From Salinispira pacifica (GTDB lineage Bacteria; Spirochaetota; Spirochaetia; DSM-27196; Salinispiraceae): a stretch of DNA of 64,000 nt. Location: assembly GCF_000507245.1 (NCBI RefSeq), contig NC_023035.1, positions 881,001 through 945,000 on the forward strand, read 5' to 3'. The translations under genes were made by a program, and so were the position numbers. Numbering within the stretch: position 1 is the first letter of the stretch; each line of letters opens with the position of its first letter. Positions 1 to 64,000 of this stretch are shown here, in pieces. The notes beneath the pieces are model-generated. The model ran no database searches, was not told the origin of the DNA, and saw only the letters and a list, made by a program, of their open reading frames with translations.

Positions 1-1382
1 ACGGTACCCTGGATCCGCGGATCATTGAGGAGCATATGGAGAAAATACTGGGTCGGCTGGATTCCCTGATCCAGGAAAAAAAGGTTGAAACCCTGCTTCC
101 CGCCAAATATCTCCGGAAAAACCGCAGAAGATCCCGGGGCTATTTTCCTGCTACCTCATTTGATGAAATGCTGGCATACGGCTCCATCAGCGCATTGGAG
201 CGCTATCTCCGGCGAAAAGGCACCATAACCTCCGGCGTGGGGCGCACCGGCTATTATTACGGAAGCATTTTCCGTCAGAATTTGGGCCGCTACTCGGAAG
301 TGAACCTCATGTACGCCAAAATGCAGTTTGTACAAAGCCTGACAGCTCAGATCCGGGGAGACAAATACCGCAAGCAGGCAGCACGTGAAGAGCTCTGGCA
401 TGGGCAGACCCATATGCCGTTATGGCACGGTGAACGGGGAGGCGTCTATTTCAATAACTACCGGAAAGAGATATATTCCTCTCTGATCCGCTCTGAGCTG
501 ATGACCAGGGAAAAAGGCATATTTGCCCCATCGGTGACCAATTACGATTTTGATATGGACGGTATTGATGAATATCTGTACCAGGGCAATTACATCAACG
601 CATACGTTCACACACAGGGCGGAATTCTGTTTGAGCTGGATTATCTTGCTTCCCCCTGGAATTATCTGGATAACATGGGGCGGTATCCTGAGGTGTACCA
701 TGGCCCGGTTCAGGAAGCCCGGGGCTATGACAACTATCCCCGCCGCAGCTTCGTGGATCATTTTCTCAGCGAGGATACGGGAATTCATGAATTCGAACAG
801 ATGAGTTTCGAGGATTCCGGCAGCTTCATTGCCGATCCCTATGAAGTTGTGGGAAACGGAAGTGCGCTGAAAAAAAAGACCGAACTATCTCTGAGCTGCC
901 AGGGAATGGTCAATGTTGAGCACGAATCCATTCCCATGCAAATTGAAAAGACCTATTACTTCGATAAAAAATCCATCGTGGTGAAATACCGGATAGAAAA
1001 CATTTCGGACCGGAAGGCGCTTCAGTATTTCGCTCCGGAAATGAATTTGAGTTTCATATCCAATGACGTGCAGTATCTGCGGCTCTATTCCAAGGTGAAT
1101 AAAAGCAAAAAAGTTGAAATCGGGCCTTCCCTGCTGGACATTGAGTCTTCCACGGGGTTCATTTTCGAGGATCTGTTCAACAAGGTGAAGATTGAGGTGG
1201 ATTTTTCCGGGGAAGTCCCGTGCTGGAGCATCCCCCAGATCACCGAGCACCTGGACAGGGAACGGTGGCGGGAAATTTATCAGGCGTCCACAATTATTCC
1301 CCGCTGGAAGCTTGATCTTGAGCCCGGAGAGTCCATGGAATGTGATATCAGTCTTGCCTTTTCACCCCTGCCGAAGCGCTGA
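1..1382 (+). CDS. GH57-type alpha-amylase/4-alpha-glucanotransferase, C-terminal part (5' end outside window)
   Basis: The reading frame is open from base 3 with no stop before the ATG at 36, so the gene probably starts outside the window and only its C-terminal portion is seen. The visible part has the SFDEM motif and a GSIFRQNLGRYSEVN segment, which resemble the DUF1925 region of family GH57 glucanotransferases. It is followed by a beta-rich region (FDMDGIDEYLYQ, then GGILFELDYLASPWN) resembling the DUF1926 C-terminal domain. The family cleaves or transfers alpha-1,4-glucans and acts in the cytoplasm on storage or maltodextrin glucan. The catalytic barrel is not in view, so activity cannot be judged. 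It converges with the next gene with a gap of four bases. Confidence 0.75.
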   Translation, partial: GTLDPRIIEEHMEKILGRLDSLIQEKKVETLLPAKYLRKNRRRSRGYFPATSFDEMLAYGSISALERYLRRKGTITSGVGRTGYYYGSIFRQNLGRYSEVNLMYAKMQFVQSLTAQIRGDKYRKQAAREELWHGQTHMPLWHGERGGVYFNNYRKEIYSSLIRSELMTREKGIFAPSVTNYDFDMDGIDEYLYQGNYINAYVHTQGGILFELDYLASPWNYLDNMGRYPEVYHGPVQEARGYDNYPRRSFVDHFLSEDTGIHEFEQMSFEDSGSFIADPYEVVGNGSALKKKTELSLSCQGMVNVEHESIPMQIEKTYYFDKKSIVVKYRIENISDRKALQYFAPEMNLSFISNDVQYLRLYSKVNKSKKVEIGPSLLDIESSTGFIFEDLFNKVKIEVDFSGEVPCWSIPQITEHLDRERWREIYQASTIIPRWKLDLEPGESMECDISLAFSPLPKR

Positions 1383-1386
1383 GGGA

Positions 1387-2655
1387 TCAGGAGAGTTCAT
1401 CCAGTATGCGGTTCATCCAGGGAGTGATGATGCTGTAGCCGTCCTCCTGGAGCAGCAGGAACTGGAGAAAGGCATCCTGAATTCTTCCCAGGAAGTAGAG
1501 ACTCTGGGCGTAATAATACCGGGTTCTGAACCCGAGCTCGCCGGTGGGTGACAGACTCAAAAGCCGCTCCAGCTGCCGCCGGGCAATATCATAATTTTCA
1601 AGAGCAAAACTTCCCTGTACGATTTCCGCCAGTACTCTGTCACGGCCCTCAGCTTTACTGAGTTCCCGTTCCCGGGGAAGAATATCCGGCAGGGCCCGGG
1701 GCTTGCTGTCCAGAGTTATTGGTTCCATCAGGGAGGCAACCGCCTGCCTGGTGTTTTCGCTGATGCCGGTTCTGGATGGAATTTCCACCCCGGAAGGGGG
1801 GAGCCTGTCGCCGCTGACAACTGAGGTATTCAGAACCAGAATGGGAAGGGTCTCACCGGATCCCTGTCGCAGGGATGTAAACCCCGAACCCAGGGGCAGT
1901 TCCACCGGTTCCGCCAGGGTATTCTGTCCCCGCACCAGAATTTCACCATCTTCATCCGAGGCAAAATCATCCACCACTGCATAATAGTATGGAATTCCCG
2001 GCAGCACAAAGTCACTGTAGGACTCCTGACCCGGGGGCAATTCATCAACCTTCTGAGCTGTTTCCAGATCATCGAAATTCAGAATGGGGGATGTGCTCCG
2101 GAACAGACTGATATTTCCGTAATTTCCCACCACGTCATAGCTGATTTGGATGGAATCGTCGGAGGGGGATGCTTTGATGGCCGCAATGCCCGCAGCCCGG
2201 GATTCCTCGGGAAATGAGTTGATCACCGTTGCAAGTACGGTTTTATTCTGAAACGGAATAAGGAGGGGAATTTCTTCCCCGGTTTCATCCAGTGTCAGCA
2301 GGGCGTAATGGTAGGCGCCGTTTTTCCGCAGCTCGTCCACATAGGACTGGGTACCCTCGGGAATATCCTGCAGGGCCATGGCCTCATCCAGAGTACCCGG
2401 AAAGATTTCCGAATCGCTGCGGTAGAGACGGTAGCGCTCATTTTCCAGTTCGGGCACGTCGATCCAGGTGAGCCGGACCTTGTTGCCGCTTACAGCGGTG
2501 CGGAATCGGCTTACATAGGGAGTGAAGACCTGACTTTCCGAAAGATCCTCTTCGGGCAGTTCCCCGGATTGGGCTGCAGCAGGGAGGACGATAAGCGCAG
2601 TCATCATAAGCATGAGAATAATCAATTTTTCTGCGGCGGCGTTTGCACTTTTCAT
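1387..2655 (-). CDS. secreted protein with FN3-like and TPR-like regions, unknown function
   Basis: About 422 residues. An N-terminal hydrophobic stretch ending in LPAAAQS is a likely signal peptide, placing the protein outside the cytoplasmic membrane. Two segments containing YRLYRSDSEIF and ISLFRSTSPIL look like fibronectin type III strands. The last 80 residues (FALENYDIARRQLERLL, then YYYAQSLYFLGRIQDA) look like one or two TPR-type helical repeats. I chose the ATG at 2655. An upstream TTG at 2679 lies inside a good promoter (-35 TAGACA, -10 TATTGT on the minus strand) whose predicted +1 is only four bases before this ATG. I recognise no enzyme motif. The gene faces the GH57 gene and is divergent from prfB. 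Confidence 0.7.
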   Translation of the reverse strand: MKSANAAAEKLIILMLMMTALIVLPAAAQSGELPEEDLSESQVFTPYVSRFRTAVSGNKVRLTWIDVPELENERYRLYRSDSEIFPGTLDEAMALQDIPEGTQSYVDELRKNGAYHYALLTLDETGEEIPLLIPFQNKTVLATVINSFPEESRAAGIAAIKASPSDDSIQISYDVVGNYGNISLFRSTSPILNFDDLETAQKVDELPPGQESYSDFVLPGIPYYYAVVDDFASDEDGEILVRGQNTLAEPVELPLGSGFTSLRQGSGETLPILVLNTSVVSGDRLPPSGVEIPSRTGISENTRQAVASLMEPITLDSKPRALPDILPRERELSKAEGRDRVLAEIVQGSFALENYDIARRQLERLLSLSPTGELGFRTRYYYAQSLYFLGRIQDAFLQFLLLQEDGYSIITPWMNRILDELS

Positions 2656-2665
2656 TGCTTCTGTT

Positions 2666-2694
2666 ACAATAATCGGCAATTTCCCTGTTGTCTA
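2666..2694 (-). promoter_or_regulatory. sigma70-type promoter of the FN3/TPR-like gene, near-leaderless
   Basis: On the minus strand TAGACA (2694-2689) and TATTGT (2671-2666) are separated by 17 bases. The expected +1 is 2659, four bases before the ATG at 2655. There is no Shine-Dalgarno sequence between them. Confidence 0.5.
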
Positions 2695-2721
2695 TATGTC
2701 TATCTCCGGCTTTATGACCGG

Positions 2722-2749
2722 TTTACTGCGGAAATCTCATATATATTAT
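2722..2749 (+). promoter_or_regulatory. possible prfB promoter
   Basis: TTTACT (2722-2727) and TATTAT (2744-2749) are 16 bases apart in an AT-rich stretch. They are followed by an AGAGAGG ribosome-binding site before the prfB ATG at 2768. Agreement with the consensus is moderate. Confidence 0.35.
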
Positions 2750-2767
2750 ATTTTAAGAGAGGAATAC

Positions 2768-3872
2768 ATGCTTGAAGAATTGCAAACACCCATAAAAGAG
2801 CTCCAGAGCTTAATCTATGACACATGGAGGTCTCTTTGACTCGGATGCACTGAAAGAGGAAGTGGCCCGGCTTGAAGGACAAACCTCCGATCCCGAGTTC
2901 TGGAACGACAGAGCCCGGGCGGAAAAAATCATGACCCAGATCAAACAGATGCGGGACCGGTGGGAGCCATGGGAAGAGATGACCGGGCAGATTGATGATC
3001 TGCTGGATCTTTTTGAAATGGCCAAGGCTGAAGGGGATGACTCACTGGAAGATGATATCCGGGCCACTCTGGAGGAGCTGCAGAACCGCTACGATAAGCT
3101 GCGGGTTCTTGAACTCCTCTCGGACCAGCATGATCCGGCCAGCTGTTATCTTACCATTCATTCAGGGGCAGGAGGCACCGAGGCCTGTGACTGGGTGAGC
3201 ATGCTGTTGAGAATGTACAGCCGGTGGATCGAATCCCGCGGATACAAGGCACAGACCCTGGATCTTCAGGAGGCCGAGGGGGGCATTAAATCCGTTACCC
3301 TTGAAGTGGACGGAGCCTACGCCTACGGATATCTGAAGAGCGAAACCGGGGTTCACCGCCTGGTGCGGATATCCCCCTTCGATTCCTCGGGCAGACGCCA
3401 CACATCCTTTGCCTCGGTGTACGCATCCCCGGTGATTGATGATGAAATTGATGTGGATGTGGCCCCTGATGATATCCGGGTGGACACCTACCGAGCGGGA
3501 GGTGCCGGCGGCCAGCATGTGAATAAAACCGATTCAGCGGTGCGGATCACCCATTTGGAAACCGGCATCGTTGTCCAGTGTCAGAATGAACGGAGTCAGC
3601 ATAAGAACAAGGACAGGGCGATGAAAATGCTCAAGTCCCGTCTGTATGACTATTACAAGGCGAAGCAGGAAGAGGAAAAGCAGGAGAATGCGGCGGAAAA
3701 ACTGGATATCTCCTGGGGATCCCAGATTCGTTCCTATGTTTTCCAGCCCTATACAATGGTGAAGGATGCCCGGACCAAAACGGAAACCGGCAACATTCAG
3801 GCCGTCATGGACGGCGGTATCGATGATTTTATCGAGTCCTATTTGAAAATGAAATGGGATGAGAGTCAGTAA
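2768..3872 (+). CDS. prfB: peptide chain release factor 2, with programmed +1 frameshift
   Basis: RF2 terminates translation at UGA and UAA. The gene is read in two frames: 2768-2836 encodes a short N-terminus beginning MLEELQTPIKELQ and reaches an in-frame TGA (2837-2839). The rest continues in the +1 frame from 2838 to 3872. The shift site reads AGG TCT CTT TGA C, with a GGAGG upstream acting as the internal Shine-Dalgarno, as in the classic RF2 autoregulatory site. The downstream part holds the SPF anticodon-like tripeptide (ISPFDSSGRR) and the catalytic GGQ (GAGGQHVNK). Total length of about 367 residues is normal. Low RF2 favours the shift, so the protein controls its own synthesis. Confidence 0.95.
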
Positions 3873-3890
3873 ATTCCGGAGGCCGGAGAA

Positions 3891-4268
3891 ATGAATGTTC
3901 TCGTAGTTGACGATTTGCCCTTTATGCGCATGCTCATGACACAGGCCGTTGAAGAAGCGGGCTTTCAGGTAGCCGGCCAGGCGGTAAACGGCAGACAGGC
4001 TGTGAGAATGTTCCGGGAAAATCCCGGCCTCTTGACCCTTATGGATATCAACATGCCCGTCATGGACGGTATGAAGGCCCTGGAAAAAATGCTCGGCATA
4101 AATCCCCGTGGAAGCATTATTATGTGCAGTACCATAGATCAGAGAACCTTGATTCTCCGGGCCCTGAATATGGGAGCCCTGGATTATATTGTCAAACCCT
4201 TCACATCCGAGCGTGTGGAAGACGCTCTGATCCGGGCCCGCCGCAGGGTGGAGCGCGGAGGATTATGA
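3891..4268 (+). CDS. stand-alone CheY-like response regulator receiver
   Basis: 125 residues, a receiver domain with no output domain. The acidic pair is D7-D8, the expected phospho-acceptor is D52 in LMDINMP, and the conserved lysine is K102 in IVKPF. A Ser/Thr pair sits at residues 80-81. A purine-rich stretch (GGAGGCCGGAGAA) just before the ATG serves as the binding site. It follows prfB by 18 bases and its stop overlaps the start of the PEGA-domain gene, so the three may be cotranscribed. No histidine kinase lies next to it, so its partner is unknown. It may signal by protein-protein contact, as CheY and Spo0F do. Confidence 0.9.
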   Translation: MNVLVVDDLPFMRMLMTQAVEEAGFQVAGQAVNGRQAVRMFRENPGLLTLMDINMPVMDGMKALEKMLGINPRGSIIMCSTIDQRTLILRALNMGALDYIVKPFTSERVEDALIRARRRVERGGL

Positions 4269-5821
4269 TCAGAGCCGCCTGTAGACTTCTTTCGTTATCT
4301 ATTCTGATATTGCTTGCACCTCTGCAGATCCATGCCCGGGGTAGTGTTGAAACCTTTTCCGGAGAAGAAGGGGACGGCGGTATCCGGGAGCGGCTGGAAG
4401 CCGAATACTCCCGAACCTGGAAGGTGGCGGTGCTCCCGTTCATCTCAGATGATACTGATGTACTCAGGAGTATTCCTCTGGCCAAAAGCATGCCCGAGGC
4501 GGTGGTTGAAGCCCTCACATATGTAAAAACCCGGAGTCTCAGCAGTTCAGAGCTAGAGGGGTATGAGCATGCCCTTGAAGCTGACTTTACAGCCCATGAG
4601 CAGGATGCCCCAGCCCCGGTGCTGGAACAGAACCCTGCTCCCCGGCGGCGGAATCTGGCCATAGAGAGCGTTACCGATCTGCCGACCAGCTATTACCGCT
4701 CCTATGCCAGGGGTATGCGGGCACAGCTCCGGTCAGAGGGGAGCGTCCACCCGCGTCTCCTCACAGAAATGTCCGCCCGTTTGGATGCAGACCTGTTCAT
4801 CGGCGGACATGTGCAGATCCAGGAAGGCTATGCGTTTGTTGATATTATGCTTATCAGTCCCTACATCCAGGCGCCGGAATCGCCGGTTCTCGCATCCCGG
4901 CTGTTCAGTATTAAAAGCATAGAAGCGCTGGATTCCATCAAGCAATATATCTCCAGGGAAATAGCCGGTGATCTGTACAATGCCCCTTTTGCCTCCCTTC
5001 AAATCACTCTTCCCCGTGAGAATGCTGACATCCCTGCAGGGGAGAATGGAGAACAGCCCGGCGAAGAGGGGATCCGGGCCAAGGAAAACGGCACGGAACC
5101 CATTGCTTCAGATACCGGAGAGAACACACCCGGGAAGCGCTACCGGGTGTACGTGGATGATGAGTATCGGGGAACCGCTCCGGCCCTTCTGTCTGTGCTG
5201 GATCCCGGTCTGAGGAGAGTACAGGTCTACCTGGGCTCCCGGATGGTTGTTGATCAGAAGATACAGCTTGATGCCGGCGAAACCGCCGGGCTCACGCTGC
5301 CTCCTCCCGGAGAACCGGCAGGACGGCTGGCTCTTCACACCATCCCCCGGGGAACACAGGTATTCGACGGCAGCAGTTTTCTCGGGGTTACCCCCCTTCT
5401 GCTGGATCTGGAACGGGAAACCCGGTATCTTCAACTCAGGGGCGAAGGTGTGCAGACTTCATATCTCCGGCTCCCCCCGGATGCCGGCGCTGTGCTCAGG
5501 CTGCGCCTGCCTCCGGACAGCGTGGACTGGAAGCTGCAGATGCAGAGGGACCGCAGACAGTTTTACGGCGCTCTGGGGGTAACTCTCGTATCCGGGCTCA
5601 CATCGCTGATTGCCCAGGGAGTGAACCTGAATCTCAGCGCCGCAGATTTCCAGAGCTGGCCGGAGCAGGATCAGAGTATGCACCGGGTGAAAATATACAG
5701 CTCCAGAACGCTGACCTTCACCGCATCAAGCATTGCCCTGCTGAGTCTGGTGTACACCGGCGATCAGCTGATACAGTATCTCCGGACCGCAGAACAGGCC
5801 CGGGGAGTGCTGGGATATTGA
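4265..5821 (+). CDS. exported PEGA-domain protein with C-terminal membrane segments
   Basis: About 518 residues. The ATG at 4265 overlaps the stop of the receiver gene (ATGA). It opens with a signal peptide (hydrophobic LLSLSILILLAPLQIHA). A longer in-frame start exists upstream but would run inside the receiver gene. Two PEGA-like repeats are visible: one near residues 290-345 (YRVYVDDEYRGTAPALL) and one near 352-418 (LALHTIPRGTQVFDGSSFLG). Two hydrophobic segments follow near the C-terminus. PEGA domains are usually found in surface or envelope proteins. The region around residues 40-240 resembles spirochaetal envelope proteins of unknown role. No catalytic motif is recognised. Confidence 0.75.
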   Translation: MIRAACRLLSLSILILLAPLQIHARGSVETFSGEEGDGGIRERLEAEYSRTWKVAVLPFISDDTDVLRSIPLAKSMPEAVVEALTYVKTRSLSSSELEGYEHALEADFTAHEQDAPAPVLEQNPAPRRRNLAIESVTDLPTSYYRSYARGMRAQLRSEGSVHPRLLTEMSARLDADLFIGGHVQIQEGYAFVDIMLISPYIQAPESPVLASRLFSIKSIEALDSIKQYISREIAGDLYNAPFASLQITLPRENADIPAGENGEQPGEEGIRAKENGTEPIASDTGENTPGKRYRVYVDDEYRGTAPALLSVLDPGLRRVQVYLGSRMVVDQKIQLDAGETAGLTLPPPGEPAGRLALHTIPRGTQVFDGSSFLGVTPLLLDLERETRYLQLRGEGVQTSYLRLPPDAGAVLRLRLPPDSVDWKLQMQRDRRQFYGALGVTLVSGLTSLIAQGVNLNLSAADFQSWPEQDQSMHRVKIYSSRTLTFTASSIALLSLVYTGDQLIQYLRTAEQARGVLGY

Positions 5822-5860
5822 GTACTTACGGAACCCCATCAAAATATATTGGAAGGCGAC

Positions 5861-6754
5861 ATGTTTAAATGGTTCAGAAAGAAGCAGAAACCCGGAGGCC
5901 TGATCAGACGGCTTTTCCAACTTGGCCCTCACAGCGAGGGATTTTACGAGAAGCTGGAAGACGCCCTCATTGAAGCTGATATCAAGGCTTCCATCGCCAT
6001 GGAGATATCCGATGAGCTGCGGAATTCCTCCCAGGCTGGCAAGCTCTCCTCACCGGAAGAGTTGAGATCCTTCGTCAGGGATGTGATCAGTCAAATGATT
6101 CTGACGGTGAACCTTGATCCGGAAAATAATGATAATGCCATCTATCTGGTGCTTGGGGTGAATGGTGTGGGTAAGACCACATCAATGGCCAAACTTGCCC
6201 GGCGCTGGCTGGATGCCGGGCGCAGCGTCAGCTTTGCCGCGGGCGACACGTTCCGCGCCGCCGCGGTTGATCAGCTTGCCGTACACGCCGGGCGTCTGGG
6301 AATCAAAATATTTCAGCAGGGACAGGGTGCAGATCCCTCAGCGGTGATTTTTGACGGACTGGAGAGCATCAAGGCCAAGGGTGAGGGAATTCTTCTGGCG
6401 GATACTGCCGGCAGAATGCACAACAAGAGTCAGCTGGTAAAAGAACTTCAGAAGATTGACCGGGTAATCCGCAGCAAGGTGGATGACCCGTCCTACCGCC
6501 GTATTCTGGTAATTGATGCCACAACAGGCCAGAACGGCATTCAGCAGGCCGAAGTATTTCACCAGGCTCTGGGGATCGACGGCATTATTCTCAGCAAGTA
6601 TGACTCACGGGCCCGGGGCGGCCTTGCCCTGAGTATCAGCAGAACTCTCGGAATTCCCTTTGCCTACATGGGCACCGGCGAGGGCTACGGGGATATTAGT
6701 CCCATGGATCCTGAAGCACTGGTGGAAAGCATCATGTCCGCCATCGAAGGGTAA
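5861..6754 (+). CDS. ftsY: signal recognition particle receptor
   Basis: About 297 residues. FtsY docks SRP-ribosome complexes at the inner membrane through a GTPase related to Ffh. An N-domain helical bundle is followed by the G domain with GVNGVGKTTSMAKLARR (P-loop), DTAGRMHNKSQL and the specificity motif as SKYDSRARGG. The usual TK.D is therefore SK.D, which may be a lineage trait. There is no long acidic A-domain: only a short basic N-terminus (FKWFRKKQK) that may bind membrane. I chose the ATG at 5861 because GGAAGG lies just upstream. The TTG at 5849 is part of that site region. Confidence 0.93.
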   Translation: MFKWFRKKQKPGGLIRRLFQLGPHSEGFYEKLEDALIEADIKASIAMEISDELRNSSQAGKLSSPEELRSFVRDVISQMILTVNLDPENNDNAIYLVLGVNGVGKTTSMAKLARRWLDAGRSVSFAAGDTFRAAAVDQLAVHAGRLGIKIFQQGQGADPSAVIFDGLESIKAKGEGILLADTAGRMHNKSQLVKELQKIDRVIRSKVDDPSYRRILVIDATTGQNGIQQAEVFHQALGIDGIILSKYDSRARGGLALSISRTLGIPFAYMGTGEGYGDISPMDPEALVESIMSAIEG

Positions 6755-6797
6755 TGGGATTGGAAGGTAACGAGTGAAGGGGAACGAGTAAAGGATA

Positions 6798-8219
6798 ATG
6801 AGTGAAGGGAATCAGGTGAACGGCAGACAGTCCAGGGGAAGTCAGCTCATGGGGCTTCGGTTCCCCGCAGCTCTGAAATGGGTCTGCTCAATGCTCATAA
6901 TTCTCACCGCCCGCCCCGCTGTGGCTCCCCTCCAGGGCCAGGAGCGTCCTTCAGAGGATGATGGTGAACCTCCCTATGTGCTTCCCCGGGAGTACTCACA
7001 TCTGCCCTCCGGCCTGTCGGAGCTGGAACAGGTTCTGGGGGAAATCCCCCGGGGGTACGTCGAAAGCATCTTTTCCGCTCCGCGACCCTGGGTGACCGGA
7101 CAACAGCTTCGTTCCCCCAGGGTGAGGACAGAAATGCCGGATATTCCGTCCCGGGCTCCTGAGGTCGGGACTCCCGGGAATGATGGGTATCTCCTGTTGC
7201 GCCGGGAGTGGGAGCTGGATCGGGTCCCCGGATCATTGAGGGCACGGTCCCAGCAGTTTTTTTCCACCTACCGTCTGATGATGCTCCACCTCTATTCATC
7301 CGCAGGCGGCGGAGGATCAGCCGGGGAGTATCTTGGAACCCGGGTGAAGCTGTATGGCATGGAGCGATCCCGGGATACCCTTCCCGGCTCTCAGGAAGCT
7401 GCGGTCACCCTTCCCGGAGCCCCGCTTCTTTCCTGGCCGGATTCCCGGGGAGGAACGGCTGCCGGAAGGGATGTGAATCAGCCCAACTCCCCGGGGTTCG
7501 TTTTGGAAACGCTGCTACTTTTGGAGCTTCATTACTCGTCTCCGGGATGGCTGGAGTTGTTTTCGGAGAATCTGTATGACAGCTCCTTCGGCTTCCTGTC
7601 CCAGACCAGATGGGAAAACGGCCGGATCCGGGAATTTTCCCTGGCCCGGGACAGCGGAAGAGGTTTTCGGGAAATCATCCGGGATGAGCACCGGGATATT
7701 CTCAGTCTGCGCCGCTATGATGACGGCGGGAGGTTGGAGTTCCGGGATTCCCTGAATTCCATGGTCGAAGTTCGCTATAACTCCCAGGGAATGCGCATAG
7801 AAGAGGAGAGCTTTCCCGGGGGAGGCAGCGAAATCCGGCGGTATCAGGATAATAATCTCCTCCTTTCTTCTACACGTCTGTATCCCGACGGAAGAGAGGA
7901 ACAGCGGATATTCAGCTACAGCGACGCCGGAGATATCCTTTCAGAGCGCTATGAGGGGCCTCTGGGGATGCTGGAAACCAGGTACCGCTATAATGGAGGC
8001 GATCTCTCGGAGGTGATAAGCACCCGGGACGGCAGCATTATCCGGAGAGTGGAGTATGAAGAAAACGGGCGAACGGAAACCCGCTATGTCAGGGGAAATG
8101 CAGTACTCCGGGTCTATTTCGAAGGAGAGAGGCGGATGTATGAGGAAGAACTTGTGAATGGTCAGGTGGTCCGCCGCCGGGAGTACGGCGAGGCATCGGG
8201 AGACGAAGGGAATGATTAG
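6798..8219 (+). CDS. exported protein with YD-like repeats, unknown function
   Basis: About 473 residues; an ATG at 6849 is an alternative start that would leave a more ordinary signal peptide (LKWVCSMLIILTARPAVA). The first half is proline- and glycine-rich without recognisable motifs. The second half (about residues 265-460) has short repeats of the type RRYDDGGRLEFRDS, YNSQGMRIEEE and YRYNGGDLSEVISTRDG, which resemble YD/RHS-type or YwqK-type strands. The protein is probably periplasmic. It ends four bases into the start region of the LolC-like gene and may share its operon. The leader contains a run of imperfect GAGTGAAGG / GAGTAAAGG repeats at about 6772-6808. Confidence 0.6.
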   Translation: MSEGNQVNGRQSRGSQLMGLRFPAALKWVCSMLIILTARPAVAPLQGQERPSEDDGEPPYVLPREYSHLPSGLSELEQVLGEIPRGYVESIFSAPRPWVTGQQLRSPRVRTEMPDIPSRAPEVGTPGNDGYLLLRREWELDRVPGSLRARSQQFFSTYRLMMLHLYSSAGGGGSAGEYLGTRVKLYGMERSRDTLPGSQEAAVTLPGAPLLSWPDSRGGTAAGRDVNQPNSPGFVLETLLLLELHYSSPGWLELFSENLYDSSFGFLSQTRWENGRIREFSLARDSGRGFREIIRDEHRDILSLRRYDDGGRLEFRDSLNSMVEVRYNSQGMRIEEESFPGGGSEIRRYQDNNLLLSSTRLYPDGREEQRIFSYSDAGDILSERYEGPLGMLETRYRYNGGDLSEVISTRDGSIIRRVEYEENGRTETRYVRGNAVLRVYFEGERRMYEEELVNGQVVRRREYGEASGDEGND

Positions 8220-9540
8220 ACCGTCCGGACACAACAGGGCAGGAAGACGCGGATTCAGGCGGATGGAGTGGATTCTGTTCATCGCCGGAAGGCTGCTGAA
8301 AAGCAGGCGAAAGTCCCGGAGTTCGGTTACCGCATCCCTTTCAATTCTGGGGTTGGCGGTGGGTGTTCTGACCATGATCACCGTCATCTCGGTGATGAAC
8401 GGTTTTCAGATGAACACCATTGAAGATCTTATTGAGCTGAACAGTTTTCATTTAAGAATTCCCTCTGGAAGCGCAGATGACCAGGGAGAAGTGGCCTCAC
8501 TTCCGGATCTGCCCTCTTCGCAGGAGCTGGAAGAGCTTCGGGGTGTTTCCATGGCCTTTCCGATTATTGAGACCCAGGCCCTGGTGCAGGGATATTTCAG
8601 CGGTACCCAGTCCATTATTCTCAAGGGTATCGATCCGGAGCTTCTTTCCCGGGACGGAGAGTTTGCCCGGCGCCTGAAGCTTGAGCAGGGCACACAGATT
8701 CCCGGGGACTCAATAATCCTTGGAAGGGAACTTGCCCGTTTTCTGGGGGTTCAACAGGGAGACTATATTCAGCTGACCGGTCTGGGCGGCGATTCCATAT
8801 CTTTGCGGGAGCCGGTGAGCATTGAGCTCCAGGTCTGGGAGACCTTCGAGAGCGGATACTATGAATTTGACCGCAACTGGGGCTTTATCAGCCTGGAAAC
8901 CGCCAGGGAACGTTTTCAGGCAGGCTATCGGATGGAGATGGCGGTGAAAATCGATAACCGGTTTGAAGATATCCTGGTCATGCAGCGAATTCGCTCCCGC
9001 TTTCCCTCCCTGGGTGAAAATTCCATTATCAGCTGGAGAGAATTCAACCGGAGTATTTTCGGGGCTCTTCGGGTGGAGAAGACCATGATGTTTTTTCTGG
9101 TGGGTCTCATATTTCTGGTTGTGGGTGTGAACATCTTTCAGGGGCTGAGGCGGTCGGTACATGAACGGATGGAGGACATCGCCGTTCTGAAAGTGATGGG
9201 CGCTTCAGATACGGATGTAAGAACGATTTTTGTATTCGAAGGGGTGCTCATCGGGTTGTTGGGAACCCTCATCGGGCTGAGTGCCGGCACCCTCATATCC
9301 GCCAATATCAACAGAATTTTTTCTGCAGTTGAGGCCGCAGTGGCATTTTTGAGCCGACAGACCAATTTCAGCATATTTTCTCCCAGCTATTTTTATCTGG
9401 AAGAAGTGCCGGTGAGCATTATCCCCGGTGAACTGATGGGAATATGCCTGCTCTCTTTTGCAGCAGCCATGATCTCCGCCCTGGCAGCTTCGCGGCGGGT
9501 ATCCAGCCTCAAGCCCAGAGAGGTGCTGAATGATGAATAA
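8212..9540 (+). CDS. lolC: LolC/LolE-type ABC transporter permease (first)
   Basis: About 442 residues. MacB/FtsX architecture: an N-terminal membrane segment (VTASLSILGLAVGVLTMITVISVMNG), a large periplasmic domain, then three C-terminal membrane segments with the FtsX motif (EDIAVLKVMGASDTDVRTIF). With LolD this forms the inner-membrane complex that releases lipoproteins toward the outer membrane. The start is uncertain: the ATG at 8212 overlaps the upstream gene, and an ATG at 8263 (MEWILFIAGRLL) fits typical LolC N-termini equally well. The order permease, ATPase, permease fits a LolCDE-type exporter. Which permease is C and which is E cannot be decided from sequence alone. Confidence 0.82.
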   Translation: MIRPSGHNRAGRRGFRRMEWILFIAGRLLKSRRKSRSSVTASLSILGLAVGVLTMITVISVMNGFQMNTIEDLIELNSFHLRIPSGSADDQGEVASLPDLPSSQELEELRGVSMAFPIIETQALVQGYFSGTQSIILKGIDPELLSRDGEFARRLKLEQGTQIPGDSIILGRELARFLGVQQGDYIQLTGLGGDSISLREPVSIELQVWETFESGYYEFDRNWGFISLETARERFQAGYRMEMAVKIDNRFEDILVMQRIRSRFPSLGENSIISWREFNRSIFGALRVEKTMMFFLVGLIFLVVGVNIFQGLRRSVHERMEDIAVLKVMGASDTDVRTIFVFEGVLIGLLGTLIGLSAGTLISANINRIFSAVEAAVAFLSRQTNFSIFSPSYFYLEEVPVSIIPGELMGICLLSFAAAMISALAASRRVSSLKPREVLNDE

Positions 9541-9594
9541 TCCCTTTTCAAACGGCCGCATCGAACAGGCCCGGATCAACAAGGAGTAGATGAG

Positions 9595-10275
9595 ATGAAC
9601 GGTCAATCATATTTGAGTGTTGAAGGATTGGAGAAGCGCTACGGTAACGGCAGCAGCGGGATTACCATCCTGGATAATCTGAACATGGAATGTTCCAGGG
9701 GAGAGATCACCATTATTACCGGTGAAAGCGGGTCGGGAAAAACAACCCTGCTCAATATTCTGGGGGGACTGGACAGCGCCGACAGGGGAACGGTGACCGT
9801 GGAGGATATCCGGGTCAGTTCCCTGAAGGAACAGCAGCTTTTTGCCTATCGCCAGCAGAAGCTGGGCTTCATTTTCCAGTTTCACCATCTTCTCAGGGAT
9901 TTTTCGGCACTGGAAAATACCATTCTCCCGGCTCTGATTGCCGGGGAACGGCGCCATGAAGCCGAGTCCCGGGGCAGGGAGCTCCTTGACCGGGTGGGCC
10001 TGGGCGAACGGATGGATAATCTGCCCCATCAGCTTTCCGGGGGGGAGCGGCAGCGGGTGGCGATCACCCGGGCACTGATCAATAACCCGGCTCTCATACT
10101 GGCGGATGAACCCACAGGCAGTCTGGACGAAGAGCGCAGCCGGGAGGTTGAAGATCTTCTTTTCGATCTGGTGCGCAGCCGGGAAGGGACCATGATTATT
10201 GTAACCCACGATCAGCGTCTGACTGCCAGAGGGGACCGTTCTCTCCATCTCACCAGGGGGAGGCTCCAGCAATGA
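9595..10275 (+). CDS. lolD: LolD-type ABC transporter ATP-binding protein
   Basis: 226 residues. ATPase of the LolCDE-type complex. Walker A is GESGSGKTT, the Q-loop is FIFQFHHLL, the signature is LSGGERQR and Walker B is LILADEPTGSLD, followed by the H-loop in VTHDQR. The FQFHHLL segment is typical of the LolD/MacB/FtsE group. It follows the first permease by 54 bases and overlaps the second permease by four (ATGA), so translation is probably coupled. MacB- or FtsE-like roles cannot be excluded by sequence, but two flanking FtsX-type permeases favour Lol. Confidence 0.88.
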   Translation: MNGQSYLSVEGLEKRYGNGSSGITILDNLNMECSRGEITIITGESGSGKTTLLNILGGLDSADRGTVTVEDIRVSSLKEQQLFAYRQQKLGFIFQFHHLLRDFSALENTILPALIAGERRHEAESRGRELLDRVGLGERMDNLPHQLSGGERQRVAITRALINNPALILADEPTGSLDEERSREVEDLLFDLVRSREGTMIIVTHDQRLTARGDRSLHLTRGRLQQ

Positions 10276-11708
10276 GTTCCCCGCGTATCGGAAATCAGAG
10301 ACCCCCGGGCGGCGGAGGCAGACTGGGCTTTCTCGGCTCTGTTACACTCCGCTTTCTCTTCGGCTCACGGGGATTCAGCGAAGGAAAGTCCCGGCGGGGG
10401 AGCAGTTTCCGCAGGGTCCGGGGAGGAGTGATCGGGATTACCCTGAGCCTCATTCCCCTTGTGGTGGTGTTTGTAGTTGCAAACGGAATGATCAGCGGAA
10501 TTACCGCAAGATATCTTGAGACCGGCAGTTACCATATCCAGCTGGTGTCCCGGGGAAGGGCTGGAGCCGAGACTTCCCGGGTCCAGGAGGAAAAAGCCCT
10601 GGAGTATACCCAGGTGATCGGTGCATACCGGGAGGTGCAGGGGCTGGGACTTCTTGCCGGAGGAAAGGGCCACAACGGGGTTCAGATCCGGGGAATCGAC
10701 CCTCAGCTGTATGAAAAGGACCGGGGCTTCCGCCGCTACATGGAAGTGAACGCCGGGGAGTTCAATCTTGAAGAGCCCCGATCCATCGTTCTGGGGCAGA
10801 ATGTGGCCAATACTCTGGGACTGGAACCCGGCGACCGGGTGAGGGTAATTACCGCCAGGAGCGACGGTTCACGGGGGCTGCTTCCCAAGGTAAGCGCCTT
10901 CACCGTTACGGGTATTGTTTCCAGCGGGTACCGGGAACTTGACGCATTATGGGTGTTCATGAGCAGTGAAGACGCCATGTCGGTAATTCCTCCGGGGGAG
11001 GCACGGGAAATAATCGGGATCAAGGTGATGGACCCCTTTTCCCTGGATCCCCAGGCGGGGAATCTCAGTTTTATCGATCTGCCGGACAGCAGCACAGCAG
11101 ACAGGCCGGGCGAAACTCCGTTTATTTACCGATTTCGGCAGGGGCTGGATACGGACTGGAGACTCTACACCTGGTTTGATCTTGAGCGCAGCCAGTATAT
11201 GAGCTTCATTACCACCAGAAATCTGCTCCTGTTCATTATGGTGCTCATCGTTCTGGTTGCCGCAGTAAATATCAGCTCCGCGATGATCATGCTGGTACTG
11301 GAGAAGCAGGAGGAGATCGCCGTCCTCAAGGCCATGGGGATGCCCAACTCCCAGCTGATGGCGGTGTTCGTTGCCGCAGGGGGAATCACCGGTACCATCG
11401 GTACCGTTCTGGGGCTTTCACTGGGAAGCCTGGCGGCGTATAATGTAAACGGGATTGTCAGAATCCTGGAATATATTGTGAATGCCGCAGGGTATTTGAA
11501 AACCCGTCTGATTTCTCCCAGGGATGTCTATATTCCCTTTGAGCTGTTTAATCCCGATTTTTATCTGAGCAGTATACCGGTGAACCTGCACCCCGCCGAT
11601 GTGCTGATTATGGCAGGCGTATCAATTATGCTCAGTGTGGTAATGTCCCTTCTTCCCGCCCGCAGGGCCGTTCGGCTGGATCCCATTTCCCTTCTGCACC
11701 GGCATTGA
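10272..11708 (+). CDS. lolE: LolC/LolE-type ABC transporter permease (second)
   Basis: 478 residues. The ATG overlaps the lolD stop. It has the same architecture as the first permease: a membrane segment near residues 50-75 (GVIGITLSLIPLVVVFVVANG), a periplasmic domain of about 230 residues, then three membrane segments with the motif EEIAVLKAMGMPNSQLMAVF. An extended, glycine- and arginine-rich N-terminus of about 45 residues precedes the first membrane helix. The protein pairs with the 8212 permease. The operon seems to end here, since a 48-base gap precedes mcsA, although no terminator is visible. Confidence 0.82.
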   Translation: MSSPRIGNQRPPGGGGRLGFLGSVTLRFLFGSRGFSEGKSRRGSSFRRVRGGVIGITLSLIPLVVVFVVANGMISGITARYLETGSYHIQLVSRGRAGAETSRVQEEKALEYTQVIGAYREVQGLGLLAGGKGHNGVQIRGIDPQLYEKDRGFRRYMEVNAGEFNLEEPRSIVLGQNVANTLGLEPGDRVRVITARSDGSRGLLPKVSAFTVTGIVSSGYRELDALWVFMSSEDAMSVIPPGEAREIIGIKVMDPFSLDPQAGNLSFIDLPDSSTADRPGETPFIYRFRQGLDTDWRLYTWFDLERSQYMSFITTRNLLLFIMVLIVLVAAVNISSAMIMLVLEKQEEIAVLKAMGMPNSQLMAVFVAAGGITGTIGTVLGLSLGSLAAYNVNGIVRILEYIVNAAGYLKTRLISPRDVYIPFELFNPDFYLSSIPVNLHPADVLIMAGVSIMLSVVMSLLPARRAVRLDPISLLHRH

Positions 11709-11756
11709 GCATTCCAGAACCCGGAAAGGAACGGGGGAAAATCCCGAGGAGCATAC

Positions 11757-12467
11757 ATGTCAAATTCTGAAGACAAAAACAGCCCGAATCCTGAAGAAGC
11801 CGCCGGAACCGGAAGAGATGAGTCGGCTGCTTCGGAGAGCGCCGGGGTCTGCGAGATCTGTTCAAGCGATGAACATATTCTGGTACTCCGGCAGATGCTG
11901 GGAAAAAAAGAGCGAACGGTGAATATCTGCACAAACTGCGCTTCCATTCTTGGAATAGAACGTCCCGAAAGCGGGATCCGGCCCCAGACCGGCGATCTCC
12001 TCACCGCCGTACTGGATCCCGGGGGCGTCGGGCCCAGGGACAGCAGGGTCTGCGATTCCTGCGGCATCAGCTATGCGGAGATCCGCCGGCAGGGACTTGC
12101 AGGATGCGCCCGCTGCTACGATGTATTCAAGAGCGAAATTACTGCGCTGCTTCGCCGGGTAACCAACCGCAACAGTCACCGGGGCAAGCTTCCCCGTCGT
12201 CTGTGGAGGGTAAAAAGCCTGCTGATTGAAAAACCCGAGCTGGAGCTGGAGCTCCGGCGGGCTCTTGAGCAGGAAAACTACGAGCTGGCCGCCAGGCTGA
12301 GGGCCGCCATCGCCGAGCTGGAAGGGGAGGAAAAGCCCTCAGGCCGGCCACTGAGCCATGGGGCGGGAAAAGCCCCGGCAGATGAAAACGGCCGGGAAGA
12401 TGGAAAAGCCCGGGAAGAAGGAAGTGCCGCGGAAGAGGGAAAACCCCGGGGGGATGAACATGAGTAA
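11757..12467 (+). CDS. mcsA: McsA-like zinc-finger/UVR protein, ClpC partner
   Basis: 236 residues. Two pairs of CxxC motifs are visible (VCEICSS with NICTNC, and RVCDSCG with GCARCYD), matching the zinc-binding part of McsA. A UVR domain follows (LEQENYELAARLRAAIAELEGEE). In Bacillus, McsA activates the arginine kinase McsB and links it to ClpC. The C-terminal 45 residues are low-complexity and charged and look unstructured. It overlaps mcsB by 14 bases and lies upstream of clpC, the usual order. A CtsR repressor gene is absent from the cluster. Confidence 0.85.
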   Translation: MSNSEDKNSPNPEEAAGTGRDESAASESAGVCEICSSDEHILVLRQMLGKKERTVNICTNCASILGIERPESGIRPQTGDLLTAVLDPGGVGPRDSRVCDSCGISYAEIRRQGLAGCARCYDVFKSEITALLRRVTNRNSHRGKLPRRLWRVKSLLIEKPELELELRRALEQENYELAARLRAAIAELEGEEKPSGRPLSHGAGKAPADENGREDGKAREEGSAAEEGKPRGDEHE

Positions 12468-13533
12468 GCACGATGATCTATCCGCCGTTCTCTCAACCTT
12501 GCCTGATTGGATGACCGGGGAGGGGGATGAAGACGATGTGGTGCTTCTCTCCCGGATGTCCCTGAACAGAAATGCCGAGGAATTCCTCTTTCCCCACCGG
12601 ATGGACAGTTCTTCCCTTCTCCCGCTGCTGTCGGGATGCGATGAGTCGGTACGGAACATGTACGGCCAATCCCGATCCTATGAGTTGAACGGAACGGATG
12701 ATCACACCATCACTCTTTTGAGGGAAGAGCTGTGTCTTCCCGAGTCCGCCGATCCCCGGCGGCCGGGCCGGAGATTGTACCGGGACAGTTCCGGCAACAG
12801 GGCGTTCCTGGTGAACAGTCAGGATCATTTTTCTCTGCTGAGTTTCATGCCCGGGTTTCAGCCCAACCTGCAGTACCAGACACTGGAGAAAATGGATGAC
12901 ATTTTGGAGCAGCGCTTCAGCTATGCGGTATCCATGGATCTTGGGTATCTGCGAAGCAAAATTGAGCGGGTGGGTAATGGCATTCAGGCTGATATTTGGC
13001 TGCATTTACCTGCTCTGTCCCGGTTCGGAAATTTCAGTGAAGTTCTGGCCCACGCCCAGAGAGAGGGAATGCAGCTCAGTTCCTTCGGTTCCCGGGGGGA
13101 TTCCAGTCTCGGCCAGGTATATCAGCTGAGCTGCAGAGGGGTTCTGGGTGATAATGAGGCGGAAACACTGGAAAAGCTTGCTTTAGTGGTGTTAGAATTT
13201 ATACATTATGAGAGGGAGTCCCGCAGATCCCTGATGGAAGGCGGAACCCTCGAATTTATAGATGTACTGTGGAGGGATTATGCCGTGCTGCGGCATAGCA
13301 GACTGCTCGGACTCAGGGAGAGTTTTGAGCTGCTGAGCCGTCTGTCCCTGGGTCAATCCCTGGGAATCCTGCCCGGAGACAGAGCGGTGAGCAGAGCGTT
13401 GTTTTTTCTGACGCAGCCTGCCCACATCCGCCATGTTTCAGGCTCTGAAGGGGAAGGGGAGGAGTCAGAACAGACGGTGGATGATTTTGCCCGGCAGCGG
13501 GCCGATATCTTTCGCCTTGGTCTTTCCTCCTGA
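12454..13533 (+). CDS. mcsB: McsB homologue lacking kinase residues (predicted pseudokinase)
   Basis: About 359 residues, normal for McsB. I chose the ATG at 12454 (GGGGGG upstream); 12460 is possible. The homology runs end to end: DDVVLLSRMSLNRN, MPGFQPNLQYQTLEKMDDILEQ (read as two blocks), IWLHLPAL, LGQVYQLSC and the C-terminal QRADIFRLGL all match McsB landmarks. However, residues needed for phosphotransfer are changed. NEEDH is NSQDH (122-123), the ATP-binding arginine in GLRAS is Q178, the second arginine of RIRLARN is S36, and RGxYGEGS is absent. The protein probably cannot phosphorylate arginine, and may act as a scaffold or adaptor for McsA and ClpC. This rests on my recall of the Bacillus sequence. 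Confidence 0.8.
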   Translation: MNMSKHDDLSAVLSTLPDWMTGEGDEDDVVLLSRMSLNRNAEEFLFPHRMDSSSLLPLLSGCDESVRNMYGQSRSYELNGTDDHTITLLREELCLPESADPRRPGRRLYRDSSGNRAFLVNSQDHFSLLSFMPGFQPNLQYQTLEKMDDILEQRFSYAVSMDLGYLRSKIERVGNGIQADIWLHLPALSRFGNFSEVLAHAQREGMQLSSFGSRGDSSLGQVYQLSCRGVLGDNEAETLEKLALVVLEFIHYERESRRSLMEGGTLEFIDVLWRDYAVLRHSRLLGLRESFELLSRLSLGQSLGILPGDRAVSRALFFLTQPAHIRHVSGSEGEGEESEQTVDDFARQRADIFRLGLSS

Positions 13534-13604
13534 ATCCCTGAATAATTCCGCCTCAGTAACCGATTATGTAAAAAACGCCGTGTATTGTCTGGCAAGGAGT
13601 ATGC

Positions 13605-16148
13605 ATGTTTAAGGGTCTTACGCAACGAGCGCAAAAAATACTGACCATTCTCGCCCAGGATGAAGCAAAACGATTCCATTCGGATCAGCTTCTCCCCGAA
13701 CATATAATGATCGCTATTCTGAAAGAGGGGGGCGGTCTCGCCTACAAAGCCCTCCTGAAGGCGATGGTTGATCCTGCCAAAATGCAGGTTGAACTGGAAA
13801 AAAATCTTCCCCGGAAGCGGGGAGGTTTTATCCTGGGAGATGTTCCCCCCAGTCCCCGAGGGAAGAAGGTTCTGGAGGATTCCGCCGAGGAAGCCCGTCA
13901 GATGGGCCATGAATTCATCGGAACAGAGCACCTGCTTCTTGCATGTTCCAAGGAAGGGGAAACCAGAACCTTCCTGGAAGAGAACCAGGTGAGTGTGGAT
14001 AACCTCAGAGATATTGTTATGGATCTTGCGGGGTACAGCAAGAGTTCCTCCGCTTCCTCCGAATCCGTTTCATCCCAGCCCGCCGGCGGAAGCGAGCGAA
14101 AGCGCAGCGGCAGCCAGCAGAAGAAGACCACCCCCAATCTGGACGAGTTCGCCCGGGATCTCACCGCAATGGCCAAGTCCGGTGAGCTGGATCCCGTGGT
14201 GGGCAGGGTAAGGGAAATCGACCGGGTTATCCAGATCCTGGCCCGGCGGAACAAAAACAACCCTGTGCTGATCGGTGAACCCGGGGTGGGCAAGACGGCC
14301 ATTGTTGAAGGTCTCACCCAGAAAATCAACGACGGAAGCGCCCCGGATGTACTCCTGGATAAACGGGTTATGACCCTGGATCTTGCGGCGGTGATCGCCG
14401 GCACCAAGTACCGGGGTGAGTTCGAAGAGCGCCTGAAGAGGATTATGAAAGAGATCGCTCAGGCTGCGAATATCATTCTGTTTATTGATGAACTGCACAC
14501 AATAATCGGCGCAGGCGGTGCCGAAGGGGCAATTGATGCCTCCAATATGCTGAAACCCGCCCTCTCAAGGGGTGAAATTCAGTGCATCGGTGCAACCACA
14601 TTGAATGAATACAAGAAGTACATAGAAAAAGACGCCGCCCTTGAACGCCGTTTTCAGACGGTGATGGTTGATGAGCCGGATATCGGGCATACTATCGAAA
14701 TCCTCAACGGGGTGAAGGACTGTTATGAGGAGTATCACAATGTCTCATATACACCCGGAGCCGTTGAAATTGCAGCCACGCTGGCCCACCGCTACATTAC
14801 CGAACGCTTTCTCCCGGATAAGGCCATCGACCTCATCGATGAGGCGGGTGCCCGGAAGCGGATCAAGCATTCTGTCCGCCCCGATGAGATTCAGGAACTG
14901 GAAAAAGAGATTGAGCGTCTGAATGATGAGAAAAGCAACCTGGTGATGTCCCAGAATTATGAACGCGCCGCCGCCGTGCGGGATGAGGTGCGACACCTCA
15001 AGTCCCGTGTGGAAGATATCAGGCAGAACTGGAAAATTACCCTGAAAACCGAAGCAAAGGTTGTGGATTCCGAGGATATTCAAAAGGTGATATCCGATAT
15101 CACCGGAATTCCCATTACCCGTCTTGCGGAAAGTGAAAGTCAAAAGCTTCTCAGCATTGAGGACGAACTTCATCGCAGCGTAGTGGGCCAGGACGATGCC
15201 ATCAAGGTTATTTCCTCGGCCATCCGCCGAAGCCGGACGGGACTCTCAAGTCCCAACCGGCCCATGGGATCGTTCATCTTTCTGGGTCCCACAGGAGTAG
15301 GGAAATCCCTGCTGGCAAAAACGCTGGCTGAGTTTCTCTTCGGCAATTCCGATGCCCTTGTTCGCATCGATATGTCCGATTTTATGGAAAAACACAATGT
15401 GAGCCGTCTTGTGGGATCTCCTCCGGGCTATGTAGGATATGAAGAAGGGGGGCTTCTCACCGAAAAGATCCGCCGGAAGCCCTATGCAGTGGTTCTCTTT
15501 GACGAAATTGAAAAAGCCCATCCCGATGTATTCAATCTTCTTCTGCAGATGCTGGAAGAGGGTGAACTTCAGGATAACCTTGGCCATAAGGTGAATTTCC
15601 GGAATACGGTGATTATTATGACCAGCAATGCCGGGGCACGGGAAATCACCCGTGACGGAGCAGTGGGTTTTAAAACCCAGGAAGGAATCCTGGATTACCG
15701 GGAGATCCGTTCCAGCGCCATGAATGAGCTGAAGCGTCTGTTCAGACCCGAGTTTATCAACCGGGTGGATGAAACGGTTGTGTTCCACAGTCTGAGCAGG
15801 GAGCAGGTGATGAACATCCTGGACATCCAGCTGGGCGAGGTGCAGCAGCGTATGGCTGAGAAGGAAATGGTTCTTGAAGTTGTGAAAAGCGCCAAGGATT
15901 ATCTGGCGGAAAAGGGCTACGATGTGAAATTCGGCGCCCGGCCTCTGCGCAGAATTATTCAGCGGGAAATTGAAGATCCCCTGGCCATGGAAATAATCCG
16001 GGGCAAGTACGGGCCCGGAAGCCATGTGGTGGTTGGAATGCGGAAGGGAGAAATATCCTTCTCGGAAAAATCCGGCAAGGACTCGGAAAATGCCCGGAGC
16101 AAGGAAGAAAGTACCGTTGCAGCAGGAAGCGGCAGCAATAATAACTGA
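13605..16148 (+). CDS. clpC: ClpC AAA+ unfoldase
   Basis: 847 residues. HSP100 chaperone that feeds substrates to ClpP. It has an N-terminal Clp repeat domain (to about residue 145), a first AAA module with GEPGVGKT and FIDELHT, a UVR-containing middle segment ([22 protein letters not shown]), and a second AAA module with [17 protein letters not shown] and sensor arginines in FGARPLRR. The UVR middle segment separates ClpC from ClpA and ClpB. A serine-rich linker of about 35 residues follows the N-domain. An AAGGAG site precedes the ATG. It is the last gene before a bidirectional terminator and fits with mcsA and mcsB upstream. Confidence 0.95.
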
Positions 16149-16211
16149 TCCGCATCCGTACTCCATTCCCCGTACAGCAATCCCCTGGTGCATTTATGGA
16201 TGCACAGGCAG

Positions 16212-16247
16212 AAAAAAAACCGGAAGCTCTCTGCTTCCGGTTTTTTT
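16212..16247. terminator. bidirectional rho-independent terminator between clpC and the 16275 gene
   Basis: An eight-base stem, CCGGAAGC (16220-16227) and GCTTCCGG (16233-16240), has a five-base loop. It is flanked by an A-run on the left (16212-16219) and a T-run on the right (16241-16247), so it can stop both converging genes. Confidence 0.9.
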
Positions 16248-16274
16248 ATCCGCTGGTGTATTCCTTACAGGTTG

Positions 16275-17477
16275 TTATTGATAATTTCCCAACTCCAGGA
16301 AGGTGGACAGCATCTCCTCAAGTCCCCGGGCCCGGGTACGGTTGATAAGATACTCTTCCTCGGTATACAGCCCTTTCAGAATGATGCGGCCCTTTTCTTC
16401 GGTACTGATTCTCTCCAATGCCTGGAGAAGCCGGCGCCCCACGGGAATATAGATCCGTTCCAGCCGGTATGCGGGATCTCTCAGCTGTTCCCGGTACTCC
16501 GGCTCCGGAAGCGTGTAGAGAAATGAACCCGCAAGTTCAATATCCCCTCCGTACAGCCCGAACGCCCGTTCGCTGCTTCCGGTAATTTGCTGCAGCACCA
16601 GGTACAGGCCCAGACCCACCCCCGGTCGCTGCTGGATTTCAAGATATGCAGGTATGTCGGTACTGTGCCTCTGGTTTTCAAGACTCAGATAGCTGATGCC
16701 TGCATCATCCTGCTGCCGGATAATGCTGCTGCCCTCCAGAACTCTTCCCGGATTCCGGCCGATGCTGGCAGCATCGAACACGGTACCTTCTTCAATGTTC
16801 TTTTCTCTCACATCATCCCCCGGCTGTTGGGAGGCCCGGGAGGAGTCTCCGGTGCTATCTCCGGAGGAATCAGTCCCGTTTCCGGAGCCCGGTTCTGTTG
16901 CAGCATCCCGGGCAGCAGGATCTGCCGTACCATCGGACCGGGGAGGAGCAGCCCGGGGGGTATCACCGGAGCTGCTGAACAGGGAGCTGGCGAAGTCAGC
17001 CTCCTCAAGAGCCTTGCTGAGACGCTCAACTTCCTCCCGGCTGCGGGCATACTGCTCGCGCAGTTTCTCAAGCTCTTCCCTGTTGCTGCGGGCGGCTGAT
17101 TCCAGTTCGCCAATGGATTGGGGCAGGGTGTCAGGGTTCGAATCTCCGGTAATCTCCTGAATCTGTGCAAGGATTTGTTCCTGCCTTTGTATCTGCTCTC
17201 TCAGTTCATCCCGTTCATTTCTCACACTGGTCAGCTCTTCCTCCAGCCGGAGGGTTTCGTCCTTGAGTTCCTTCCGTGAGTCGGGTCCTCCCGCACAGGA
17301 GCTCAGGATGAGAAACAGCACGAGAAATACGGCGGAAGAGATCGGTTTCGATAGCGGAGGCACGGGTGCTGGTGCTCTCCGGGTTTTCTGTGTCCGAGTT
17401 TCGGGTGTTTCCCCTGCAAGCAGTAATTCCGGGGCAGAATCCATCTGCATCCCCCCCGGCCTGGTAGTATCTGTCAT
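16275..17477 (-). CDS. lipoprotein with coiled coil, unknown function
   Basis: Up to 400 residues. A hydrophobic stretch ending in LILSSC (FLVLFLILSSCAGG) looks like a lipoprotein signal with its cysteine acceptor. It sits about 60 residues into the longest frame, so a GTG start at 17363 would give a normal signal peptide (MPPLSKPISSAVF). The ATG at 17477 does have a good GGGGGA site, so the start is unresolved. After the cysteine come heptad-like charged helices (LRLEEELTSVRNERDELREQ, then a second coil) and a low-complexity Ser/Asp/Gly region. A conserved-looking C-terminal domain of about 170 residues follows. No enzyme motif is seen. Confidence 0.65.
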   Translation of the reverse strand: MTDTTRPGGMQMDSAPELLLAGETPETRTQKTRRAPAPVPPLSKPISSAVFLVLFLILSSCAGGPDSRKELKDETLRLEEELTSVRNERDELREQIQRQEQILAQIQEITGDSNPDTLPQSIGELESAARSNREELEKLREQYARSREEVERLSKALEEADFASSLFSSSGDTPRAAPPRSDGTADPAARDAATEPGSGNGTDSSGDSTGDSSRASQQPGDDVREKNIEEGTVFDAASIGRNPGRVLEGSSIIRQQDDAGISYLSLENQRHSTDIPAYLEIQQRPGVGLGLYLVLQQITGSSERAFGLYGGDIELAGSFLYTLPEPEYREQLRDPAYRLERIYIPVGRRLLQALERISTEEKGRIILKGLYTEEEYLINRTRARGLEEMLSTFLELGNYQ

Positions 17478-17547
17478 ATTTCCCCCGCTTAGAGAATCGG
17501 CATTGGAGTCTCGGCCCTTGAGGCTACTTCTCCAGCCCAGGCTGATA

Positions 17548-17556
17548 TGTTATGAT
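17548..17556 (+). promoter_or_regulatory. possible extended -10 promoter of parE
   Basis: TGT followed by TATGAT (17551-17556) forms an extended -10 element eight bases before the parE ATG at 17565. There is no clear -35 and no ribosome-binding site in between. If used, the mRNA would start within about two bases of the ATG. Confidence 0.35.
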
Positions 17557-17564
17557 GGCTGACT

Positions 17565-19469
17565 ATGGGAAGGGGAACAAAAACTACGAAAAAACCTGCG
17601 GCAGAATCTACCGCATATGATGAAAGTAAAATTAAAACCCTCAGCTCGCTTGAGCATATCCGCCTTCGCAGCGGAATGTACATCGGACGGCTGGGTGACG
17701 GTTCCAATCAGGATGACGGAATTTACATTCTGCTGAAGGAAGTGATCGATAACTCGGTGGATGAATTCATCATGGGCCACGGCTCCACCATCGATATCAC
17801 CATTCAGGGCAACCGCCTGAGTGTACGGGATTACGGCCGGGGCATCCCCCTGGGCAAAATCGTTGAGTGCGTATCTGTGATCAATACCGGAGCCAAGTAC
17901 AATACCGAGGTGTTTCAGTTTTCTGTGGGACTGAACGGTGTGGGCACCAAGGCGGTGAACGCCCTCAGTGAAGATTTCATGGTGCAGGCATTCCGGGAGG
18001 GAAAATACGCCCGGGCGGACTTTTCCCGGGGAAACCAGAAGGATGAGAAAAAGGGGAAGAGTCAGGAGAAGACCGGTACGCTGATCAGCTTCGTGCCCGA
18101 TCCGGAAATCTTTCCCGACTACCGTTTCAATCTTGAGTTTATCGAAGAACGGCTGTGGAACTATGCCTATCTGAACTCGGGACTGACCCTCCGGCTCAAG
18201 GTGCTGGATGAGAACGGAAAAACTCTCACTGCAGAGGAGCACGAAAGCTCCGGAACGAAGAAAAACGGCTGGCAGGTATTCCATTCGGAAAAGGGCCTGC
18301 AGGATCTCCTTGAACGGGAAGTGGGGGATGAACTTCTCTACAACATCAGCTACTACAAGGCACAGCATCTGGAGTTCGCATTTACCCACGGTCAGAGTTA
18401 CGGGGAAACCCACTGGAGTTTCGTGAACGGTCAGTTCACATCAGATGGAGGGACCCATCTTTCGGCCTTCCGGGAGGGGCTTCTCAAAGGGGTTAATGAT
18501 TTCTATCAGAAATCCTACTCCGGGGTGGATGTCCGGGAGGGCATTGTGGCTTCGGTTGCGGTGAAACTGGAATCCCCGGTTTTTGAAAGTCAGACCAAGA
18601 ATAAACTGGGAAACACGGAAATCCGCAGCTGGATTGTTCAGGAAACCCGGGAGGCTGTGGCGGATTTCCTCCATAAAAACAAGACGGCGGCCAAACGCAT
18701 CCAGGACAAGATTATCAACAACGAGAAACTCCGCAAGGAGCTGAATGTTGTCCGGAAGGAAGCAAAAGAGGCTGCAAAAAAAATCGCCCTGAAAATTCCC
18801 AACCTGAAAGATTGCAAATATCATCTGGGAGATAAAAAGCGGGGTGAAGAAAGCACCATATTTATTACCGAGGGAAAGTCCGCATCCGGTTCCATGGTAA
18901 GCTGCCGGGACGTATACACCCAGGCAATATTCTCCCTCCGGGGAAAAATTCAGAACATGTTCGGCCGAAGCCAGGCTGCAATATATAAAAATGAAGAGCT
19001 CTACAACATGATGATGGCCCTTGGCATCGAAAACGGGATAGAGGGTCTGCGGTATGCCAGGATCGTGATCTCAACCGATGCCGACCATGACGGGTTTCAT
19101 ATCCGGAATCTGCTTCTCACCTTTTTCCTCAGCTTTTTTGAAGATCTGGTGGTGCAGGAGCGGGTGTACATTCTGGAAACTCCCCTCTTTCGGGTGAGGA
19201 ACAAACAGGAAACCCGCTACTGCTACAACCTGAAGGAGCGTGACGAAGCTCTCAAGGCGATCCGTAACCCGGAGGTTACCCGGTTCAAGGGGCTGGGAGA
19301 GATCAGCCCCAACGAGTTCGGCCAGTTTATCGGAGAAGATATACGGCTTTTGAAGGTGAATATCAGAACCATCAAAGGACTCCATGAGACCATGGATTTT
19401 TACATGGGGAAAAACACCCCTGACCGTAAATCTTACATCATGCAGAATCTTCTGGATGTGAGCGACTGA
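17565..19469 (+). CDS. parE: DNA topoisomerase IV subunit B
   Basis: 634 residues. ATPase subunit of a type IIA topoisomerase that decatenates chromosomes. The GHKL ATPase shows VIDNSVDEF, DYGRGIPLGK and GLNGVGTKAVNAL. The TOPRIM part shows ITEGKSASGSM and STDADHDGFHIRNLLL, followed by GLGEISPNEF. The EGKSASGSM form differs from the EGDSAGG of GyrB and points to the spirochaetal ParE type. A 10-base gap separates it from parC. The start has no Shine-Dalgarno sequence but an extended -10 lies just upstream. Confidence 0.9.
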   Translation: MGRGTKTTKKPAAESTAYDESKIKTLSSLEHIRLRSGMYIGRLGDGSNQDDGIYILLKEVIDNSVDEFIMGHGSTIDITIQGNRLSVRDYGRGIPLGKIVECVSVINTGAKYNTEVFQFSVGLNGVGTKAVNALSEDFMVQAFREGKYARADFSRGNQKDEKKGKSQEKTGTLISFVPDPEIFPDYRFNLEFIEERLWNYAYLNSGLTLRLKVLDENGKTLTAEEHESSGTKKNGWQVFHSEKGLQDLLEREVGDELLYNISYYKAQHLEFAFTHGQSYGETHWSFVNGQFTSDGGTHLSAFREGLLKGVNDFYQKSYSGVDVREGIVASVAVKLESPVFESQTKNKLGNTEIRSWIVQETREAVADFLHKNKTAAKRIQDKIINNEKLRKELNVVRKEAKEAAKKIALKIPNLKDCKYHLGDKKRGEESTIFITEGKSASGSMVSCRDVYTQAIFSLRGKIQNMFGRSQAAIYKNEELYNMMMALGIENGIEGLRYARIVISTDADHDGFHIRNLLLTFFLSFFEDLVVQERVYILETPLFRVRNKQETRYCYNLKERDEALKAIRNPEVTRFKGLGEISPNEFGQFIGEDIRLLKVNIRTIKGLHETMDFYMGKNTPDRKSYIMQNLLDVSD

Positions 19470-19479
19470 GGAAACCACC

Positions 19480-21057
19480 ATGGCATATGTAGAAAAACTT
19501 TTTAATTCAAATTTCCTGGAATACGCCAGTTATGTAATCAAAGACCGGGCGATTCCCCATATTGACGACGGACTCAAACCGGTTCAGAGGCGAATTCTCC
19601 ACAGCCTTCTGGAAATCGATGACGGGAAATTTCACAAGGTGGCCAATGTCGTGGGCCACTGCATGAAATATCATCCCCACGGCGATGCATCCATCGGTTC
19701 GGCCCTGGTGGTGCTTGCTAACAAGGATCTGTTCATCGACAAGCAGGGAAACTTCGGTAATATTTTCACCGGCGACGATGCATCCGCCGCACGGTATATC
19801 GAATGCCGTGCGCTGTCGTTCGCCAAGACCATGCTGCATAATCCCGAACTCACCGAGTATGTCCCATCCTACGACGGACGGAACCAGGAACCGGTGGTGT
19901 TTCCCGCAAAAATGCCGGTGGTACTGGTGCAGGGTGCCGAGGGAATCGCAGTGGGCATGAGCACCAAAATTCTCCCCCACAATCTTCTGGAAGTGATGAA
20001 GGCGGTTAAGGCACGACTGAGGGGAGAGAAGCTTGAGCTCTACCCGGATTTTCCCACCGGAGGTCTGATGGATGCCTCCGCATACGATGAGGGCCTTGGT
20101 TCGGTCCTTGTGAGGGCGAAAATTGACACATCGGATCCCAAGCGTCTGGTAATCCGGGAGCTTCCTTTCGGAACCACCACCGAAAGCCTTATCAGTTCAA
20201 TTGAGAATGCTGCAAAGAAGGGCAAGCTGAAGATCGGCGGAATCAATGATTTCACCACGGAAAAGGTTGAAATAGAAATTCAGCTGGCCCGGGGAGTCTA
20301 TACCCAGGATGTGGTGGACGCCCTGTTCGCCTTTACCGATTGCGAACAGACAATTAGCGTCAATCTGCTGGTGATCAAGGACGGCCAGCCGGTTGCCATG
20401 AAAGTTTCTGAAGTGATCGATCACCACGCCCGTCAGCTCCAGGCGATCCTGAAAAAGGAGCTGGAGCTGGAACTGGGGCACCTCAAAGATAAGCTTCATG
20501 CCCGAACCCTTGAGCGCATCTTCATCGAAGAACGGATTTACAAACGAATTGAGGAAATGGATACCGCCGAAGGGGTGCGCAGCGCAATTCTGGAGGGATT
20601 CAAACCATTTCTCAAGGAAATCAAACGGAAGATCACCGATGAGGACCTTGAACGGCTGCTGAAAATACCCATCCGAAGGATCTCCCTCTACGATATCAAC
20701 AAGGCCCGGAAGGAAATAGAAGAGATCAACGCCCGGATCAAGCAGGTTCAGGCGTATTTGAAAGATATTGTGGGGTATGCCGAGTCGTTCATCGACAGGA
20801 TAATTGAAGACCGGAAAAATGATTTTCCCCGGATGACCCAACTCACCAGCTTCAGCAAGGTGGATGCCCGGGAGGCGGCGGCCAGGAATCTCACCCTCCG
20901 GTACGACAGCAAAACAGGGTATCTGGGAACCTCCGTATCCGGAGGGAAGGCCCTGTTCCAGGTGAGCGAGTTTGACCGCATCCTGATGATCAAGAAGGAC
21001 GGGGATTATTCTGTTCATCCGGTGAATGAAAAATTCTTCGCAGGCAAGGGCTGTTGA
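19480..21057 (+). CDS. parC: DNA topoisomerase IV subunit A, main part (gene broken near 3' end)
   Basis: 525 residues ending in GKGC. It contains the family start (FLEYASYVIKDRAIPHIDDGLKPVQRRIL), the KYHPHGDAS helix and the active-site tyrosine in ARYIECRAL. It covers the breakage-reunion domain and coiled coil but lacks the end of the C-terminal domain, which is encoded in another frame immediately downstream (21054-21389). Restoring one base near AAGGGCTG would join them into a protein of about 640 residues. In the quinolone-contact helix the positions equivalent to GyrA Ser83 and Asp87 read Ala and Ser. Confidence 0.9.
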   Translation: MAYVEKLFNSNFLEYASYVIKDRAIPHIDDGLKPVQRRILHSLLEIDDGKFHKVANVVGHCMKYHPHGDASIGSALVVLANKDLFIDKQGNFGNIFTGDDASAARYIECRALSFAKTMLHNPELTEYVPSYDGRNQEPVVFPAKMPVVLVQGAEGIAVGMSTKILPHNLLEVMKAVKARLRGEKLELYPDFPTGGLMDASAYDEGLGSVLVRAKIDTSDPKRLVIRELPFGTTTESLISSIENAAKKGKLKIGGINDFTTEKVEIEIQLARGVYTQDVVDALFAFTDCEQTISVNLLVIKDGQPVAMKVSEVIDHHARQLQAILKKELELELGHLKDKLHARTLERIFIEERIYKRIEEMDTAEGVRSAILEGFKPFLKEIKRKITDEDLERLLKIPIRRISLYDINKARKEIEEINARIKQVQAYLKDIVGYAESFIDRIIEDRKNDFPRMTQLTSFSKVDAREAAARNLTLRYDSKTGYLGTSVSGGKALFQVSEFDRILMIKKDGDYSVHPVNEKFFAGKGC

Positions 21058-21389
21058 ATGTGATTCTGGCGGATAAGGATGAGCTGTCCAAGGTCTCCCA
21101 CACGATCATCTACCGGAATGAAGAAAGCAAACAGCTGTATATTAAGCGCACGGTAATCGAAAAATACATCCTGGAAAAGAACTATTCTCTGGTACCCGAC
21201 GGCGGAAAACTCACCGCATATTCCACCCGGAATAAGGGAACCATAACCCTGAGCTACAAACCGAAACCCAACCTCAGAGTTCTTCAGGAAGACTTCCGGA
21301 TAGAGGATTTCCTCATAAAGGGAACCGAAGCCAGGGGAGTACGTCTGAGCACCAAGGAAGTGAAAAAGATTAAAATCAGCGCCAAATAG
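21054..21389 (+). pseudogene. parC: C-terminal fragment of parC in shifted frame
   Basis: Encodes about 111 residues (NVILADKDELSKVSHTIIYR onward, including IKRTVIEKYILEKNYSL) that continue the ParC C-terminal domain. The first codon is a TTG at 21054 overlapping the TGA that ends the upstream part. The frame relation is -1, as expected if one base is missing near the GGG at 21048-21050. It could be a real mutation, a sequencing error, frameshifting, or translational coupling through the TTGA overlap. Nothing in the DNA decides which. Confidence 0.75.
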
Positions 21390-21441
21390 CACTGTATCCG
21401 GCACGTTCCTCTTCAGTCGATGGATATCAATTGATGGAATT

Positions 21442-22518
21442 TTAATCGATGGATTCGGCGGTCAGAGGCGGATACTGCCCGTCATCCCCGGCGGCGGCCT
21501 CATGCCGGGGAAGGGGCATTTTAATCACGTATTCGTAACCCCTGTGGGTTTCCATGTACACCTCGGCTCTGATCTGCCGTGCCAGTGCAGTAATAATCCT
21601 GGATCCCAATCCGCCGCCGCTGTGTTTGCTGCTGCCGGTTCCGTTATCTGAAATAATGATAATCCGCTCATCCGCTGTTTCTCTTCCGTAGAGATTGATC
21701 CGTGGGTTCTCATCGGGGGAAGAGAAGGCGTGCTTACAGGAGTTGGTCACGATTTCCAGAATGATCAGACTCAGAGGCGTGGCATGTTCCAGGCTGATAC
21801 CGCTCTGGAACTGCAGGTCCACTTCCAGATCCAGTCCGGGAATGTGATAACTGCGGATCACCGAATCCACCAGTCTGGGCAGGTGGCTTTGAAGGTTCAC
21901 GGAGGTTCTGGTTTCATCGGAGTACACGTTGTCGTGAACCGATGCGATGGTTCTCACCCTGCGTGCCAGGATATCCAGATGATCCTCCACAGATGTGCCG
22001 CTTTTCTGGAGGGCATTGTTCCGCTGCATCTGAATAAGACTGATAATGAGGGTGAGATTATTTTTCACCCTGTGATGAAGTTCCTGTACAAGAACTTCCT
22101 TATCCTGTATCTGACGGTTGAGCTGGGCGGAGATCTGTTCAATTCTGTGAATCCTGGCCCGCAGTTCCTGGAAATAGTTGCCCAGAAGCCCCATGCTGCC
22201 GCCCACGGTCATGCCGAATATCTGGGCGATCAGTTTGCTTTCCGGGCTGAATTCCGGATGGCCCAGCAGAGCGAACAGGAGCAGATTCGCCGGCAGACCC
22301 AGTGTTCCGGCAATAATCCCTCCGGTAAACCCGAAACCCAGGGATGCGGCAATTACCGGAAAGGCCACAATATAATTTGCCGAGACCCCCAGGCTCCGCC
22401 CGAAGCTGAGAATGATTCCGCTATATATCAGCAGAGACAACAGGAGGACGGGCCAGCGGAACCGGCGGAAGTAGCTCTCATGAATAAAAAACAGTTTACC
22501 GGTATGTGGTTCACTCAC
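21442..22518 (-). CDS. membrane histidine kinase, HisKA_2/HWE type
   Basis: About 358 residues starting at a GTG (22518) with an AGGAG site six bases upstream. The open frame extends to 22623, but that part overlaps the promoters. Several membrane helices occupy about residues 18-105. A phospho-acceptor of the HisKA_2 type follows (VQELHHRVKNNLTLIISLIQ), with the histidine in LHHR. The ATPase domain has ILEIVTNSCKHAF, ISDNGTGSS and GGGLGSRIITAL. It is divergent from a receiver gene (22624) that is likely its partner. The substrate or signal is not evident. Confidence 0.85.
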   Translation of the reverse strand: MSEPHTGKLFFIHESYFRRFRWPVLLLSLLIYSGIILSFGRSLGVSANYIVAFPVIAASLGFGFTGGIIAGTLGLPANLLLFALLGHPEFSPESKLIAQIFGMTVGGSMGLLGNYFQELRARIHRIEQISAQLNRQIQDKEVLVQELHHRVKNNLTLIISLIQMQRNNALQKSGTSVEDHLDILARRVRTIASVHDNVYSDETRTSVNLQSHLPRLVDSVIRSYHIPGLDLEVDLQFQSGISLEHATPLSLIILEIVTNSCKHAFSSPDENPRINLYGRETADERIIIISDNGTGSSKHSGGGLGSRIITALARQIRAEVYMETHRGYEYVIKMPLPRHEAAAGDDGQYPPLTAESID

Positions 22519-22548
22519 CTGATGCTCCTGGAAACGGCATTTTACTGC

Positions 22549-22577
22549 AGTATATCCTTCAATTTCATCCTTTCCAA
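22549..22577 (-). promoter_or_regulatory. promoter of the HisKA_2 kinase
   Basis: On the minus strand TTGGAA (22577-22572) and TATACT (22554-22549) are 17 bases apart. The predicted start leaves a leader of about 25 bases holding the AGGAG site before GTG 22518. It overlaps the opposite promoter region only at its upstream side. Confidence 0.7.
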
Positions 22578-22588
22578 CGATCAGCACG

Positions 22589-22617
22589 TTGATACGCATA
22601 CAGGCTCTGAGTATACT
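22589..22617 (+). promoter_or_regulatory. promoter of the receiver gene, leaderless
   Basis: TTGATA (22589-22594) and TATACT (22612-22617) are 17 bases apart. The predicted +1 is 22624, the A of the start codon. The six bases between are TTTCAC, with no Shine-Dalgarno sequence. Confidence 0.75.
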
Positions 22618-22623
22618 TTTCAC

Positions 22624-22986
22624 ATGAATGAGACGGTACTGATTGTAGAGGATGAAGCGCTGGTGGGACTATCGATGCAGGATACTCTCATACGCTATGG
22701 ATTCAAAATTCCCCGGGTTATCGACAATGCAGATGAGCTGATTCCGGCAGTCATGGAATACCGCCCCGATCTGATCCTCATGGATATACGGATAAATAGT
22801 TTTGTGGACGGTGTGGATGCAGCGGAGCGCATCCGCCTGGTTTCGGATATTCCTGTGGTGTATGTAACCGCACACAACGATCCCGCCACCCGTGGCCGGG
22901 CAGCCAAAACCGACCCCATGGGATATCTGGTAAAGCCGGTGGAAGAAACCACCCTGGTACATACCGTTAAAAGCGTGCTTTCCTGA
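22624..22986 (+). CDS. stand-alone response regulator receiver
   Basis: 120 residues with no output domain. Key residues are the acidic pair in IVEDE, phospho-acceptor D54 in LMDIRI, T82 in VVYVTAH and K104 in YLVKPV. The start at 22624 is supported by the promoter geometry and by the family N-terminus (VLIVEDEALV). Its divergent neighbour is a HisKA_2 kinase. Receivers with that IVEDEALVGLSMQDTL style N-terminus often pair with this kinase type. It converges with the broken rluA-like gene, overlapping it by 20 bases. Confidence 0.88.
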   Translation: MNETVLIVEDEALVGLSMQDTLIRYGFKIPRVIDNADELIPAVMEYRPDLILMDIRINSFVDGVDAAERIRLVSDIPVVYVTAHNDPATRGRAAKTDPMGYLVKPVEETTLVHTVKSVLS

Positions 22987-23641
22987 CCCACTCCGGCATG
23001 GGAGCTTCAATGATAATCTCCTTTTGCAAAAATGGATGGAAAAACCGAATTTTCTGATGCTGCAGAAGAAACCCCTCTTTCTGTTTTAACGGGGCGGCTC
23101 CATAGAGAGTATCTCCCTGTATCGGACAGCCGATGGCGGCCAGGTGGCAGCGGATCTGATGTCTCTGGCCCCTGCTGATCATAATCCTGCATATGCTCCC
23201 GCCGTCCCGGGATACGCTGCATGAAAGGATGCGGGTCTTCGCGGCTCTGGGGTTCCCCCGGTATTTTTCTCTCCAGGGAAAACTGCCGGATATCTCTTCC
23301 TCCGGACTGTTTTTTACCGCAACCATTTTTCCCGATGATCTCTTACTGCTGTGTGCCATGGGATATTCGATACTCACGGGCAGGGAACCGGGAATTCTGC
23401 CCTCCACACATGCAAGGTATTCCTTTTCCACTGCCGATTTTCCGGCTGAACCCCGGATCAGGGAGCGAAATGTTTCAAAGGCTTCCTGATTCCTGGCAAA
23501 GAGCAGTACCCCGGAAGTCCAGTTGTCCAGCCGATGGAGAAGGTATCCCTCCCTCCACCTGGAATGATCTGCTGGAGCGTCTCCGGAGTTTTCTTTCACA
23601 GGGAGTACTTCGGGATAGCTGCCTGCAAGCTGCTCCAGCAC
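22967..23641 (-). pseudogene. RluA-family pseudouridine synthase, catalytic C-terminal part in shifted frame
   Basis: About 224 residues containing the catalytic motif LLHRLDNWTSGVLLFA (Asp essential) and the C-terminal GQRHQIRCHL block. It continues, in a -1 related frame, the S4-domain part encoded at 23596-24060. The junction lies at a CCCCGGG run near 23650, where one base appears to be missing. The first GTG (23641) is probably not a real start. Together the two parts would make an RluA-type enzyme of normal length that modifies uridine in rRNA or tRNA. It is either a recent pseudogene or a consensus error. Confidence 0.75.
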
Positions 23642-24060
23642 CGACCCGGGGCTCCCCGGCGGGGCATCCCCATGGGGTGGCAGGCGCTTCCTTCAGGTTT
23701 ATCCACCGCAAGGAGCCATTCGTCCTCATAGAGTACGGCGAGTTTGCCCGGGGAACCTGCAGGTTCCCTGGTTGTGGTTCTGCGGGATTGGGTATCTGCG
23801 GAGGGGGGGAGGAGGAGGATTTCTATGGTCATCCCCGGTTTCAGGATCAGCCCCTTGGAGGCGTGTTTGCCGTTGACCGTCACTTCCGCCGATGCAATTT
23901 TCTGCTGCCAGAATCTGCGGCTTCTCCGGGAAATATCTGAAGCATCAGAAAATTCCCGGCGGCTGAGAAATGTATCCAGCCGCATGCCCTGCAGGGCGTC
24001 TGAAATCTGTATGTGCATCGGGTCATCAGTCTGCCGACCCTCATCGCCTTGGCTATTCAT
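23596..24060 (-). pseudogene. RluA-family pseudouridine synthase, S4-domain N-terminal part
   Basis: 154 residues. An S4-like RNA-binding region (MRLDTFLSRREF, then WQQKIASAEVTVNGK) is followed by the start of the synthase domain (VLYEDEWLLAVDKPEGSACHPMG). After APGR the sequence leaves the family and soon stops. The other frame continues with SVLEQLAG, so the break is near 23650. The start at 24060 has a GGAG about 11 bases upstream. It is divergent from the TrmH-type gene. Confidence 0.75.
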
Positions 24061-24122
24061 GCTGACTCACGCTCCAGGTCCAGCGTGCACTCTCCATCCT
24101 GCATGTTCGGGATTACCGCATC

Positions 24123-24152
24123 TGGACATACCCCGACAGACTAAACTATAGT
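24123..24152 (+). promoter_or_regulatory. promoter of the TrmH-type gene, leaderless
   Basis: TGGACA (24123-24128) and TATAGT (24147-24152) are 18 bases apart. The predicted +1 is 24159-24160, at the ATG (24160). The bases between (TTTCCCC) contain no Shine-Dalgarno sequence. Confidence 0.6.
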
Positions 24153-24159
24153 TTTCCCC

Positions 24160-24993
24160 ATGAACAGCGGAGAAGGTCACTCCTATTACATTTCAAGCAG
24201 CAAAAATCCGAAAATCAAGGACGATATCCGTCTCAGGGAGCGGCGGCACCGGCGGCTCACCGGGCTGATGACGGTGGAGGGGTATCCTGAATTTCGTCTT
24301 GCCTGGGAAAGCGGGGCGGAAATCCGCAGATTGTATATCTGTCCCGATTTTATAAAGGATAATGAACAGGCCTTTCTCTCCCAGCTTGAAAGCAGGGGGC
24401 TCAGGCCTCTTACTGTCAGCTCCCGGGTGATGGACAAATTGGCCTACCGTGAACACCCGGATGCCTGGCTTGCGGTTCTGGAATGGAAACGCCCGGCTTT
24501 GAACGATCCACGGATGTCCGGCGAACATTCCAGCGGTCTCTATATTATTGCGGAAGATCTTGAAAAACCCGGTAATCTGGGTGCCATTTTGCGTTCCGCC
24601 GATGCTTCGGCTGCTGCCGGGGTGATTGTAAGCGAGGGCAGAACAGACCTGAGCAACCCCAATGTGGTCCGGGCTTCCAAGGGAGTGAATTTTACCATGC
24701 CCTGCACCGAAGCGGGCAACAGTGAGACCTGGGAATGGCTCAGCTCCCGGAATATTCCCGTCCTTATTGCGGATCCCGGCGGCGAGAGCCTCTGGGAGAC
24801 TTCTCTTCCTGTACCGGCGGCGGTTGTGCTCGGGGCTGAAAAAGAGGGGGTAAGCTCTTTCTGGCGGGAGCGGGCCTCCCTGAGAATCGGCATACCCATG
24901 GACGGAAGGGTGAACAGTCTGAATGTTGCCCAGGCGGGAACACTGATCATGTATGAATATCTTCGAAGAAAAAATCTGGAAATACAACGGTAA
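24160..24993 (+). CDS. TrmH/SpoU-family RNA 2'-O-methyltransferase
   Basis: 277 residues. Methylates ribose in rRNA or tRNA with AdoMet. The N-terminal 110 residues resemble the RNA-binding region of RlmB-like enzymes. The knotted catalytic domain shows the three SpoU motifs: LEKPGNLGAILRSADA, VVLGAEKEGVSSFW and IPMDGRVNSLNVAQAGTL. Whether the target is rRNA (RlmB-like) or tRNA cannot be told. The ATG at 24160 sits right behind a -10 element. It is divergent from the broken pseudouridine synthase gene, so two RNA-modification genes are neighbours. Confidence 0.88.
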   Translation: MNSGEGHSYYISSSKNPKIKDDIRLRERRHRRLTGLMTVEGYPEFRLAWESGAEIRRLYICPDFIKDNEQAFLSQLESRGLRPLTVSSRVMDKLAYREHPDAWLAVLEWKRPALNDPRMSGEHSSGLYIIAEDLEKPGNLGAILRSADASAAAGVIVSEGRTDLSNPNVVRASKGVNFTMPCTEAGNSETWEWLSSRNIPVLIADPGGESLWETSLPVPAAVVLGAEKEGVSSFWRERASLRIGIPMDGRVNSLNVAQAGTLIMYEYLRRKNLEIQR

Positions 24994-25028
24994 TGGCGAT
25001 AGGATAGCATTCATATCAGCCAACCTGC

Positions 25029-25034
25029 TATAAC
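25029..25034 (+). promoter_or_regulatory. possible extended -10 of the PPC-repeat gene
   Basis: TGC precedes TATAAC (25029-25034). The predicted +1 near 25041 leaves a leader of only about eight bases that starts with GAGG, so the ribosome-binding site would lie at the very 5' end. Confidence 0.3.
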
Positions 25035-25048
25035 ACCCTGGAGGACAC

Positions 25049-27019
25049 ATGAAACGATTGTTTATTTTCTCTCTTTGCCTGATTTTCTCAGCGGCGCTTA
25101 CCGCACAAACGGAAATCCTTAACGTAAACGGAAGTCTGGATGCGTCTGCTGCCGATGAGTCGGTTGAGTGGTTTCAGCTCAACCCTGACAGGGGAGCATT
25201 TCTCAGCGCCGAGGCTGTAAGTCTCGATTTTACTCCCCGGATCCTGATCCAGTCTCCTGACGGTCAAATCAGGGAATTCCCCGGAAGGGGCAGCAGCGCC
25301 CGGGCCACATTTTTCGCCTTGGACGAGGAAGGCTATCGTGTGGGAGTGGCTCTCCTGGATCAGTATTCCGGCAGTTCGGGATCCTTTATTCTGAAAGTTC
25401 AGCAGGCTGAGGCCAATGCTTCCCTTGAAGGCGGGGCAACTCTCCGGGGCGAACTGGAGAGTTCCGACTCCTGGGACCCGGTTGATGAACGCTATATTGA
25501 CTGGTACCCGGTGAACCTTGAGGCCGGCGTACCCCACAGAATTCTCCTGGAATCCTCGGAATTCGATGCATTCATGTACCTTCAGTATCCCGACGGCAAG
25601 GTTGAGACCATGGACGACGGCCGGGGCAGGGACAGTGTCATTACCCTTCTGCCTCCGGAAGAGGGCAGGGTAATGGTAGGTGCCAGTTCCTACAGCGGAA
25701 GCGATACCGGCAGATACTTCCTCTCCATGGAAATTCTCGAGGATCTTCCCGAGCTGCAGAGCAACCGCAGCATACAGGGACGGCTGGATTCATCCAGCGG
25801 AAGCAGCCTCTTCGCCTTTCAGCCCGATACCGCCGGAGCCTACCGCATCAGCCTGGAATCCGACGATTTTGACAGCATCCTGCGGGTTCGGGGAGCCGAC
25901 GGCATGTACCTGGAAAATGACGATATGGCAGGGGCAGGGGGGACCAACTCCGCCCTCGCCTTCAGTGCCCGGGCAGGTGAACGGATTCTGGTGGAAGCCG
26001 CCAGCTGGAGCGGGGGAGGCGGGGAATTCCGCCTGGAAGTAAGCTCTGCACGGAGCATTGCCCTGGGAGAAGATATTGAGGCTCAGCTTCCCGGCGCTTC
26101 GGAGTATCAGCTCAGCGGTGAAGCGGGAGACTTTATTTCGGTCGAGGTGGTGAGCAATGACTTCGATACAGTCCTTCAGATTACCGATTCCCGGGGAAAC
26201 ATCATTGAGGATGATGACAGTCCCTCGGATGATTGGTATTACCGGTCCCGGCTCATCTACTATTTTCCCGAAGACGAGAGCCTTGCGCTGCGTGTAAGTT
26301 CCTACTCCGGAAATGAAGAGGGGAGCTATATTCTTCGCAGCCGTGTGATGGATATGGATCCGCCGGAAGATTATCCCCGGGGACATACCCTTTCCCGGGG
26401 TGAAAGCATACTTGGAATGATCTCTCCCGATGATGAAACCTTTGATTTAGGTTCGGGGGATGTATACAGCATTGAAGCCCGTGCCGGTGAACAGATCCGC
26501 ATTACCATGGAAAGTGATGATCTGGACAGCTATCTCACTCTGATTGCTCCCGACGGCGGTTCCTACAGCGATGATGATTCCCTGGGGGACTATAATGCGG
26601 AAATTGATATTGCCGCACCGGCGGACGGTACCTATCAGCTCATTGCCAGCGCCTACGGGCAGAATACCGGACTGTATAATCTTGAGTACAGCTCATCCGG
26701 GCAGCTGGACTTTCTTCTGAATGAAACCGGGGAGATCAGTGACGACGACCGAAGGGATATCAGAGGGGTTCGATTCGATGCATATGACATCTCTCTGGTG
26801 AGCGGCCAGGAGGTGAGTATCCGTCTCTCAAGTCAGGATTTTGATACCCGGTTATACGTGAATGATCCCCAGGGAGATTCATTCGCGGAAAACGACGATT
26901 ATGCCGGCACCAATTCCCGGGTGGATATTGTGGCTGATCAGTCCGGGGAATACCGGATCGTGGTGATGTCTTTTTATGAAGATGCCCGGGGCGAATATCA
27001 GATTCAGGTTCTTGAATGA
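25049..27019 (+). CDS. secreted protein made of PPC-like repeats
   Basis: 656 residues with a clean signal peptide (FIFSLCLIFSAALTAQ). The rest is six copies of a beta-sandwich repeat of about 100 residues. Each has a core such as SDDFDSILRVRGADG, SNDFDTVLQITDSRG or SQDFDTRLYVNDPQG, often followed by an acidic ENDDxAG-like loop. This is the pre-peptidase C-terminal (PPC) fold pattern. The acidic loops may bind calcium. No peptidase or other enzyme domain is present, so it may be an adhesin or surface layer component. GGAGG precedes the ATG, and it overlaps the next gene by four bases. Confidence 0.72.
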   Translation: MKRLFIFSLCLIFSAALTAQTEILNVNGSLDASAADESVEWFQLNPDRGAFLSAEAVSLDFTPRILIQSPDGQIREFPGRGSSARATFFALDEEGYRVGVALLDQYSGSSGSFILKVQQAEANASLEGGATLRGELESSDSWDPVDERYIDWYPVNLEAGVPHRILLESSEFDAFMYLQYPDGKVETMDDGRGRDSVITLLPPEEGRVMVGASSYSGSDTGRYFLSMEILEDLPELQSNRSIQGRLDSSSGSSLFAFQPDTAGAYRISLESDDFDSILRVRGADGMYLENDDMAGAGGTNSALAFSARAGERILVEAASWSGGGGEFRLEVSSARSIALGEDIEAQLPGASEYQLSGEAGDFISVEVVSNDFDTVLQITDSRGNIIEDDDSPSDDWYYRSRLIYYFPEDESLALRVSSYSGNEEGSYILRSRVMDMDPPEDYPRGHTLSRGESILGMISPDDETFDLGSGDVYSIEARAGEQIRITMESDDLDSYLTLIAPDGGSYSDDDSLGDYNAEIDIAAPADGTYQLIASAYGQNTGLYNLEYSSSGQLDFLLNETGEISDDDRRDIRGVRFDAYDISLVSGQEVSIRLSSQDFDTRLYVNDPQGDSFAENDDYAGTNSRVDIVADQSGEYRIVVMSFYEDARGEYQIQVLE

Positions 27020-27747
27020 AACAGGGAGACTCTCCCCGCTCCAACTACTCTCCACCGGTGGAAATCCTGTATGAGGATAATCATCTGATGATTGTGAACA
27101 AGCCCTGCTCCATGCTGGTACAGGGGGACAATACCGGTGATATCCCCCTGCTGGAGGAGTTGAGGGAATTTATCAGGATCCGGGATGCCAAACCAGGAAA
27201 TGTGTTCCTTGGGCTGGTCCACCGTCTTGACCGCCCCACCAGCGGGGCGGTGGTCTTCGCCAAAACCTCCAAGGCTCTCAGCAGAATGAACCGCCTCTTT
27301 CAGGGAAAAGGTGTGGAGAAAATTTACTGGGCTCTGGTGGATTCACTCCCTCCTGATACACGGGGCGAACTGCGGCATTTTCTCCGCCGGGATTCGGGAA
27401 AAAACAAGAGCTTTGCAGCTCCATCTCCCGGGAAGGGACGGAAGGAGGCGGTGTTGAAATACCGTCTGGTGCACAGCCTGGAGCGCTATCACCTGTTGGA
27501 GGTGGAGCTGCTCACCGGCAGACATCATCAGATCAGAGCCCAGCTCTCTGCGATTAATGTGCACATCAGGGGCGATTTAAAATACGGTGCGGCACGGAGT
27601 AATCCCGACGGCGGTATCAGCCTCCATGCCCGCAGCATCGCATTCGAACATCCGGTAAAACATACTCCCCTTCAGGTAACTGCGGACCCCCGGAACGTGC
27701 AGGGCGATGATTTGTGGAAAAAACTCCCCATATACGGTAGCATGTAA
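27016..27747 (+). CDS. RluA-family pseudouridine synthase without S4 domain
   Basis: 243 residues. Converts uridine to pseudouridine in structured RNA. The catalytic block is VHRLDRPTSGAVVFAKTSKA with the essential Asp. The family N-terminal strand (EILYEDNHLMIVNKPCSMLV) and the GRHHQIRAQL block are present. It lacks an S4 domain, like RluA/TruC-type enzymes that act on rRNA or tRNA. It overlaps the PPC gene by four bases (ATGA) and is followed after 16 bases by a receiver gene. It is intact, unlike the paralogue at 22967-24060. Confidence 0.85.
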   Translation: MKQGDSPRSNYSPPVEILYEDNHLMIVNKPCSMLVQGDNTGDIPLLEELREFIRIRDAKPGNVFLGLVHRLDRPTSGAVVFAKTSKALSRMNRLFQGKGVEKIYWALVDSLPPDTRGELRHFLRRDSGKNKSFAAPSPGKGRKEAVLKYRLVHSLERYHLLEVELLTGRHHQIRAQLSAINVHIRGDLKYGAARSNPDGGISLHARSIAFEHPVKHTPLQVTADPRNVQGDDLWKKLPIYGSM

Positions 27748-27763
27748 TACATCAGGAGGATTC

Positions 27764-28198
27764 ATGCCTAAAGTGTTGATTGTGGATGATCTTGAGTCCA
27801 ACAGGTATGTGCTGAAGACTCTGCTGAAACTCTTCGGCCCCAAGGCAGGCGTGGAGGTGCTGGAGGCGTCCAGCGGAGTGGCTTCAGTTGAAATTATCAG
27901 AAATGAAAAGCCCGATCTGATCCTTATGGATGTTAAAATGGAACGGGAGGATTCGGGAATAGAAGTGGTCAAGGTGATCAGAACCATTCCGGAGTTCCGT
28001 GACACTCCTATCTGGGCGGTCACAGCCCAGGCCATGGATGCCCATGACGGCATGGAATCGGATAAGGAGCGCAGCCTGAGGGCGGGGTTCACCGAACATA
28101 TCACCAAACCAATCAACCAGGCGGAGATGCTCCGGAAAATTGCTGATACCTTGGGTCTTCATATACCCGACAGGATTAAAAAGCGGATGGGAATTTAG
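27764..28198 (+). CDS. stand-alone response regulator receiver
   Basis: 144 residues; the ATG at 27764 has an AGGAGG site. Key residues are D8-D9 in IVDDLES, phospho-acceptor D56 in LMDVKM, T87 in WAVTAQAM and the lysine in HITKPI. The AVTAQAM/ITKPI pattern is that of receivers usually paired with large sensor kinases. A small protein, a lipoprotein and a large histidine kinase (30114-32336) follow in the same direction, making that kinase a likely partner. There is no output domain. Confidence 0.87.
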   Translation: MPKVLIVDDLESNRYVLKTLLKLFGPKAGVEVLEASSGVASVEIIRNEKPDLILMDVKMEREDSGIEVVKVIRTIPEFRDTPIWAVTAQAMDAHDGMESDKERSLRAGFTEHITKPINQAEMLRKIADTLGLHIPDRIKKRMGI

Positions 28199-28225
28199 AA
28201 TGTACACACGGCAACGGGAAATACT

Positions 28226-28438
28226 ATGAGCAAGGTTGAGAAATTTTATGCTGAAGAAGCTGACTTCCTTCTCCGGGAAAACATGAACAGGCTGAAGGGA
28301 TTGATCGATCTGTTATGTCTGGGAGCCATGGACGACATGAGCGAGGAGGAAAAAGAAGAGTTTCTTCAAAAGATACAGAGCAATATGAACAGCTTTTTTG
28401 ATACTTTGGAGGATAGTATTCTGAAGCGGAAAAAGTAG
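28226..28438 (+). CDS. small acidic helical protein, unknown
   Basis: 70 residues, mostly predicted helix (EEADFLLRENMNRLKGLIDLL, then SEEEKEEFLQKIQSNMNSFF). It lies between the receiver and the nucleotidase-like lipoprotein with short gaps (27 and 11 bases) and the same direction. A weak GGGAA site precedes the ATG. I do not recognise it. Its position suggests a helper for the adjacent signalling genes, but that is inference only. Confidence 0.55.
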   Translation: MSKVEKFYAEEADFLLRENMNRLKGLIDLLCLGAMDDMSEEEKEEFLQKIQSNMNSFFDTLEDSILKRKK

Positions 28439-28449
28439 GTATCAGTGTT

Positions 28450-30099
28450 ATGAAGCAGCAATTGTCCCGGTACTTTTCCGGCAACCTGAGGGTTCCCGGC
28501 GGATATGTAAAATTCCTCCTTGTATTGTGCGTAGTCTCCATTCTTTCCCTGTCCTGTGAACGGAGTTTTACCCCCCATCTCGATATTCTTTCCGCACATT
28601 CCCTGAAGGGGCAGATATTTTCGGATGTGAAGGAAGTAAACGGAGGAGAAATCAGGCACCGGGGATTCAGCCTTCTTTCCTCAGGCCTGAATCAGTTCCG
28701 GAGCAGGACGACGTTTCCCCACCTGTTCATTGCAGATAACAACAGTATTCACGGAAGCCCTGAGGCCTATTTCTCACGGGGTATGAACATCATTGAACTG
28801 CTGAATTCTGCGGAATGCGACGCACTGATTGTGGATACCCGCGAGCTGTACTTCGGTCTGCCCAGGCTGCAGGAGCTGGCTGAGGCGGCGGAGTTTCCCA
28901 TGGTGAGCGCCAATATCCGCCTGAAGTTCAGCAATGAGCCTCCGGAATTCATTCAACCCTATTTTTATCATCCCCGCTATAATATTCTCATAATAGGTCT
29001 TTCCAGTCCCAACCTTATTGAACGCAGTCTTCCTGCCCACAACCAGGATGTGTCCCTGATTCCTTCTTCCCGGGCCGTTGAGCAGGCAATCAGGCAGTTT
29101 CAGATGGACTCGGGCATGAGCTGGACGGTCTCCCAGGCCCCTCTAGTGGAACGCCCCTTTGTGCTGGTGAATGCGGTAAGTCACAAGCTCAATGCCGGTG
29201 AGACGCCGGTCTTTCCGGGTAATCTGGATCCCGATCAGATTGATCTGCTGGTCATGGGAGAACGGGATCTTCCCTATGACGGCTTTGCCCGCTCCCTTGT
29301 GAACCTTCCGGGGATGGATCCCCGATGGAAGAATAAACTGGTGCTGGTTGACGACGGCCGAAGCGACCGGGGAGGTTTTCTGGACCGGATTCGGATAATG
29401 AACGGCAAGATTCAGAACTACACAGAGCTTGCCCTGGACTCGGCGCGATTGGAGCCTGACACAGAAATCTCTGAACTTCTGTTCACCATTCGGGAAGAGT
29501 CGGGAAGCATACTGGGGCAGAGAATAGCAGACAGCAGTGAAGAGATTTCCCACAGCTTCTCGGGTGACTCGGAACTGGCGCATATCGTTACCAACGCCAT
29601 GCTGGATTACAGTTCCGCCGATTTTGCACTCATAAACAGCGGTTCCATGCGTGGGGGGCTGGATCAGGGGCCGGTGACCGTTCATGAAGCGTATTCCCTT
29701 CTGCCCTTCGAATCGGGATTGTACACCCTTGAAGCACGGGGGGATCAGATACTGGAAATTCTGAACCGATCGGCATCGCTGTACGCCGATCCGGAGGGTG
29801 AGAAGGGATTCCTCCAGGGATCGGGGCTGGAATATGCGGTATCCCTTCAGAACGGTTTATATGTAGTGAGACCCCGGGATGTTAAAATCGGGGGAGAACC
29901 CCTTGATATGGGAAGGAATTACACCCTTGTCACCTCTACATTTCTCCATGCCGGAGGTGACGGGTATGAAGAATTTGGCGAGCTGCCCATTCTCAGGGAA
30001 CACAACGATACCCTGCTGGCAGTTTTTCTCAGGTATCTCAACTCCATGGAAGAGATCCGGCCTTCCCCGGAGCCGAGAATTCGACTGAAATTGAGTTAG
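28450..30099 (+). CDS. 5'-nucleotidase-like lipoprotein, probable loss of metal site
   Basis: 549 residues. A lipoprotein signal ends in ILSLSC (C36). The layout follows UshA-type 5'-nucleotidases: an N-terminal metallophosphatase fold and a C-terminal substrate domain. The C-terminal domain keeps NSGSMRGG, matching the NSGGxR nucleotide motif, with YSLLPFESGLYTLE after it. The metal-binding motifs are changed. The DxH region reads ILSAHSLKGQI, and GNHEFDYG reads VDTRELYFG with Asn and His lost. It likely binds a ligand rather than hydrolysing it. It lies directly upstream of a histidine kinase with a large extracellular domain, and may be its ligand-binding partner. The function is inferred. 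Confidence 0.75.
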   Translation: MKQQLSRYFSGNLRVPGGYVKFLLVLCVVSILSLSCERSFTPHLDILSAHSLKGQIFSDVKEVNGGEIRHRGFSLLSSGLNQFRSRTTFPHLFIADNNSIHGSPEAYFSRGMNIIELLNSAECDALIVDTRELYFGLPRLQELAEAAEFPMVSANIRLKFSNEPPEFIQPYFYHPRYNILIIGLSSPNLIERSLPAHNQDVSLIPSSRAVEQAIRQFQMDSGMSWTVSQAPLVERPFVLVNAVSHKLNAGETPVFPGNLDPDQIDLLVMGERDLPYDGFARSLVNLPGMDPRWKNKLVLVDDGRSDRGGFLDRIRIMNGKIQNYTELALDSARLEPDTEISELLFTIREESGSILGQRIADSSEEISHSFSGDSELAHIVTNAMLDYSSADFALINSGSMRGGLDQGPVTVHEAYSLLPFESGLYTLEARGDQILEILNRSASLYADPEGEKGFLQGSGLEYAVSLQNGLYVVRPRDVKIGGEPLDMGRNYTLVTSTFLHAGGDGYEEFGELPILREHNDTLLAVFLRYLNSMEEIRPSPEPRIRLKLS

Positions 30100-30113
30100 T
30101 GAGGCCGATATTC

Positions 30114-32336
30114 ATGCAGAACATTCGTCTGCCCCTGCTGCTGAAACTGGCGATCATATTTCTGGCAGTGATGGTTGTCCCGGCTGCCATTGTGGCGGTG
30201 TATGTAAAACAGCAGTTTGACGAGATCAATTACATCAACCGTACGGAAACCCTGGAATACGGTAGAACCAGTCTCTCAGCCCTCCTGGAAGAAGAGTGGA
30301 GAAGTCTCTTTTCTGTGGCAAGAAGTCTGGAGGACAGCGTAACCATATTCCTGGATGAAGAGACGCCCCTTTCACGGCAGATTATCAGCAAGGGGAGGGG
30401 GATCAGCGTCTTCAGCGCCCGGGGAGAGCTTCTTTTCGATGCATCCCTTGACTGCTGCAATGCCGAAGAGGCGTTCAGCACGATCTTTTCCAGCACCGGG
30501 GACTATGCGGGGTTTCTGGGGCAGGAGGAACAGGGTGACGGTTCTATCCGCTTTATGCAGAATGAAATTGTGCTCAATTATGCGGTAAAACTTGAGCGGA
30601 ATGATCAGAAGGCTGTTGCTGTAATCCAATCCAGCATCGGATCCCATGTATTCGACATGCTGCGGCAGGTCTCTGATCTCCGCACCAGCATATTCTTTCT
30701 TCCACGGGAGGCCGTTGGGGAAGAGTCGGAATCCGACGGCCCCGGAGAGTACAGCATTCCCCTCATGTTCTCCACGGGAATCAACGAATACGGGGAGCGC
30801 CTGGCCCGTCTGGATGTGAGCGAAAGGGAGTACGGAATTCTCTTACAGGGTGTTCAGCGGTTCAGCAGGGAAGAGGGCGCGCGAATTTACCTCAATTCGC
30901 CGTTCAGCGAAGTAATTACCGACACAAACAGAAACGAAATGATCGGCATTCTCCCTCTGCTGGTGTCCAAAAGTGGATTGTATGCCGCAGAATTGGCCAT
31001 TCCCCGGGAAATTCAGGAGTCGCCCCAGGAAATTGAGTATCTCTGGGTGATTATATCCGCCCTCTTTATTCTGGTCCTTCTTATGAGCCTGCTGATCACC
31101 ATGTATGTGGTTGCACCCATCATGAGTTTGAACCAGGGAGTGGAAAGTTTGCGTAAAAGCATCGGGTCGGAGCGGGGATTCGAAGAGCTTAAGGTGGAAA
31201 GCAACGATGAGATAGGTGATCTGGCTGAGTCCTTTAATCTGCTGGCTGGTGAACTCACCATGAGTCTGGATAAAATCCGGCAGCAGCGCCGGGAAATCCT
31301 GGAGTATGCCCAGAATCTGGAAGATAAGGTGAAAGAGCGCACCCGGGAGGCGGAGGCTGCCAGAGTACGGGCTGAAATGGCCAACGTCCATAAATCGAAA
31401 TTCCTGGTGAACATGAATCATGAATTCCGCACTCCCCTGAACAGCATCAGCGGTATTACCGATCTTCTGCGCTACGGAGCATATGAAAAAAATGACGAGA
31501 TTGCCCTGGTGCTGGAAGAACTCATGGAACTCCTTCCCCAGGGGAAACATCCTCTTGCCAGAGAGTTTATGGAATTTCTCTTTGAGGAAAGCAATCCCTA
31601 TTATTTCGTTCTGGAAAAAATGCGAAACGAGTTTGAAGAAGCTGGAGATGAGGGTTCAGGGGCATGGAGAGAACCCATGGAGCGCATCCTTCAACTGGTC
31701 CAGGAAGAGGAACGGGGAAAAATGAAGGCCTATGCCAACATCAGTGAGGGCGGAAAAACCCTCATTCACATCGTTGACGATGTTATCAATCTCTCCCGGA
31801 TCGAGTCCGGAACCATCGACATCCATCCTGAAGTCTCCAGCCTCAGCGAGATTATCAACTATGTAATGGTGCACAGCGAGAGTTACTGCCGTGCAAAGAA
31901 CAAGACGGCTCTGATCTCTCTTGAACGGAGCAGCGATCCTCAGCTGCCGGAGCATATCTACATTGATCATTACCGGGTGAAGCAGATACTCATGAATCTC
32001 ATGAGCAATGCGGTAAAATACACTGAGCGGGGAAAGGTGGTGCTGAAAACCCGGAAAATCCGGAGGGACGGAAGGGATTACATTCAGTTTATCGTCAGCG
32101 ATGACGGTATCGGCATCGATCCCAAAGATCATCATCTGCTGTTCAGGGAGTTCGGGAGAACCTTCAACGTGCGGGACATAGAGGGCACCGGTCTGGGCCT
32201 GGCCATCAGCAGAAAGCTGGTAGAGGCCCACGGCGGCGAGGTGGGCTTCGATTCCGAACCCGGAGAGGGCAGCGATTTCTGGTTTATTCTTCCCCTGGAA
32301 CTGCCCCCCAGAAACGGGGCAGCCAAGGCCGGTTGA
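30114..32336 (+). CDS. membrane histidine kinase with insertion in the dimerisation domain
   Basis: About 740 residues; I prefer the ATG at 30114 (GAGG nine bases upstream) over a GTG at 30099. Two membrane helices (about residues 7-30 and 305-330) flank an extracellular sensor region of about 275 residues. HAMP, a coiled coil and HisKA (NHEFRTPLNSIS, H436) follow. The HATPase has MNLMSNAVKYTE, SDDGIGIDP, LFREFG and GTGLGLAIS. The second dimerisation helix (GGKTLIHIVDDVINLSRIES) starts near residue 543. That leaves about 65-70 extra residues rich in helix and acid between the two HisKA helices. The kinase lies directly behind the nucleotidase-like lipoprotein. Confidence 0.88.
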   Translation: MQNIRLPLLLKLAIIFLAVMVVPAAIVAVYVKQQFDEINYINRTETLEYGRTSLSALLEEEWRSLFSVARSLEDSVTIFLDEETPLSRQIISKGRGISVFSARGELLFDASLDCCNAEEAFSTIFSSTGDYAGFLGQEEQGDGSIRFMQNEIVLNYAVKLERNDQKAVAVIQSSIGSHVFDMLRQVSDLRTSIFFLPREAVGEESESDGPGEYSIPLMFSTGINEYGERLARLDVSEREYGILLQGVQRFSREEGARIYLNSPFSEVITDTNRNEMIGILPLLVSKSGLYAAELAIPREIQESPQEIEYLWVIISALFILVLLMSLLITMYVVAPIMSLNQGVESLRKSIGSERGFEELKVESNDEIGDLAESFNLLAGELTMSLDKIRQQRREILEYAQNLEDKVKERTREAEAARVRAEMANVHKSKFLVNMNHEFRTPLNSISGITDLLRYGAYEKNDEIALVLEELMELLPQGKHPLAREFMEFLFEESNPYYFVLEKMRNEFEEAGDEGSGAWREPMERILQLVQEEERGKMKAYANISEGGKTLIHIVDDVINLSRIESGTIDIHPEVSSLSEIINYVMVHSESYCRAKNKTALISLERSSDPQLPEHIYIDHYRVKQILMNLMSNAVKYTERGKVVLKTRKIRRDGRDYIQFIVSDDGIGIDPKDHHLLFREFGRTFNVRDIEGTGLGLAISRKLVEAHGGEVGFDSEPGEGSDFWFILPLELPPRNGAAKAG

Positions 32337-32365
32337 GCACCGGCCCCTTGGTTGAGCGCCGGCCC
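32323..32365 (+). repeat. short tandem repeat and hairpin after the kinase stop
   Basis: GGTTGAGCACCGGCCC (32331-32346) recurs as GGTTGAGCGCCGGCCC (32350-32365). CCAAGGCCGG at 32323-32332 can pair with the following CCGGCC and CTTGG with a two-base bulge. There is no T-run, so terminator activity is doubtful. Confidence 0.5.
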
Positions 32366-32373
32366 TGGCCGGA

Positions 32374-33837
32374 TTATTCCCCCTGAGCCAGACTGTAGCC
32401 TGGTTCTCCGTCAAAATAGTACAGATTTTCGGTTTTGATGATCTCCAACCCGGCGCCCATGATCAGCTGCTGAATCTCAATCACCGATTCCGGCTCAAGG
32501 CCCTCCATATCTGTAGACACCGGCGGCTTTTCCATAAGAAACCTGCATCTCCAGTGGTCGGTGGTGAATGTTTCCGGAAATCCCTGGGGGTACACCTTTA
32601 CTCCCCGGTTGGTGATCACCTTAAGAAGCAGACTGCTTCTGGCGGCGCCGGCGATGTCGCTCAGGGTGTTTCCCAGCTCATCGGGGCTGATGCTTCCGTG
32701 GTCGATAAACACATCCACCCCCGCCAGCACCTTTTTTACATCCGGGCGCTGATAATCTGGAATTTTGATGGCGGGCATATCGGAGCTGAACTCTGCTCCG
32801 TGGAAAAAGCCAGGATTGCTGCCAAGCCGATCAATTACCGCATCTGCGAACTCATCGGTGTTCGCAAGGTGGGTGCTGTGCCCGTCTGAGTAAATTTCTG
32901 CGGTATGAATGCCGTCCTCGATGGTTTTCAGCCAGGCATTTTCGATTCTGCGTCCGGTATCGGGCATGCCGATGTGAACCAGCATCATGACCGCCGCATT
33001 GATCAGACCTGAAGGATTGGCAAGCTTTCTCCCGGCAATATCCGGTGCGGAACCGTGGATGGCCTCGAACATGGCGGCATTTTTCCCGATATTTGCCGAC
33101 CCGTTCATTCCAACCGAACCGGAAATTTCTGCAACCACATCGGAGATGATGTCGCCGTACAGATTGGGCGTTACCACCACATCGTAGCGTTCCGGCGCGG
33201 ATGCCAGCCGGGCGGTTCCGATATCTATGATCTGCTGTTCGCTTTCAATTTCCGGATACTCCTCCTTAATCTCGTTGAAGATGCGATGGAACAGCCCGTC
33301 ACTGATCTTCATAATATTATCCTTGATCATCACCGTGACTTTCTTTCTGCCGTACGCCCGGGCGTATTCGAAGGCGTAGCGGATAACCCGTTCGCTGCCG
33401 GGCCGGGAAATCAGCTTCAGGGCCTGGGCCACATCAATAGTCTGACGATGCTCAATTCCTGCGTAGAGATCTTCCTCATTTTCCCGTACAATCACCACAT
33501 CCAGATGGGGGTGGTACGTTTCAACATAGGGAGTGAATGAACGGCAGGGACGTACGTTGGCAAACAGTCCCAGAGTTTTGCGAATTGTCACGTTCAGGCT
33601 TTTGTAGCCGCCGCCCTGGGGAGTTGTAACAGGTGCTTTCAGAATGATGCGGTTCTTTCTGATGCTGTTCCATGCATCCTGATTCATTCCGTTGCTGTTC
33701 CCCGCCAGATACTGGCTCTTTCCGATCTCGATGAATTCCGGTTCAATCTCCGCTTTTGCCGCCGATAGAATTTTCAGGGTGGCGTCCATGATCTCTGGTC
33801 CGATACCGTCTCCCCGTGCCACGGTGATCTTTTTCAT
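32374..33837 (-). CDS. icd: isocitrate dehydrogenase
   Basis: 487 residues. Oxidative decarboxylation of isocitrate to 2-oxoglutarate. The family landmarks are ARGDGIGPEIMDATL, KAPVTTPQGGGYKSLNVTIRK (substrate loop, as two blocks), RENEEDLYAGIEH, and NLYGDIISD with metal-binding Asp residues. There is also GSAPDIAGRKLANPSGLI. A C-terminal extension of about 150 residues distinguishes it from the roughly 410-residue E. coli enzyme and matches the longer Icd type seen in some alphaproteobacteria and spirochaetes. NAD versus NADP use cannot be assigned. It converges with the kinase gene and is divergent from def. Confidence 0.88.
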   Translation of the reverse strand: MKKITVARGDGIGPEIMDATLKILSAAKAEIEPEFIEIGKSQYLAGNSNGMNQDAWNSIRKNRIILKAPVTTPQGGGYKSLNVTIRKTLGLFANVRPCRSFTPYVETYHPHLDVVIVRENEEDLYAGIEHRQTIDVAQALKLISRPGSERVIRYAFEYARAYGRKKVTVMIKDNIMKISDGLFHRIFNEIKEEYPEIESEQQIIDIGTARLASAPERYDVVVTPNLYGDIISDVVAEISGSVGMNGSANIGKNAAMFEAIHGSAPDIAGRKLANPSGLINAAVMMLVHIGMPDTGRRIENAWLKTIEDGIHTAEIYSDGHSTHLANTDEFADAVIDRLGSNPGFFHGAEFSSDMPAIKIPDYQRPDVKKVLAGVDVFIDHGSISPDELGNTLSDIAGAARSSLLLKVITNRGVKVYPQGFPETFTTDHWRCRFLMEKPPVSTDMEGLEPESVIEIQQLIMGAGLEIIKTENLYYFDGEPGYSLAQGE

Positions 33838-33948
33838 GCGTTCCTCTCTTTTCCGATAATTTCTGTCCTGATCCGGTGTATTTCTGACTAAAAAACCCGG
33901 TATTTAACTTCCACTATAGGGGCAGATACCCGGGGTGGCAAGGACAGA

Positions 33949-33977
33949 TTGACTTTTCCTGCGCCTTTGCCTACATT
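33949..33977 (+). promoter_or_regulatory. def-fmt promoter, leaderless
   Basis: TTGACT (33949-33954) and TACATT (33972-33977) are 17 bases apart. The predicted +1 is 33984, the A of the second ATG of the def frame. No Shine-Dalgarno sequence is present. Confidence 0.7.
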
Positions 33978-33983
33978 ATGGCC

Positions 33984-34472
33984 ATGTTAGATTTGGTAAT
34001 ACTTCCGGACGAACGTCTTCACAAGATATCTTCCCCTGTTGCAAGCATTAATGGTGAGCTTGCGGACTATTGCGATCAGATGATTGAAGCCATGCATGAA
34101 GGCAGCGGCATAGGTCTGGCGGGAGTGCAGGTGGGACGGATGGAGAACCTTTTTGTGGTTCATGTTCCGGATGAAGAGCCCAGAGTATTCATCAACCCGG
34201 AAATACGGGGTTTCTCCGAAACTCTGGCTCCCTATGAAGAGGGCTGTCTGAGCATACCGGGTGTCTACGCCGAGGTTCAGCGCCCCGAGGCCGTGCAGGT
34301 CCGTGCATGGGACCGGAACGGCAAAGAATTTGATCTGGAAGCCGACGGAATTCTTGCCCGGGTGATTCAGCATGAATACGATCATCTTCAGGGAAAACTT
34401 TTTTACGAATACCTGAAGCCCGGGCAGCGCAAGCGTCTTCTGGCAGCCTACGAGAAAAATCAGAAAAAATGA
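33984..34472 (+). CDS. def: peptide deformylase
   Basis: About 162 residues. Removes the formyl group from the N-terminal methionine of new proteins; Fe2+ enzyme. The three motifs are GIGLAGVQVG, EGCLSIPG and QHEYDHLQG, with the metal ligands Cys and two His. The frame opens at an ATG at 33978, but the promoter geometry puts +1 at 33984, which makes this the start (MLDLVILPDERL). The stop overlaps the fmt start by four bases, so the two enzymes of formyl-methionine metabolism are translationally coupled. Confidence 0.93.
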   Translation: MLDLVILPDERLHKISSPVASINGELADYCDQMIEAMHEGSGIGLAGVQVGRMENLFVVHVPDEEPRVFINPEIRGFSETLAPYEEGCLSIPGVYAEVQRPEAVQVRAWDRNGKEFDLEADGILARVIQHEYDHLQGKLFYEYLKPGQRKRLLAAYEKNQKK

Positions 34473-35461
34473 GAATACTTTTTGCAGGTACTCCGGCCTT
34501 CGCAGTTCCATCTCTGAAACAGCTTCATGAATCTTCATCCCACCGGGTCGTGGCAGTCCTCACCAATCCGGATGCCCCTGTGGGAAGAGGCAGGAAACTG
34601 AAGCCAAGTCCTGTGAAGCAGTATGCCCTTGAACATGACATTCCTGTTCTTCAGCCCTCCCGTCTCGGCAGGGAAGCCCGGGAAGAGGTGTTGAAATATG
34701 AACCCCAGGGCATGGCAGTGGTTGCGTACGGCAGGATTTTCGGGCCGAAATTTCTTTCCTTGTTCAACGGCAATGCGGTGAACCTCCACCCCAGCCTTCT
34801 TCCCCTGTATCGGGGGCCTGCGCCCCTTCCTGCTGCTATTCTCGCCGGAGACTCGGTTACCGGCATCAGCATCCAGAAGCTGGCGTTGAAAATGGACAGC
34901 GGCGATATTCTGATACAGGAGCAATTACCCATACATATTAATGACAGTGCAGCCACTCTGGGAGACAGGGCCTCCCTCAGGGGGGCACGGCTGCTGTCGG
35001 ATGCTCTGGACGGCCTGGAAAACAATTCCCTCACCCCCCGGGTGCAGGACGAAACTGCTGCAAGCTACTGCACTCTGCTCCACAAGGATGACGGAATTGT
35101 GGACTGGAACCAATCCGCCCACGCAATCCACCGTCTTGTCCGGGCGTACACGCCCTGGCCCCTTGCCCACACCCGTTGGGGGGAAAGGGGACTGAATATT
35201 CTGGAAACCCGGCTGCTGACTCAGGAGCTTGAAGAGAAAAACAATCCGGATCTGAACCGGAGAATCAGCAGCCTCACGGAATCCGCCGTCCGCAAGCCCG
35301 GGACCGTGATCGGTATGGACAAGAGTCTGGGAATTCTGGTACAAACTGGAGACGGTATCCTGGTGTTGACCCGGCTTCAGCTGCATACCAAGAAGGCGCT
35401 CGATTTCATCAGTTTTCTTAATGGAAACTCCGGGTTTATATCATCGGTCCTTGGGGGATAA
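34469..35461 (+). CDS. fmt: methionyl-tRNA formyltransferase
   Basis: 330 residues. Transfers formyl from 10-formyl-THF to initiator Met-tRNA. The motifs are ILFAGTPAFAVPSL, the catalytic NLHPSLLPLYRGPAP with the Asn-His pair, and MDSGDIL. The C-terminal domain (WPLAHTRWGERGLNI) is present and the length is normal. It overlaps def and precedes a PASTA gene by nine bases, so the three form an operon. Confidence 0.94.
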   Translation: MRILFAGTPAFAVPSLKQLHESSSHRVVAVLTNPDAPVGRGRKLKPSPVKQYALEHDIPVLQPSRLGREAREEVLKYEPQGMAVVAYGRIFGPKFLSLFNGNAVNLHPSLLPLYRGPAPLPAAILAGDSVTGISIQKLALKMDSGDILIQEQLPIHINDSAATLGDRASLRGARLLSDALDGLENNSLTPRVQDETAASYCTLLHKDDGIVDWNQSAHAIHRLVRAYTPWPLAHTRWGERGLNILETRLLTQELEEKNNPDLNRRISSLTESAVRKPGTVIGMDKSLGILVQTGDGILVLTRLQLHTKKALDFISFLNGNSGFISSVLGG

Positions 35462-35470
35462 TAGGTTCCT

Positions 35471-36562
35471 ATGAAACAGATCTTCAGTGCAATGCAAACC
35501 AAAATGAAAAGTCTTCTCCCTGATCCCCAGGAACATCCTGAGAATCGCTATTTCAAGATTCTGCTGTGGGGATTTCTGGGGATTTTCGCCCTGGGAATTC
35601 TGGCCGGGACGGTAACCTTGTTTATTACTCTTCAGGGAGCGGAAGATACCATGATTCCCAATCTCAAGGAGATGGAGCTTGTTTCCGCCCTGGAGGAACT
35701 GCAAAGCCGGGGACTGAATGTGAGGGTGCAGCAGCGTTTCGACGGCGACCCGGAACTCAGGGGGGCTGTTATTGAGCAGCGCCCGGATGCGGGAAGCCAG
35801 GTGCGGGTTGGAAGAACCGTTCAGCTGATTGTAAGCAAGGGACCGGTTGTGGATCAGGTAGGCGACTATCTGGGCCTTACTCTGGACGATCTCCGCCGAC
35901 AGCTGGCAGCACAGTTCGCCACCCATGAATCTCTTCTTGAAGTCCGGAACGAAAATATCAGCTATATCTTTTCCGAAGAACCCCAGGGAACCATTATTTC
36001 CCAGGAACCCCAGGCAGGTACAAAGCTCAGCGGTTATACCGATCTGAAATTGCTGGTAAGCCGGGGGCCGGAAGTTCTGGGCTTTGAAGCGCCGGAGACC
36101 CTGGGTCTTGATTACCGTCAGGCTCTTGGACTCCTCGCCGGGCGGAGCATTCCCTTTGTATTCCGCTACAGCTCCCAGGAAGATGATAACAGCATTCCCG
36201 GGTTGGTGGTGAGTCAGTTCCCCGCGGCGGGGGAAACCGTCGAGCCCGACAGTCCCCTGGTGCTCAGAATTACTCCCCTTGAGCCCGAAAGCTCCAATGA
36301 GATCTCCGATATATTTTACAGTTTCATCCCGGAATCCGCTCTTCCGGTGCCGGTGCGGGTTGAATTCACCTCTCCGGAAGGGGATGTTACTCCCTATTTC
36401 CAGACCACCCACAGCGGCGGCGAACTTTCATTTCCCTTTGTTCTGGAAATATCTTCACAGATTACCGTATATGCCGATGGTGATATTATAACCCGATATA
36501 CCGTGCAGCCTGAAACCGCCGAAGAAGAGGGAGAAGACGGAGAAGCCGAAAACAACGGCTGA
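35471..36562 (+). CDS. single-pass membrane protein with three PASTA domains
   Basis: 363 residues. A short cytoplasmic N-terminus is followed by one membrane helix (about residues 28-55, LLWGFLGIFALGILAGTVTL). Three PASTA repeats follow, near residues 58-125, 126-200 and 200-270, recognised by the VVSKGP/LVSRGP ends and EQRPDAG/SQEPQAG/SQFPAAG motifs. A beta-rich tail ends in an acidic run. PASTA domains bind peptidoglycan fragments or muropeptides, but here there is no kinase or penicillin-binding domain. Its place behind def-fmt suggests cotranscription rather than shared function. Confidence 0.8.
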   Translation: MKQIFSAMQTKMKSLLPDPQEHPENRYFKILLWGFLGIFALGILAGTVTLFITLQGAEDTMIPNLKEMELVSALEELQSRGLNVRVQQRFDGDPELRGAVIEQRPDAGSQVRVGRTVQLIVSKGPVVDQVGDYLGLTLDDLRRQLAAQFATHESLLEVRNENISYIFSEEPQGTIISQEPQAGTKLSGYTDLKLLVSRGPEVLGFEAPETLGLDYRQALGLLAGRSIPFVFRYSSQEDDNSIPGLVVSQFPAAGETVEPDSPLVLRITPLEPESSNEISDIFYSFIPESALPVPVRVEFTSPEGDVTPYFQTTHSGGELSFPFVLEISSQITVYADGDIITRYTVQPETAEEEGEDGEAENNG

Positions 36563-36651
36563 CCGGTTCCGTCAGGAATTGTGTGCCGGAAGGCGGATAT
36601 ATACGCCTCTTCCCCCTGTAGTTCTCCGGCGGCTGCACCGAAGGATTGTTC

Positions 36652-37743
36652 ATGAACAAAGAAAGACAAACCGTACCCCGGCGGGCTCTTGCCGGGGTTT
36701 TGTGTATTCTGGTGCTGGGCTTCGCATCCTGTGCCACCACCCCCGAATCCGGAATGTCCGCAGATCCGGACGGCGGCAGAGATTCGGCCGCGGGGGAGGC
36801 TGGAGGCACTGCGGATGAATACCGCGGCACGTTGGTATCTCTGCTGGAAACCTTCGATGCCCTGGTTGTTTCCGCTGAAAATGATGATGAACTTGGAGCC
36901 CTCTACCGGGAAGTGAGGAAACATTTCGGCTCCGGAACCATCCGGTTCCGTACGGATACCCGGGAGCTGGAGAGCAGTCTCCGCCGCAGCCGATTTACCA
37001 TTGATTCCCGGACGGGAAACGCCGTACTCCAGATTCATTACAGTCTTCTGGATATGGCAGATGAAAATCCCGTCCCCGCCATGAGCGAAATTGCCGCCAA
37101 TATTTCCCGTATCGGGGATTACATTGAATACGGTCTTGAGATATCCACCCTCTACAGCGATCCTCTGGAATATTATCTTGCCAATATGAACGCCGTGTAC
37201 CTCCAATCCATATTTCTCAGGGATTATGCCCTTCCCGTGTACGGAGAGGAGTCTCTGAGTGACTATGACAATTACGTGCTCCAGAGTCTGGAAGTGGACG
37301 GCTTCAGTTCCCTGAGTCTGTTCGTATGGGGGCTGGATAAGGATATCATTTATTCCATGCTGGGATTGAGCACTCAGCTCAGCAACGGCGGTGTAAGCAA
37401 AGAGGCTTATGTGGAGCAGGTTCTTCAGCTCGGCAGGGAAATCAGAAATAACATGGAGCAAAGCCGCCGGCTTTTTCAGGAAAGCGGCGATTCGGAAGGT
37501 GACGACCGCTCCGTGGCCCGGCGAACCATGTACATAGCCGCCACCAGTGCCAGAACCTACAGAACTCTGGGGAGTGTTATCTTTTCAACGGTGATTAATG
37601 AGCGTTTCAGCGCCGGGGAATATGAGGAACATGCCGGGAAAATCGAAGAGGTCAATCAGCTCTATGCATTGCTGAAAACCCTGCTGGCCGAGGTGGATGA
37701 TTTCCGCCGGGAATACCGCAGCGATTATCTGAGCGGTTTCTGA
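36652..37743 (+). CDS. putative lipoprotein, unknown function
   Basis: 363 residues. The signal ends in LGFASC, a lipobox. An AAGGA site lies six bases before ATG 36652; a TTG at 36646 is less likely. A Gly/Asp-rich linker follows, then a mainly helical body (LLETFDALVVSAENDDELG, VLQIHYSLLDMADENP). I do not recognise a family. It is followed by a strong terminator. It probably belongs to the cell envelope, with no enzyme motif visible. Confidence 0.65.
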   Translation: MNKERQTVPRRALAGVLCILVLGFASCATTPESGMSADPDGGRDSAAGEAGGTADEYRGTLVSLLETFDALVVSAENDDELGALYREVRKHFGSGTIRFRTDTRELESSLRRSRFTIDSRTGNAVLQIHYSLLDMADENPVPAMSEIAANISRIGDYIEYGLEISTLYSDPLEYYLANMNAVYLQSIFLRDYALPVYGEESLSDYDNYVLQSLEVDGFSSLSLFVWGLDKDIIYSMLGLSTQLSNGGVSKEAYVEQVLQLGREIRNNMEQSRRLFQESGDSEGDDRSVARRTMYIAATSARTYRTLGSVIFSTVINERFSAGEYEEHAGKIEEVNQLYALLKTLLAEVDDFRREYRSDYLSGF

Positions 37744-37836
37744 AAAAATACCCTTCCCCTTGTGTTACCTCCAGGGGCAAGGAGTGTTATTGATTATGGA
37801 TGGTCAGAGAGCCGATGCTATCCATTCTCCTTTTGG

Positions 37837-37878
37837 GCTTTCCGGGGTTTACCTCCTTTCCCCGGAAAGCTATTTTTT
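37837..37878 (+). terminator. rho-independent terminator after the 36652 lipoprotein gene
   Basis: A perfect 11-base stem, GCTTTCCGGGG (37837-37847) and CCCCGGAAAGC (37860-37870), has a 12-base loop and a T-run at 37873-37878. It overlaps the stop codon of the converging topA gene. Confidence 0.9.
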
Positions 37879-40431
37879 CTTAATGATTTTTCCCGCCTCT
37901 TCGATGGTCAGTTCTTTCAGAGCTTCATCGGTCTTTTTCTCATCCGGGAGAGATATGTTTTTCGAACCGTATTTGATATAGGGCCCGTATTTACCGTCGT
38001 ACAGGGCAACCTTTTTCTTGTCGAATTCCCCGAGCTCACGAATCAGCTTGCTCCGCTGCCGTCCTCTGGATTTTTCCTCGGCCAGGATCTCCAGGGCCCG
38101 GGGCAGTTCGATGCTGTAGACGTCGTCATCCTTTTTCAAGCTTCTGAAATCCCCGTCATGAACCACGAAGGGACCGAAGCGTCCCACATTGGCAACCACT
38201 TCCTTCCCGCTTTCCGGATGTTCTCCCAGAGTTCTGGGGAGGCTGAGATACTTCAGAGCTTCTTCAAGGGTGACGTCTCGGGGGCTGCGCCCCTTGGGGA
38301 TTCCCGCACGCTTGGGTTTGGGGACTTCCTCGGTCACCTGTCCCAATTGCACATACGGACCGTAGCGGCCGATGAGGCAGTACACCGGTTCTCCGCTGTC
38401 GGGGTCCTCGCCAAGGGGTTCGGGTCCCTTAATCTGCAGTTCAATAATCTCGTCGATGTCTTCTTTCGTAAGGTCCGCCGGAGCAATTTCCTCGGGAATT
38501 GATGCGTTAATTTTATTACCGTCGGAGTCCTTTGCAATAATATAGGGACCGAATCTGCCGATGCGTATCTCCACATCTTTATCCGCCTGGGGGAGGTTGA
38601 TCACCCGGGATTCCTCGGGCTTAATATCATCTTCCCGCTGATCCACCCGGGTGCGAATGCCGTTCTTGCCGGAATAAAAATCCTTGAGGTATTGGAGGCG
38701 GTCCATGTTGCCGGAAGCAATGCTGTCCAGGGTGCTCTCCATTTCCGACGAAAATCCGTATTCGATGAGGTAGTGGAAGTTATTTTCCAGAAACTGAATA
38801 ACACCCATTCCGGTGAAGGTGGGAGCCAGTGCATTGGCGATCTTTCTGATGTATCCCCGGTCGAAGAGGGTACTGATTATGCTGGAATAGGTGCTGGGTC
38901 TGCCGATCCCCTGTTTTTCAAGGTTTTGAATCAGGCTGGCTTCAGTATACCGTGCCGGAGGTTTGGTCTCATGATACAGGCTTTCGGTTTCGTGAAGTTC
39001 GCACCCCATTCCTTCCTTCACGTCAGGAAGGATTACTTCCCGGTCTTCTTTCTTTGCGTCCGGATCATCCTTTCCTTCAACATAGAGCTTCAGAAAGCCG
39101 GGAAAAAGTATCTTGGTTCCGTTGGCCTGAAAGACTGCGTCTCCGGCCTGAATTTTCACCGTGGTGCTGGATTTCTTGGCATCGGCCATCTGAGTGGCCA
39201 GGGTTCGCTTCCAGATGATCTCGTACAGCGCTTTTTCCTTGCCGCTCAGTCCGGTTTCATCAGGATGGGTGAACTGGGATCCCGCCGGACGGATTGCCTC
39301 ATGGGCTTCCTGGGCGCTTTCATCCTTGCTGCTGTACTGCCGGGGCTTGTCGCTCAGGTATTCCTTTCCGTAAAGAGATTCCACGGTGTCCCGGGCCCCT
39401 GAGATGGCTTCGCTGCTGAGGGTGGGGCTGTCTGTACGCATGTAGGTGATCAGTCCCTCTTCATACAGCTTTTGGGCGGTACGCATGGTTTCCCGGGCAG
39501 TGAGATTCAGTTTCCGGTTTCCCTCCTGCTGAAGGGTCGATGTAATAAATGGAACCGAAGGGCGGCTGGTAGTCTCTTTTTCACTTACATCGATGATCTT
39601 CCATTCGGCGGTTTTAATATCACCTTCCAGCTTCCGGGCGGATGTTTCATCCATAACCAGAACATTTCGGCCTTCCAGGAGCTCACCGGTAATGGAGTTA
39701 AAGTCCTTGCCGCTGGCCAGACGGGTGTCTTTATAGCTGATAAGCTTTGCGTCAAACTGATCCGGGGACTTGGTGTCCGGGGCGCTGAGCCGTGCCTTAA
39801 TGTCCCAATACACGGCCTTCCTGAAGGCAATTCGTTCCCGCTCCCGCTCAACAATCATCCGAAGACCGGGGCTCTGTACCCTTCCTGCGGACAGGCCGTA
39901 TGCGATTTTCTTCCAGATCAGGGGCGAGAGGGTGAAGCCGTAAAGCCGATCCAGAATACGCCGGGTCTCCTGGGCTTTCACCAGGTTCATATCGATGTCC
40001 CGGGTGTCCTCCAGGGCGGCGCTTATGGCTTTTTTGGTAATTTCGTGAAATACCATCCGCTTCACCGCAACCTTCTTTTTCTCCGGCTTCAGAACCTGAA
40101 CCAGATGCCAGCTGATGCTTTCCCCTTCACGGTCTTCATCGGTGGCAAGATATACGGCGTCGGCTTCCTTCATCTTCCGTTTCAGTTCATTGATAATTTT
40201 TCCCTTACCTTTGGGGGTGATATAAAGGGGGGCAAACTCGTGTTCCACATCGATGCCCAGCCGGGCCCAGTCCAGGCCTTTATATTTCTTGGGTACATCC
40301 GAGGCGGTTTGAGGAAGGTCACGGACATGTCCGATGCTGGCTTCCACGATAAAGTTTTTCGGTAAAAATCGGCTGATTGTCCGGGCTTTCGTCGGTGACT
40401 CGACGATTACCAGATATTTTTCTTCTTCCAT
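37870..40431 (-). CDS. topA: DNA topoisomerase I
   Basis: About 853 residues. Type IA enzyme that relaxes negative supercoils. The TOPRIM core shows YLVIVESPTKARTI and ATDEDREGESISWH; the active-site tyrosine is in LITYMRTDSP. Instead of C-terminal CxxC zinc fingers it has four copies of a Toprim C-terminal repeat marked by GRFGPYI, GRYGPYV, GRFGPFV and GKYGPYI. The start at 40431 has an AAGGG site; a TTG at 40461 extends the frame. A TTGACT at 40480-40475 (minus) may be a -35. The gene is divergent from cdd. Confidence 0.93.
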   Translation of the reverse strand: MEEEKYLVIVESPTKARTISRFLPKNFIVEASIGHVRDLPQTASDVPKKYKGLDWARLGIDVEHEFAPLYITPKGKGKIINELKRKMKEADAVYLATDEDREGESISWHLVQVLKPEKKKVAVKRMVFHEITKKAISAALEDTRDIDMNLVKAQETRRILDRLYGFTLSPLIWKKIAYGLSAGRVQSPGLRMIVERERERIAFRKAVYWDIKARLSAPDTKSPDQFDAKLISYKDTRLASGKDFNSITGELLEGRNVLVMDETSARKLEGDIKTAEWKIIDVSEKETTSRPSVPFITSTLQQEGNRKLNLTARETMRTAQKLYEEGLITYMRTDSPTLSSEAISGARDTVESLYGKEYLSDKPRQYSSKDESAQEAHEAIRPAGSQFTHPDETGLSGKEKALYEIIWKRTLATQMADAKKSSTTVKIQAGDAVFQANGTKILFPGFLKLYVEGKDDPDAKKEDREVILPDVKEGMGCELHETESLYHETKPPARYTEASLIQNLEKQGIGRPSTYSSIISTLFDRGYIRKIANALAPTFTGMGVIQFLENNFHYLIEYGFSSEMESTLDSIASGNMDRLQYLKDFYSGKNGIRTRVDQREDDIKPEESRVINLPQADKDVEIRIGRFGPYIIAKDSDGNKINASIPEEIAPADLTKEDIDEIIELQIKGPEPLGEDPDSGEPVYCLIGRYGPYVQLGQVTEEVPKPKRAGIPKGRSPRDVTLEEALKYLSLPRTLGEHPESGKEVVANVGRFGPFVVHDGDFRSLKKDDDVYSIELPRALEILAEEKSRGRQRSKLIRELGEFDKKKVALYDGKYGPYIKYGSKNISLPDEKKTDEALKELTIEEAGKIIKKK

Positions 40432-40598
40432 ACATTGCCCTTTTGATGAAACATCATGCAAATATCAAAAAAATAGTCAATGCCAGTGTTATACTGCATC
40501 AATATCGATTATTCTGTGTTACTCATGGATTTGTCAATTTTAATCAGGGCAATTCCCGGGGAAAGCATCGGAGTTTTCGATAAATAAGGAGATATTCC

Positions 40599-41015
40599 AT
40601 GGCCGTACATGATTTCAGCGAAGAATTAATCCAGCAGGGCATTGAATTGGCGCAGACCAAAAACAGCGAGACATACTCCCCGTATTCCCATTTTGCCGTG
40701 TCTGCAGCCCTCTATTTGAATGACCGGGGGCTTTTTGTTCCCGGTGTGAATATCGAAAACCGCAGTTTCGGCGGAACCATCTGTGCCGAACGGGCAGCCC
40801 TTGCGTCGGCAATCAGCAATTTCGGAAGCAAAGATTTTGGTTTTCTGGTGCTGTATACCGAGCATGAACCCCTGACCCCTCCCTGCGGTATCTGCCGTCA
40901 GGTACTGGCGGAATTCTGCGGGCCGGAATTCCCGGTGATTATGGTGAATCATAAGGGGCAGCGCCGTGACATGCTCTTCAGCGAACTGTTCCCTCTGCCG
41001 TTTGATGAATTTTAA
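40599..41015 (+). CDS. cdd: cytidine deaminase
   Basis: 138 residues. Deaminates cytidine and deoxycytidine to uridines in pyrimidine salvage. Zinc ligands and the catalytic Glu are in TICAERAALASA and PPCGICRQVL (Cys-Ala-Glu and PCxxC). Length is that of the homotetrameric short class. An AAGGAG site precedes the ATG. It converges with the quinone-reductase-like gene with a gap of 12 bases. Confidence 0.92.
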   Translation: MAVHDFSEELIQQGIELAQTKNSETYSPYSHFAVSAALYLNDRGLFVPGVNIENRSFGGTICAERAALASAISNFGSKDFGFLVLYTEHEPLTPPCGICRQVLAEFCGPEFPVIMVNHKGQRRDMLFSELFPLPFDEF

Positions 41016-41027
41016 TGCTGCAGGTTT

Positions 41028-41672
41028 TCAGTCTCTGTTCACTGTATTTCCGGCCTCCGTTTCCCCGGCTTCTGCTTTTCCGGAGAGGCGGAGACCCAGC
41101 TGCCGGATATCCTGAAGCCACAGCTTCCGCTGCTTCAGCCTGGACGTTCTTACAGGTCCGAGAAACCTGAGTTCTGCGCTGTGAAAGCCGCAGAATTCCC
41201 CAATGCCGGCAATATAGCGCTGCCGGTAGATATCCCGGGTTTCCGGGCTCCGGGCGGGGTCGCTGTCACTGGTAATGACAACAGTAAACCCCATTCCATC
41301 CAGCAGACCGTGGGTGTCCGATGAACTGCTCATTCCCGGGTTCCGCCCCTCATTCCGGTCATAGGCAACACCGGGGCGGAGAATTCTGTCCAGCCATCCC
41401 TTGAAAATGGCCGGTTCCGCTCCCCACCAGTCGGGGAAGAAGACTGCAAGGTGATCTGCAGATGACAGCTGCTTGACGTACTCTCTTGCCGGCTCGTCTA
41501 TGGGGATATGCCGCTGAAGCTCGCTGAGCTCCATGCGGGGGTCGAAATTGTCCCCATACAGGTCAATGCTTACTGCTTCTGCCGCCCGGGTAAATTCCCC
41601 ATGCAGTGCGGCGCAGTAGCTTTCCGGATCGGGGTGTGCCAAAACGCTGAGGATCTTTGTTTCTGCTTTCAT
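41028..41672 (-). CDS. NAD(P)H dehydrogenase (quinone)-like flavoprotein
   Basis: 214 residues with a flavodoxin-like fold. The FMN-type first loop is in LSVLAHPDPESYCAAL, and the family block FFPDWWGAEPAIFKGWLDRIL matches the NQO/KefF/MdaB group (usual motif PLWWFxxPAxLKGWxDRV). It probably reduces quinones by two electrons in the cytoplasm. The C-terminal 40 residues are charged and less conserved. A clear promoter was not found. The suf operator lies about 100 bases upstream on the other strand, so joint control is possible but not shown. Confidence 0.72.
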   Translation of the reverse strand: MKAETKILSVLAHPDPESYCAALHGEFTRAAEAVSIDLYGDNFDPRMELSELQRHIPIDEPAREYVKQLSSADHLAVFFPDWWGAEPAIFKGWLDRILRPGVAYDRNEGRNPGMSSSSDTHGLLDGMGFTVVITSDSDPARSPETRDIYRQRYIAGIGEFCGFHSAELRFLGPVRTSRLKQRKLWLQDIRQLGLRLSGKAEAGETEAGNTVNRD

Positions 41673-41747
41673 AGTGACTTAACCAACCTATCATAGTATG
41701 TTATAAATCATCGGACATTTTCAAAATAATTATGCTCCCCAAATCTG

Positions 41748-41798
41748 TTGACATGGACAGAATATTCTTGATTATACCTGACCTATTTAGTAAGGTAT
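41748..41798 (+). promoter_or_regulatory. suf promoter with IscR-like (type 1) operator
   Basis: TTGACA (41748-41753) is followed after 18 bases by TTATAC (41772-41777). A 25-base palindrome spans 41774-41798: left arm ATACCTGAC, centre CTATTTA, right arm GTAAGGTAT, with eight of nine arm pairs matching. This fits the type 1 site of IscR (ATAssyGAC...GTC...TAT). It overlaps the -10 and +1, the expected place for a repressor that senses iron-sulfur clusters. No Rrf2-family gene is in the window. Confidence 0.65.
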
Positions 41799-41836
41799 AC
41801 ATAGGGTGTATGAACATCATTTAAACGGAGAAATAC

Positions 41837-42142
41837 ATGGCTGCAAGCAAAGGCGATATTCTCGAATCCTTGAGAAAAGTACTGGACCCGGAGATCGGGA
41901 TAAATATTGTGGATCTGGGGCTGATATACCGGATCGAGTTCACGGATGACAGCACAGAGATCGATTTTACCCTCACGTCACCCGGTTGTCCCCTTGCGGA
42001 CACCATCGAGGCTGATATGCGGGGCGTTCTCGCCCAGGATCACGGGCTGGAAGATGTGAAAATGCAGGTGGTGTGGAATCCCCCCTGGAACCTGGAGTTC
42101 ATGAGCGAAGAAGCCCGCCTTGAGCTGGGATATCCTATTTAG
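41837..42142 (+). CDS. sufT: SufT/MIP18-family iron-sulfur assembly protein
   Basis: 101 residues. A DUF59/MIP18-like domain shown by LRKVLDPEIGINIVDLGLIY and LTSPGCPLADTIEADM with its conserved Cys. Members help in maturation of Fe-S proteins. It is the first gene behind the IscR-like operator, with a GGAG site, and is followed after 82 bases by sufC. It could alternatively be named after PaaD-like proteins; the suf context favours SufT. Confidence 0.82.
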   Translation: MAASKGDILESLRKVLDPEIGINIVDLGLIYRIEFTDDSTEIDFTLTSPGCPLADTIEADMRGVLAQDHGLEDVKMQVVWNPPWNLEFMSEEARLELGYPI

Positions 42143-42224
42143 AACCACCGGGAAGGGAATACTGCCCGAATATGAGCAGACGGATCAGGAAGCGCCGGCC
42201 CCAAGGCCTGACGGAGGAATAGAA

Positions 42225-42998
42225 ATGAAACTTGAAATTAAAGAACTTCACGCAAGTGTTGAAGGAAAAGAAATACTGAAGGGTCTGAATCTCACAATTC
42301 AGACCGGAGAAATTCATGCGATTATGGGACCCAACGGTGCAGGAAAGAGCACTCTGAGCCATGTGATCATGGGAAATCCCAAGTATGAGGTGACCGCCGG
42401 CCAGGTCCTGCTTGACGGGGAGGATGTTCTGGAGATGGATGTGGATGAACGTGCCCGGAAGGGACTGTTCATGGCATTCCAGTATCCTGTGGAAATTCCC
42501 GGCATCACTGTAGGCCGGTTTTTGAAGCGTGCCACGGAAATCCAGGATGAGGCAGAAGACGGACAGAAAGCCCGGACCTTTGTTAAGGATCTCAGGGCCA
42601 ATATGAAGTTCCTGGACATGGATCAGCAGTTTATTAACCGTTACCTCAATGAGGGCTTCTCCGGAGGCGAAAAGAAGCGGATGGAAATTCTTCAGATGCT
42701 TATGCTCAAGCCCGCCTTCGGAATCCTGGATGAAACCGACTCGGGTCTGGATATTGATGCACTGAAAGTTGTGGCCAAGGGTGTGAATCAGCTCAGGGGC
42801 GACGACTTCGGGTCCATCATTATTACCCATTACCAGCGTATACTGAATCATATCAAGCCTGATTACGTGCACATCCTTTTCGACGGACGCATCGTAACCT
42901 CAGGCGGTGAAGACCTGGTGGAAGCCCTTGAGGAAAAGGGCTACGACTGGGTTCGGGAGCAGTACGGTATACCGGAGGAGGCCGTAAATGAGCAGTGA
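42225..42998 (+). CDS. sufC: Fe-S assembly ATPase SufC
   Basis: 257 residues. ABC-type ATPase of the SufBCD scaffold. Walker A is GPNGAGKST, the signature reads FSGGEKKR, and Walker B is [12 protein letters not shown]. The Suf-specific [10 protein letters not shown] segment is present. I chose the ATG at 42225 (GGAGG about 11 bases upstream), as the longer frame from 42120 overlaps the previous gene. It overlaps sufB by 11 bases. Confidence 0.95.
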
Positions 42999-44394
42999 AG
43001 CAAGCACAGTCCAGTTGGACGATTATAAATATGGTTTTTCATTTCCTGACAAGTCTGTGTTCAAGACGAAAAAGGGACTGAACGAAGAGATTGTAAAGGA
43101 AATATCCCGGGAAAAAAACGAACCCCAGTGGATGACGGATTTTCGACTCCAGAGTCTCAAGGCGTTTCAGGGGAAACCCATGCCGAACTGGGGTGCGGAT
43201 CTCAGCGATATCAATTTCGATGAGTTCGTCTATTACGCCCGGTCCAACGAGGGGGGGCAGCAGCGCAGCTGGGATGACCTTCCCCAGGATATCAAGGAGA
43301 CCTACGACCGCCTTGGTATTCCCGAAGCTGAGCAGAAGTTTCTTGCAGGTGTGGGCGCCCAGTACGACTCCGAAATGGTGTATCACAACATCAGGGAAGA
43401 CCTGGAAAAGCAGGGGGTTATTTTCACATCCCCCGAAGATGCGGTGCTGAACCATCCTGAACTGGTGAAAAAGTTCTTCGGTACCATTATTCCCTACAAC
43501 GACAACAAGTTCGCAGCCCTCAATTCTGCGGTGTGGTCCGGCGGGAGTTTTGTCTATGTCCCCAAGGGGGTTAAGGTTGATATTCCCATCCAAGCCTACT
43601 TCCGGATTAACTCCGAAAGCTTCGGTCAGTTTGAGCGTACTTTGATTATTGCCGACGAAGACAGTTTCGTTCACTACATCGAAGGCTGTACCGCACCTAT
43701 TTATTCCACGGAAAGTCTTCATTCCGCAGTGGTGGAGATCATTGCTCTTGAAGGGGCTCGGGTACGCTATTCCACCATTCAGAACTGGTCCAACGATATC
43801 TACAATCTGGTTACCAAGCGTGCAGTAGCCCATAAAAATGCGGTAGTGGAGTGGGTGGACGGAAACCTGGGTTCCAAGCGGACCATGAAATATCCCGCCA
43901 TCCACCTGAAAGGGGAAGGTGCCCACGGCGAAGTTCTCTCAATCGCATTTGCCGGCGGCAAGCAGGAACAGGATACCGGGGGAAAGATTGTTCACGCCGC
44001 CGATAACACCAGCTCAATGATCACTTCCAAGTCCATATCCAAGGACGGGGGGATCAGTTCCTACCGGGGTCTGATCCGCGTTCAGGAAGGTGTGCGGAAT
44101 GCCAAGAGCAATGTGGTGTGTGACGCCCTTATTCTGGACCCGGATTCTGTGAGCAACACCTATCCCTACATGGAAATTGATTCAACTGATGTTTCCATGG
44201 AACATGAGGCCAGGGTGAGCAAAATCTCTGAAGAGCAGCTTTTTTATCTGCAAAGCAGGGGATTTTCCGAGACGGAAGCGGCAATGATGATTGTAAACGG
44301 CTTTCTGGATCCACTGGTTAAACAGCTCCCCATGGAATATGCCATTGAGCTGAACAGACTCATTGAACTGGAGATGGAGGGGTCAGTAGGGTGA
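42988..44394 (+). CDS. sufB: Fe-S cluster scaffold protein SufB
   Basis: 468 residues, normal length. Part of the SufBC2D scaffold on which Fe-S clusters are assembled. Typical blocks: [34 protein letters not shown] (conserved Cys), HSAVVEI, and the C-terminal [20 protein letters not shown]. An AGGAGG site lies inside the end of sufC. It overlaps sufD by four bases. Confidence 0.95.
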
Positions 44395-45584
44395 CACAGT
44401 ACATACAGGATCTTAAGGATCATGAAAAAATCCGGGAGTACAGAAACAGCGTGCTCCCCCTCTTTAAAAACAGCCATTGGCCCGCCACTGATGAAGAGGA
44501 GTGGCGCAGAACCGATATCTCCGTCTTCGATCTGGACGACCTGGGTCATCCCGACGCCGAACTCCGGGAGAACACCTCCGCAGAAATCAAAAGCGGAGGT
44601 ATCCGCCGCCTCAACGATCTTCTCAATGAAGGGGGCGATTCCCTTCCTGATGCGGTTCTCAACAGGGTGTTCGCAGCACTGGAGCGGCTCCGGGACGACT
44701 CTCCCAACAAGCTCTCTCTGTGGAATCTCCTCCTTTCCGAGGATATTTTTGTACTCCATGTTCCCAAAGAGACAGAATCCCAAGAGCTTCACGAACTGTG
44801 CTGGCATTCTCTTGGCGAGGATGTGAGCAGACATGCCACGGTGGTGGTGATTGCCGAGCAGATGAGCAAAGCCCGCATGGCCTTGAGGTTCAAGGGAATG
44901 GGGGGGCATCTTCAGAATGTGTCCGCCGTATACCTGGTGGACGATGGAGCCGATCTGGGGGTAAGTGTCCTGCAGGAAAGCAGCGATGAAGTTGTGGCAT
45001 TTTACCAGGCCTACGGAAACGTGGGCAGGGATGCGAAGCTTTTTCATTTTGAAGGAATTCTCGGCGGCGGTTTTGTGAAAAACCGGGTGGAGTTTGCCCT
45101 TGAGGGGGACGGAAGCGACCTGAATCTGGACGGTATCTATTTCGCCGATGATGAACAGCACATCGATATGCGTACCGTACAGCATCATAAAGGCGAGCAT
45201 GCATCCAGCCGCACATACTACAAGGGTGCCATCCGGGATGAGGCGGAAACGGTGTTTCAGGGGCTCATAGACGTGAATCATGAAGCCAAGGGAACCGACG
45301 CCTACCTCACCAATAATAATCTCGTGCTGAATGACGGAGCACACGCCGACAGTATTCCCAGTCTCAATATCAACACCGATGACGTGAAATGCTCCCACGG
45401 TTCAACCACCGGACGCATCGATGAGGAACAGATCTATTATCTCCGATGCCGGGGGTTCTCAAGAGAAGAAGCCCGTGAAATGCTGATTCTCGGGTATTTT
45501 GAGGATCTGATCACCGGTCTCCCGGAAAAAATGCAGGATGATGTCCGTCAGCAGATACACCGCAGGCTGAAAGGCCGGCTGTAA
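44391..45584 (+). CDS. sufD: Fe-S cluster scaffold protein SufD
   Basis: 397 residues. Paralogue of SufB in the same scaffold. The first 100 residues are the variable N-terminus ([15 protein letters not shown]). The shared beta-helix follows, and the end shows [38 protein letters not shown] (as adjoining blocks) with the conserved Cys-His. GTG start overlaps sufB by four bases. A terminator lies just downstream. Confidence 0.93.
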
Positions 45585-45593
45585 ACGGGATAA

Positions 45594-45620
45594 AGCCGGC
45601 CATGGAGCCGGCTTTTTTTT
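45594..45620 (+). terminator. rho-independent terminator after sufD
   Basis: Stem AGCCGGC (45594-45600) and GCCGGCT (45607-45613) with a six-base loop, followed by a run of eight T. The Rieske gene begins about 135 bases further, so it is transcribed by read-through or its own promoter. Confidence 0.85.
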
Positions 45621-45752
45621 CCTCCGGTGAATATCCGGTGAACACAGGGAGCCGCAGCCGGCACAGGATAAACCGGGCAGCGCAGGGAAACAGTGGCGCG
45701 AATGGAAACCCGGGCAGCAAAGAGATGACGCAGGCAGCAGACAGGGGGCCGT

Positions 45753-46079
45753 ATGGGTTTACTATCGAAAAAGAAGAAAGGCAGCTGGGTGGAGGTGGCG
45801 GAGCTGGACAGCTTCAGAACTTCCAAGGAAGTGAAGGTGGGCAGGCATGTGTATACCATTTACAAACTTGAAGATGGAGTGTACTGCACCCAGGGCTCCT
45901 GTTCCCACGAATACAGCCCGCTGGTTGAGGGGATTGTAATGAAGGATAAGGTGTTTTGCGAAAAACACGGCAGCCGCTTCAATATTAAAACGGGAGAAGT
46001 GATCGATTATCCGGCCACCCAGAACCTGAAAACCTACGAAGTGAAGGTGGAAGAGGGGAAGGTGTTTATTAAACCCTGA
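45753..46079 (+). CDS. Rieske-type [2Fe-2S] ferredoxin
   Basis: 108 residues. The two ligand pairs of a Rieske cluster are present as CSHEYSPL and CEKHGSRF, with the family spacing. It is soluble, with no signal or membrane segment, and resembles NirD-type small electron carriers. An electron-transfer role is likely; partners are unknown. It lies 170 bases behind sufD, past a terminator. Small Rieske proteins are often found next to suf genes. The true start could be a little upstream, but ATG 45753 gives the usual length. Confidence 0.85.
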   Translation: MGLLSKKKKGSWVEVAELDSFRTSKEVKVGRHVYTIYKLEDGVYCTQGSCSHEYSPLVEGIVMKDKVFCEKHGSRFNIKTGEVIDYPATQNLKTYEVKVEEGKVFIKP

Positions 46080-46175
46080 GCCCAAGCTCTGAGGCTTCAG
46101 GTTCAGCCCCGGAACGGTTTCTCTTTTCCTGATGTCGACTGGGTCCTGATTCCGACTCGGCCCTGGACTATTGCC

Positions 46176-48392
46176 TCAGTTCCTGGACTTTTTCTGGCTC
46201 TGCGCCTGATTCTCTTCCTGGGCCCGCTGTAAAATTCTGAGAACCTCATAACTTGTTTCCGCTTTCAAAATGGCTTCCCTCACTTCACTGCGGTTCAAAA
46301 GGCCGGTGATGCTGGACATCAGCTGAATATGGGGCCCGTGCCCCTGCTTGGGGGTGAGGATCATGATGAAAATGGTGCTGGGTTCGCCGTCCAGAGACTG
46401 GAAATCAATACCGTCGGGTTTCAGCCCGATAAGAAAATGCATGGAACTCACCCCTTCGGTCTTGGCGTGGGGGATGGCGATACCGTTGGCCATCCCTGTG
46501 GTCATGCTTTTTTCCCTCTCCAGTACATCATGCTTCACAATCTCACCGTCATCCAGCAGCTCATGCGCATCCGCAAGATACAGCATTTCCTCTATCACCT
46601 CCTGCTTATTGTGAGCCCGCAAATTCCTGATCACAAAATCCGGGGAAGTGTAGGGGATAATATTGAACGCCCCGCCGGTACTGCCGCTGCTGATGCTTTT
46701 GGCCATCTCATCGGGCTTGAACACCTTTTTCAGAGCTCCTGCGGCTTTGTTGACCGAGAGCAGGCTCTCATAGAGGGCGGTCTTGAAAAGATTCACATCT
46801 TTTTCGTCTGAAAGAAAGGTCGCCTCGCCGTCCTCTCCAATGTAGAGGGAGATAAAAACATCGTCTTTCCGCATCTGGATCACTTCTTCGCCGTGTTCCA
46901 TGCTGTTGATGAAGAATCCCTCTTTTTCCATCTCCGAGGTAAAGGTGCTGATAATCAGCTGGGCAAACTCCGGACTCTGGAAGGAGAATGATGTCTCGGT
47001 CTTTTCCCCGCCCCCTTCTTCCACCTTCTGTCCGCTGCTGCGGATTTTCAGAAGCTGATTCAATGCGGGGGGTGCTGCAATGGTGGAGATGATCGTCATC
47101 AGGAGGGCAATGCCGAACTGCTCCTGATTGATAATGCCGGAACTCATCCCGATGCCCGCCATGATCAGGGCAACCTCTCCCCGGGGAACCATTCCCAGCC
47201 CGATGCGGGATGCCCCCAAAAGATTGAAATTCAGCAGCAGCGCCGGTCCGCCGCTTCCTATCAGTTTGGCGATGACGGCAACAAGGGTGAACAGCAGTCC
47301 GAAGGCCAGCACCCTGCCGTTGGCAATTGCTTCAAGGTTCACCATCATGCCGCTTACTGCAAAAAACACCGGAACAAAAAAATCGTGAAGGGTTTTCAGC
47401 CGGCTCTGGATCACAAATGCCAGATCGGTGTTGGAGAGCGTCAGCCCCACCACATATGCACCGATAATCATGGAAAGACCTGCGCTCTCGAAGATTCCCG
47501 CCATCAGCAGGGCAAGGGCAAATGCCATCACCGTAACAAGGCTCTGATCTTTGAAGGTCTGCTTGAGAAACCTCCCGAGCTTCCGGGCAAATACCAGCCC
47601 GAGAATGGTGAAAACCAGCCATACCCCCACGGCTTTTACTCCAACCCAGACGATTTCACCCCAGTCGATTGATCCGGATCCTCCATCCCCGGTGCTGGGA
47701 AGGATGGCTGCCAGCCCCAGAACAATGGCAAGGATAATAATACCCAGAACATCATCGATTACCGCCGCCGAGAGAATAACCACCCCTTCGGGGGAGTCCA
47801 TCTTCCGTTGGTCCGAGAGAATACTCGCGGTGATGCCCACCGACGTGGCCACGCTGAGGGTACCCATGAACAGACTGATGGGGTGGAAAAAATCATAGCC
47901 GGTAAAAAAGGTGCTCAGCCATGCTCCGCTGGCAAAGCTGAACAGGACTCCGCCCAAGCCCACAACCGAACCTTTTCCCGCATATTTAAGAAACAGAGGG
48001 AGGTCGGTTTCCAGCCCGGCAATAAACAGGAGGATAATTGCCGCCAGACTGGACAGGCTGTAGACCAGCGGGCTTACAGGGATGGTGCCTTCAAGGACCG
48101 GAAAAAGGCCCTGGGGAAAACCGGGAAATCCAAGCCCTCCCAGCAGAAACGGACCGATGAGTATTCCCATAAGAAGCTGTCCGATAACCCCCGGCAGCCT
48201 GATTTTCTGAGCCAGTTTGCCTCCGATCCATGTCGCGAAAAGGATCACTGCCAGTTGAATTACCAGCTGTGTCATCTGATGGGTCAGGCTCATCTCAGCA
48301 TGACCGCCTCCGTTTTCCTGGGAGGCGAACAGAAGGGCCGGCAGGAATATCAACATACAAAACAGGAATATCAATTTATGTGTGCGTCTCAT
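46176..48392 (-). CDS. cation/proton antiporter fused to PTS EIIA-like domain
   Basis: About 738 residues; the start at 48392 has a GGGAG site, better than the ATG at 48404. The N-terminal 430 residues have about 12 membrane helices of the CPA2 type (GVIGQLLMGILIGPFLLGG and IAGLETDLPLFLKY blocks), like Kef or Nha antiporters exchanging Na+ or K+ for H+. A hydrophilic linker of about 130 residues follows. The last 150 resemble PTS EIIA of the fructose/mannitol class with the phosphorylatable histidine in AIPHAKTEG (about residue 642). This suggests transport gated by the phosphorylation state of PTS proteins. An N-terminal segment (FLFCMLIFLPALLFASQ) may be a signal peptide. Confidence 0.85.
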   Translation of the reverse strand: MRRTHKLIFLFCMLIFLPALLFASQENGGGHAEMSLTHQMTQLVIQLAVILFATWIGGKLAQKIRLPGVIGQLLMGILIGPFLLGGLGFPGFPQGLFPVLEGTIPVSPLVYSLSSLAAIILLFIAGLETDLPLFLKYAGKGSVVGLGGVLFSFASGAWLSTFFTGYDFFHPISLFMGTLSVATSVGITASILSDQRKMDSPEGVVILSAAVIDDVLGIIILAIVLGLAAILPSTGDGGSGSIDWGEIVWVGVKAVGVWLVFTILGLVFARKLGRFLKQTFKDQSLVTVMAFALALLMAGIFESAGLSMIIGAYVVGLTLSNTDLAFVIQSRLKTLHDFFVPVFFAVSGMMVNLEAIANGRVLAFGLLFTLVAVIAKLIGSGGPALLLNFNLLGASRIGLGMVPRGEVALIMAGIGMSSGIINQEQFGIALLMTIISTIAAPPALNQLLKIRSSGQKVEEGGGEKTETSFSFQSPEFAQLIISTFTSEMEKEGFFINSMEHGEEVIQMRKDDVFISLYIGEDGEATFLSDEKDVNLFKTALYESLLSVNKAAGALKKVFKPDEMAKSISSGSTGGAFNIIPYTSPDFVIRNLRAHNKQEVIEEMLYLADAHELLDDGEIVKHDVLEREKSMTTGMANGIAIPHAKTEGVSSMHFLIGLKPDGIDFQSLDGEPSTIFIMILTPKQGHGPHIQLMSSITGLLNRSEVREAILKAETSYEVLRILQRAQEENQAQSQKKSRN

Positions 48393-48600
48393 GGCTGCTC
48401 CCATTGCTGCGGGGGGTGAACCCTCCCTCGGTGATCTGCGGCTGACAAAGCAGAAATTTTCAAAACCTGAGGTATCACAACACGATGAATCACGGGCGAA
48501 CCGTCATTCCTGTCATCTGCATGGCCTCTACAGGTTCTGGTAATTAGCAAAAGCAAAGATTATTGAAATTACCCCAAGTATATATATGCCGGTCTATTTC

Positions 48601-48609
48601 TGCTATAGT
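48601..48609 (+). promoter_or_regulatory. possible extended -10 promoter of sua5
   Basis: TGC precedes TATAGT (48604-48609), an extended -10 nine bases before the ATG at 48619. There is no Shine-Dalgarno sequence between. The mRNA would have almost no leader. Confidence 0.35.
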
Positions 48610-48618
48610 TTCCAGTCT

Positions 48619-49425
48619 ATGGAAACTCTTGAACTGAGTACCCGCTCAAGGGATATTACAACAGCGGCTTCTCTTTTGCAAAATCGGGGGCTGGTGGTGT
48701 TTCCAACCGAGACCGTGTACGGACTGGGTGCGGATGCAGAAAGCGCAGAGGCTGTGGAAAAGGTTTTTACCGCAAAGAACCGCCCCAGAGATAATCCGCT
48801 GATTGTACATGTTTCGGATATTGAGATGGCCCGCCGCTACGCAGAGGCTCTCTCCGAAGTGGAGGCCGGGCTCCTGGCTGCATTTTCCCCCGGTCCGTTC
48901 ACCCTCATTGTGAACCGGAATCCGGACAGGGGCGGGGCGGCTGCCGCAGGGCACGCCACACTGGGGCTCAGAATCCCCGACTCCCCGGCGGCTCTCGATC
49001 TCATCCGCTGTCTGGGCCGGGGAATCGCCGCCCCTTCGGCCAACCGCTCGGGCCGCCCCAGCCCCACGAATTTTTCCATGGCTTGGGGTGAGATGTCCGG
49101 GAGAGTGGATGCGGTGATTCACGGTCCGCCCTGTGACCGGGGCCTTGAATCCACGATTATCCGCTGCACTCCCGGGAGGGTGGAAATACTCCGTCCGGGC
49201 TCGGTTACCCTGACCATGCTGGAAGCCGCCCTGGTGGAGATGGGCAGTGATCTGCCGGTGGTTTCCTCCGGGGGAAAGCATGCTCCCGCCACTCCCGGCA
49301 CCCGATATCGCCACTATGCTCCTTCCGCCCGCATCGCATTATTCGGAAATTCTGAGGAGCTGGCGGCGGCGCTGGATGCGTTGAAAAATGACAAAGACTC
49401 GACGGCTGCTTCGGGGGTGCCATGA
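48619..49425 (+). CDS. tsaC: L-threonylcarbamoyladenylate synthase, YrdC part (Sua5, split)
   Basis: About 268 residues. Makes the threonylcarbamoyl-AMP used for t6A37 in tRNA. The YrdC domain shows VVFPTETVYGLGADAES, KNRPRDNPLIVH, GLRIPDSPAALDL and APSANRSGRPSPTNF. The Sua5 linker GTRYRHYAPSA follows. The frame stops soon after, where Sua5 proteins continue into a C-terminal domain. That domain is encoded by the next frame, which overlaps by ATGA. I chose the ATG at 48619 over one at 48586, because of the -10 element between them. Confidence 0.85.
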   Translation: METLELSTRSRDITTAASLLQNRGLVVFPTETVYGLGADAESAEAVEKVFTAKNRPRDNPLIVHVSDIEMARRYAEALSEVEAGLLAAFSPGPFTLIVNRNPDRGGAAAAGHATLGLRIPDSPAALDLIRCLGRGIAAPSANRSGRPSPTNFSMAWGEMSGRVDAVIHGPPCDRGLESTIIRCTPGRVEILRPGSVTLTMLEAALVEMGSDLPVVSSGGKHAPATPGTRYRHYAPSARIALFGNSEELAAALDALKNDKDSTAASGVP

Positions 49426-49694
49426 TTCTTCTTCCTGATGCCGGATTTTCCGATGATGATGTTTCCCGAATGCGGGAGCTATGTACGATTGAGAACTCAG
49501 GTTCCCGGTGGGCCGCCGGGCCACGCAGGGATGTGAGGGTGTTCAGGAATGCCGATGAGTACGCCCGCGGCCTGTACAAAAGTTTTGTGGATGCGGACAT
49601 TATGGGTTACACCACCGTTGTGGCGTATCTACCTGCCCGGGGCCCGGACACTGCAGCCCTGCGGGACCGGCTGATGCGGGCAGCCAGAGGGTGA
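49422..49694 (+). CDS. C-terminal Sua5-domain part, separate frame
   Basis: 90 residues. The segment DEYARGLYKSFVDADIMGYT, followed by LRDRLMRAARG, resembles the end of the Sua5 C-terminal domain. The ATG overlaps the stop of the YrdC part (ATGA), with a -1 frame relation. So this is either a natural gene fission with coupled translation, or one base is missing at the GGGGG run just upstream (about 49413-49417). Joined, the two parts would be near 358 residues, close to the usual Sua5 length. Confidence 0.7.
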   Translation: MILLPDAGFSDDDVSRMRELCTIENSGSRWAAGPRRDVRVFRNADEYARGLYKSFVDADIMGYTTVVAYLPARGPDTAALRDRLMRAARG

Positions 49695-49730
49695 GGGGCT
49701 TGCGGGTGAGATGATGGACGTTCGGGCGTT

Positions 49731-50384
49731 TTACCGGAATCGAACCACCAGATGCACTTCTGCGTTTTCATCTCCGATATTCTCCATGCTGTGGGGGATA
49801 TCGGCGTGGTACATGATGAAGTCACCGCTATTCATTTCGCTGCTGTTGTCTTCTGCGATTACCCGGAGCCGCCCTTTCAGCAGAGTCAGATACTCTTCCG
49901 TACCCCCCAGATGGGGTTGTGAATCCAGAATTGCCCCGGGCCGTATGCTGATGCGGTAAATTTCCAGGTCTTCAGACTGTTCTGCGGGGGTGAGTACCCT
50001 GAAATGCACCCCGGGCTTGTCAGCGGTAATCTGTGTGAAATTTTCCTTCCGGGTGTATTCGAACAGGATCTCGGTGGTGCCCCCGTCTTCATGGGGTTCG
50101 CCGGGGCTGTGGGTATGGAGGGGTGCTCCGTCGATGGCGGCATCCTGTCTCGGCTGGATCAGATTTTGAACCGTGGTATCCAGACCTTTGGCAATCTTCC
50201 ATATCATTGCCAGGGTGGGGTTGGTTTTATTCCCCTCGATTTGGGAAATCATGGATTTTGATACCAGGCTCCTCATGGCCAGTTCATCCAGGCTCAGTCC
50301 CTTCATCTTGCGAATGCTTCGTATTCTGCTGGCCACGTCCGGGAGTGCGCTCCGGGGTTCCAGGTTCTGGTTATTTTCCAACAT
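49731..50384 (-). CDS. XRE-family regulator with C-terminal cupin domain
   Basis: 217 residues. An XRE helix-turn-helix (about residues 16-70, KGLSLDELAMRSLVSKSMIS with SQIEGNKTNPTL) is followed by a cupin domain (about 125-215) ending HSMENIGDENAEVHLVVRF. Such regulators sense small metabolites through the cupin. The gene is divergent from tdh, and one palindrome overlaps its own promoter, so autoregulation is likely. The start is the first A of a predicted leaderless mRNA. The effector may be related to threonine or glycine, by inference from the neighbour. Confidence 0.85.
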   Translation of the reverse strand: MLENNQNLEPRSALPDVASRIRSIRKMKGLSLDELAMRSLVSKSMISQIEGNKTNPTLAMIWKIAKGLDTTVQNLIQPRQDAAIDGAPLHTHSPGEPHEDGGTTEILFEYTRKENFTQITADKPGVHFRVLTPAEQSEDLEIYRISIRPGAILDSQPHLGGTEEYLTLLKGRLRVIAEDNSSEMNSGDFIMYHADIPHSMENIGDENAEVHLVVRFR

Positions 50385-50390
50385 GAGATA

Positions 50391-50419
50391 ATTATATCAA
50401 CAGTTCAATATATTGTATA
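50391..50419 (-). promoter_or_regulatory. promoter of the XRE-cupin regulator, leaderless
   Basis: On the minus strand TATACA (50419-50414) and TATAAT (50396-50391) are 17 bases apart. The predicted +1 is 50384, the A of its ATG. No Shine-Dalgarno sequence is present. Confidence 0.7.
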
Positions 50420-50471
50420 TAAGTCTTGACAGGGTTGAACGGGTTCAATACATTGAGCGTACAATATATTG
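50406..50471. promoter_or_regulatory. three operator palindromes between the XRE regulator and tdh
   Basis: CAATATATTG at 50406-50415 and 50462-50471, and CAATACATTG at 50446-50455. The first is preceded and the third followed by GTTCAA/TTGAAC arms, so the full site reads GTTCAATATATTGT on one strand or the other. The first overlaps the regulator's promoter, the second the tdh -10, and the third the tdh start. They are probably sites for the regulator encoded alongside. Confidence 0.65.
50426..50454 (+). promoter_or_regulatory. tdh promoter
   Basis: TTGACA (50426-50431) and TACATT (50449-50454) are 17 bases apart. The predicted +1 is 50461, leaving a leader of about 137 bases before tdh. The second operator covers the -10. 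Confidence 0.75.
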
Positions 50472-50597
50472 AACTACCCTGTGGATTTCCGAATTATTGC
50501 GGTCTGAATCGGACTGAGTCCGGAACTCGGATGGCATGCGGGAGCAGGGCATGTTTACAGATGGCTGAATCTGAAACCGGCGGAAAAGGAGGCGTGG

Positions 50598-51575
50598 ATG
50601 AACATATTAATTAGCGGTGCCAACGGACAAATCGGGACCGAACTGACCATGCATCTTTTTCAGAGATACGGGAAAGATTCGGTTTTCCCCACGGATGTGA
50701 GAGAGGGCGGGGACGGGTTTGTCTCCGATTATCTGGATATCACTTCCAGGGATGCCCTCTATGAATATATCCGAACCCATAATATCACCCGCATATATCA
50801 CCTTGCGGCCATTTTATCGGGAAACGGGGAGAAAAATCCCCTCACCGCCTACCATGTGAACATGGAAGGTACGCTGAACGTACTTGAGGCCTGCAGGGAA
50901 TTTTCCCTGGAGCGGGTATTTTCTCCGTCATCCATTGCAGTGTACGGCGGGGATGCACCCCGGCAGAATACTCCCGAGGACAGCATTCTCAAGCCTGAGA
51001 CCATGTACGGCATCACCAAGGTCTCATCCGAACTGCTTTTTGATTATTATCACCGCCGCTACGGCTGCGATGTGCGAAGCCTGCGTTTTCCGGGAGTTAT
51101 CTCCTACAAAGCCGAGCCCGGCGGCGGGAGCACGGATTTTGCAGTGGACATATTCCGCCAGGCGGTTGATCAGGGACATTACAGCTGTTTTGTCAGAGAA
51201 GACAGCCGCCTGCCCTTCATGTACATGCCCGATGTGATCGCATCCATCGACGGTCTGATGGATGCCCCCCAGGGATCCCTACGCAGGCGGACATATAATG
51301 TAACCGGATTCTCCGCATCCGCCGGGGATTTTGCCCGGGAAGTGAGCAGTCTGGTTCCGGGCTTCAGCATCGAATATGCTCCGGATTTTCGCCAGGCCAT
51401 TGTGGATCAGTGGCCTGAAAGCATCGATGACGGACCTGCCCGGAATGACTGGGGGTGGAAGGCGGAGTACGACCTGACTTCCCTCGGCAAAGATATGATC
51501 CAGCATTTAAAATCCTCCTCCGCCGGCGGAAACCCTAATGGAAACTCCGGCGGGCATGTAAAAGAAGCCTCGTGA
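50598..51575 (+). CDS. tdh: SDR-type L-threonine 3-dehydrogenase
   Basis: 325 residues, extended short-chain dehydrogenase related to UDP-galactose epimerase. Oxidises threonine to 2-amino-3-ketobutyrate with NAD. NAD motif is SGANGQIGTEL, and the YxxxK catalytic pair is in MYGITKVSSELL. The Tdh-specific blocks are RFPGVISYKAEPGGGSTDF, LPFMYMPDVI, and the end WPESIDDGPARNDWGW. An AAAGGAGG site precedes the ATG. The gene is divergent from the XRE-cupin regulator. A kbl partner is not present. Confidence 0.88.
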   Translation: MNILISGANGQIGTELTMHLFQRYGKDSVFPTDVREGGDGFVSDYLDITSRDALYEYIRTHNITRIYHLAAILSGNGEKNPLTAYHVNMEGTLNVLEACREFSLERVFSPSSIAVYGGDAPRQNTPEDSILKPETMYGITKVSSELLFDYYHRRYGCDVRSLRFPGVISYKAEPGGGSTDFAVDIFRQAVDQGHYSCFVREDSRLPFMYMPDVIASIDGLMDAPQGSLRRRTYNVTGFSASAGDFAREVSSLVPGFSIEYAPDFRQAIVDQWPESIDDGPARNDWGWKAEYDLTSLGKDMIQHLKSSSAGGNPNGNSGGHVKEAS

Positions 51576-51619
51576 ACCGGCGGAAGTTTTCCATCGGCTC
51601 ACATCATCTCTGAATTCCG

Positions 51620-51656
51620 GCGGAGCAGTTCCTGGAGGAGCTGCTCCGCTTTTTTT
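51620..51656 (+). terminator. rho-independent terminator after tdh
   Basis: Stem GCGGAGCAG (51620-51628) and CTGCTCCGC (51641-51649), with a 12-base loop, then seven T. Confidence 0.9.
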
Positions 51657-51729
51657 CTATACATCTTTCTTTCCGCTGCAATCCCTATTAGAATACAAGT
51701 ATGATGTAAAACCGTAATGGAGCGTACTC

Positions 51730-52686
51730 ATGGGAAAAGGCAGAGTGACTTTCATTGGATGTGGAATCGTTCTCGCAACAGTTTTCCTGACCCTGCAGAT
51801 CTGTTCCTGCGGGGCGGATACCCCCCGGGCGGACTCTGTAGAATCGGATGACAGCCCGGTTTCAGGATTTCAGGAGCTTTTGAACGACCGGGAACGGGCA
51901 TACCTGTCCCGCCTTCAGGATGCCGGTGAGATCCGCTTCGCCGTAATCAATGCGCCCGAATCATATTATATGGATGAAAACGGCGAATACCGGGGCTTTG
52001 ACTATGTGTATGCCGGGGTTTTTGCAGAGATGCTGGGGGTCAGTGCTGAGTTTTACGAGCAGGAGCAGATTACTGATTTTTTTGCCCGGAACGGGAAATT
52101 TGACAGCTCAATAATCAGCAAGCCGGAGATCAGCTATGTTCCGGATCTAATGGATGATGTTGATGTGTATGCCGCTCCGTTCGGAATAAACGAGTGGAGG
52201 CGACGGCTGGTTTCCATGACACCGTTCTTTCCGGTGGGTGTGGTGATGATCGGTCCCGAAGCCTCCGGAATAGAAAGCTATAACGATCTGGATGGGCTTG
52301 CAGCTGCCGTCCGGCCCGGGGATTTTCAGATTCCCATGCTTCAATCAATAATGGAGGAACATGGAGTCAGCATCCGGCTTATAGAGTATGAAGCGGATGA
52401 GGATGTTTTTACCGTTCTCCGGGAGGGCAGGGCGGATATCACTATTGACGGTTCCCTCTTTCTTGCCCGGACGGTTCAGGAGTTGGGAGATATGCAGGTT
52501 TCGCCCCTGACCCTCAGTCTGGTTCCAGTAGGCTGGGCGGTAGACCCAAGGGAAGAGGAGCTCACCTCGATCCTGGAAAAATTTGTTGCATACACCCTGG
52601 AGAACGGAACATTTGCAACGGTGTGGGAGCGGGAGATGGGGATGAATTTCGACTATTATCTTGACCTTGTGAGTACTCAGGAGTAA
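51730..52686 (+). CDS. substrate-binding lipoprotein, family 3 type
   Basis: 318 residues. A signal ends in LQICSC, a lipobox. The body resembles SBP family 3 proteins (amino-acid type): AGEIRFAVINAPESYY, then EYRGFDYVYAGVFAEMLGV, and INEWRRRLVSMTPFFPVGV. No ABC transporter genes are adjacent. A sensor kinase follows after 88 bases, so it may present the ligand to that kinase rather than deliver it to a transporter. The GGAG site lies seven bases before the ATG. Confidence 0.8.
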   Translation: MGKGRVTFIGCGIVLATVFLTLQICSCGADTPRADSVESDDSPVSGFQELLNDRERAYLSRLQDAGEIRFAVINAPESYYMDENGEYRGFDYVYAGVFAEMLGVSAEFYEQEQITDFFARNGKFDSSIISKPEISYVPDLMDDVDVYAAPFGINEWRRRLVSMTPFFPVGVVMIGPEASGIESYNDLDGLAAAVRPGDFQIPMLQSIMEEHGVSIRLIEYEADEDVFTVLREGRADITIDGSLFLARTVQELGDMQVSPLTLSLVPVGWAVDPREEELTSILEKFVAYTLENGTFATVWEREMGMNFDYYLDLVSTQE

Positions 52687-52774
52687 CAGGCCATATGGTA
52701 CACGGAAAATCCGGAACAGATTCCCGTTTCTCGGCTGGTGTTTCATTCCCGCTTTTAAAGTTCGGGGGGGCACT

Positions 52775-54400
52775 GTGACCCTTCAGAACAGGCTGCTTTC
52801 CACCTTTCTTCCTCTCATTATCGTTCCGCTTGTGCTGATTTTTGTGTTTGTGTTTCTCCTCACACGAAATTACCTGGCAGCAAGCCAGTACGACCTGATT
52901 GCTCTTGAGCAGAGTCTTGTGCGTTCCCAGCTGGAGACCTCATATCAGCAGCTGGAGCGTCTGGATATTGCGGATGTCCCGTTTTACCGCAACCGTCTGC
53001 TGGAAAATCTGCAGGAGAGGTTCAGCGATTCCGATCCCTACAGCAGAGGGCTACTGGTGTTTCGGGGGGATGGGAGCTTTGTTCACCCTTCCGGGCTGAA
53101 TTCAATCAGCCGTTTCCCGGACGACCAGCTTGATGAAGTGCTCCAAACCATTGGCGATGCAATGGGCGGCTATATTCCCGGCAGTGTGCTCGGGGCTTCA
53201 GGGGGGCGTTTCGCAGTCAATGGATTTTATCACGATCCCAGCGGCTGGTATTTGATGATATATGATGACCTTCAGCAAATTCTGGAGCCCCTTGCCGAGT
53301 CCCTGATTATTGTGACCGGCATAAGTCTTGCTGCGGTTCTGGCAGCTGCGGTATTCGTGGTTGTGGCATCCAAGCGGATATCCAATCCGATTATGAACCT
53401 GGCGGCTGTGGTTGCCCGGTTTGGAGAGGGCGCAACCCATGTACGCTACCAGGAGCGGCAGGCGGGGGAGGTTGGAATTCTTGCCCGTGAGTTCAACAAG
53501 ATGGCGGGAAGGCTTGAATCGTTCACCTCGGAGCTTGAGGATAAAATTTATGAAAGAACCCGGGAGCTGAACAACCGGGTTGAAGAGCTTCGCATTGCCC
53601 AGAATCAGCTTATAGAATCGGAAAAGATGGCGGCGCTGGGCGGCCTGGTCGCAGGGTTTGCCCATGAAATTAATACTCCCATCGGCGTATCAGTTACCGC
53701 AGTCTCCTATATTCACGATTCAGCCAATCAGGCCATGGAATTGATCAACTCTCCCGAAGTAAGCAAGTCTGAACTCCTCGCCACACTGGAACATGTGGTG
53801 AATGCAACCGCAATGGCCTCAAGCAATCTGGAGAGAGCCACCGAAATGGTTACACGATTCAAGCAGGTCGCAGCGGATCAGTATTTTGAGGAGCAGAGGG
53901 AGATGGATCTTCACAACTTCCTCTCTGAAATAAAGGATACCCTGAGGACAATTCTGAAACCTGCCGGGGCGGATGTGGAGGTTCAGGTTCCTGAAGATAC
54001 CATGCTTATCACCTACCCCGGAGTTTTGTGGCAGGTATTGAGCAATCTGGCCCGGAACAGTTTTCATCATGCCTTTGGTGAAGCCCCTTCCCAAGACAGC
54101 CGGCAGAATAAGGTGGAGCTTCTCTACCGGAAATCGGATGAATATCATGCCGTCTATTTCTGTGATAATGGCCCGGGAATTCCTCCGGAGAATATCGGGA
54201 AGATTTTTGATCCCTTTTTTACCACCCGGAGATCCAGAGGCAATACAGGGCTGGGACTGCATATTGTGTATAATCTGATTCACCAGAAACTGAACGGCCG
54301 TTTCATGTATCTCAGCCCCGAGCAGCGCAGGGAGGAAGCGGCGGATCTTTCGTCGGAAGGTGCCTGCTTTGCCATATATCTTCCTGTCAGGAGAGGTTGA
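52775..54400 (+). CDS. membrane histidine kinase with periplasmic sensor
   Basis: 541 residues. GTG start with GGGGGGG site. Membrane helices at about residues 10-32 and 170-195 flank a Cache-like periplasmic domain. HAMP (about 195-250), coiled coil, and HisKA-type domain (MAALGGLVAGFAHEINTPIG, His in FAHEIN) follow. The HATPase has VLSNLARNSFHH, FCDNGPGIPPENI, FDPFFTT and GNTGLGLHI. It lies behind a substrate-binding lipoprotein of the same direction. No receiver is nearby, so its partner is elsewhere. Confidence 0.87.
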   Translation: MTLQNRLLSTFLPLIIVPLVLIFVFVFLLTRNYLAASQYDLIALEQSLVRSQLETSYQQLERLDIADVPFYRNRLLENLQERFSDSDPYSRGLLVFRGDGSFVHPSGLNSISRFPDDQLDEVLQTIGDAMGGYIPGSVLGASGGRFAVNGFYHDPSGWYLMIYDDLQQILEPLAESLIIVTGISLAAVLAAAVFVVVASKRISNPIMNLAAVVARFGEGATHVRYQERQAGEVGILAREFNKMAGRLESFTSELEDKIYERTRELNNRVEELRIAQNQLIESEKMAALGGLVAGFAHEINTPIGVSVTAVSYIHDSANQAMELINSPEVSKSELLATLEHVVNATAMASSNLERATEMVTRFKQVAADQYFEEQREMDLHNFLSEIKDTLRTILKPAGADVEVQVPEDTMLITYPGVLWQVLSNLARNSFHHAFGEAPSQDSRQNKVELLYRKSDEYHAVYFCDNGPGIPPENIGKIFDPFFTTRRSRGNTGLGLHIVYNLIHQKLNGRFMYLSPEQRREEAADLSSEGACFAIYLPVRRG

Positions 54401-54450
54401 GCAGCTTGCGGCCAGGGCTGATCTGCTCATCCTGCATTTTCCGGTATTCT

Positions 54451-54470
54451 GCCGGCCTGACCGGCCTTTT
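54451..54470 (+). terminator. possible terminator after the 52775 kinase
   Basis: GCCGG (54451-54455) and CCGGC (54461-54465) form a five-base stem followed by CTTTTTCC. The stem is short, so the call is moderate. Confidence 0.5.
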
Positions 54471-54484
54471 TCCTATTCTCTTAC

Positions 54485-54513
54485 TTGACAAACATCTATC
54501 TCCCTAATATACT
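54485..54513 (+). promoter_or_regulatory. strong promoter upstream of the tuf leader region
   Basis: TTGACA (54485-54490) and TATACT (54508-54513) are 17 bases apart. The predicted +1 is near 54520, about 670 bases before tuf. Confidence 0.75.
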
Positions 54514-54519
54514 CCGGCC

Positions 54520-55040
54520 ACATTGCATTGATCTTTGAATTGTCGTGTTTATGATCACCACAAATGGCCAGACGATAAGCGGTTCCAATCGCCGTGCAGG
54601 ATGCCTGGCCGATGTTGATCAACCAAACCGACCTTCCGATTGATTAGGTGTCATGCCGGATGCACAAAGTCTTCCGGGTGCGTTGCACCCGTGGATATAC
54701 AACGGTCTGCCGGCCGGTGAGCTCAGTATCAGCTGAACTCACCGGCGGCCAGGCCGGAGTGCCGGTCAGGTCGCAAGCCCAGCTTGCAGCCCGGCCACGC
54801 ATCAAGGCTGGATAGCGTAGTTGGATGGTAAGGTGGTTGCCGTGCTTAAGCATGAAGAAGCGCAGCTGCATTTCTTTGTGTTGACGGAGTAACAATGAAC
54901 GGAGCTGATCCGTTCCTCTGGTTAAGCTGGTGAATTCCCGCCTGATGAGCGTCGTGCTTGTCAATGTTGCGTATTGCAACGGTTGCCGCAGTGTATCGTG
55001 TCTCCTCCCGTAAGGGCGGAATCGACGTTGCCCGGCAAGA
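54520..55040 (+). ncRNA. hairpin-rich apparent non-coding region upstream of tuf
   Basis: No convincing gene is seen between 54401 and 55190, yet a strong promoter points into it. Stems: CGGGTGC/GCACCCG with a GTT loop at 54675-54691; GCCGGTGAG/CTCACCGGC at 54713-54746 with an inner TCAG/CTGA; GCAAGC/GCTTGC at 54773-54787; and GGCCAG/CTGGCC at 54566-54610. I could not match it to tRNA, tmRNA, RNase P or rRNA by eye. It may be a long leader of the tuf operon or an independent RNA. Confidence 0.4.
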
Positions 55041-55069
55041 TTGACAAAGTATGTCCGCTTCAATAAAAT
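55041..55069 (+). promoter_or_regulatory. strong promoter of tuf and the S10 operon
   Basis: TTGACA (55041-55046) and TAAAAT (55064-55069) are 17 bases apart, about 120 bases before the tuf ATG. The predicted +1 is near 55076. GAGGAGG is the binding site at 55180-55186. Confidence 0.75.
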
Positions 55070-55190
55070 GCCAACTCATTCTATTCATTATAAATGTCTG
55101 TAGCTTTTCATCTGGATACCCCGGTGTAACCAATGGAACAGGTGTAAGCGAGACAAAACTCTTACGTTACGATTCTGTGAGGAGGGCGTA

Positions 55191-56381
55191 ATGGCTAAGG
55201 AAAAGTTCGAAAGAACGAAGCCTCATATTAATGTCGGTACCATTGGCCACGTTGACCACGGTAAAACGACACTGAGTGCTGCCATCACTATGTACAGTGC
55301 AAACAAGTTCGGTGCGAAGGCTCTGAAGTACGAAGAAATTGACAACGCACCCGAGGAAAAGTCTCGTGGTATTACTATCAATACCCGTCACCTCGAGTAC
55401 GAGTCAGATCAGCGTCACTATGCGCACGTAGACTGTCCGGGACACGCCGACTATGTTAAGAACATGATCACCGGTGCTGCTCAGATGGACGGTGCGGTAC
55501 TCGTAGTATCTGCAACCGACGGTCCCATGAGTCAGACCCGGGAGCATATCCTGCTTGCGCGTCAGGTAGGTGTACCCGCACTGATTGTATTCATCAACAA
55601 AACCGACATGGTTGATGATGAAGAGCTGATCGACCTGGTTGAAGAAGAAGTTCGTGAACTTCTCTCTTCCTACGAATTCCCCGGCGATGATATCCCCGTA
55701 ATCCGAGGATCTGCATTCGTTGCCATGGAAAACCCCGACAGTGAAGAAGCAAACAAGCCTATCCAGGAACTCCTGGACACTATGGACAGCTACTTCCCTC
55801 TGCCCGAACGTGCAGTGGACAAGAGTTTCCTCATGCCTATCGAGGACATCTTCTCCATTCAGGGACGTGGTACCGTAGTAACCGGTCGTGTGGAAAGCGG
55901 TATTGTAAAGGTTGGCGAAGAAGTGGAAATCGTGGGTATCCGCGACACCACCAAGACAACCGTTACCGGTGTTGAAATGTTCAACAAGCTTCTGGACGAG
56001 GGTCAGGCTGGAGATAACATCGGTGCTCTGCTCCGCGGTACTGCAAAAGATGCGGTAGAGCGTGGACAGGTGCTTGCAAAGCCCGGCTCAATTACTCCCC
56101 ATGCGAAGTTCAAGGGAACCATTTACTGTCTGAGCAAGGACGAGGGTGGTCGTCACTCTCCCTTCTTTACCGGTTATCGTCCCCAGTTCTATTTCCGGAC
56201 TACTGACATTACCGGTACCGTATCCCTGCCTTCCGGCAAGGAAATGGTGATGCCCGGCGACAACACTGACATTGAAGTTGAACTGATTCACCCCATCGCG
56301 ATGGACACCGGACTCCGGTTTGCAATTCGTGAAGGCGGCCGAACCGTTGCTTCCGGTCAGGTTACTGAAATCGTCGAGTAA
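55191..56381 (+). CDS. tuf: elongation factor Tu
   Basis: 396 residues. GTPase delivering aminoacyl-tRNA to the ribosome. Motifs: [30 protein letters not shown], and [11 protein letters not shown] in the third domain. Codon use (GGT, GTA, AAC) differs visibly from upstream genes, as expected for a highly expressed gene. It has a GAGGAGG site. It starts the ribosomal cluster directly, without rpsL, rpsG or fusA, as known in spirochaetes. Confidence 0.97.
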
Positions 56382-56687
56382 TTCCGTATTACCCGGATAT
56401 ATGCCGGTGCCGGACCGTTCTTGGAATGAGTTCGCGCCGGCGGGCTTCCGCCGGTCGGTTATTGAAACGCCGGCGGAATTCCATGGTCTGCCTTCCGGCG
56501 GGCCTCTCCCGTTCCGATTTTGATCGTCAGAATCGGAGCAGGATTCCGGTTTCACCCCGGTTGAAAGACGGGTGAAACGATTTATGCCGCCGAAAACCGG
56601 CGGAAACGACAGATGTGTCGGCCTCAAAGGCCTGATGAGAGCTATTCGGTTTTACCGGAATGTTTCCGGAGAATCGTTGGAGGAACA
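56382..56687 (+). other. tuf-rpsJ intergenic region with palindromes
   Basis: 306 bases with no gene. CCGGCGG/CCGCCGG forms a hairpin with a four-base loop at 56437-56454. CCGGCGG recurs at 56470-56476 and 56495-56501. GTTTCACCC/GGGTGAAAC (nine pairs) spans 56549-56578, and CCGCCG/CGGCGG spans 56587-56603. No T-run follows any of them. They may tune the tuf to ribosomal protein ratio by pausing or processing. Confidence 0.55.
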
Positions 56688-56996
56688 ATGTCTAAGGATA
56701 AGATACGGGTGCGGCTTCGCGGCTTTGATGTCGAACTTATCGACCAGAGCGCGAAATCAATAGTACAGACCGTGCAGAAATCCGGGGCGAAGGTCTCAGG
56801 GCCGATTCCCCTTCCTACACGGATTAACAAATTTACTGTACTTCGTTCGCCCCATGTAAACAAAAAGAGCCGCGAACAGTTTGAAATGCGGACTCATAAG
56901 CGGCTGATCGATATCATCGAGCCCACTTCCAATGTAATGGATGCGCTTATGAAGCTCGAACTGCCCGCGGGTGTTGATGTAGAGATTAAACAGTAG
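56688..56996 (+). CDS. rpsJ: 30S ribosomal protein S10
   Basis: 102 residues. The start [10 protein letters not shown] has a GGAGGAAC site. Typical blocks: [20 protein letters not shown] and [11 protein letters not shown]10 (NusE) binds 16S rRNA and also joins transcription antitermination complexes. A longer frame starts at 56613 but does not match the family. Confidence 0.96.
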
Positions 56997-57023
56997 AGAC
57001 ATTAAATGTGCGAAGGGGCACGT

Positions 57024-57090
57024 TCCGGCGTTGCCGGATGACGACCCGAGTTCAAAATGTGTAGCTACCTAAGCGGCTTCGGCCGTTTAG
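57024..57090 (+). promoter_or_regulatory. two hairpins in the rpsJ-rplC gap
   Basis: TCCGGC/GCCGGA with a GTT loop at 57024-57038, and a nine-pair stem CTAAGCGGC/GCCGTTTAG closed by a UUCG loop (57069-57090, one G-U pair). No T-run follows, so termination is unlikely. The UUCG hairpin lies about 20 bases before the rplC start and could be a regulatory or processing site. Confidence 0.6.
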
Positions 57091-57109
57091 CAATGGTGAG
57101 AGGAATAAG

Positions 57110-57733
57110 ATGATAGGGCTTATTGGTAAAAAAGTCGGAATGACCCAGGTTTTTGATGAAACCGGCGTGGTTACTCCGGTTACCGTCGTAAAGATTGATC
57201 CCAATGTCGTTGTTGGACATCGGACCGAAGAAAAAGACGGCTATAACGCAGTGCTTTTGGGTGCCGGCGAAATGAAAGAGAGCCGTGTGACCAAGCCGTA
57301 TGCAGGTCAGTTTGCAGAAGATGTCAAGCCCCAGCAGCGCCTGGTTGAGATCCGAGATTTTGAACAGGAATGCAAGATCGGCGACACCTTCGGTGCGGAT
57401 CTTTTTAACGATATTTCTTTTATTGACGTAATCGGCACCTCCAAGGGTAAAGGTACCCAGGGTGTTGTGAAACGTTGGGGTTTCGGTGGCGGTAGAGCCA
57501 CCCACGGTTCAAAGTTCCACCGGGAAAACGGTGCTACCGGTATGGCTGCATGGCCTTCAAAGGTTATCAAAGGACTGAAAATGTCCGGCCGTATGGGTAA
57601 TGAACGGGTTACCGTACAGAATCTGAAAATTGTAAAAGTTGACGCAGAGAAACAGGTTGTGCTCGTTAAGGGTGCAGTTCCTGGCCGGAAGAACGGTACG
57701 CTGATTCTTCAGAAGGCAAAGAAAAAAGGTTAG
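57110..57733 (+). CDS. rplC: 50S ribosomal protein L3
   Basis: 207 residues. The start MIGLIGKKVGMTQVFDE is typical, and the glutamine-containing loop region RATHGSKFHRENGATG lies near residue 130-145. Binds 23S rRNA near the peptidyl transferase centre. A GAGAGG site precedes the ATG, after a 113-base gap that holds two hairpins. Confidence 0.96.
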   Translation: MIGLIGKKVGMTQVFDETGVVTPVTVVKIDPNVVVGHRTEEKDGYNAVLLGAGEMKESRVTKPYAGQFAEDVKPQQRLVEIRDFEQECKIGDTFGADLFNDISFIDVIGTSKGKGTQGVVKRWGFGGGRATHGSKFHRENGATGMAAWPSKVIKGLKMSGRMGNERVTVQNLKIVKVDAEKQVVLVKGAVPGRKNGTLILQKAKKKG

Positions 57734-57742
57734 GAAACGGTT

Positions 57743-58390
57743 ATGGATAAGAAGGTCCTTTCAGTACAGGGAAAAGAAGTCAAAGATATCTCCCTGAATG
57801 ACTCGGTGTTTAACCGGGAAGTGAGTGAAGGTGCTGTCTATCATGCCATCAGAAATGAGCTTGCCAACCTTCGCCAGGGTACCGCTTCTACCAAGACCAG
57901 AAGTGAAGTCCGGGGATCACACCGGAAACTCTGGAAGCAGAAGGGAACCGGCCGGGCCCGTATGGGTACCCGTCAGAGCCCCGTGTGGGTCGGCGGTGGC
58001 GCAGCATTCGGTCCCCGTCCCCGGGATTACAGCTATAAGATGCCCCGGAAGCTGAAGCGGCTTGCTTTTAAATCAATTCTGAGCATGAAGAATCAGAATG
58101 ACAGCCTCATTGTTGTTGAAGATTTTGATGTGGAAAACGGAAAGACCAAAAATCTTGCCGGTATCCTCAGTAATCTTGGAAACGCAGAACGGACAGTCCT
58201 CATTGTGAAAGATGAAGACAAGATGATTAAGCGCGCGGGGAAAAATATCCCCTGGCTTACCACCCTCAGCTATAACAAGCTTCGGGCTCATGATCTGTTC
58301 TACGGAAAAAAAGTTGTTGTGCTGGAAAGCGCGGCCCTGAAGCTGAATGATTTTTACAGCGATGAGCCGGCGAAAGCAGCCGCAAAATAA
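57743..58390 (+). CDS. rplD: 50S ribosomal protein L4
   Basis: 215 residues. Family block: RQGTASTKTRSEVRGSHRK, then GTGRARMGTRQSPVWVGGG, the extended loop of the exit tunnel. L4 in E. coli also represses the S10 operon. It follows rplC by nine bases. Confidence 0.96.
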   Translation: MDKKVLSVQGKEVKDISLNDSVFNREVSEGAVYHAIRNELANLRQGTASTKTRSEVRGSHRKLWKQKGTGRARMGTRQSPVWVGGGAAFGPRPRDYSYKMPRKLKRLAFKSILSMKNQNDSLIVVEDFDVENGKTKNLAGILSNLGNAERTVLIVKDEDKMIKRAGKNIPWLTTLSYNKLRAHDLFYGKKVVVLESAALKLNDFYSDEPAKAAAK

Positions 58391-58400
58391 GGGGAGATAG

Positions 58401-58685
58401 ATGAGAGCCGATGAAGTAATTCTTGAGCCCCTGCTGACGGAAAAGAGCAACGGTCTGCGTGAGCAGAACAAGTACAGTTTCGTTGTCAGCCCCCGGGCGA
58501 ACAAGATTGAAGTTATGAAGGCAGTTGAGGCCCTTTTTGATGTGAAGCCCCAGGGCTGTAACATCGTGAGTGTAAAGGGTAAGCCCCGGCGGGTTCGCTT
58601 TGCCGTTGGTAAAACTGCGAGTTGGAAAAAGGCGGTTGTGACTCTGAAAGCCGGAGACACAATATCCATTTTTGAAGGTGCCTAA
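58401..58685 (+). CDS. rplW: 50S ribosomal protein L23
   Basis: 94 residues. LLTEKSNGLREQNKYSFVV and ANKIEVMKAVEALFDVK are family blocks. L23 sits at the exit of the tunnel and docks SRP and trigger factor. GGGGAGA site before the ATG. Confidence 0.95.
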   Translation: MRADEVILEPLLTEKSNGLREQNKYSFVVSPRANKIEVMKAVEALFDVKPQGCNIVSVKGKPRRVRFAVGKTASWKKAVVTLKAGDTISIFEGA

Positions 58686-58701
58686 AACGTAGGAAGATAT
58701 T

Positions 58702-59526
58702 ATGGGAACTAAGAACTATAACCCGACAACCCCTGGACTTCGCGGCACCACCGGACTGACCTATGAGGAAATCACCAAGGGTCGACCCGAGAAAGGTCTT
58801 ACCAAAGGTAAGAACGGCAAAGCCGGTCGGAACTCCGCTGGACGGATCTCCATACGCCGAAGAGGCGGTGGTCACAAGCGGAAGTACCGAGTTATCGACT
58901 TTGCCCGGGATAAGCACGGTGTGCCCGGTGTTGTTGCCGCAATAGAGTACGACCCCAACCGCAGTGCAAATATCGCACTGGTTCAGTATCGGGACGGAGA
59001 CAAGAGGTACATTCTTGCTCCCCGGGGTGTAAGTGTTGGTCATGAGATTTTGAGCGGTGAAGGTGCCGCGCCCAAAGTGGGTAACGCACTTCCTCTGGAA
59101 AATATTCCGGTGGGTACCACTGTTCATAATGTTGAACTGGAGCTTGGCCGCGGCGGTCAGCTGGTTCGTGCTGCTGGAGCTTCCGCAATCATCGTTGCAA
59201 AGGACAAGGATTACGTTACCGTAAAACTTCCTTCAGGCGAAATGCGGATGGTGTTTAAGAAGTGCTTTGCGACCGTAGGAACTGTGGGCAATATTGACCA
59301 CATGAATGTAAGTCTGGGTAAAGCCGGACGTTCAAGATGGCTCGGTCGCCGTCCCAAGGTTCGCGGTGTTGTTATGAACCCCGTAGATCACCCCCATGGT
59401 GGTGGTGAAGGCCGGACCTCCGGTGGACGTCATCCTGTTTCTCCCTGGGGTATGCCAACCAAAGGGTATAAAACACGGAAGAAACGTAAGACTTCTAGCC
59501 GGTTTATTGTGAAGAGACGCAAGTAG
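58702..59526 (+). CDS. rplB: 50S ribosomal protein L2
   Basis: 274 residues. Includes [20 protein letters not shown] and the conserved [19 protein letters not shown] loop that contacts the peptidyl transferase centre. A largest-class primary 23S binder. It follows rplW by 16 bases. Confidence 0.97.
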
Positions 59527-59536
59527 GAGATTCGAC

Positions 59537-59821
59537 GTGTCAAGATCAATTAAAAAGGGTCCTTTTGTCGCAAAGAGCCTCTATAAAAAAGTGAATGAGA
59601 TGGCGAAAGGTGAGGGCGGAAAGAAGATGATTAAGACATTTTCCCGTTCATCAACCATCATCCCTGACATGGTCGGGATGACCATCTCTGTGTATAACGG
59701 AAAGACCTGGGTTCCGGTTTATGTGACCGAAAACCTTGTCGGTCATAAGCTCGGTGAGTTTGCGCCCACCAGACTGTTTCGGGGTCATGCCGGATCAGAT
59801 GCGAAAGCTGGTAAGCGCTAG
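59537..59821 (+). CDS. rpsS: 30S ribosomal protein S19
   Basis: 94 residues with the family end [19 protein letters not shown] start. In the 30S head with S13. Ten-base gap after rplB. Confidence 0.95.
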
Positions 59822-59838
59822 GAAGAGGAAGAAAAATA

Positions 59839-60201
59839 ATGGCAGAGAAACGTGGATATAAAGCACACGCCCGTTATGTTCTGATCTCCCCAACAAAGGT
59901 GCGCCGGGTAGCAGACAATGTACGCCGGAAGAGCTATCCCGAAGCTATCGCCATTCTGGAAAACCTGCCCCACAAGGGTGCGAAGATTCTGCAGAAGGTT
60001 ATTCAGAGTGCGGCGGCAAATGCACTGTATCAGAACAAGCAGCTTGATGAAGACATGCTTTTCATCAGTGAGTTGATGGTAAATGAAGGTCCCCGGATGA
60101 AGCGCTTGTGGAGACGGGGTCGCGGTCGGGCTGATGTTCTCTTGAAGAGAATGAGTCATGTGACTGCGGTAGTGGATGAAGTAAATAAGGCGGGAGTGTA
60201 A
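59839..60201 (+). CDS. rplV: 50S ribosomal protein L22
   Basis: 120 residues. Conserved [19 protein letters not shown] and the C-terminal tunnel loop [19 protein letters not shown]. Lines the exit tunnel near macrolide contacts. GAGGAAG site. Confidence 0.95.
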
Positions 60202-60202
60202 C

Positions 60203-60904
60203 GTGGGACAGAAAGTAAATCCGATCGGTCTGCGTCTTGGTATTAACAAAACCTGGAGTTCCAAATGGTATGTGGATCCCAGGGATTATGCGGATACTCT
60301 TCATGAGGATCTGAAACTCAGGAAAGCTCTGAAAGAGCTGCCTGAAACCAGGAACGCCGACATTGCTGAAGTGGAGATTGTACGTCATCCCCAGAGGATC
60401 ACGCTGGTAATTCATACCTCCCGGCCCGGTGTAATCATCGGAACCAAGGGTGCCACCATTGAAAAAATCGGTGCATCTTTGCAGAAGATTACCGGGAAAA
60501 AGATCCAGCTGAAAATTAAAGAGATTAAAAAGCCTGAGACGGACGCTCAGATCATTGCATTGGATGTGGCGAGAAAGCTGAAGGGTCGTTCATCCTTCCG
60601 CCGCACACTGAAAATGACTGCTGCACAGGCCATGAAGGGCGGAGCACAGGGTGTGAAAATCCTGATTTCCGGCCGGCTTGGCGGTGCCGAAATGAGCCGT
60701 AACGAGGTGATCAAGCAGGGAAGAATTCCTCTGCATACCCTCCGGGCGAATATCAACTATGGTTTCGCGGAAGCCCACACAACCTTCGGTATCATCGGGG
60801 TGAAGGTGTGGATCTTCAAAGGTGAAGTACTGAAGCGCGAGGCGAAAGAAGATGCCGGTGCTCTGGTTCGTAAGAAAAGAGAGCCCCGGGAAGGGAGAAA
60901 GTAA
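60203..60904 (+). CDS. rpsC: 30S ribosomal protein S3
   Basis: 233 residues. KH domain around [17 protein letters not shown] and the C-terminal [12 protein letters not shown]. Binds mRNA at the entry site. GTG start directly after the rplV stop. Overlaps rplP by one base. Confidence 0.95.
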
Positions 60905-61329
60905 TGCTGAGTCCGAAAAGACTGAAATATCGTAAACAGCAGCGTAACGTGAAAAACTCCCTTCTGGGAAAAGCCCAGCGGGGAAACACCATTGCTTTCG
61001 GTGAATACGCTCTTGTTGCCCTGGGCAACAAATGGGTGACCAATCGTCAGATTGAAGCTGCACGTATTGCCATGACCCGTCATATCAAGCGTGGCGGTAA
61101 AGTATGGATACGGCTGTTTCCCGATGTTCCCTATACCCGGAAGCCCGCAGAAACCCGAATGGGTAGCGGTAAGGGAAGTCCTGACGCATGGGTGGCTGTT
61201 GTGAAACCCGGCACGGTAATGTTTGAAATCGCCGGTGTAAGTAAAGAGTTGGCTTCAGAAGCTATGAGACGCGCTGCGTCCAAGCTTCCGATTAAGTGCA
61301 AGTTTGTGGTTCGGGAAGATCTGGAGTAG
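60904..61329 (+). CDS. rplP: 50S ribosomal protein L16
   Basis: 141 residues. [14 protein letters not shown] start, and [19 protein letters not shown] near residues 80-100. Needed for tRNA positioning in the A site. ATG overlaps the rpsC stop by one base. Confidence 0.95.
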
Positions 61330-61333
61330 AAGT

Positions 61334-61534
61334 ATGAAAAATTCATTTAAAGATCTGACCTTTGATGAACTGGTGCAGAAGCGGGAAGAGCTGAAGACCA
61401 AAATTATGGATGTTCGTTTCAAGTCTGTGGTTGGTCATGTGGATAATCCTCTGGAGAAAAGAAATCTCCGACGCCAGATTTCCCGGCTGAACAGTCTTAT
61501 CTACAACCACCCCGATGTTACCGGTGACGAGTAG
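61334..61534 (+). CDS. rpmC: 50S ribosomal protein L29
   Basis: 66 residues. Helical [20 protein letters not shown] and [11 protein letters not shown] are typical. GGAG near the rplP stop serves as the site. The longer frame from 61304 lies within rplP. Confidence 0.92.
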
Positions 61535-61559
61535 ATCAGGGAAGTTGAGGAGAAAAGCT

Positions 61560-61826
61560 GTGGAAAATACAAAGGTTAAGAGAAACCGTCGTTCCTACAC
61601 CGGTGTGGTGGTAAGCGACAAAATGGACAAGACTGTGGTTATTCGGGTGACAACCAAAAGAACCCACAATCTGTATAAGAAATATGTGACTTGGTCCAAG
61701 AAGCTGAAGGTTCATGATGAGGCTAACGATGCGAACACGGGAGATACCATCCGTGTTGAAGAGTGCCGACCCATCAGCAAGAACAAGACCTGGCGCATGG
61801 TTGAAATTGTAGAACGGGCTCGCTAG
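61560..61826 (+). CDS. rpsQ: 30S ribosomal protein S17
   Basis: 88 residues from a GTG at 61560 with a GAGGAG site; the frame opens earlier at 61515 inside rpmC. Blocks: [18 protein letters not shown] and [18 protein letters not shown]. Primary 16S binder. Confidence 0.93.
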
Positions 61827-61858
61827 GCCATACTGCGAAGGTTGTAAAGGGTAAACGT

Positions 61859-62227
61859 ATGATTCAGATGCAAACATATTTAACAGTCGCAGATAACAGT
61901 GGTGCCAAGCGGGTACAGTGTATCAAGGTGCTTGGCGGCAGCAAAAGAAAAACTGCTGGTATTGGCGACATCGTTGTAGTAAGCGTAAAAGACGCCCTCC
62001 CCAATGCGCCCCTGAAAAAGGGAAAGGTTGAAAAGGCGGTAATTGTACGAACCAAGTCATCCTACCGACGGCAGGATGGAACATATATCCGGTTCGATGA
62101 GAATGCCTGCGTGATTATCGACGCAAACCACAATCCCAAGGGTAAGCGCATTTTCGGGCCTGTTGCCCGGGAGCTTCGTGATAGAGACTTCATGAAGATT
62201 GTGTCTCTTGCACCGGAAGTATTGTAA
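61859..62227 (+). CDS. rplN: 50S ribosomal protein L14
   Basis: 122 residues. [19 protein letters not shown] start and [20 protein letters not shown]. At the intersubunit face. Weak purine site before the ATG. Confidence 0.95.
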
Positions 62228-62244
62228 GGATACGGGAGAACGCA

Positions 62245-62562
62245 ATGAACACGTATACAACAAAGATTAAGAAGAATGACCAGGTAATGGTTGTTGCGGG
62301 AAGAGAAAAGGGCAAGACCGGCCGTGTACTCCGGATCGATCTGAAGAACGGAAGAATCCTGATCGAAGGCGTGAACATGGTGAAAAAGGCTGTTCGCAAG
62401 AAAAGCCAGAACGACCGCGGAGGCATCATGGAGGTGGAAGCACCTCTGCATATCTCCAATGTTCAGCTGGTGGGAAAGAACGGTAAGCCCGCGCGGGCCG
62501 GCTTTAAGCTCGACGGCGATAAGAAGGTTCGCGTTAACGCGAAAACAGGAGAGGCTCTGTAA
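62245..62562 (+). CDS. rplX: 50S ribosomal protein L24
   Basis: 105 residues. KOW motif in [19 protein letters not shown]. An early assembly protein of the large subunit. Overlaps rplE by one base (TAATG). Confidence 0.95.
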
Positions 62563-63113
62563 TGGCAAGTGCTGTACCTACATTAAAAGCTCTCTACACC
62601 GATAAGGTGCGAAAAGAGCTTCAGGATGAGTTTGGATACAAAAGCTCCATGCAGCTTCCCCGTATTGAAAAAGTTATTGTCAGCATGGGTGTCGGCGATG
62701 CTATCTCCAACAAAAAACTGTTGGACGTAGCGGTAAACGAGTTGACCCAGATTGCCGGACAGCGGGCCGTAAAGACCCGGGCCAAGAAGTCAATCTCTAA
62801 CTTTAAGCTTCGGGAAGGCATGGAAGTGGGTGCGAAGGTCACGCTCCGTGGAAACAGAATGTATGAATTCATGGATCGTCTGATCAATATCGCCCTCCCC
62901 CGGGTAAAAGACTTTCGGGGTGTGAATCCGAATGCGTTTGACGGTCATGGAAACTATTCGCTGGGTGTAACCGAACAGATCATATTTCCGGAAATTGTAT
63001 ATGACCGGATTGAACGGATCAGCGGGTTGAACATCGCGATTGTTACGACTGCCAAGACCGATGTCGAGGCGAAAAGCCTGCTTGGCAAGCTCGGAATGCC
63101 GTTCAGGAAATAG
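62562..63113 (+). CDS. rplE: 50S ribosomal protein L5
   Basis: 183 residues. [15 protein letters not shown] and [18 protein letters not shown] are typical. Binds 5S rRNA in the central protuberance. Confidence 0.95.
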
Positions 63114-63121
63114 GGGGAGAC

Positions 63122-63307
63122 ATGGCGAAGAAATCAATGATAAACAAAGCGCAGCGCAAACCCAAATATATGACCAGAAGGGTTAATCGCTGTAAGGTCT
63201 GTGGACGTCCCCGGGGTTATATGAGGAAGTTCCAGATGTGTCGTGTGTGTTTCCGGAAGTATGCCAGTGAAGGCCTGATTCCCGGTGTAACAAAGTCCAG
63301 CTGGTAA
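63122..63307 (+). CDS. rpsN: 30S ribosomal protein S14, zinc-binding type
   Basis: 61 residues. CKVC and CRVC form a zinc site, marking the short zinc-binding class rather than the longer zinc-free paralogue. GGGGGAGAC site. Confidence 0.95.
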
Positions 63308-63318
63308 GGGAGTTAAGA

Positions 63319-63717
63319 ATGAGTATTAGCGATCCTGTAGCAGATATGCTCACAAAAATCCGGAATGCCTCCATGGCAAGTTTTGAGAAGGTTGATGTGA
63401 CTCCCTCAAAGCTCAAACTGGAAATTGTGAAGATATTGAAGAACGAAGGCTACGTGAAGAACTTCAAGAAAGTGACCAAGGATGGCATCGATGTCATCAG
63501 GGTTTTCCTGAAGTATGATGAAAATGATAAGCCGATTATTCACGGCCTTCAGAAAATTTCGAAGCCCGGACGTCGGGTGTATTCGGGGTATAAAGAACTG
63601 CCCCGGATTCTGAATGGTTATGGTACCCTGATCGTTTCCACTTCCACCGGTGTAACAACCGGACGCAAGGCGAGTGAGAAAAAGGTCGGGGGAGAACTGA
63701 TCTGTTCAATCTGGTAA
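63319..63717 (+). CDS. rpsH: 30S ribosomal protein S8
   Basis: 132 residues. [17 protein letters not shown] start and the C-terminal GGELICSIW. Central 16S binder; regulates the spc operon in E. coli. Confidence 0.95.
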
Positions 63718-63727
63718 GGGGTAATAC

Positions 63728-64000
63728 ATGTCACGAATTGGAAAACTGCCTGTGGCGATCCCACAGGGTGTGGAAGTCAATGTAACCGACGACACCTTTA
63801 CCGTGAAGGGACCAAATGGAAGTCTGAGCCAGACATACAAGCCCCTGGTAAGTTTCAAATCTGAAGATAATCAGATTGTTGTAACCCGGAAGAATGAATC
63901 CAAAGAAGCAAAAAGTCTTCACGGACTCTACCGGAACCTTCTGAATAACATGGTTATTGGAGTTACCAAGGGTTTTGAACGCGCTTTGATTATAAATGGT
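63728..64000 (+). CDS. rplF: 50S ribosomal protein L6, 5' part (cut by window end)
   Basis: 91 codons to the window end. Start MSRIGKLPVAIPQGVEV is that of L6, and the frame stays open. The 3' end is outside. GGGGTAATAC precedes the ATG. Follows the spc gene order after rpsH. Confidence 0.93.
   Translation, partial: MSRIGKLPVAIPQGVEVNVTDDTFTVKGPNGSLSQTYKPLVSFKSEDNQIVVTRKNESKEAKSLHGLYRNLLNNMVIGVTKGFERALIING

Follow-up and report, generated by a model that had tools for sequence, protein, structure and literature searches.

The McsB homologue of Salinispira pacifica almost certainly has no kinase activity and probably assists the ClpC unfolding machine in a non-enzymatic way. We read it, with a probability of about 0.6, as a protein-arginine pseudokinase that is held by McsA and, with no use of phosphoarginine, regulates ClpC(P) or feeds it. 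The gene lies within a window of 64,000 nt (the whole stretch of DNA analysed), which corresponds to bases 881001–945000 of the single 3,782,798-bp chromosome. Its neighbourhood is laid out as follows, in window positions.

8158–11708, plus strand: lolC-lolD-lolE, lipoprotein-releasing ABC transporter, directly upstream of mcsA (TIGR02212, TIGR02211).
11757–12467, plus strand: mcsA, with a UVR motif and two intact zinc fingers (CxxC pairs at residues 32–61 and 99–120; NF053706, E 9e-21).
12454–13533, plus strand: mcsB homologue without a kinase active site (pseudo-McsB), 359 residues (NF002194, PF00217, AlphaFold2 fold).
13605–16148, plus strand: clpC, ClpC-type AAA+ unfoldase comprising an N domain and a middle domain with a UVR motif (top PDB hit B. 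subtilis ClpC, E about 1e-275).

The end of mcsA overlaps the start of mcsB, and clpC starts 71 bases past the mcsB stop (window 11757–16148), which bears out the earlier note in placing the gene between mcsA and clpC. Over its second zinc finger, S. pacifica McsA resembles the McsA of 8wtb and of 8gqd. Upstream of the transporter, a 473-residue ORF at window 6798–8219, between ftsY and lolC, had no NCBIfam match.

Profile matches, PDB matches and the predicted fold agree on McsB homology over the full length, as had been proposed from the sequence. The ORF matched PF00217 (ATP:guanido phosphotransferase) with 97.6 bits against a gathering cut-off of 22.4, and NF002194 (NCBIfam protein arginine kinase) at E 8e-53 over residues 18–340; the NCBIfam equivalog scores were not reached (NF002194, 179.7 bits against a cut-off of 385; NF053707, 153 against 500). 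McsB structures in the PDB matched at E about 1e-36. An AlphaFold2 model built with 55 relatives supplied had a mean pLDDT of 93.9, and the predicted fold, which includes the C-terminal dimerization domain, aligned with the McsB of G. stearothermophilus and B. subtilis (6fh1 and 6tv6) at TM 0.85–0.86 over some 350 columns.

Residue numbers were mapped to B. subtilis McsB and checked against the residues named in PMC7235348; S. aureus McsB numbering was checked in the same way against PMC12467219. We tallied eight sites in B. subtilis numbering (R29, R31, E121, R125, C167, R/K176, R/K207 and E/D212), of which S. pacifica McsB keeps one. R29 (here R34) and R34 (R39) are present, while R31 (S36), E120 (S122), E121 (Q123), R125 (S127), C167 (K169), R176 (Q178), R207 (S209) and E212 (R214) are lost. 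The corresponding segments, each assigned by alignment, are these.

12553–12570, plus strand: R34-M-S36-L-N-R39, with the R29 and R34 equivalents present and Ser at the R31 equivalent.
12817–12834, plus strand: S122-Q123-D124-H125-F126-S127 in place of E120-E121-D-H-I-R125.
12958–12960, plus strand: K169 in place of the catalytic C167.
12985–12987, plus strand: Q178 in place of R176.
13078–13101, plus strand: lid loop S209–D216 (SSFGSRGD) in place of RGxYGEGS, with R207 replaced by S209 and E212 by R214.

Each change named in the earlier note (Ser and Gln for the NEEDH glutamates, Gln178 for the GLRAS arginine, Ser36 for the second RIRLARN arginine and an altered RGxYGEGS loop) is real; the replacements of R125 by S127 and of C167 by K169 had been overlooked, and that of E212 by R214 falls within the loop already named. 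In B. subtilis McsB, each of R29K, R31K, R34K, R125K, R176K, R207K and R337K alone abolishes activity (PMC7235348). That study names five active-site arginines, of which S. pacifica McsB has lost R125, R176 and R207; R31, also essential there, is gone too. The R337 equivalent is uncertain and probably F345, the C-terminal alignment being ambiguous. A missing phosphoarginine receptor (R337/D338) was considered as extra evidence and dropped, given this ambiguity and the lack of conservation of the pair in intact spirochaete McsBs.

The rest of the genome is in keeping with loss of the kinase. A profile search returned a single PF00217 gene and no second guanido kinase, the B. subtilis control genome being itself unmatched by PF00217; on this count, a second, active arginine kinase elsewhere in S. 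pacifica was ruled out. By pattern search, the YwlE signature CxGNTCRSP is absent from the genome. Two low-molecular-weight phosphatases (LMWPc) are encoded, one of CTGNICRS type and one of ArsC type beside an exporter-like gene; the YwlE signature has Thr where the CTGNICRS phosphatase has Ile. CtsR (PF05848) was not found in the genome by a search that caught L. lactis but not the B. subtilis control, which weakens the negative. That control genome had no match for either PF00217 or PF05848, despite the species having McsB and CtsR, and PF01451 did match in it. ClpC is accompanied by two ClpP genes. Given the missing glutamates, catalytic Cys and arginines (R31, R125, R176 and R207), and with neither a second guanido kinase nor a YwlE signature detected by these searches, the loss of phosphotransfer proposed in the earlier note holds up well.

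We then surveyed the Spirochaetota, one genome per species. PF00217 was present in 241 of 393 genomes, and McsB was extracted from 198 loci in 113 genera and aligned. Loss was common. None of the 100 loci in the class of S. pacifica keeps more than six of the eight sites and none has Cys167; among the 98 loci outside the class, 45 keep seven or eight sites and 27 keep two or fewer. Nine class loci (mainly from a Treponema-like family, f6) keep R29, E121, R125 and R/K176; these cannot be called dead on sequence alone, and decay appears graded. When mapped on a tree of ClpC sequences, the full-site state needs no fewer than 7 changes and E121 no fewer than 22, rough counts from a quick unrooted tree. 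Predicted loss of the active site, more complete in some than in others, extends to most mcsB-bearing spirochaetes and is not peculiar to S. pacifica: the earlier note had correctly seen the loss in one organism but had overlooked its spread through most of the phylum.

The YwlE signature occurred in 2 of the 241 McsB-bearing spirochaete genomes, G012 and G036, both with a fully canonical McsB, compared with 26 of 32 McsB-bearing control genomes, mostly Bacillota. The controls were reached by an intact-McsB query, and one of them (L211) belongs to the lineage of G012 itself. A Fisher test of spirochaetes against controls gave p about 2e-27, a value that was computed with three spirochaete hits and ignores phylogeny. 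An apparent match in G297 (L210) proved to be chance, as it lies next to mreB/mreC-like genes and in no phosphatase frame, and five signature matches in family f8 came from genomes without a PF00217 match. The correlation of phosphatase with kinase is imperfect, as some spirochaetes have an intact-site McsB without the YwlE signature. The two deep lineages with canonical McsB and YwlE (G012, locus L002; G036, locus L010) have the same mcsA-mcsB-clpC operon as S. pacifica; unlike S. pacifica, they keep all active-site residues and encode the CTGNTCRSPMAE phosphatase.

Of the 198 spirochaete loci, 163 have mcsA directly upstream of mcsB and 166 have clpC directly downstream of it. Of 110 genomes with a degenerate McsB, 87 encode an McsA with four CxxC motifs and 13 an McsA with just two, which show the 18-residue spacing typical of the second finger, the one that faces McsB. 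McsA and a degenerate McsB form one polypeptide, followed by clpC, at L132:3002–4702 (G130, with a proline-rich linker) and at L077:808–2379. Short McsA–McsB fusions of about 250–450 residues also occur, which keep most kinase residues and have no C-terminal dimerization domain; these were found in family f49 (L094, L096, L098, L101–L104, L106, L108, L109, L111–L114, L117 and L120) and family f25 (L088, L118 and L119), and possibly represent a minimal single-chain kinase. In the Brachyspira-like family f29 (L154, L156, L160, L166–L169 and L190), mcsA and a degenerate mcsB have no adjoining clpC, and in family f47 (L107, L110, L115 and L116) a degenerate McsB-like gene was found without mcsA or clpC in the sequence examined.

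The genes lolCDE lie directly upstream of mcsA-mcsB-clpC in 35 of 48 genera of the class and rarely outside it; a functional link between lolCDE and mcsAB-clpC is possible, and is confounded with phylogeny. The ClpC N-domain residues E32 and E106, which we take to be the phosphoarginine-site residues, are still conserved, a point against the pseudokinase reading. They were set aside as a test of phosphoarginine recognition, the motif being general and not discriminating.

Constraint on the protein has shifted away from catalysis. In the class pseudo-McsBs, the median conservation percentile of nine active-site positions fell from 85 to 35 (p 7.7e-6), and that of E121 from 94 to 7. R34, H123, G162, G172 and E251 (B. 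subtilis numbering) remain among the most conserved positions, and the dimer salt bridge R272/E287 stands at the 92nd and 94th percentiles. Two partner surfaces described for S. aureus McsB, the McsA-docking loop and the dimer interface (PMC12467219), could be placed on the S. pacifica protein by alignment to 8gqd.

12928–12948, plus strand: residues 159–165, the McsA-docking-loop equivalent (S. aureus Y147–Y153).
13270–13320, plus strand: dimerization interface W273, R274, R283 and E289 (S. aureus F261, R262, R271 and E277), all kept, with W for F261.

The docking loop is retained, but is not significantly more conserved than the remaining protein (p 0.15–0.35).

We weighed several other explanations of these data. 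That the losses are an alignment artefact, with the catalytic residues present at shifted positions, has a negligible chance of being right. The lid loop does vary in length across the phylum, and its positions are less surely aligned than other parts of McsB, but the NEEDH, GYL..C and GLRAS blocks align ungapped, anchored by the invariant H125, G164 and G174; the lid loop aligns gap-free to same-order relatives, so no shifted Glu or Arg is hidden there, and an alignment-independent anchor check gave the same residue losses. Neither the glutamates nor the arginines reappear at shifted positions. It is also very unlikely that phosphotransfer or another nucleotide-dependent chemistry persists through a re-arranged site, as in some other pseudokinases. 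H125, D124, R39, N40, E253 and R257 are near invariant, two of the seven arginines that B. subtilis McsB requires are still there, and the nine less decayed class loci could be cited in its favour; the same polar residues are, however, equally invariant in canonical McsB and so seem to be structural, the lost sites have no newly conserved acidic or basic substitute, and S. pacifica itself retains a single tallied site.

A slimmer chance still attaches to mcsB being a gradually disappearing remnant, held only by its operon position. S. pacifica McsB does evolve fast, with 24–35% identity to relatives in its order compared with 70–76% for ClpC (in one family member, 32% compared with 76%). Among congeners elsewhere in the group, S. 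pacifica having no close relative for an estimate of its own, dN/dS of mcsB is mostly 0.03–0.3 and generally above that of ClpC, with a maximum of about 0.5 among the several genera in which it exceeds ClpC, and PF00217 is missing from many genomes of the phylum. Against this, the frames are open at practically every locus, L090 being the one interrupted match, dN/dS stays below 1, the S. pacifica model is confidently folded and some 50 class genera still have mcsB. An outright pseudogene was ruled out by the open frames, dN/dS and predicted fold. The frame is intact, the fold confident, the gene neighbours are conserved and relatives show dN/dS below 1, all of which supports a protein kept in working order; the two marks of a pseudokinase, a lost site and continued purifying selection, both appear to be present, the evidence for selection coming from relatives. 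Unlikely, in our judgement, is a protein that is mainly a partner or brake of McsA (sequestering or structural) and delivers no substrate, with McsA as the real regulator of ClpC. Such a role would suit the zinc fingers kept alongside degenerate McsB (four CxxC motifs in most McsAs, the second finger in nearly all others), the existence of McsA–McsB fusions, and the findings in B. subtilis that ClpC keeps McsB inactive and that McsA–McsB is a redox switch (PMC5506225); by itself it leaves the conservation of the whole dimerization domain unexplained.

The pseudokinase reading can be put as a mechanism. McsB would keep its fold, its dimer interface and probably its contact with McsA, and would have lost the transfer of phosphate from ATP to arginine; an McsA–McsB complex, with McsB as dimeric scaffold, would most likely bind ClpC and either present substrates to ClpC(P) or hold ClpC inactive until stress, in both cases without phosphoarginine tags. 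We infer the loss of phosphotransfer, the binding to McsA and to ClpC and the direction of any effect on ClpC. A role as scaffold or ClpC regulator, as the earlier note had suggested, is plausible from the operon context, the partner surfaces, the McsA–McsB fusions and a kinase-independent effect in Bacillus: the B. subtilis C167S mutant has a weaker phenotype than the deletion, which its authors read as a kinase-independent adaptor function (PMC7235348). The adaptor action of B. subtilis McsB on ClpC has also been reported to be kinase-dependent (PMC5506225), so a kinase-free adaptor would not simply be the known function minus its chemistry.

S. pacifica McsB shares with the McsB kinases of B. 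subtilis, G. stearothermophilus and S. aureus a full-length fold (predicted, TM about 0.86), mcsA upstream, clpC downstream and dimer-interface residues of S. aureus type. It differs from them in the missing Glu pair and Cys167 and in the loss of R31, R125, R176, R207 and E212, and its genome yielded neither CtsR nor the YwlE signature. Of the CtsR-McsA-McsB-ClpC-YwlE system, S. pacifica has the adjacency of mcsA and clpC, while CtsR and the YwlE signature were not found by our searches. The role that we propose, a partner that would activate or feed ClpC without modifying the substrate, resembles that of ClpC adaptors such as MecA, a family unrelated to McsB. Bacterial Ser/Thr pseudokinases (PMC12599244) are similar in being kinase relatives that lack catalytic motifs and are yet conserved, but they have the eukaryotic-like protein kinase fold, whereas McsB has the guanido (phosphagen) kinase fold. 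In the open-licence literature we found no description of a pseudokinase family of the guanido-kinase fold, nor of an inactive McsB in spirochaetes; if our reading is true, this would be the first such family described.

We tentatively extend the reading, at somewhat less than even odds, to the phylum: most Spirochaetota, including Treponema and Brachyspira, may have dropped protein-arginine phosphorylation through several independent losses of the kinase and kept McsA–McsB as a phosphoarginine-independent regulator of ClpC, tied in the class of S. pacifica to lipoprotein release (lolCDE-mcsA-mcsB-clpC), where it may control the quality of lipoprotein export. The annotation of such genes as ‘protein arginine kinase’ calls for caution, given that they match models of both Pfam and NCBIfam. 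No bacterial protein-arginine kinase has been studied more closely than McsB, and in Bacillus it is difficult to tease its kinase and adaptor activities apart. Spirochaetes appear to have separated them, in a conserved McsA–McsB–ClpC operon without the kinase, which offers a direct test of McsB function without phosphoarginine and suggests that ClpC-dependent proteolysis proceeds without a phosphoarginine degron in many spirochaetes.
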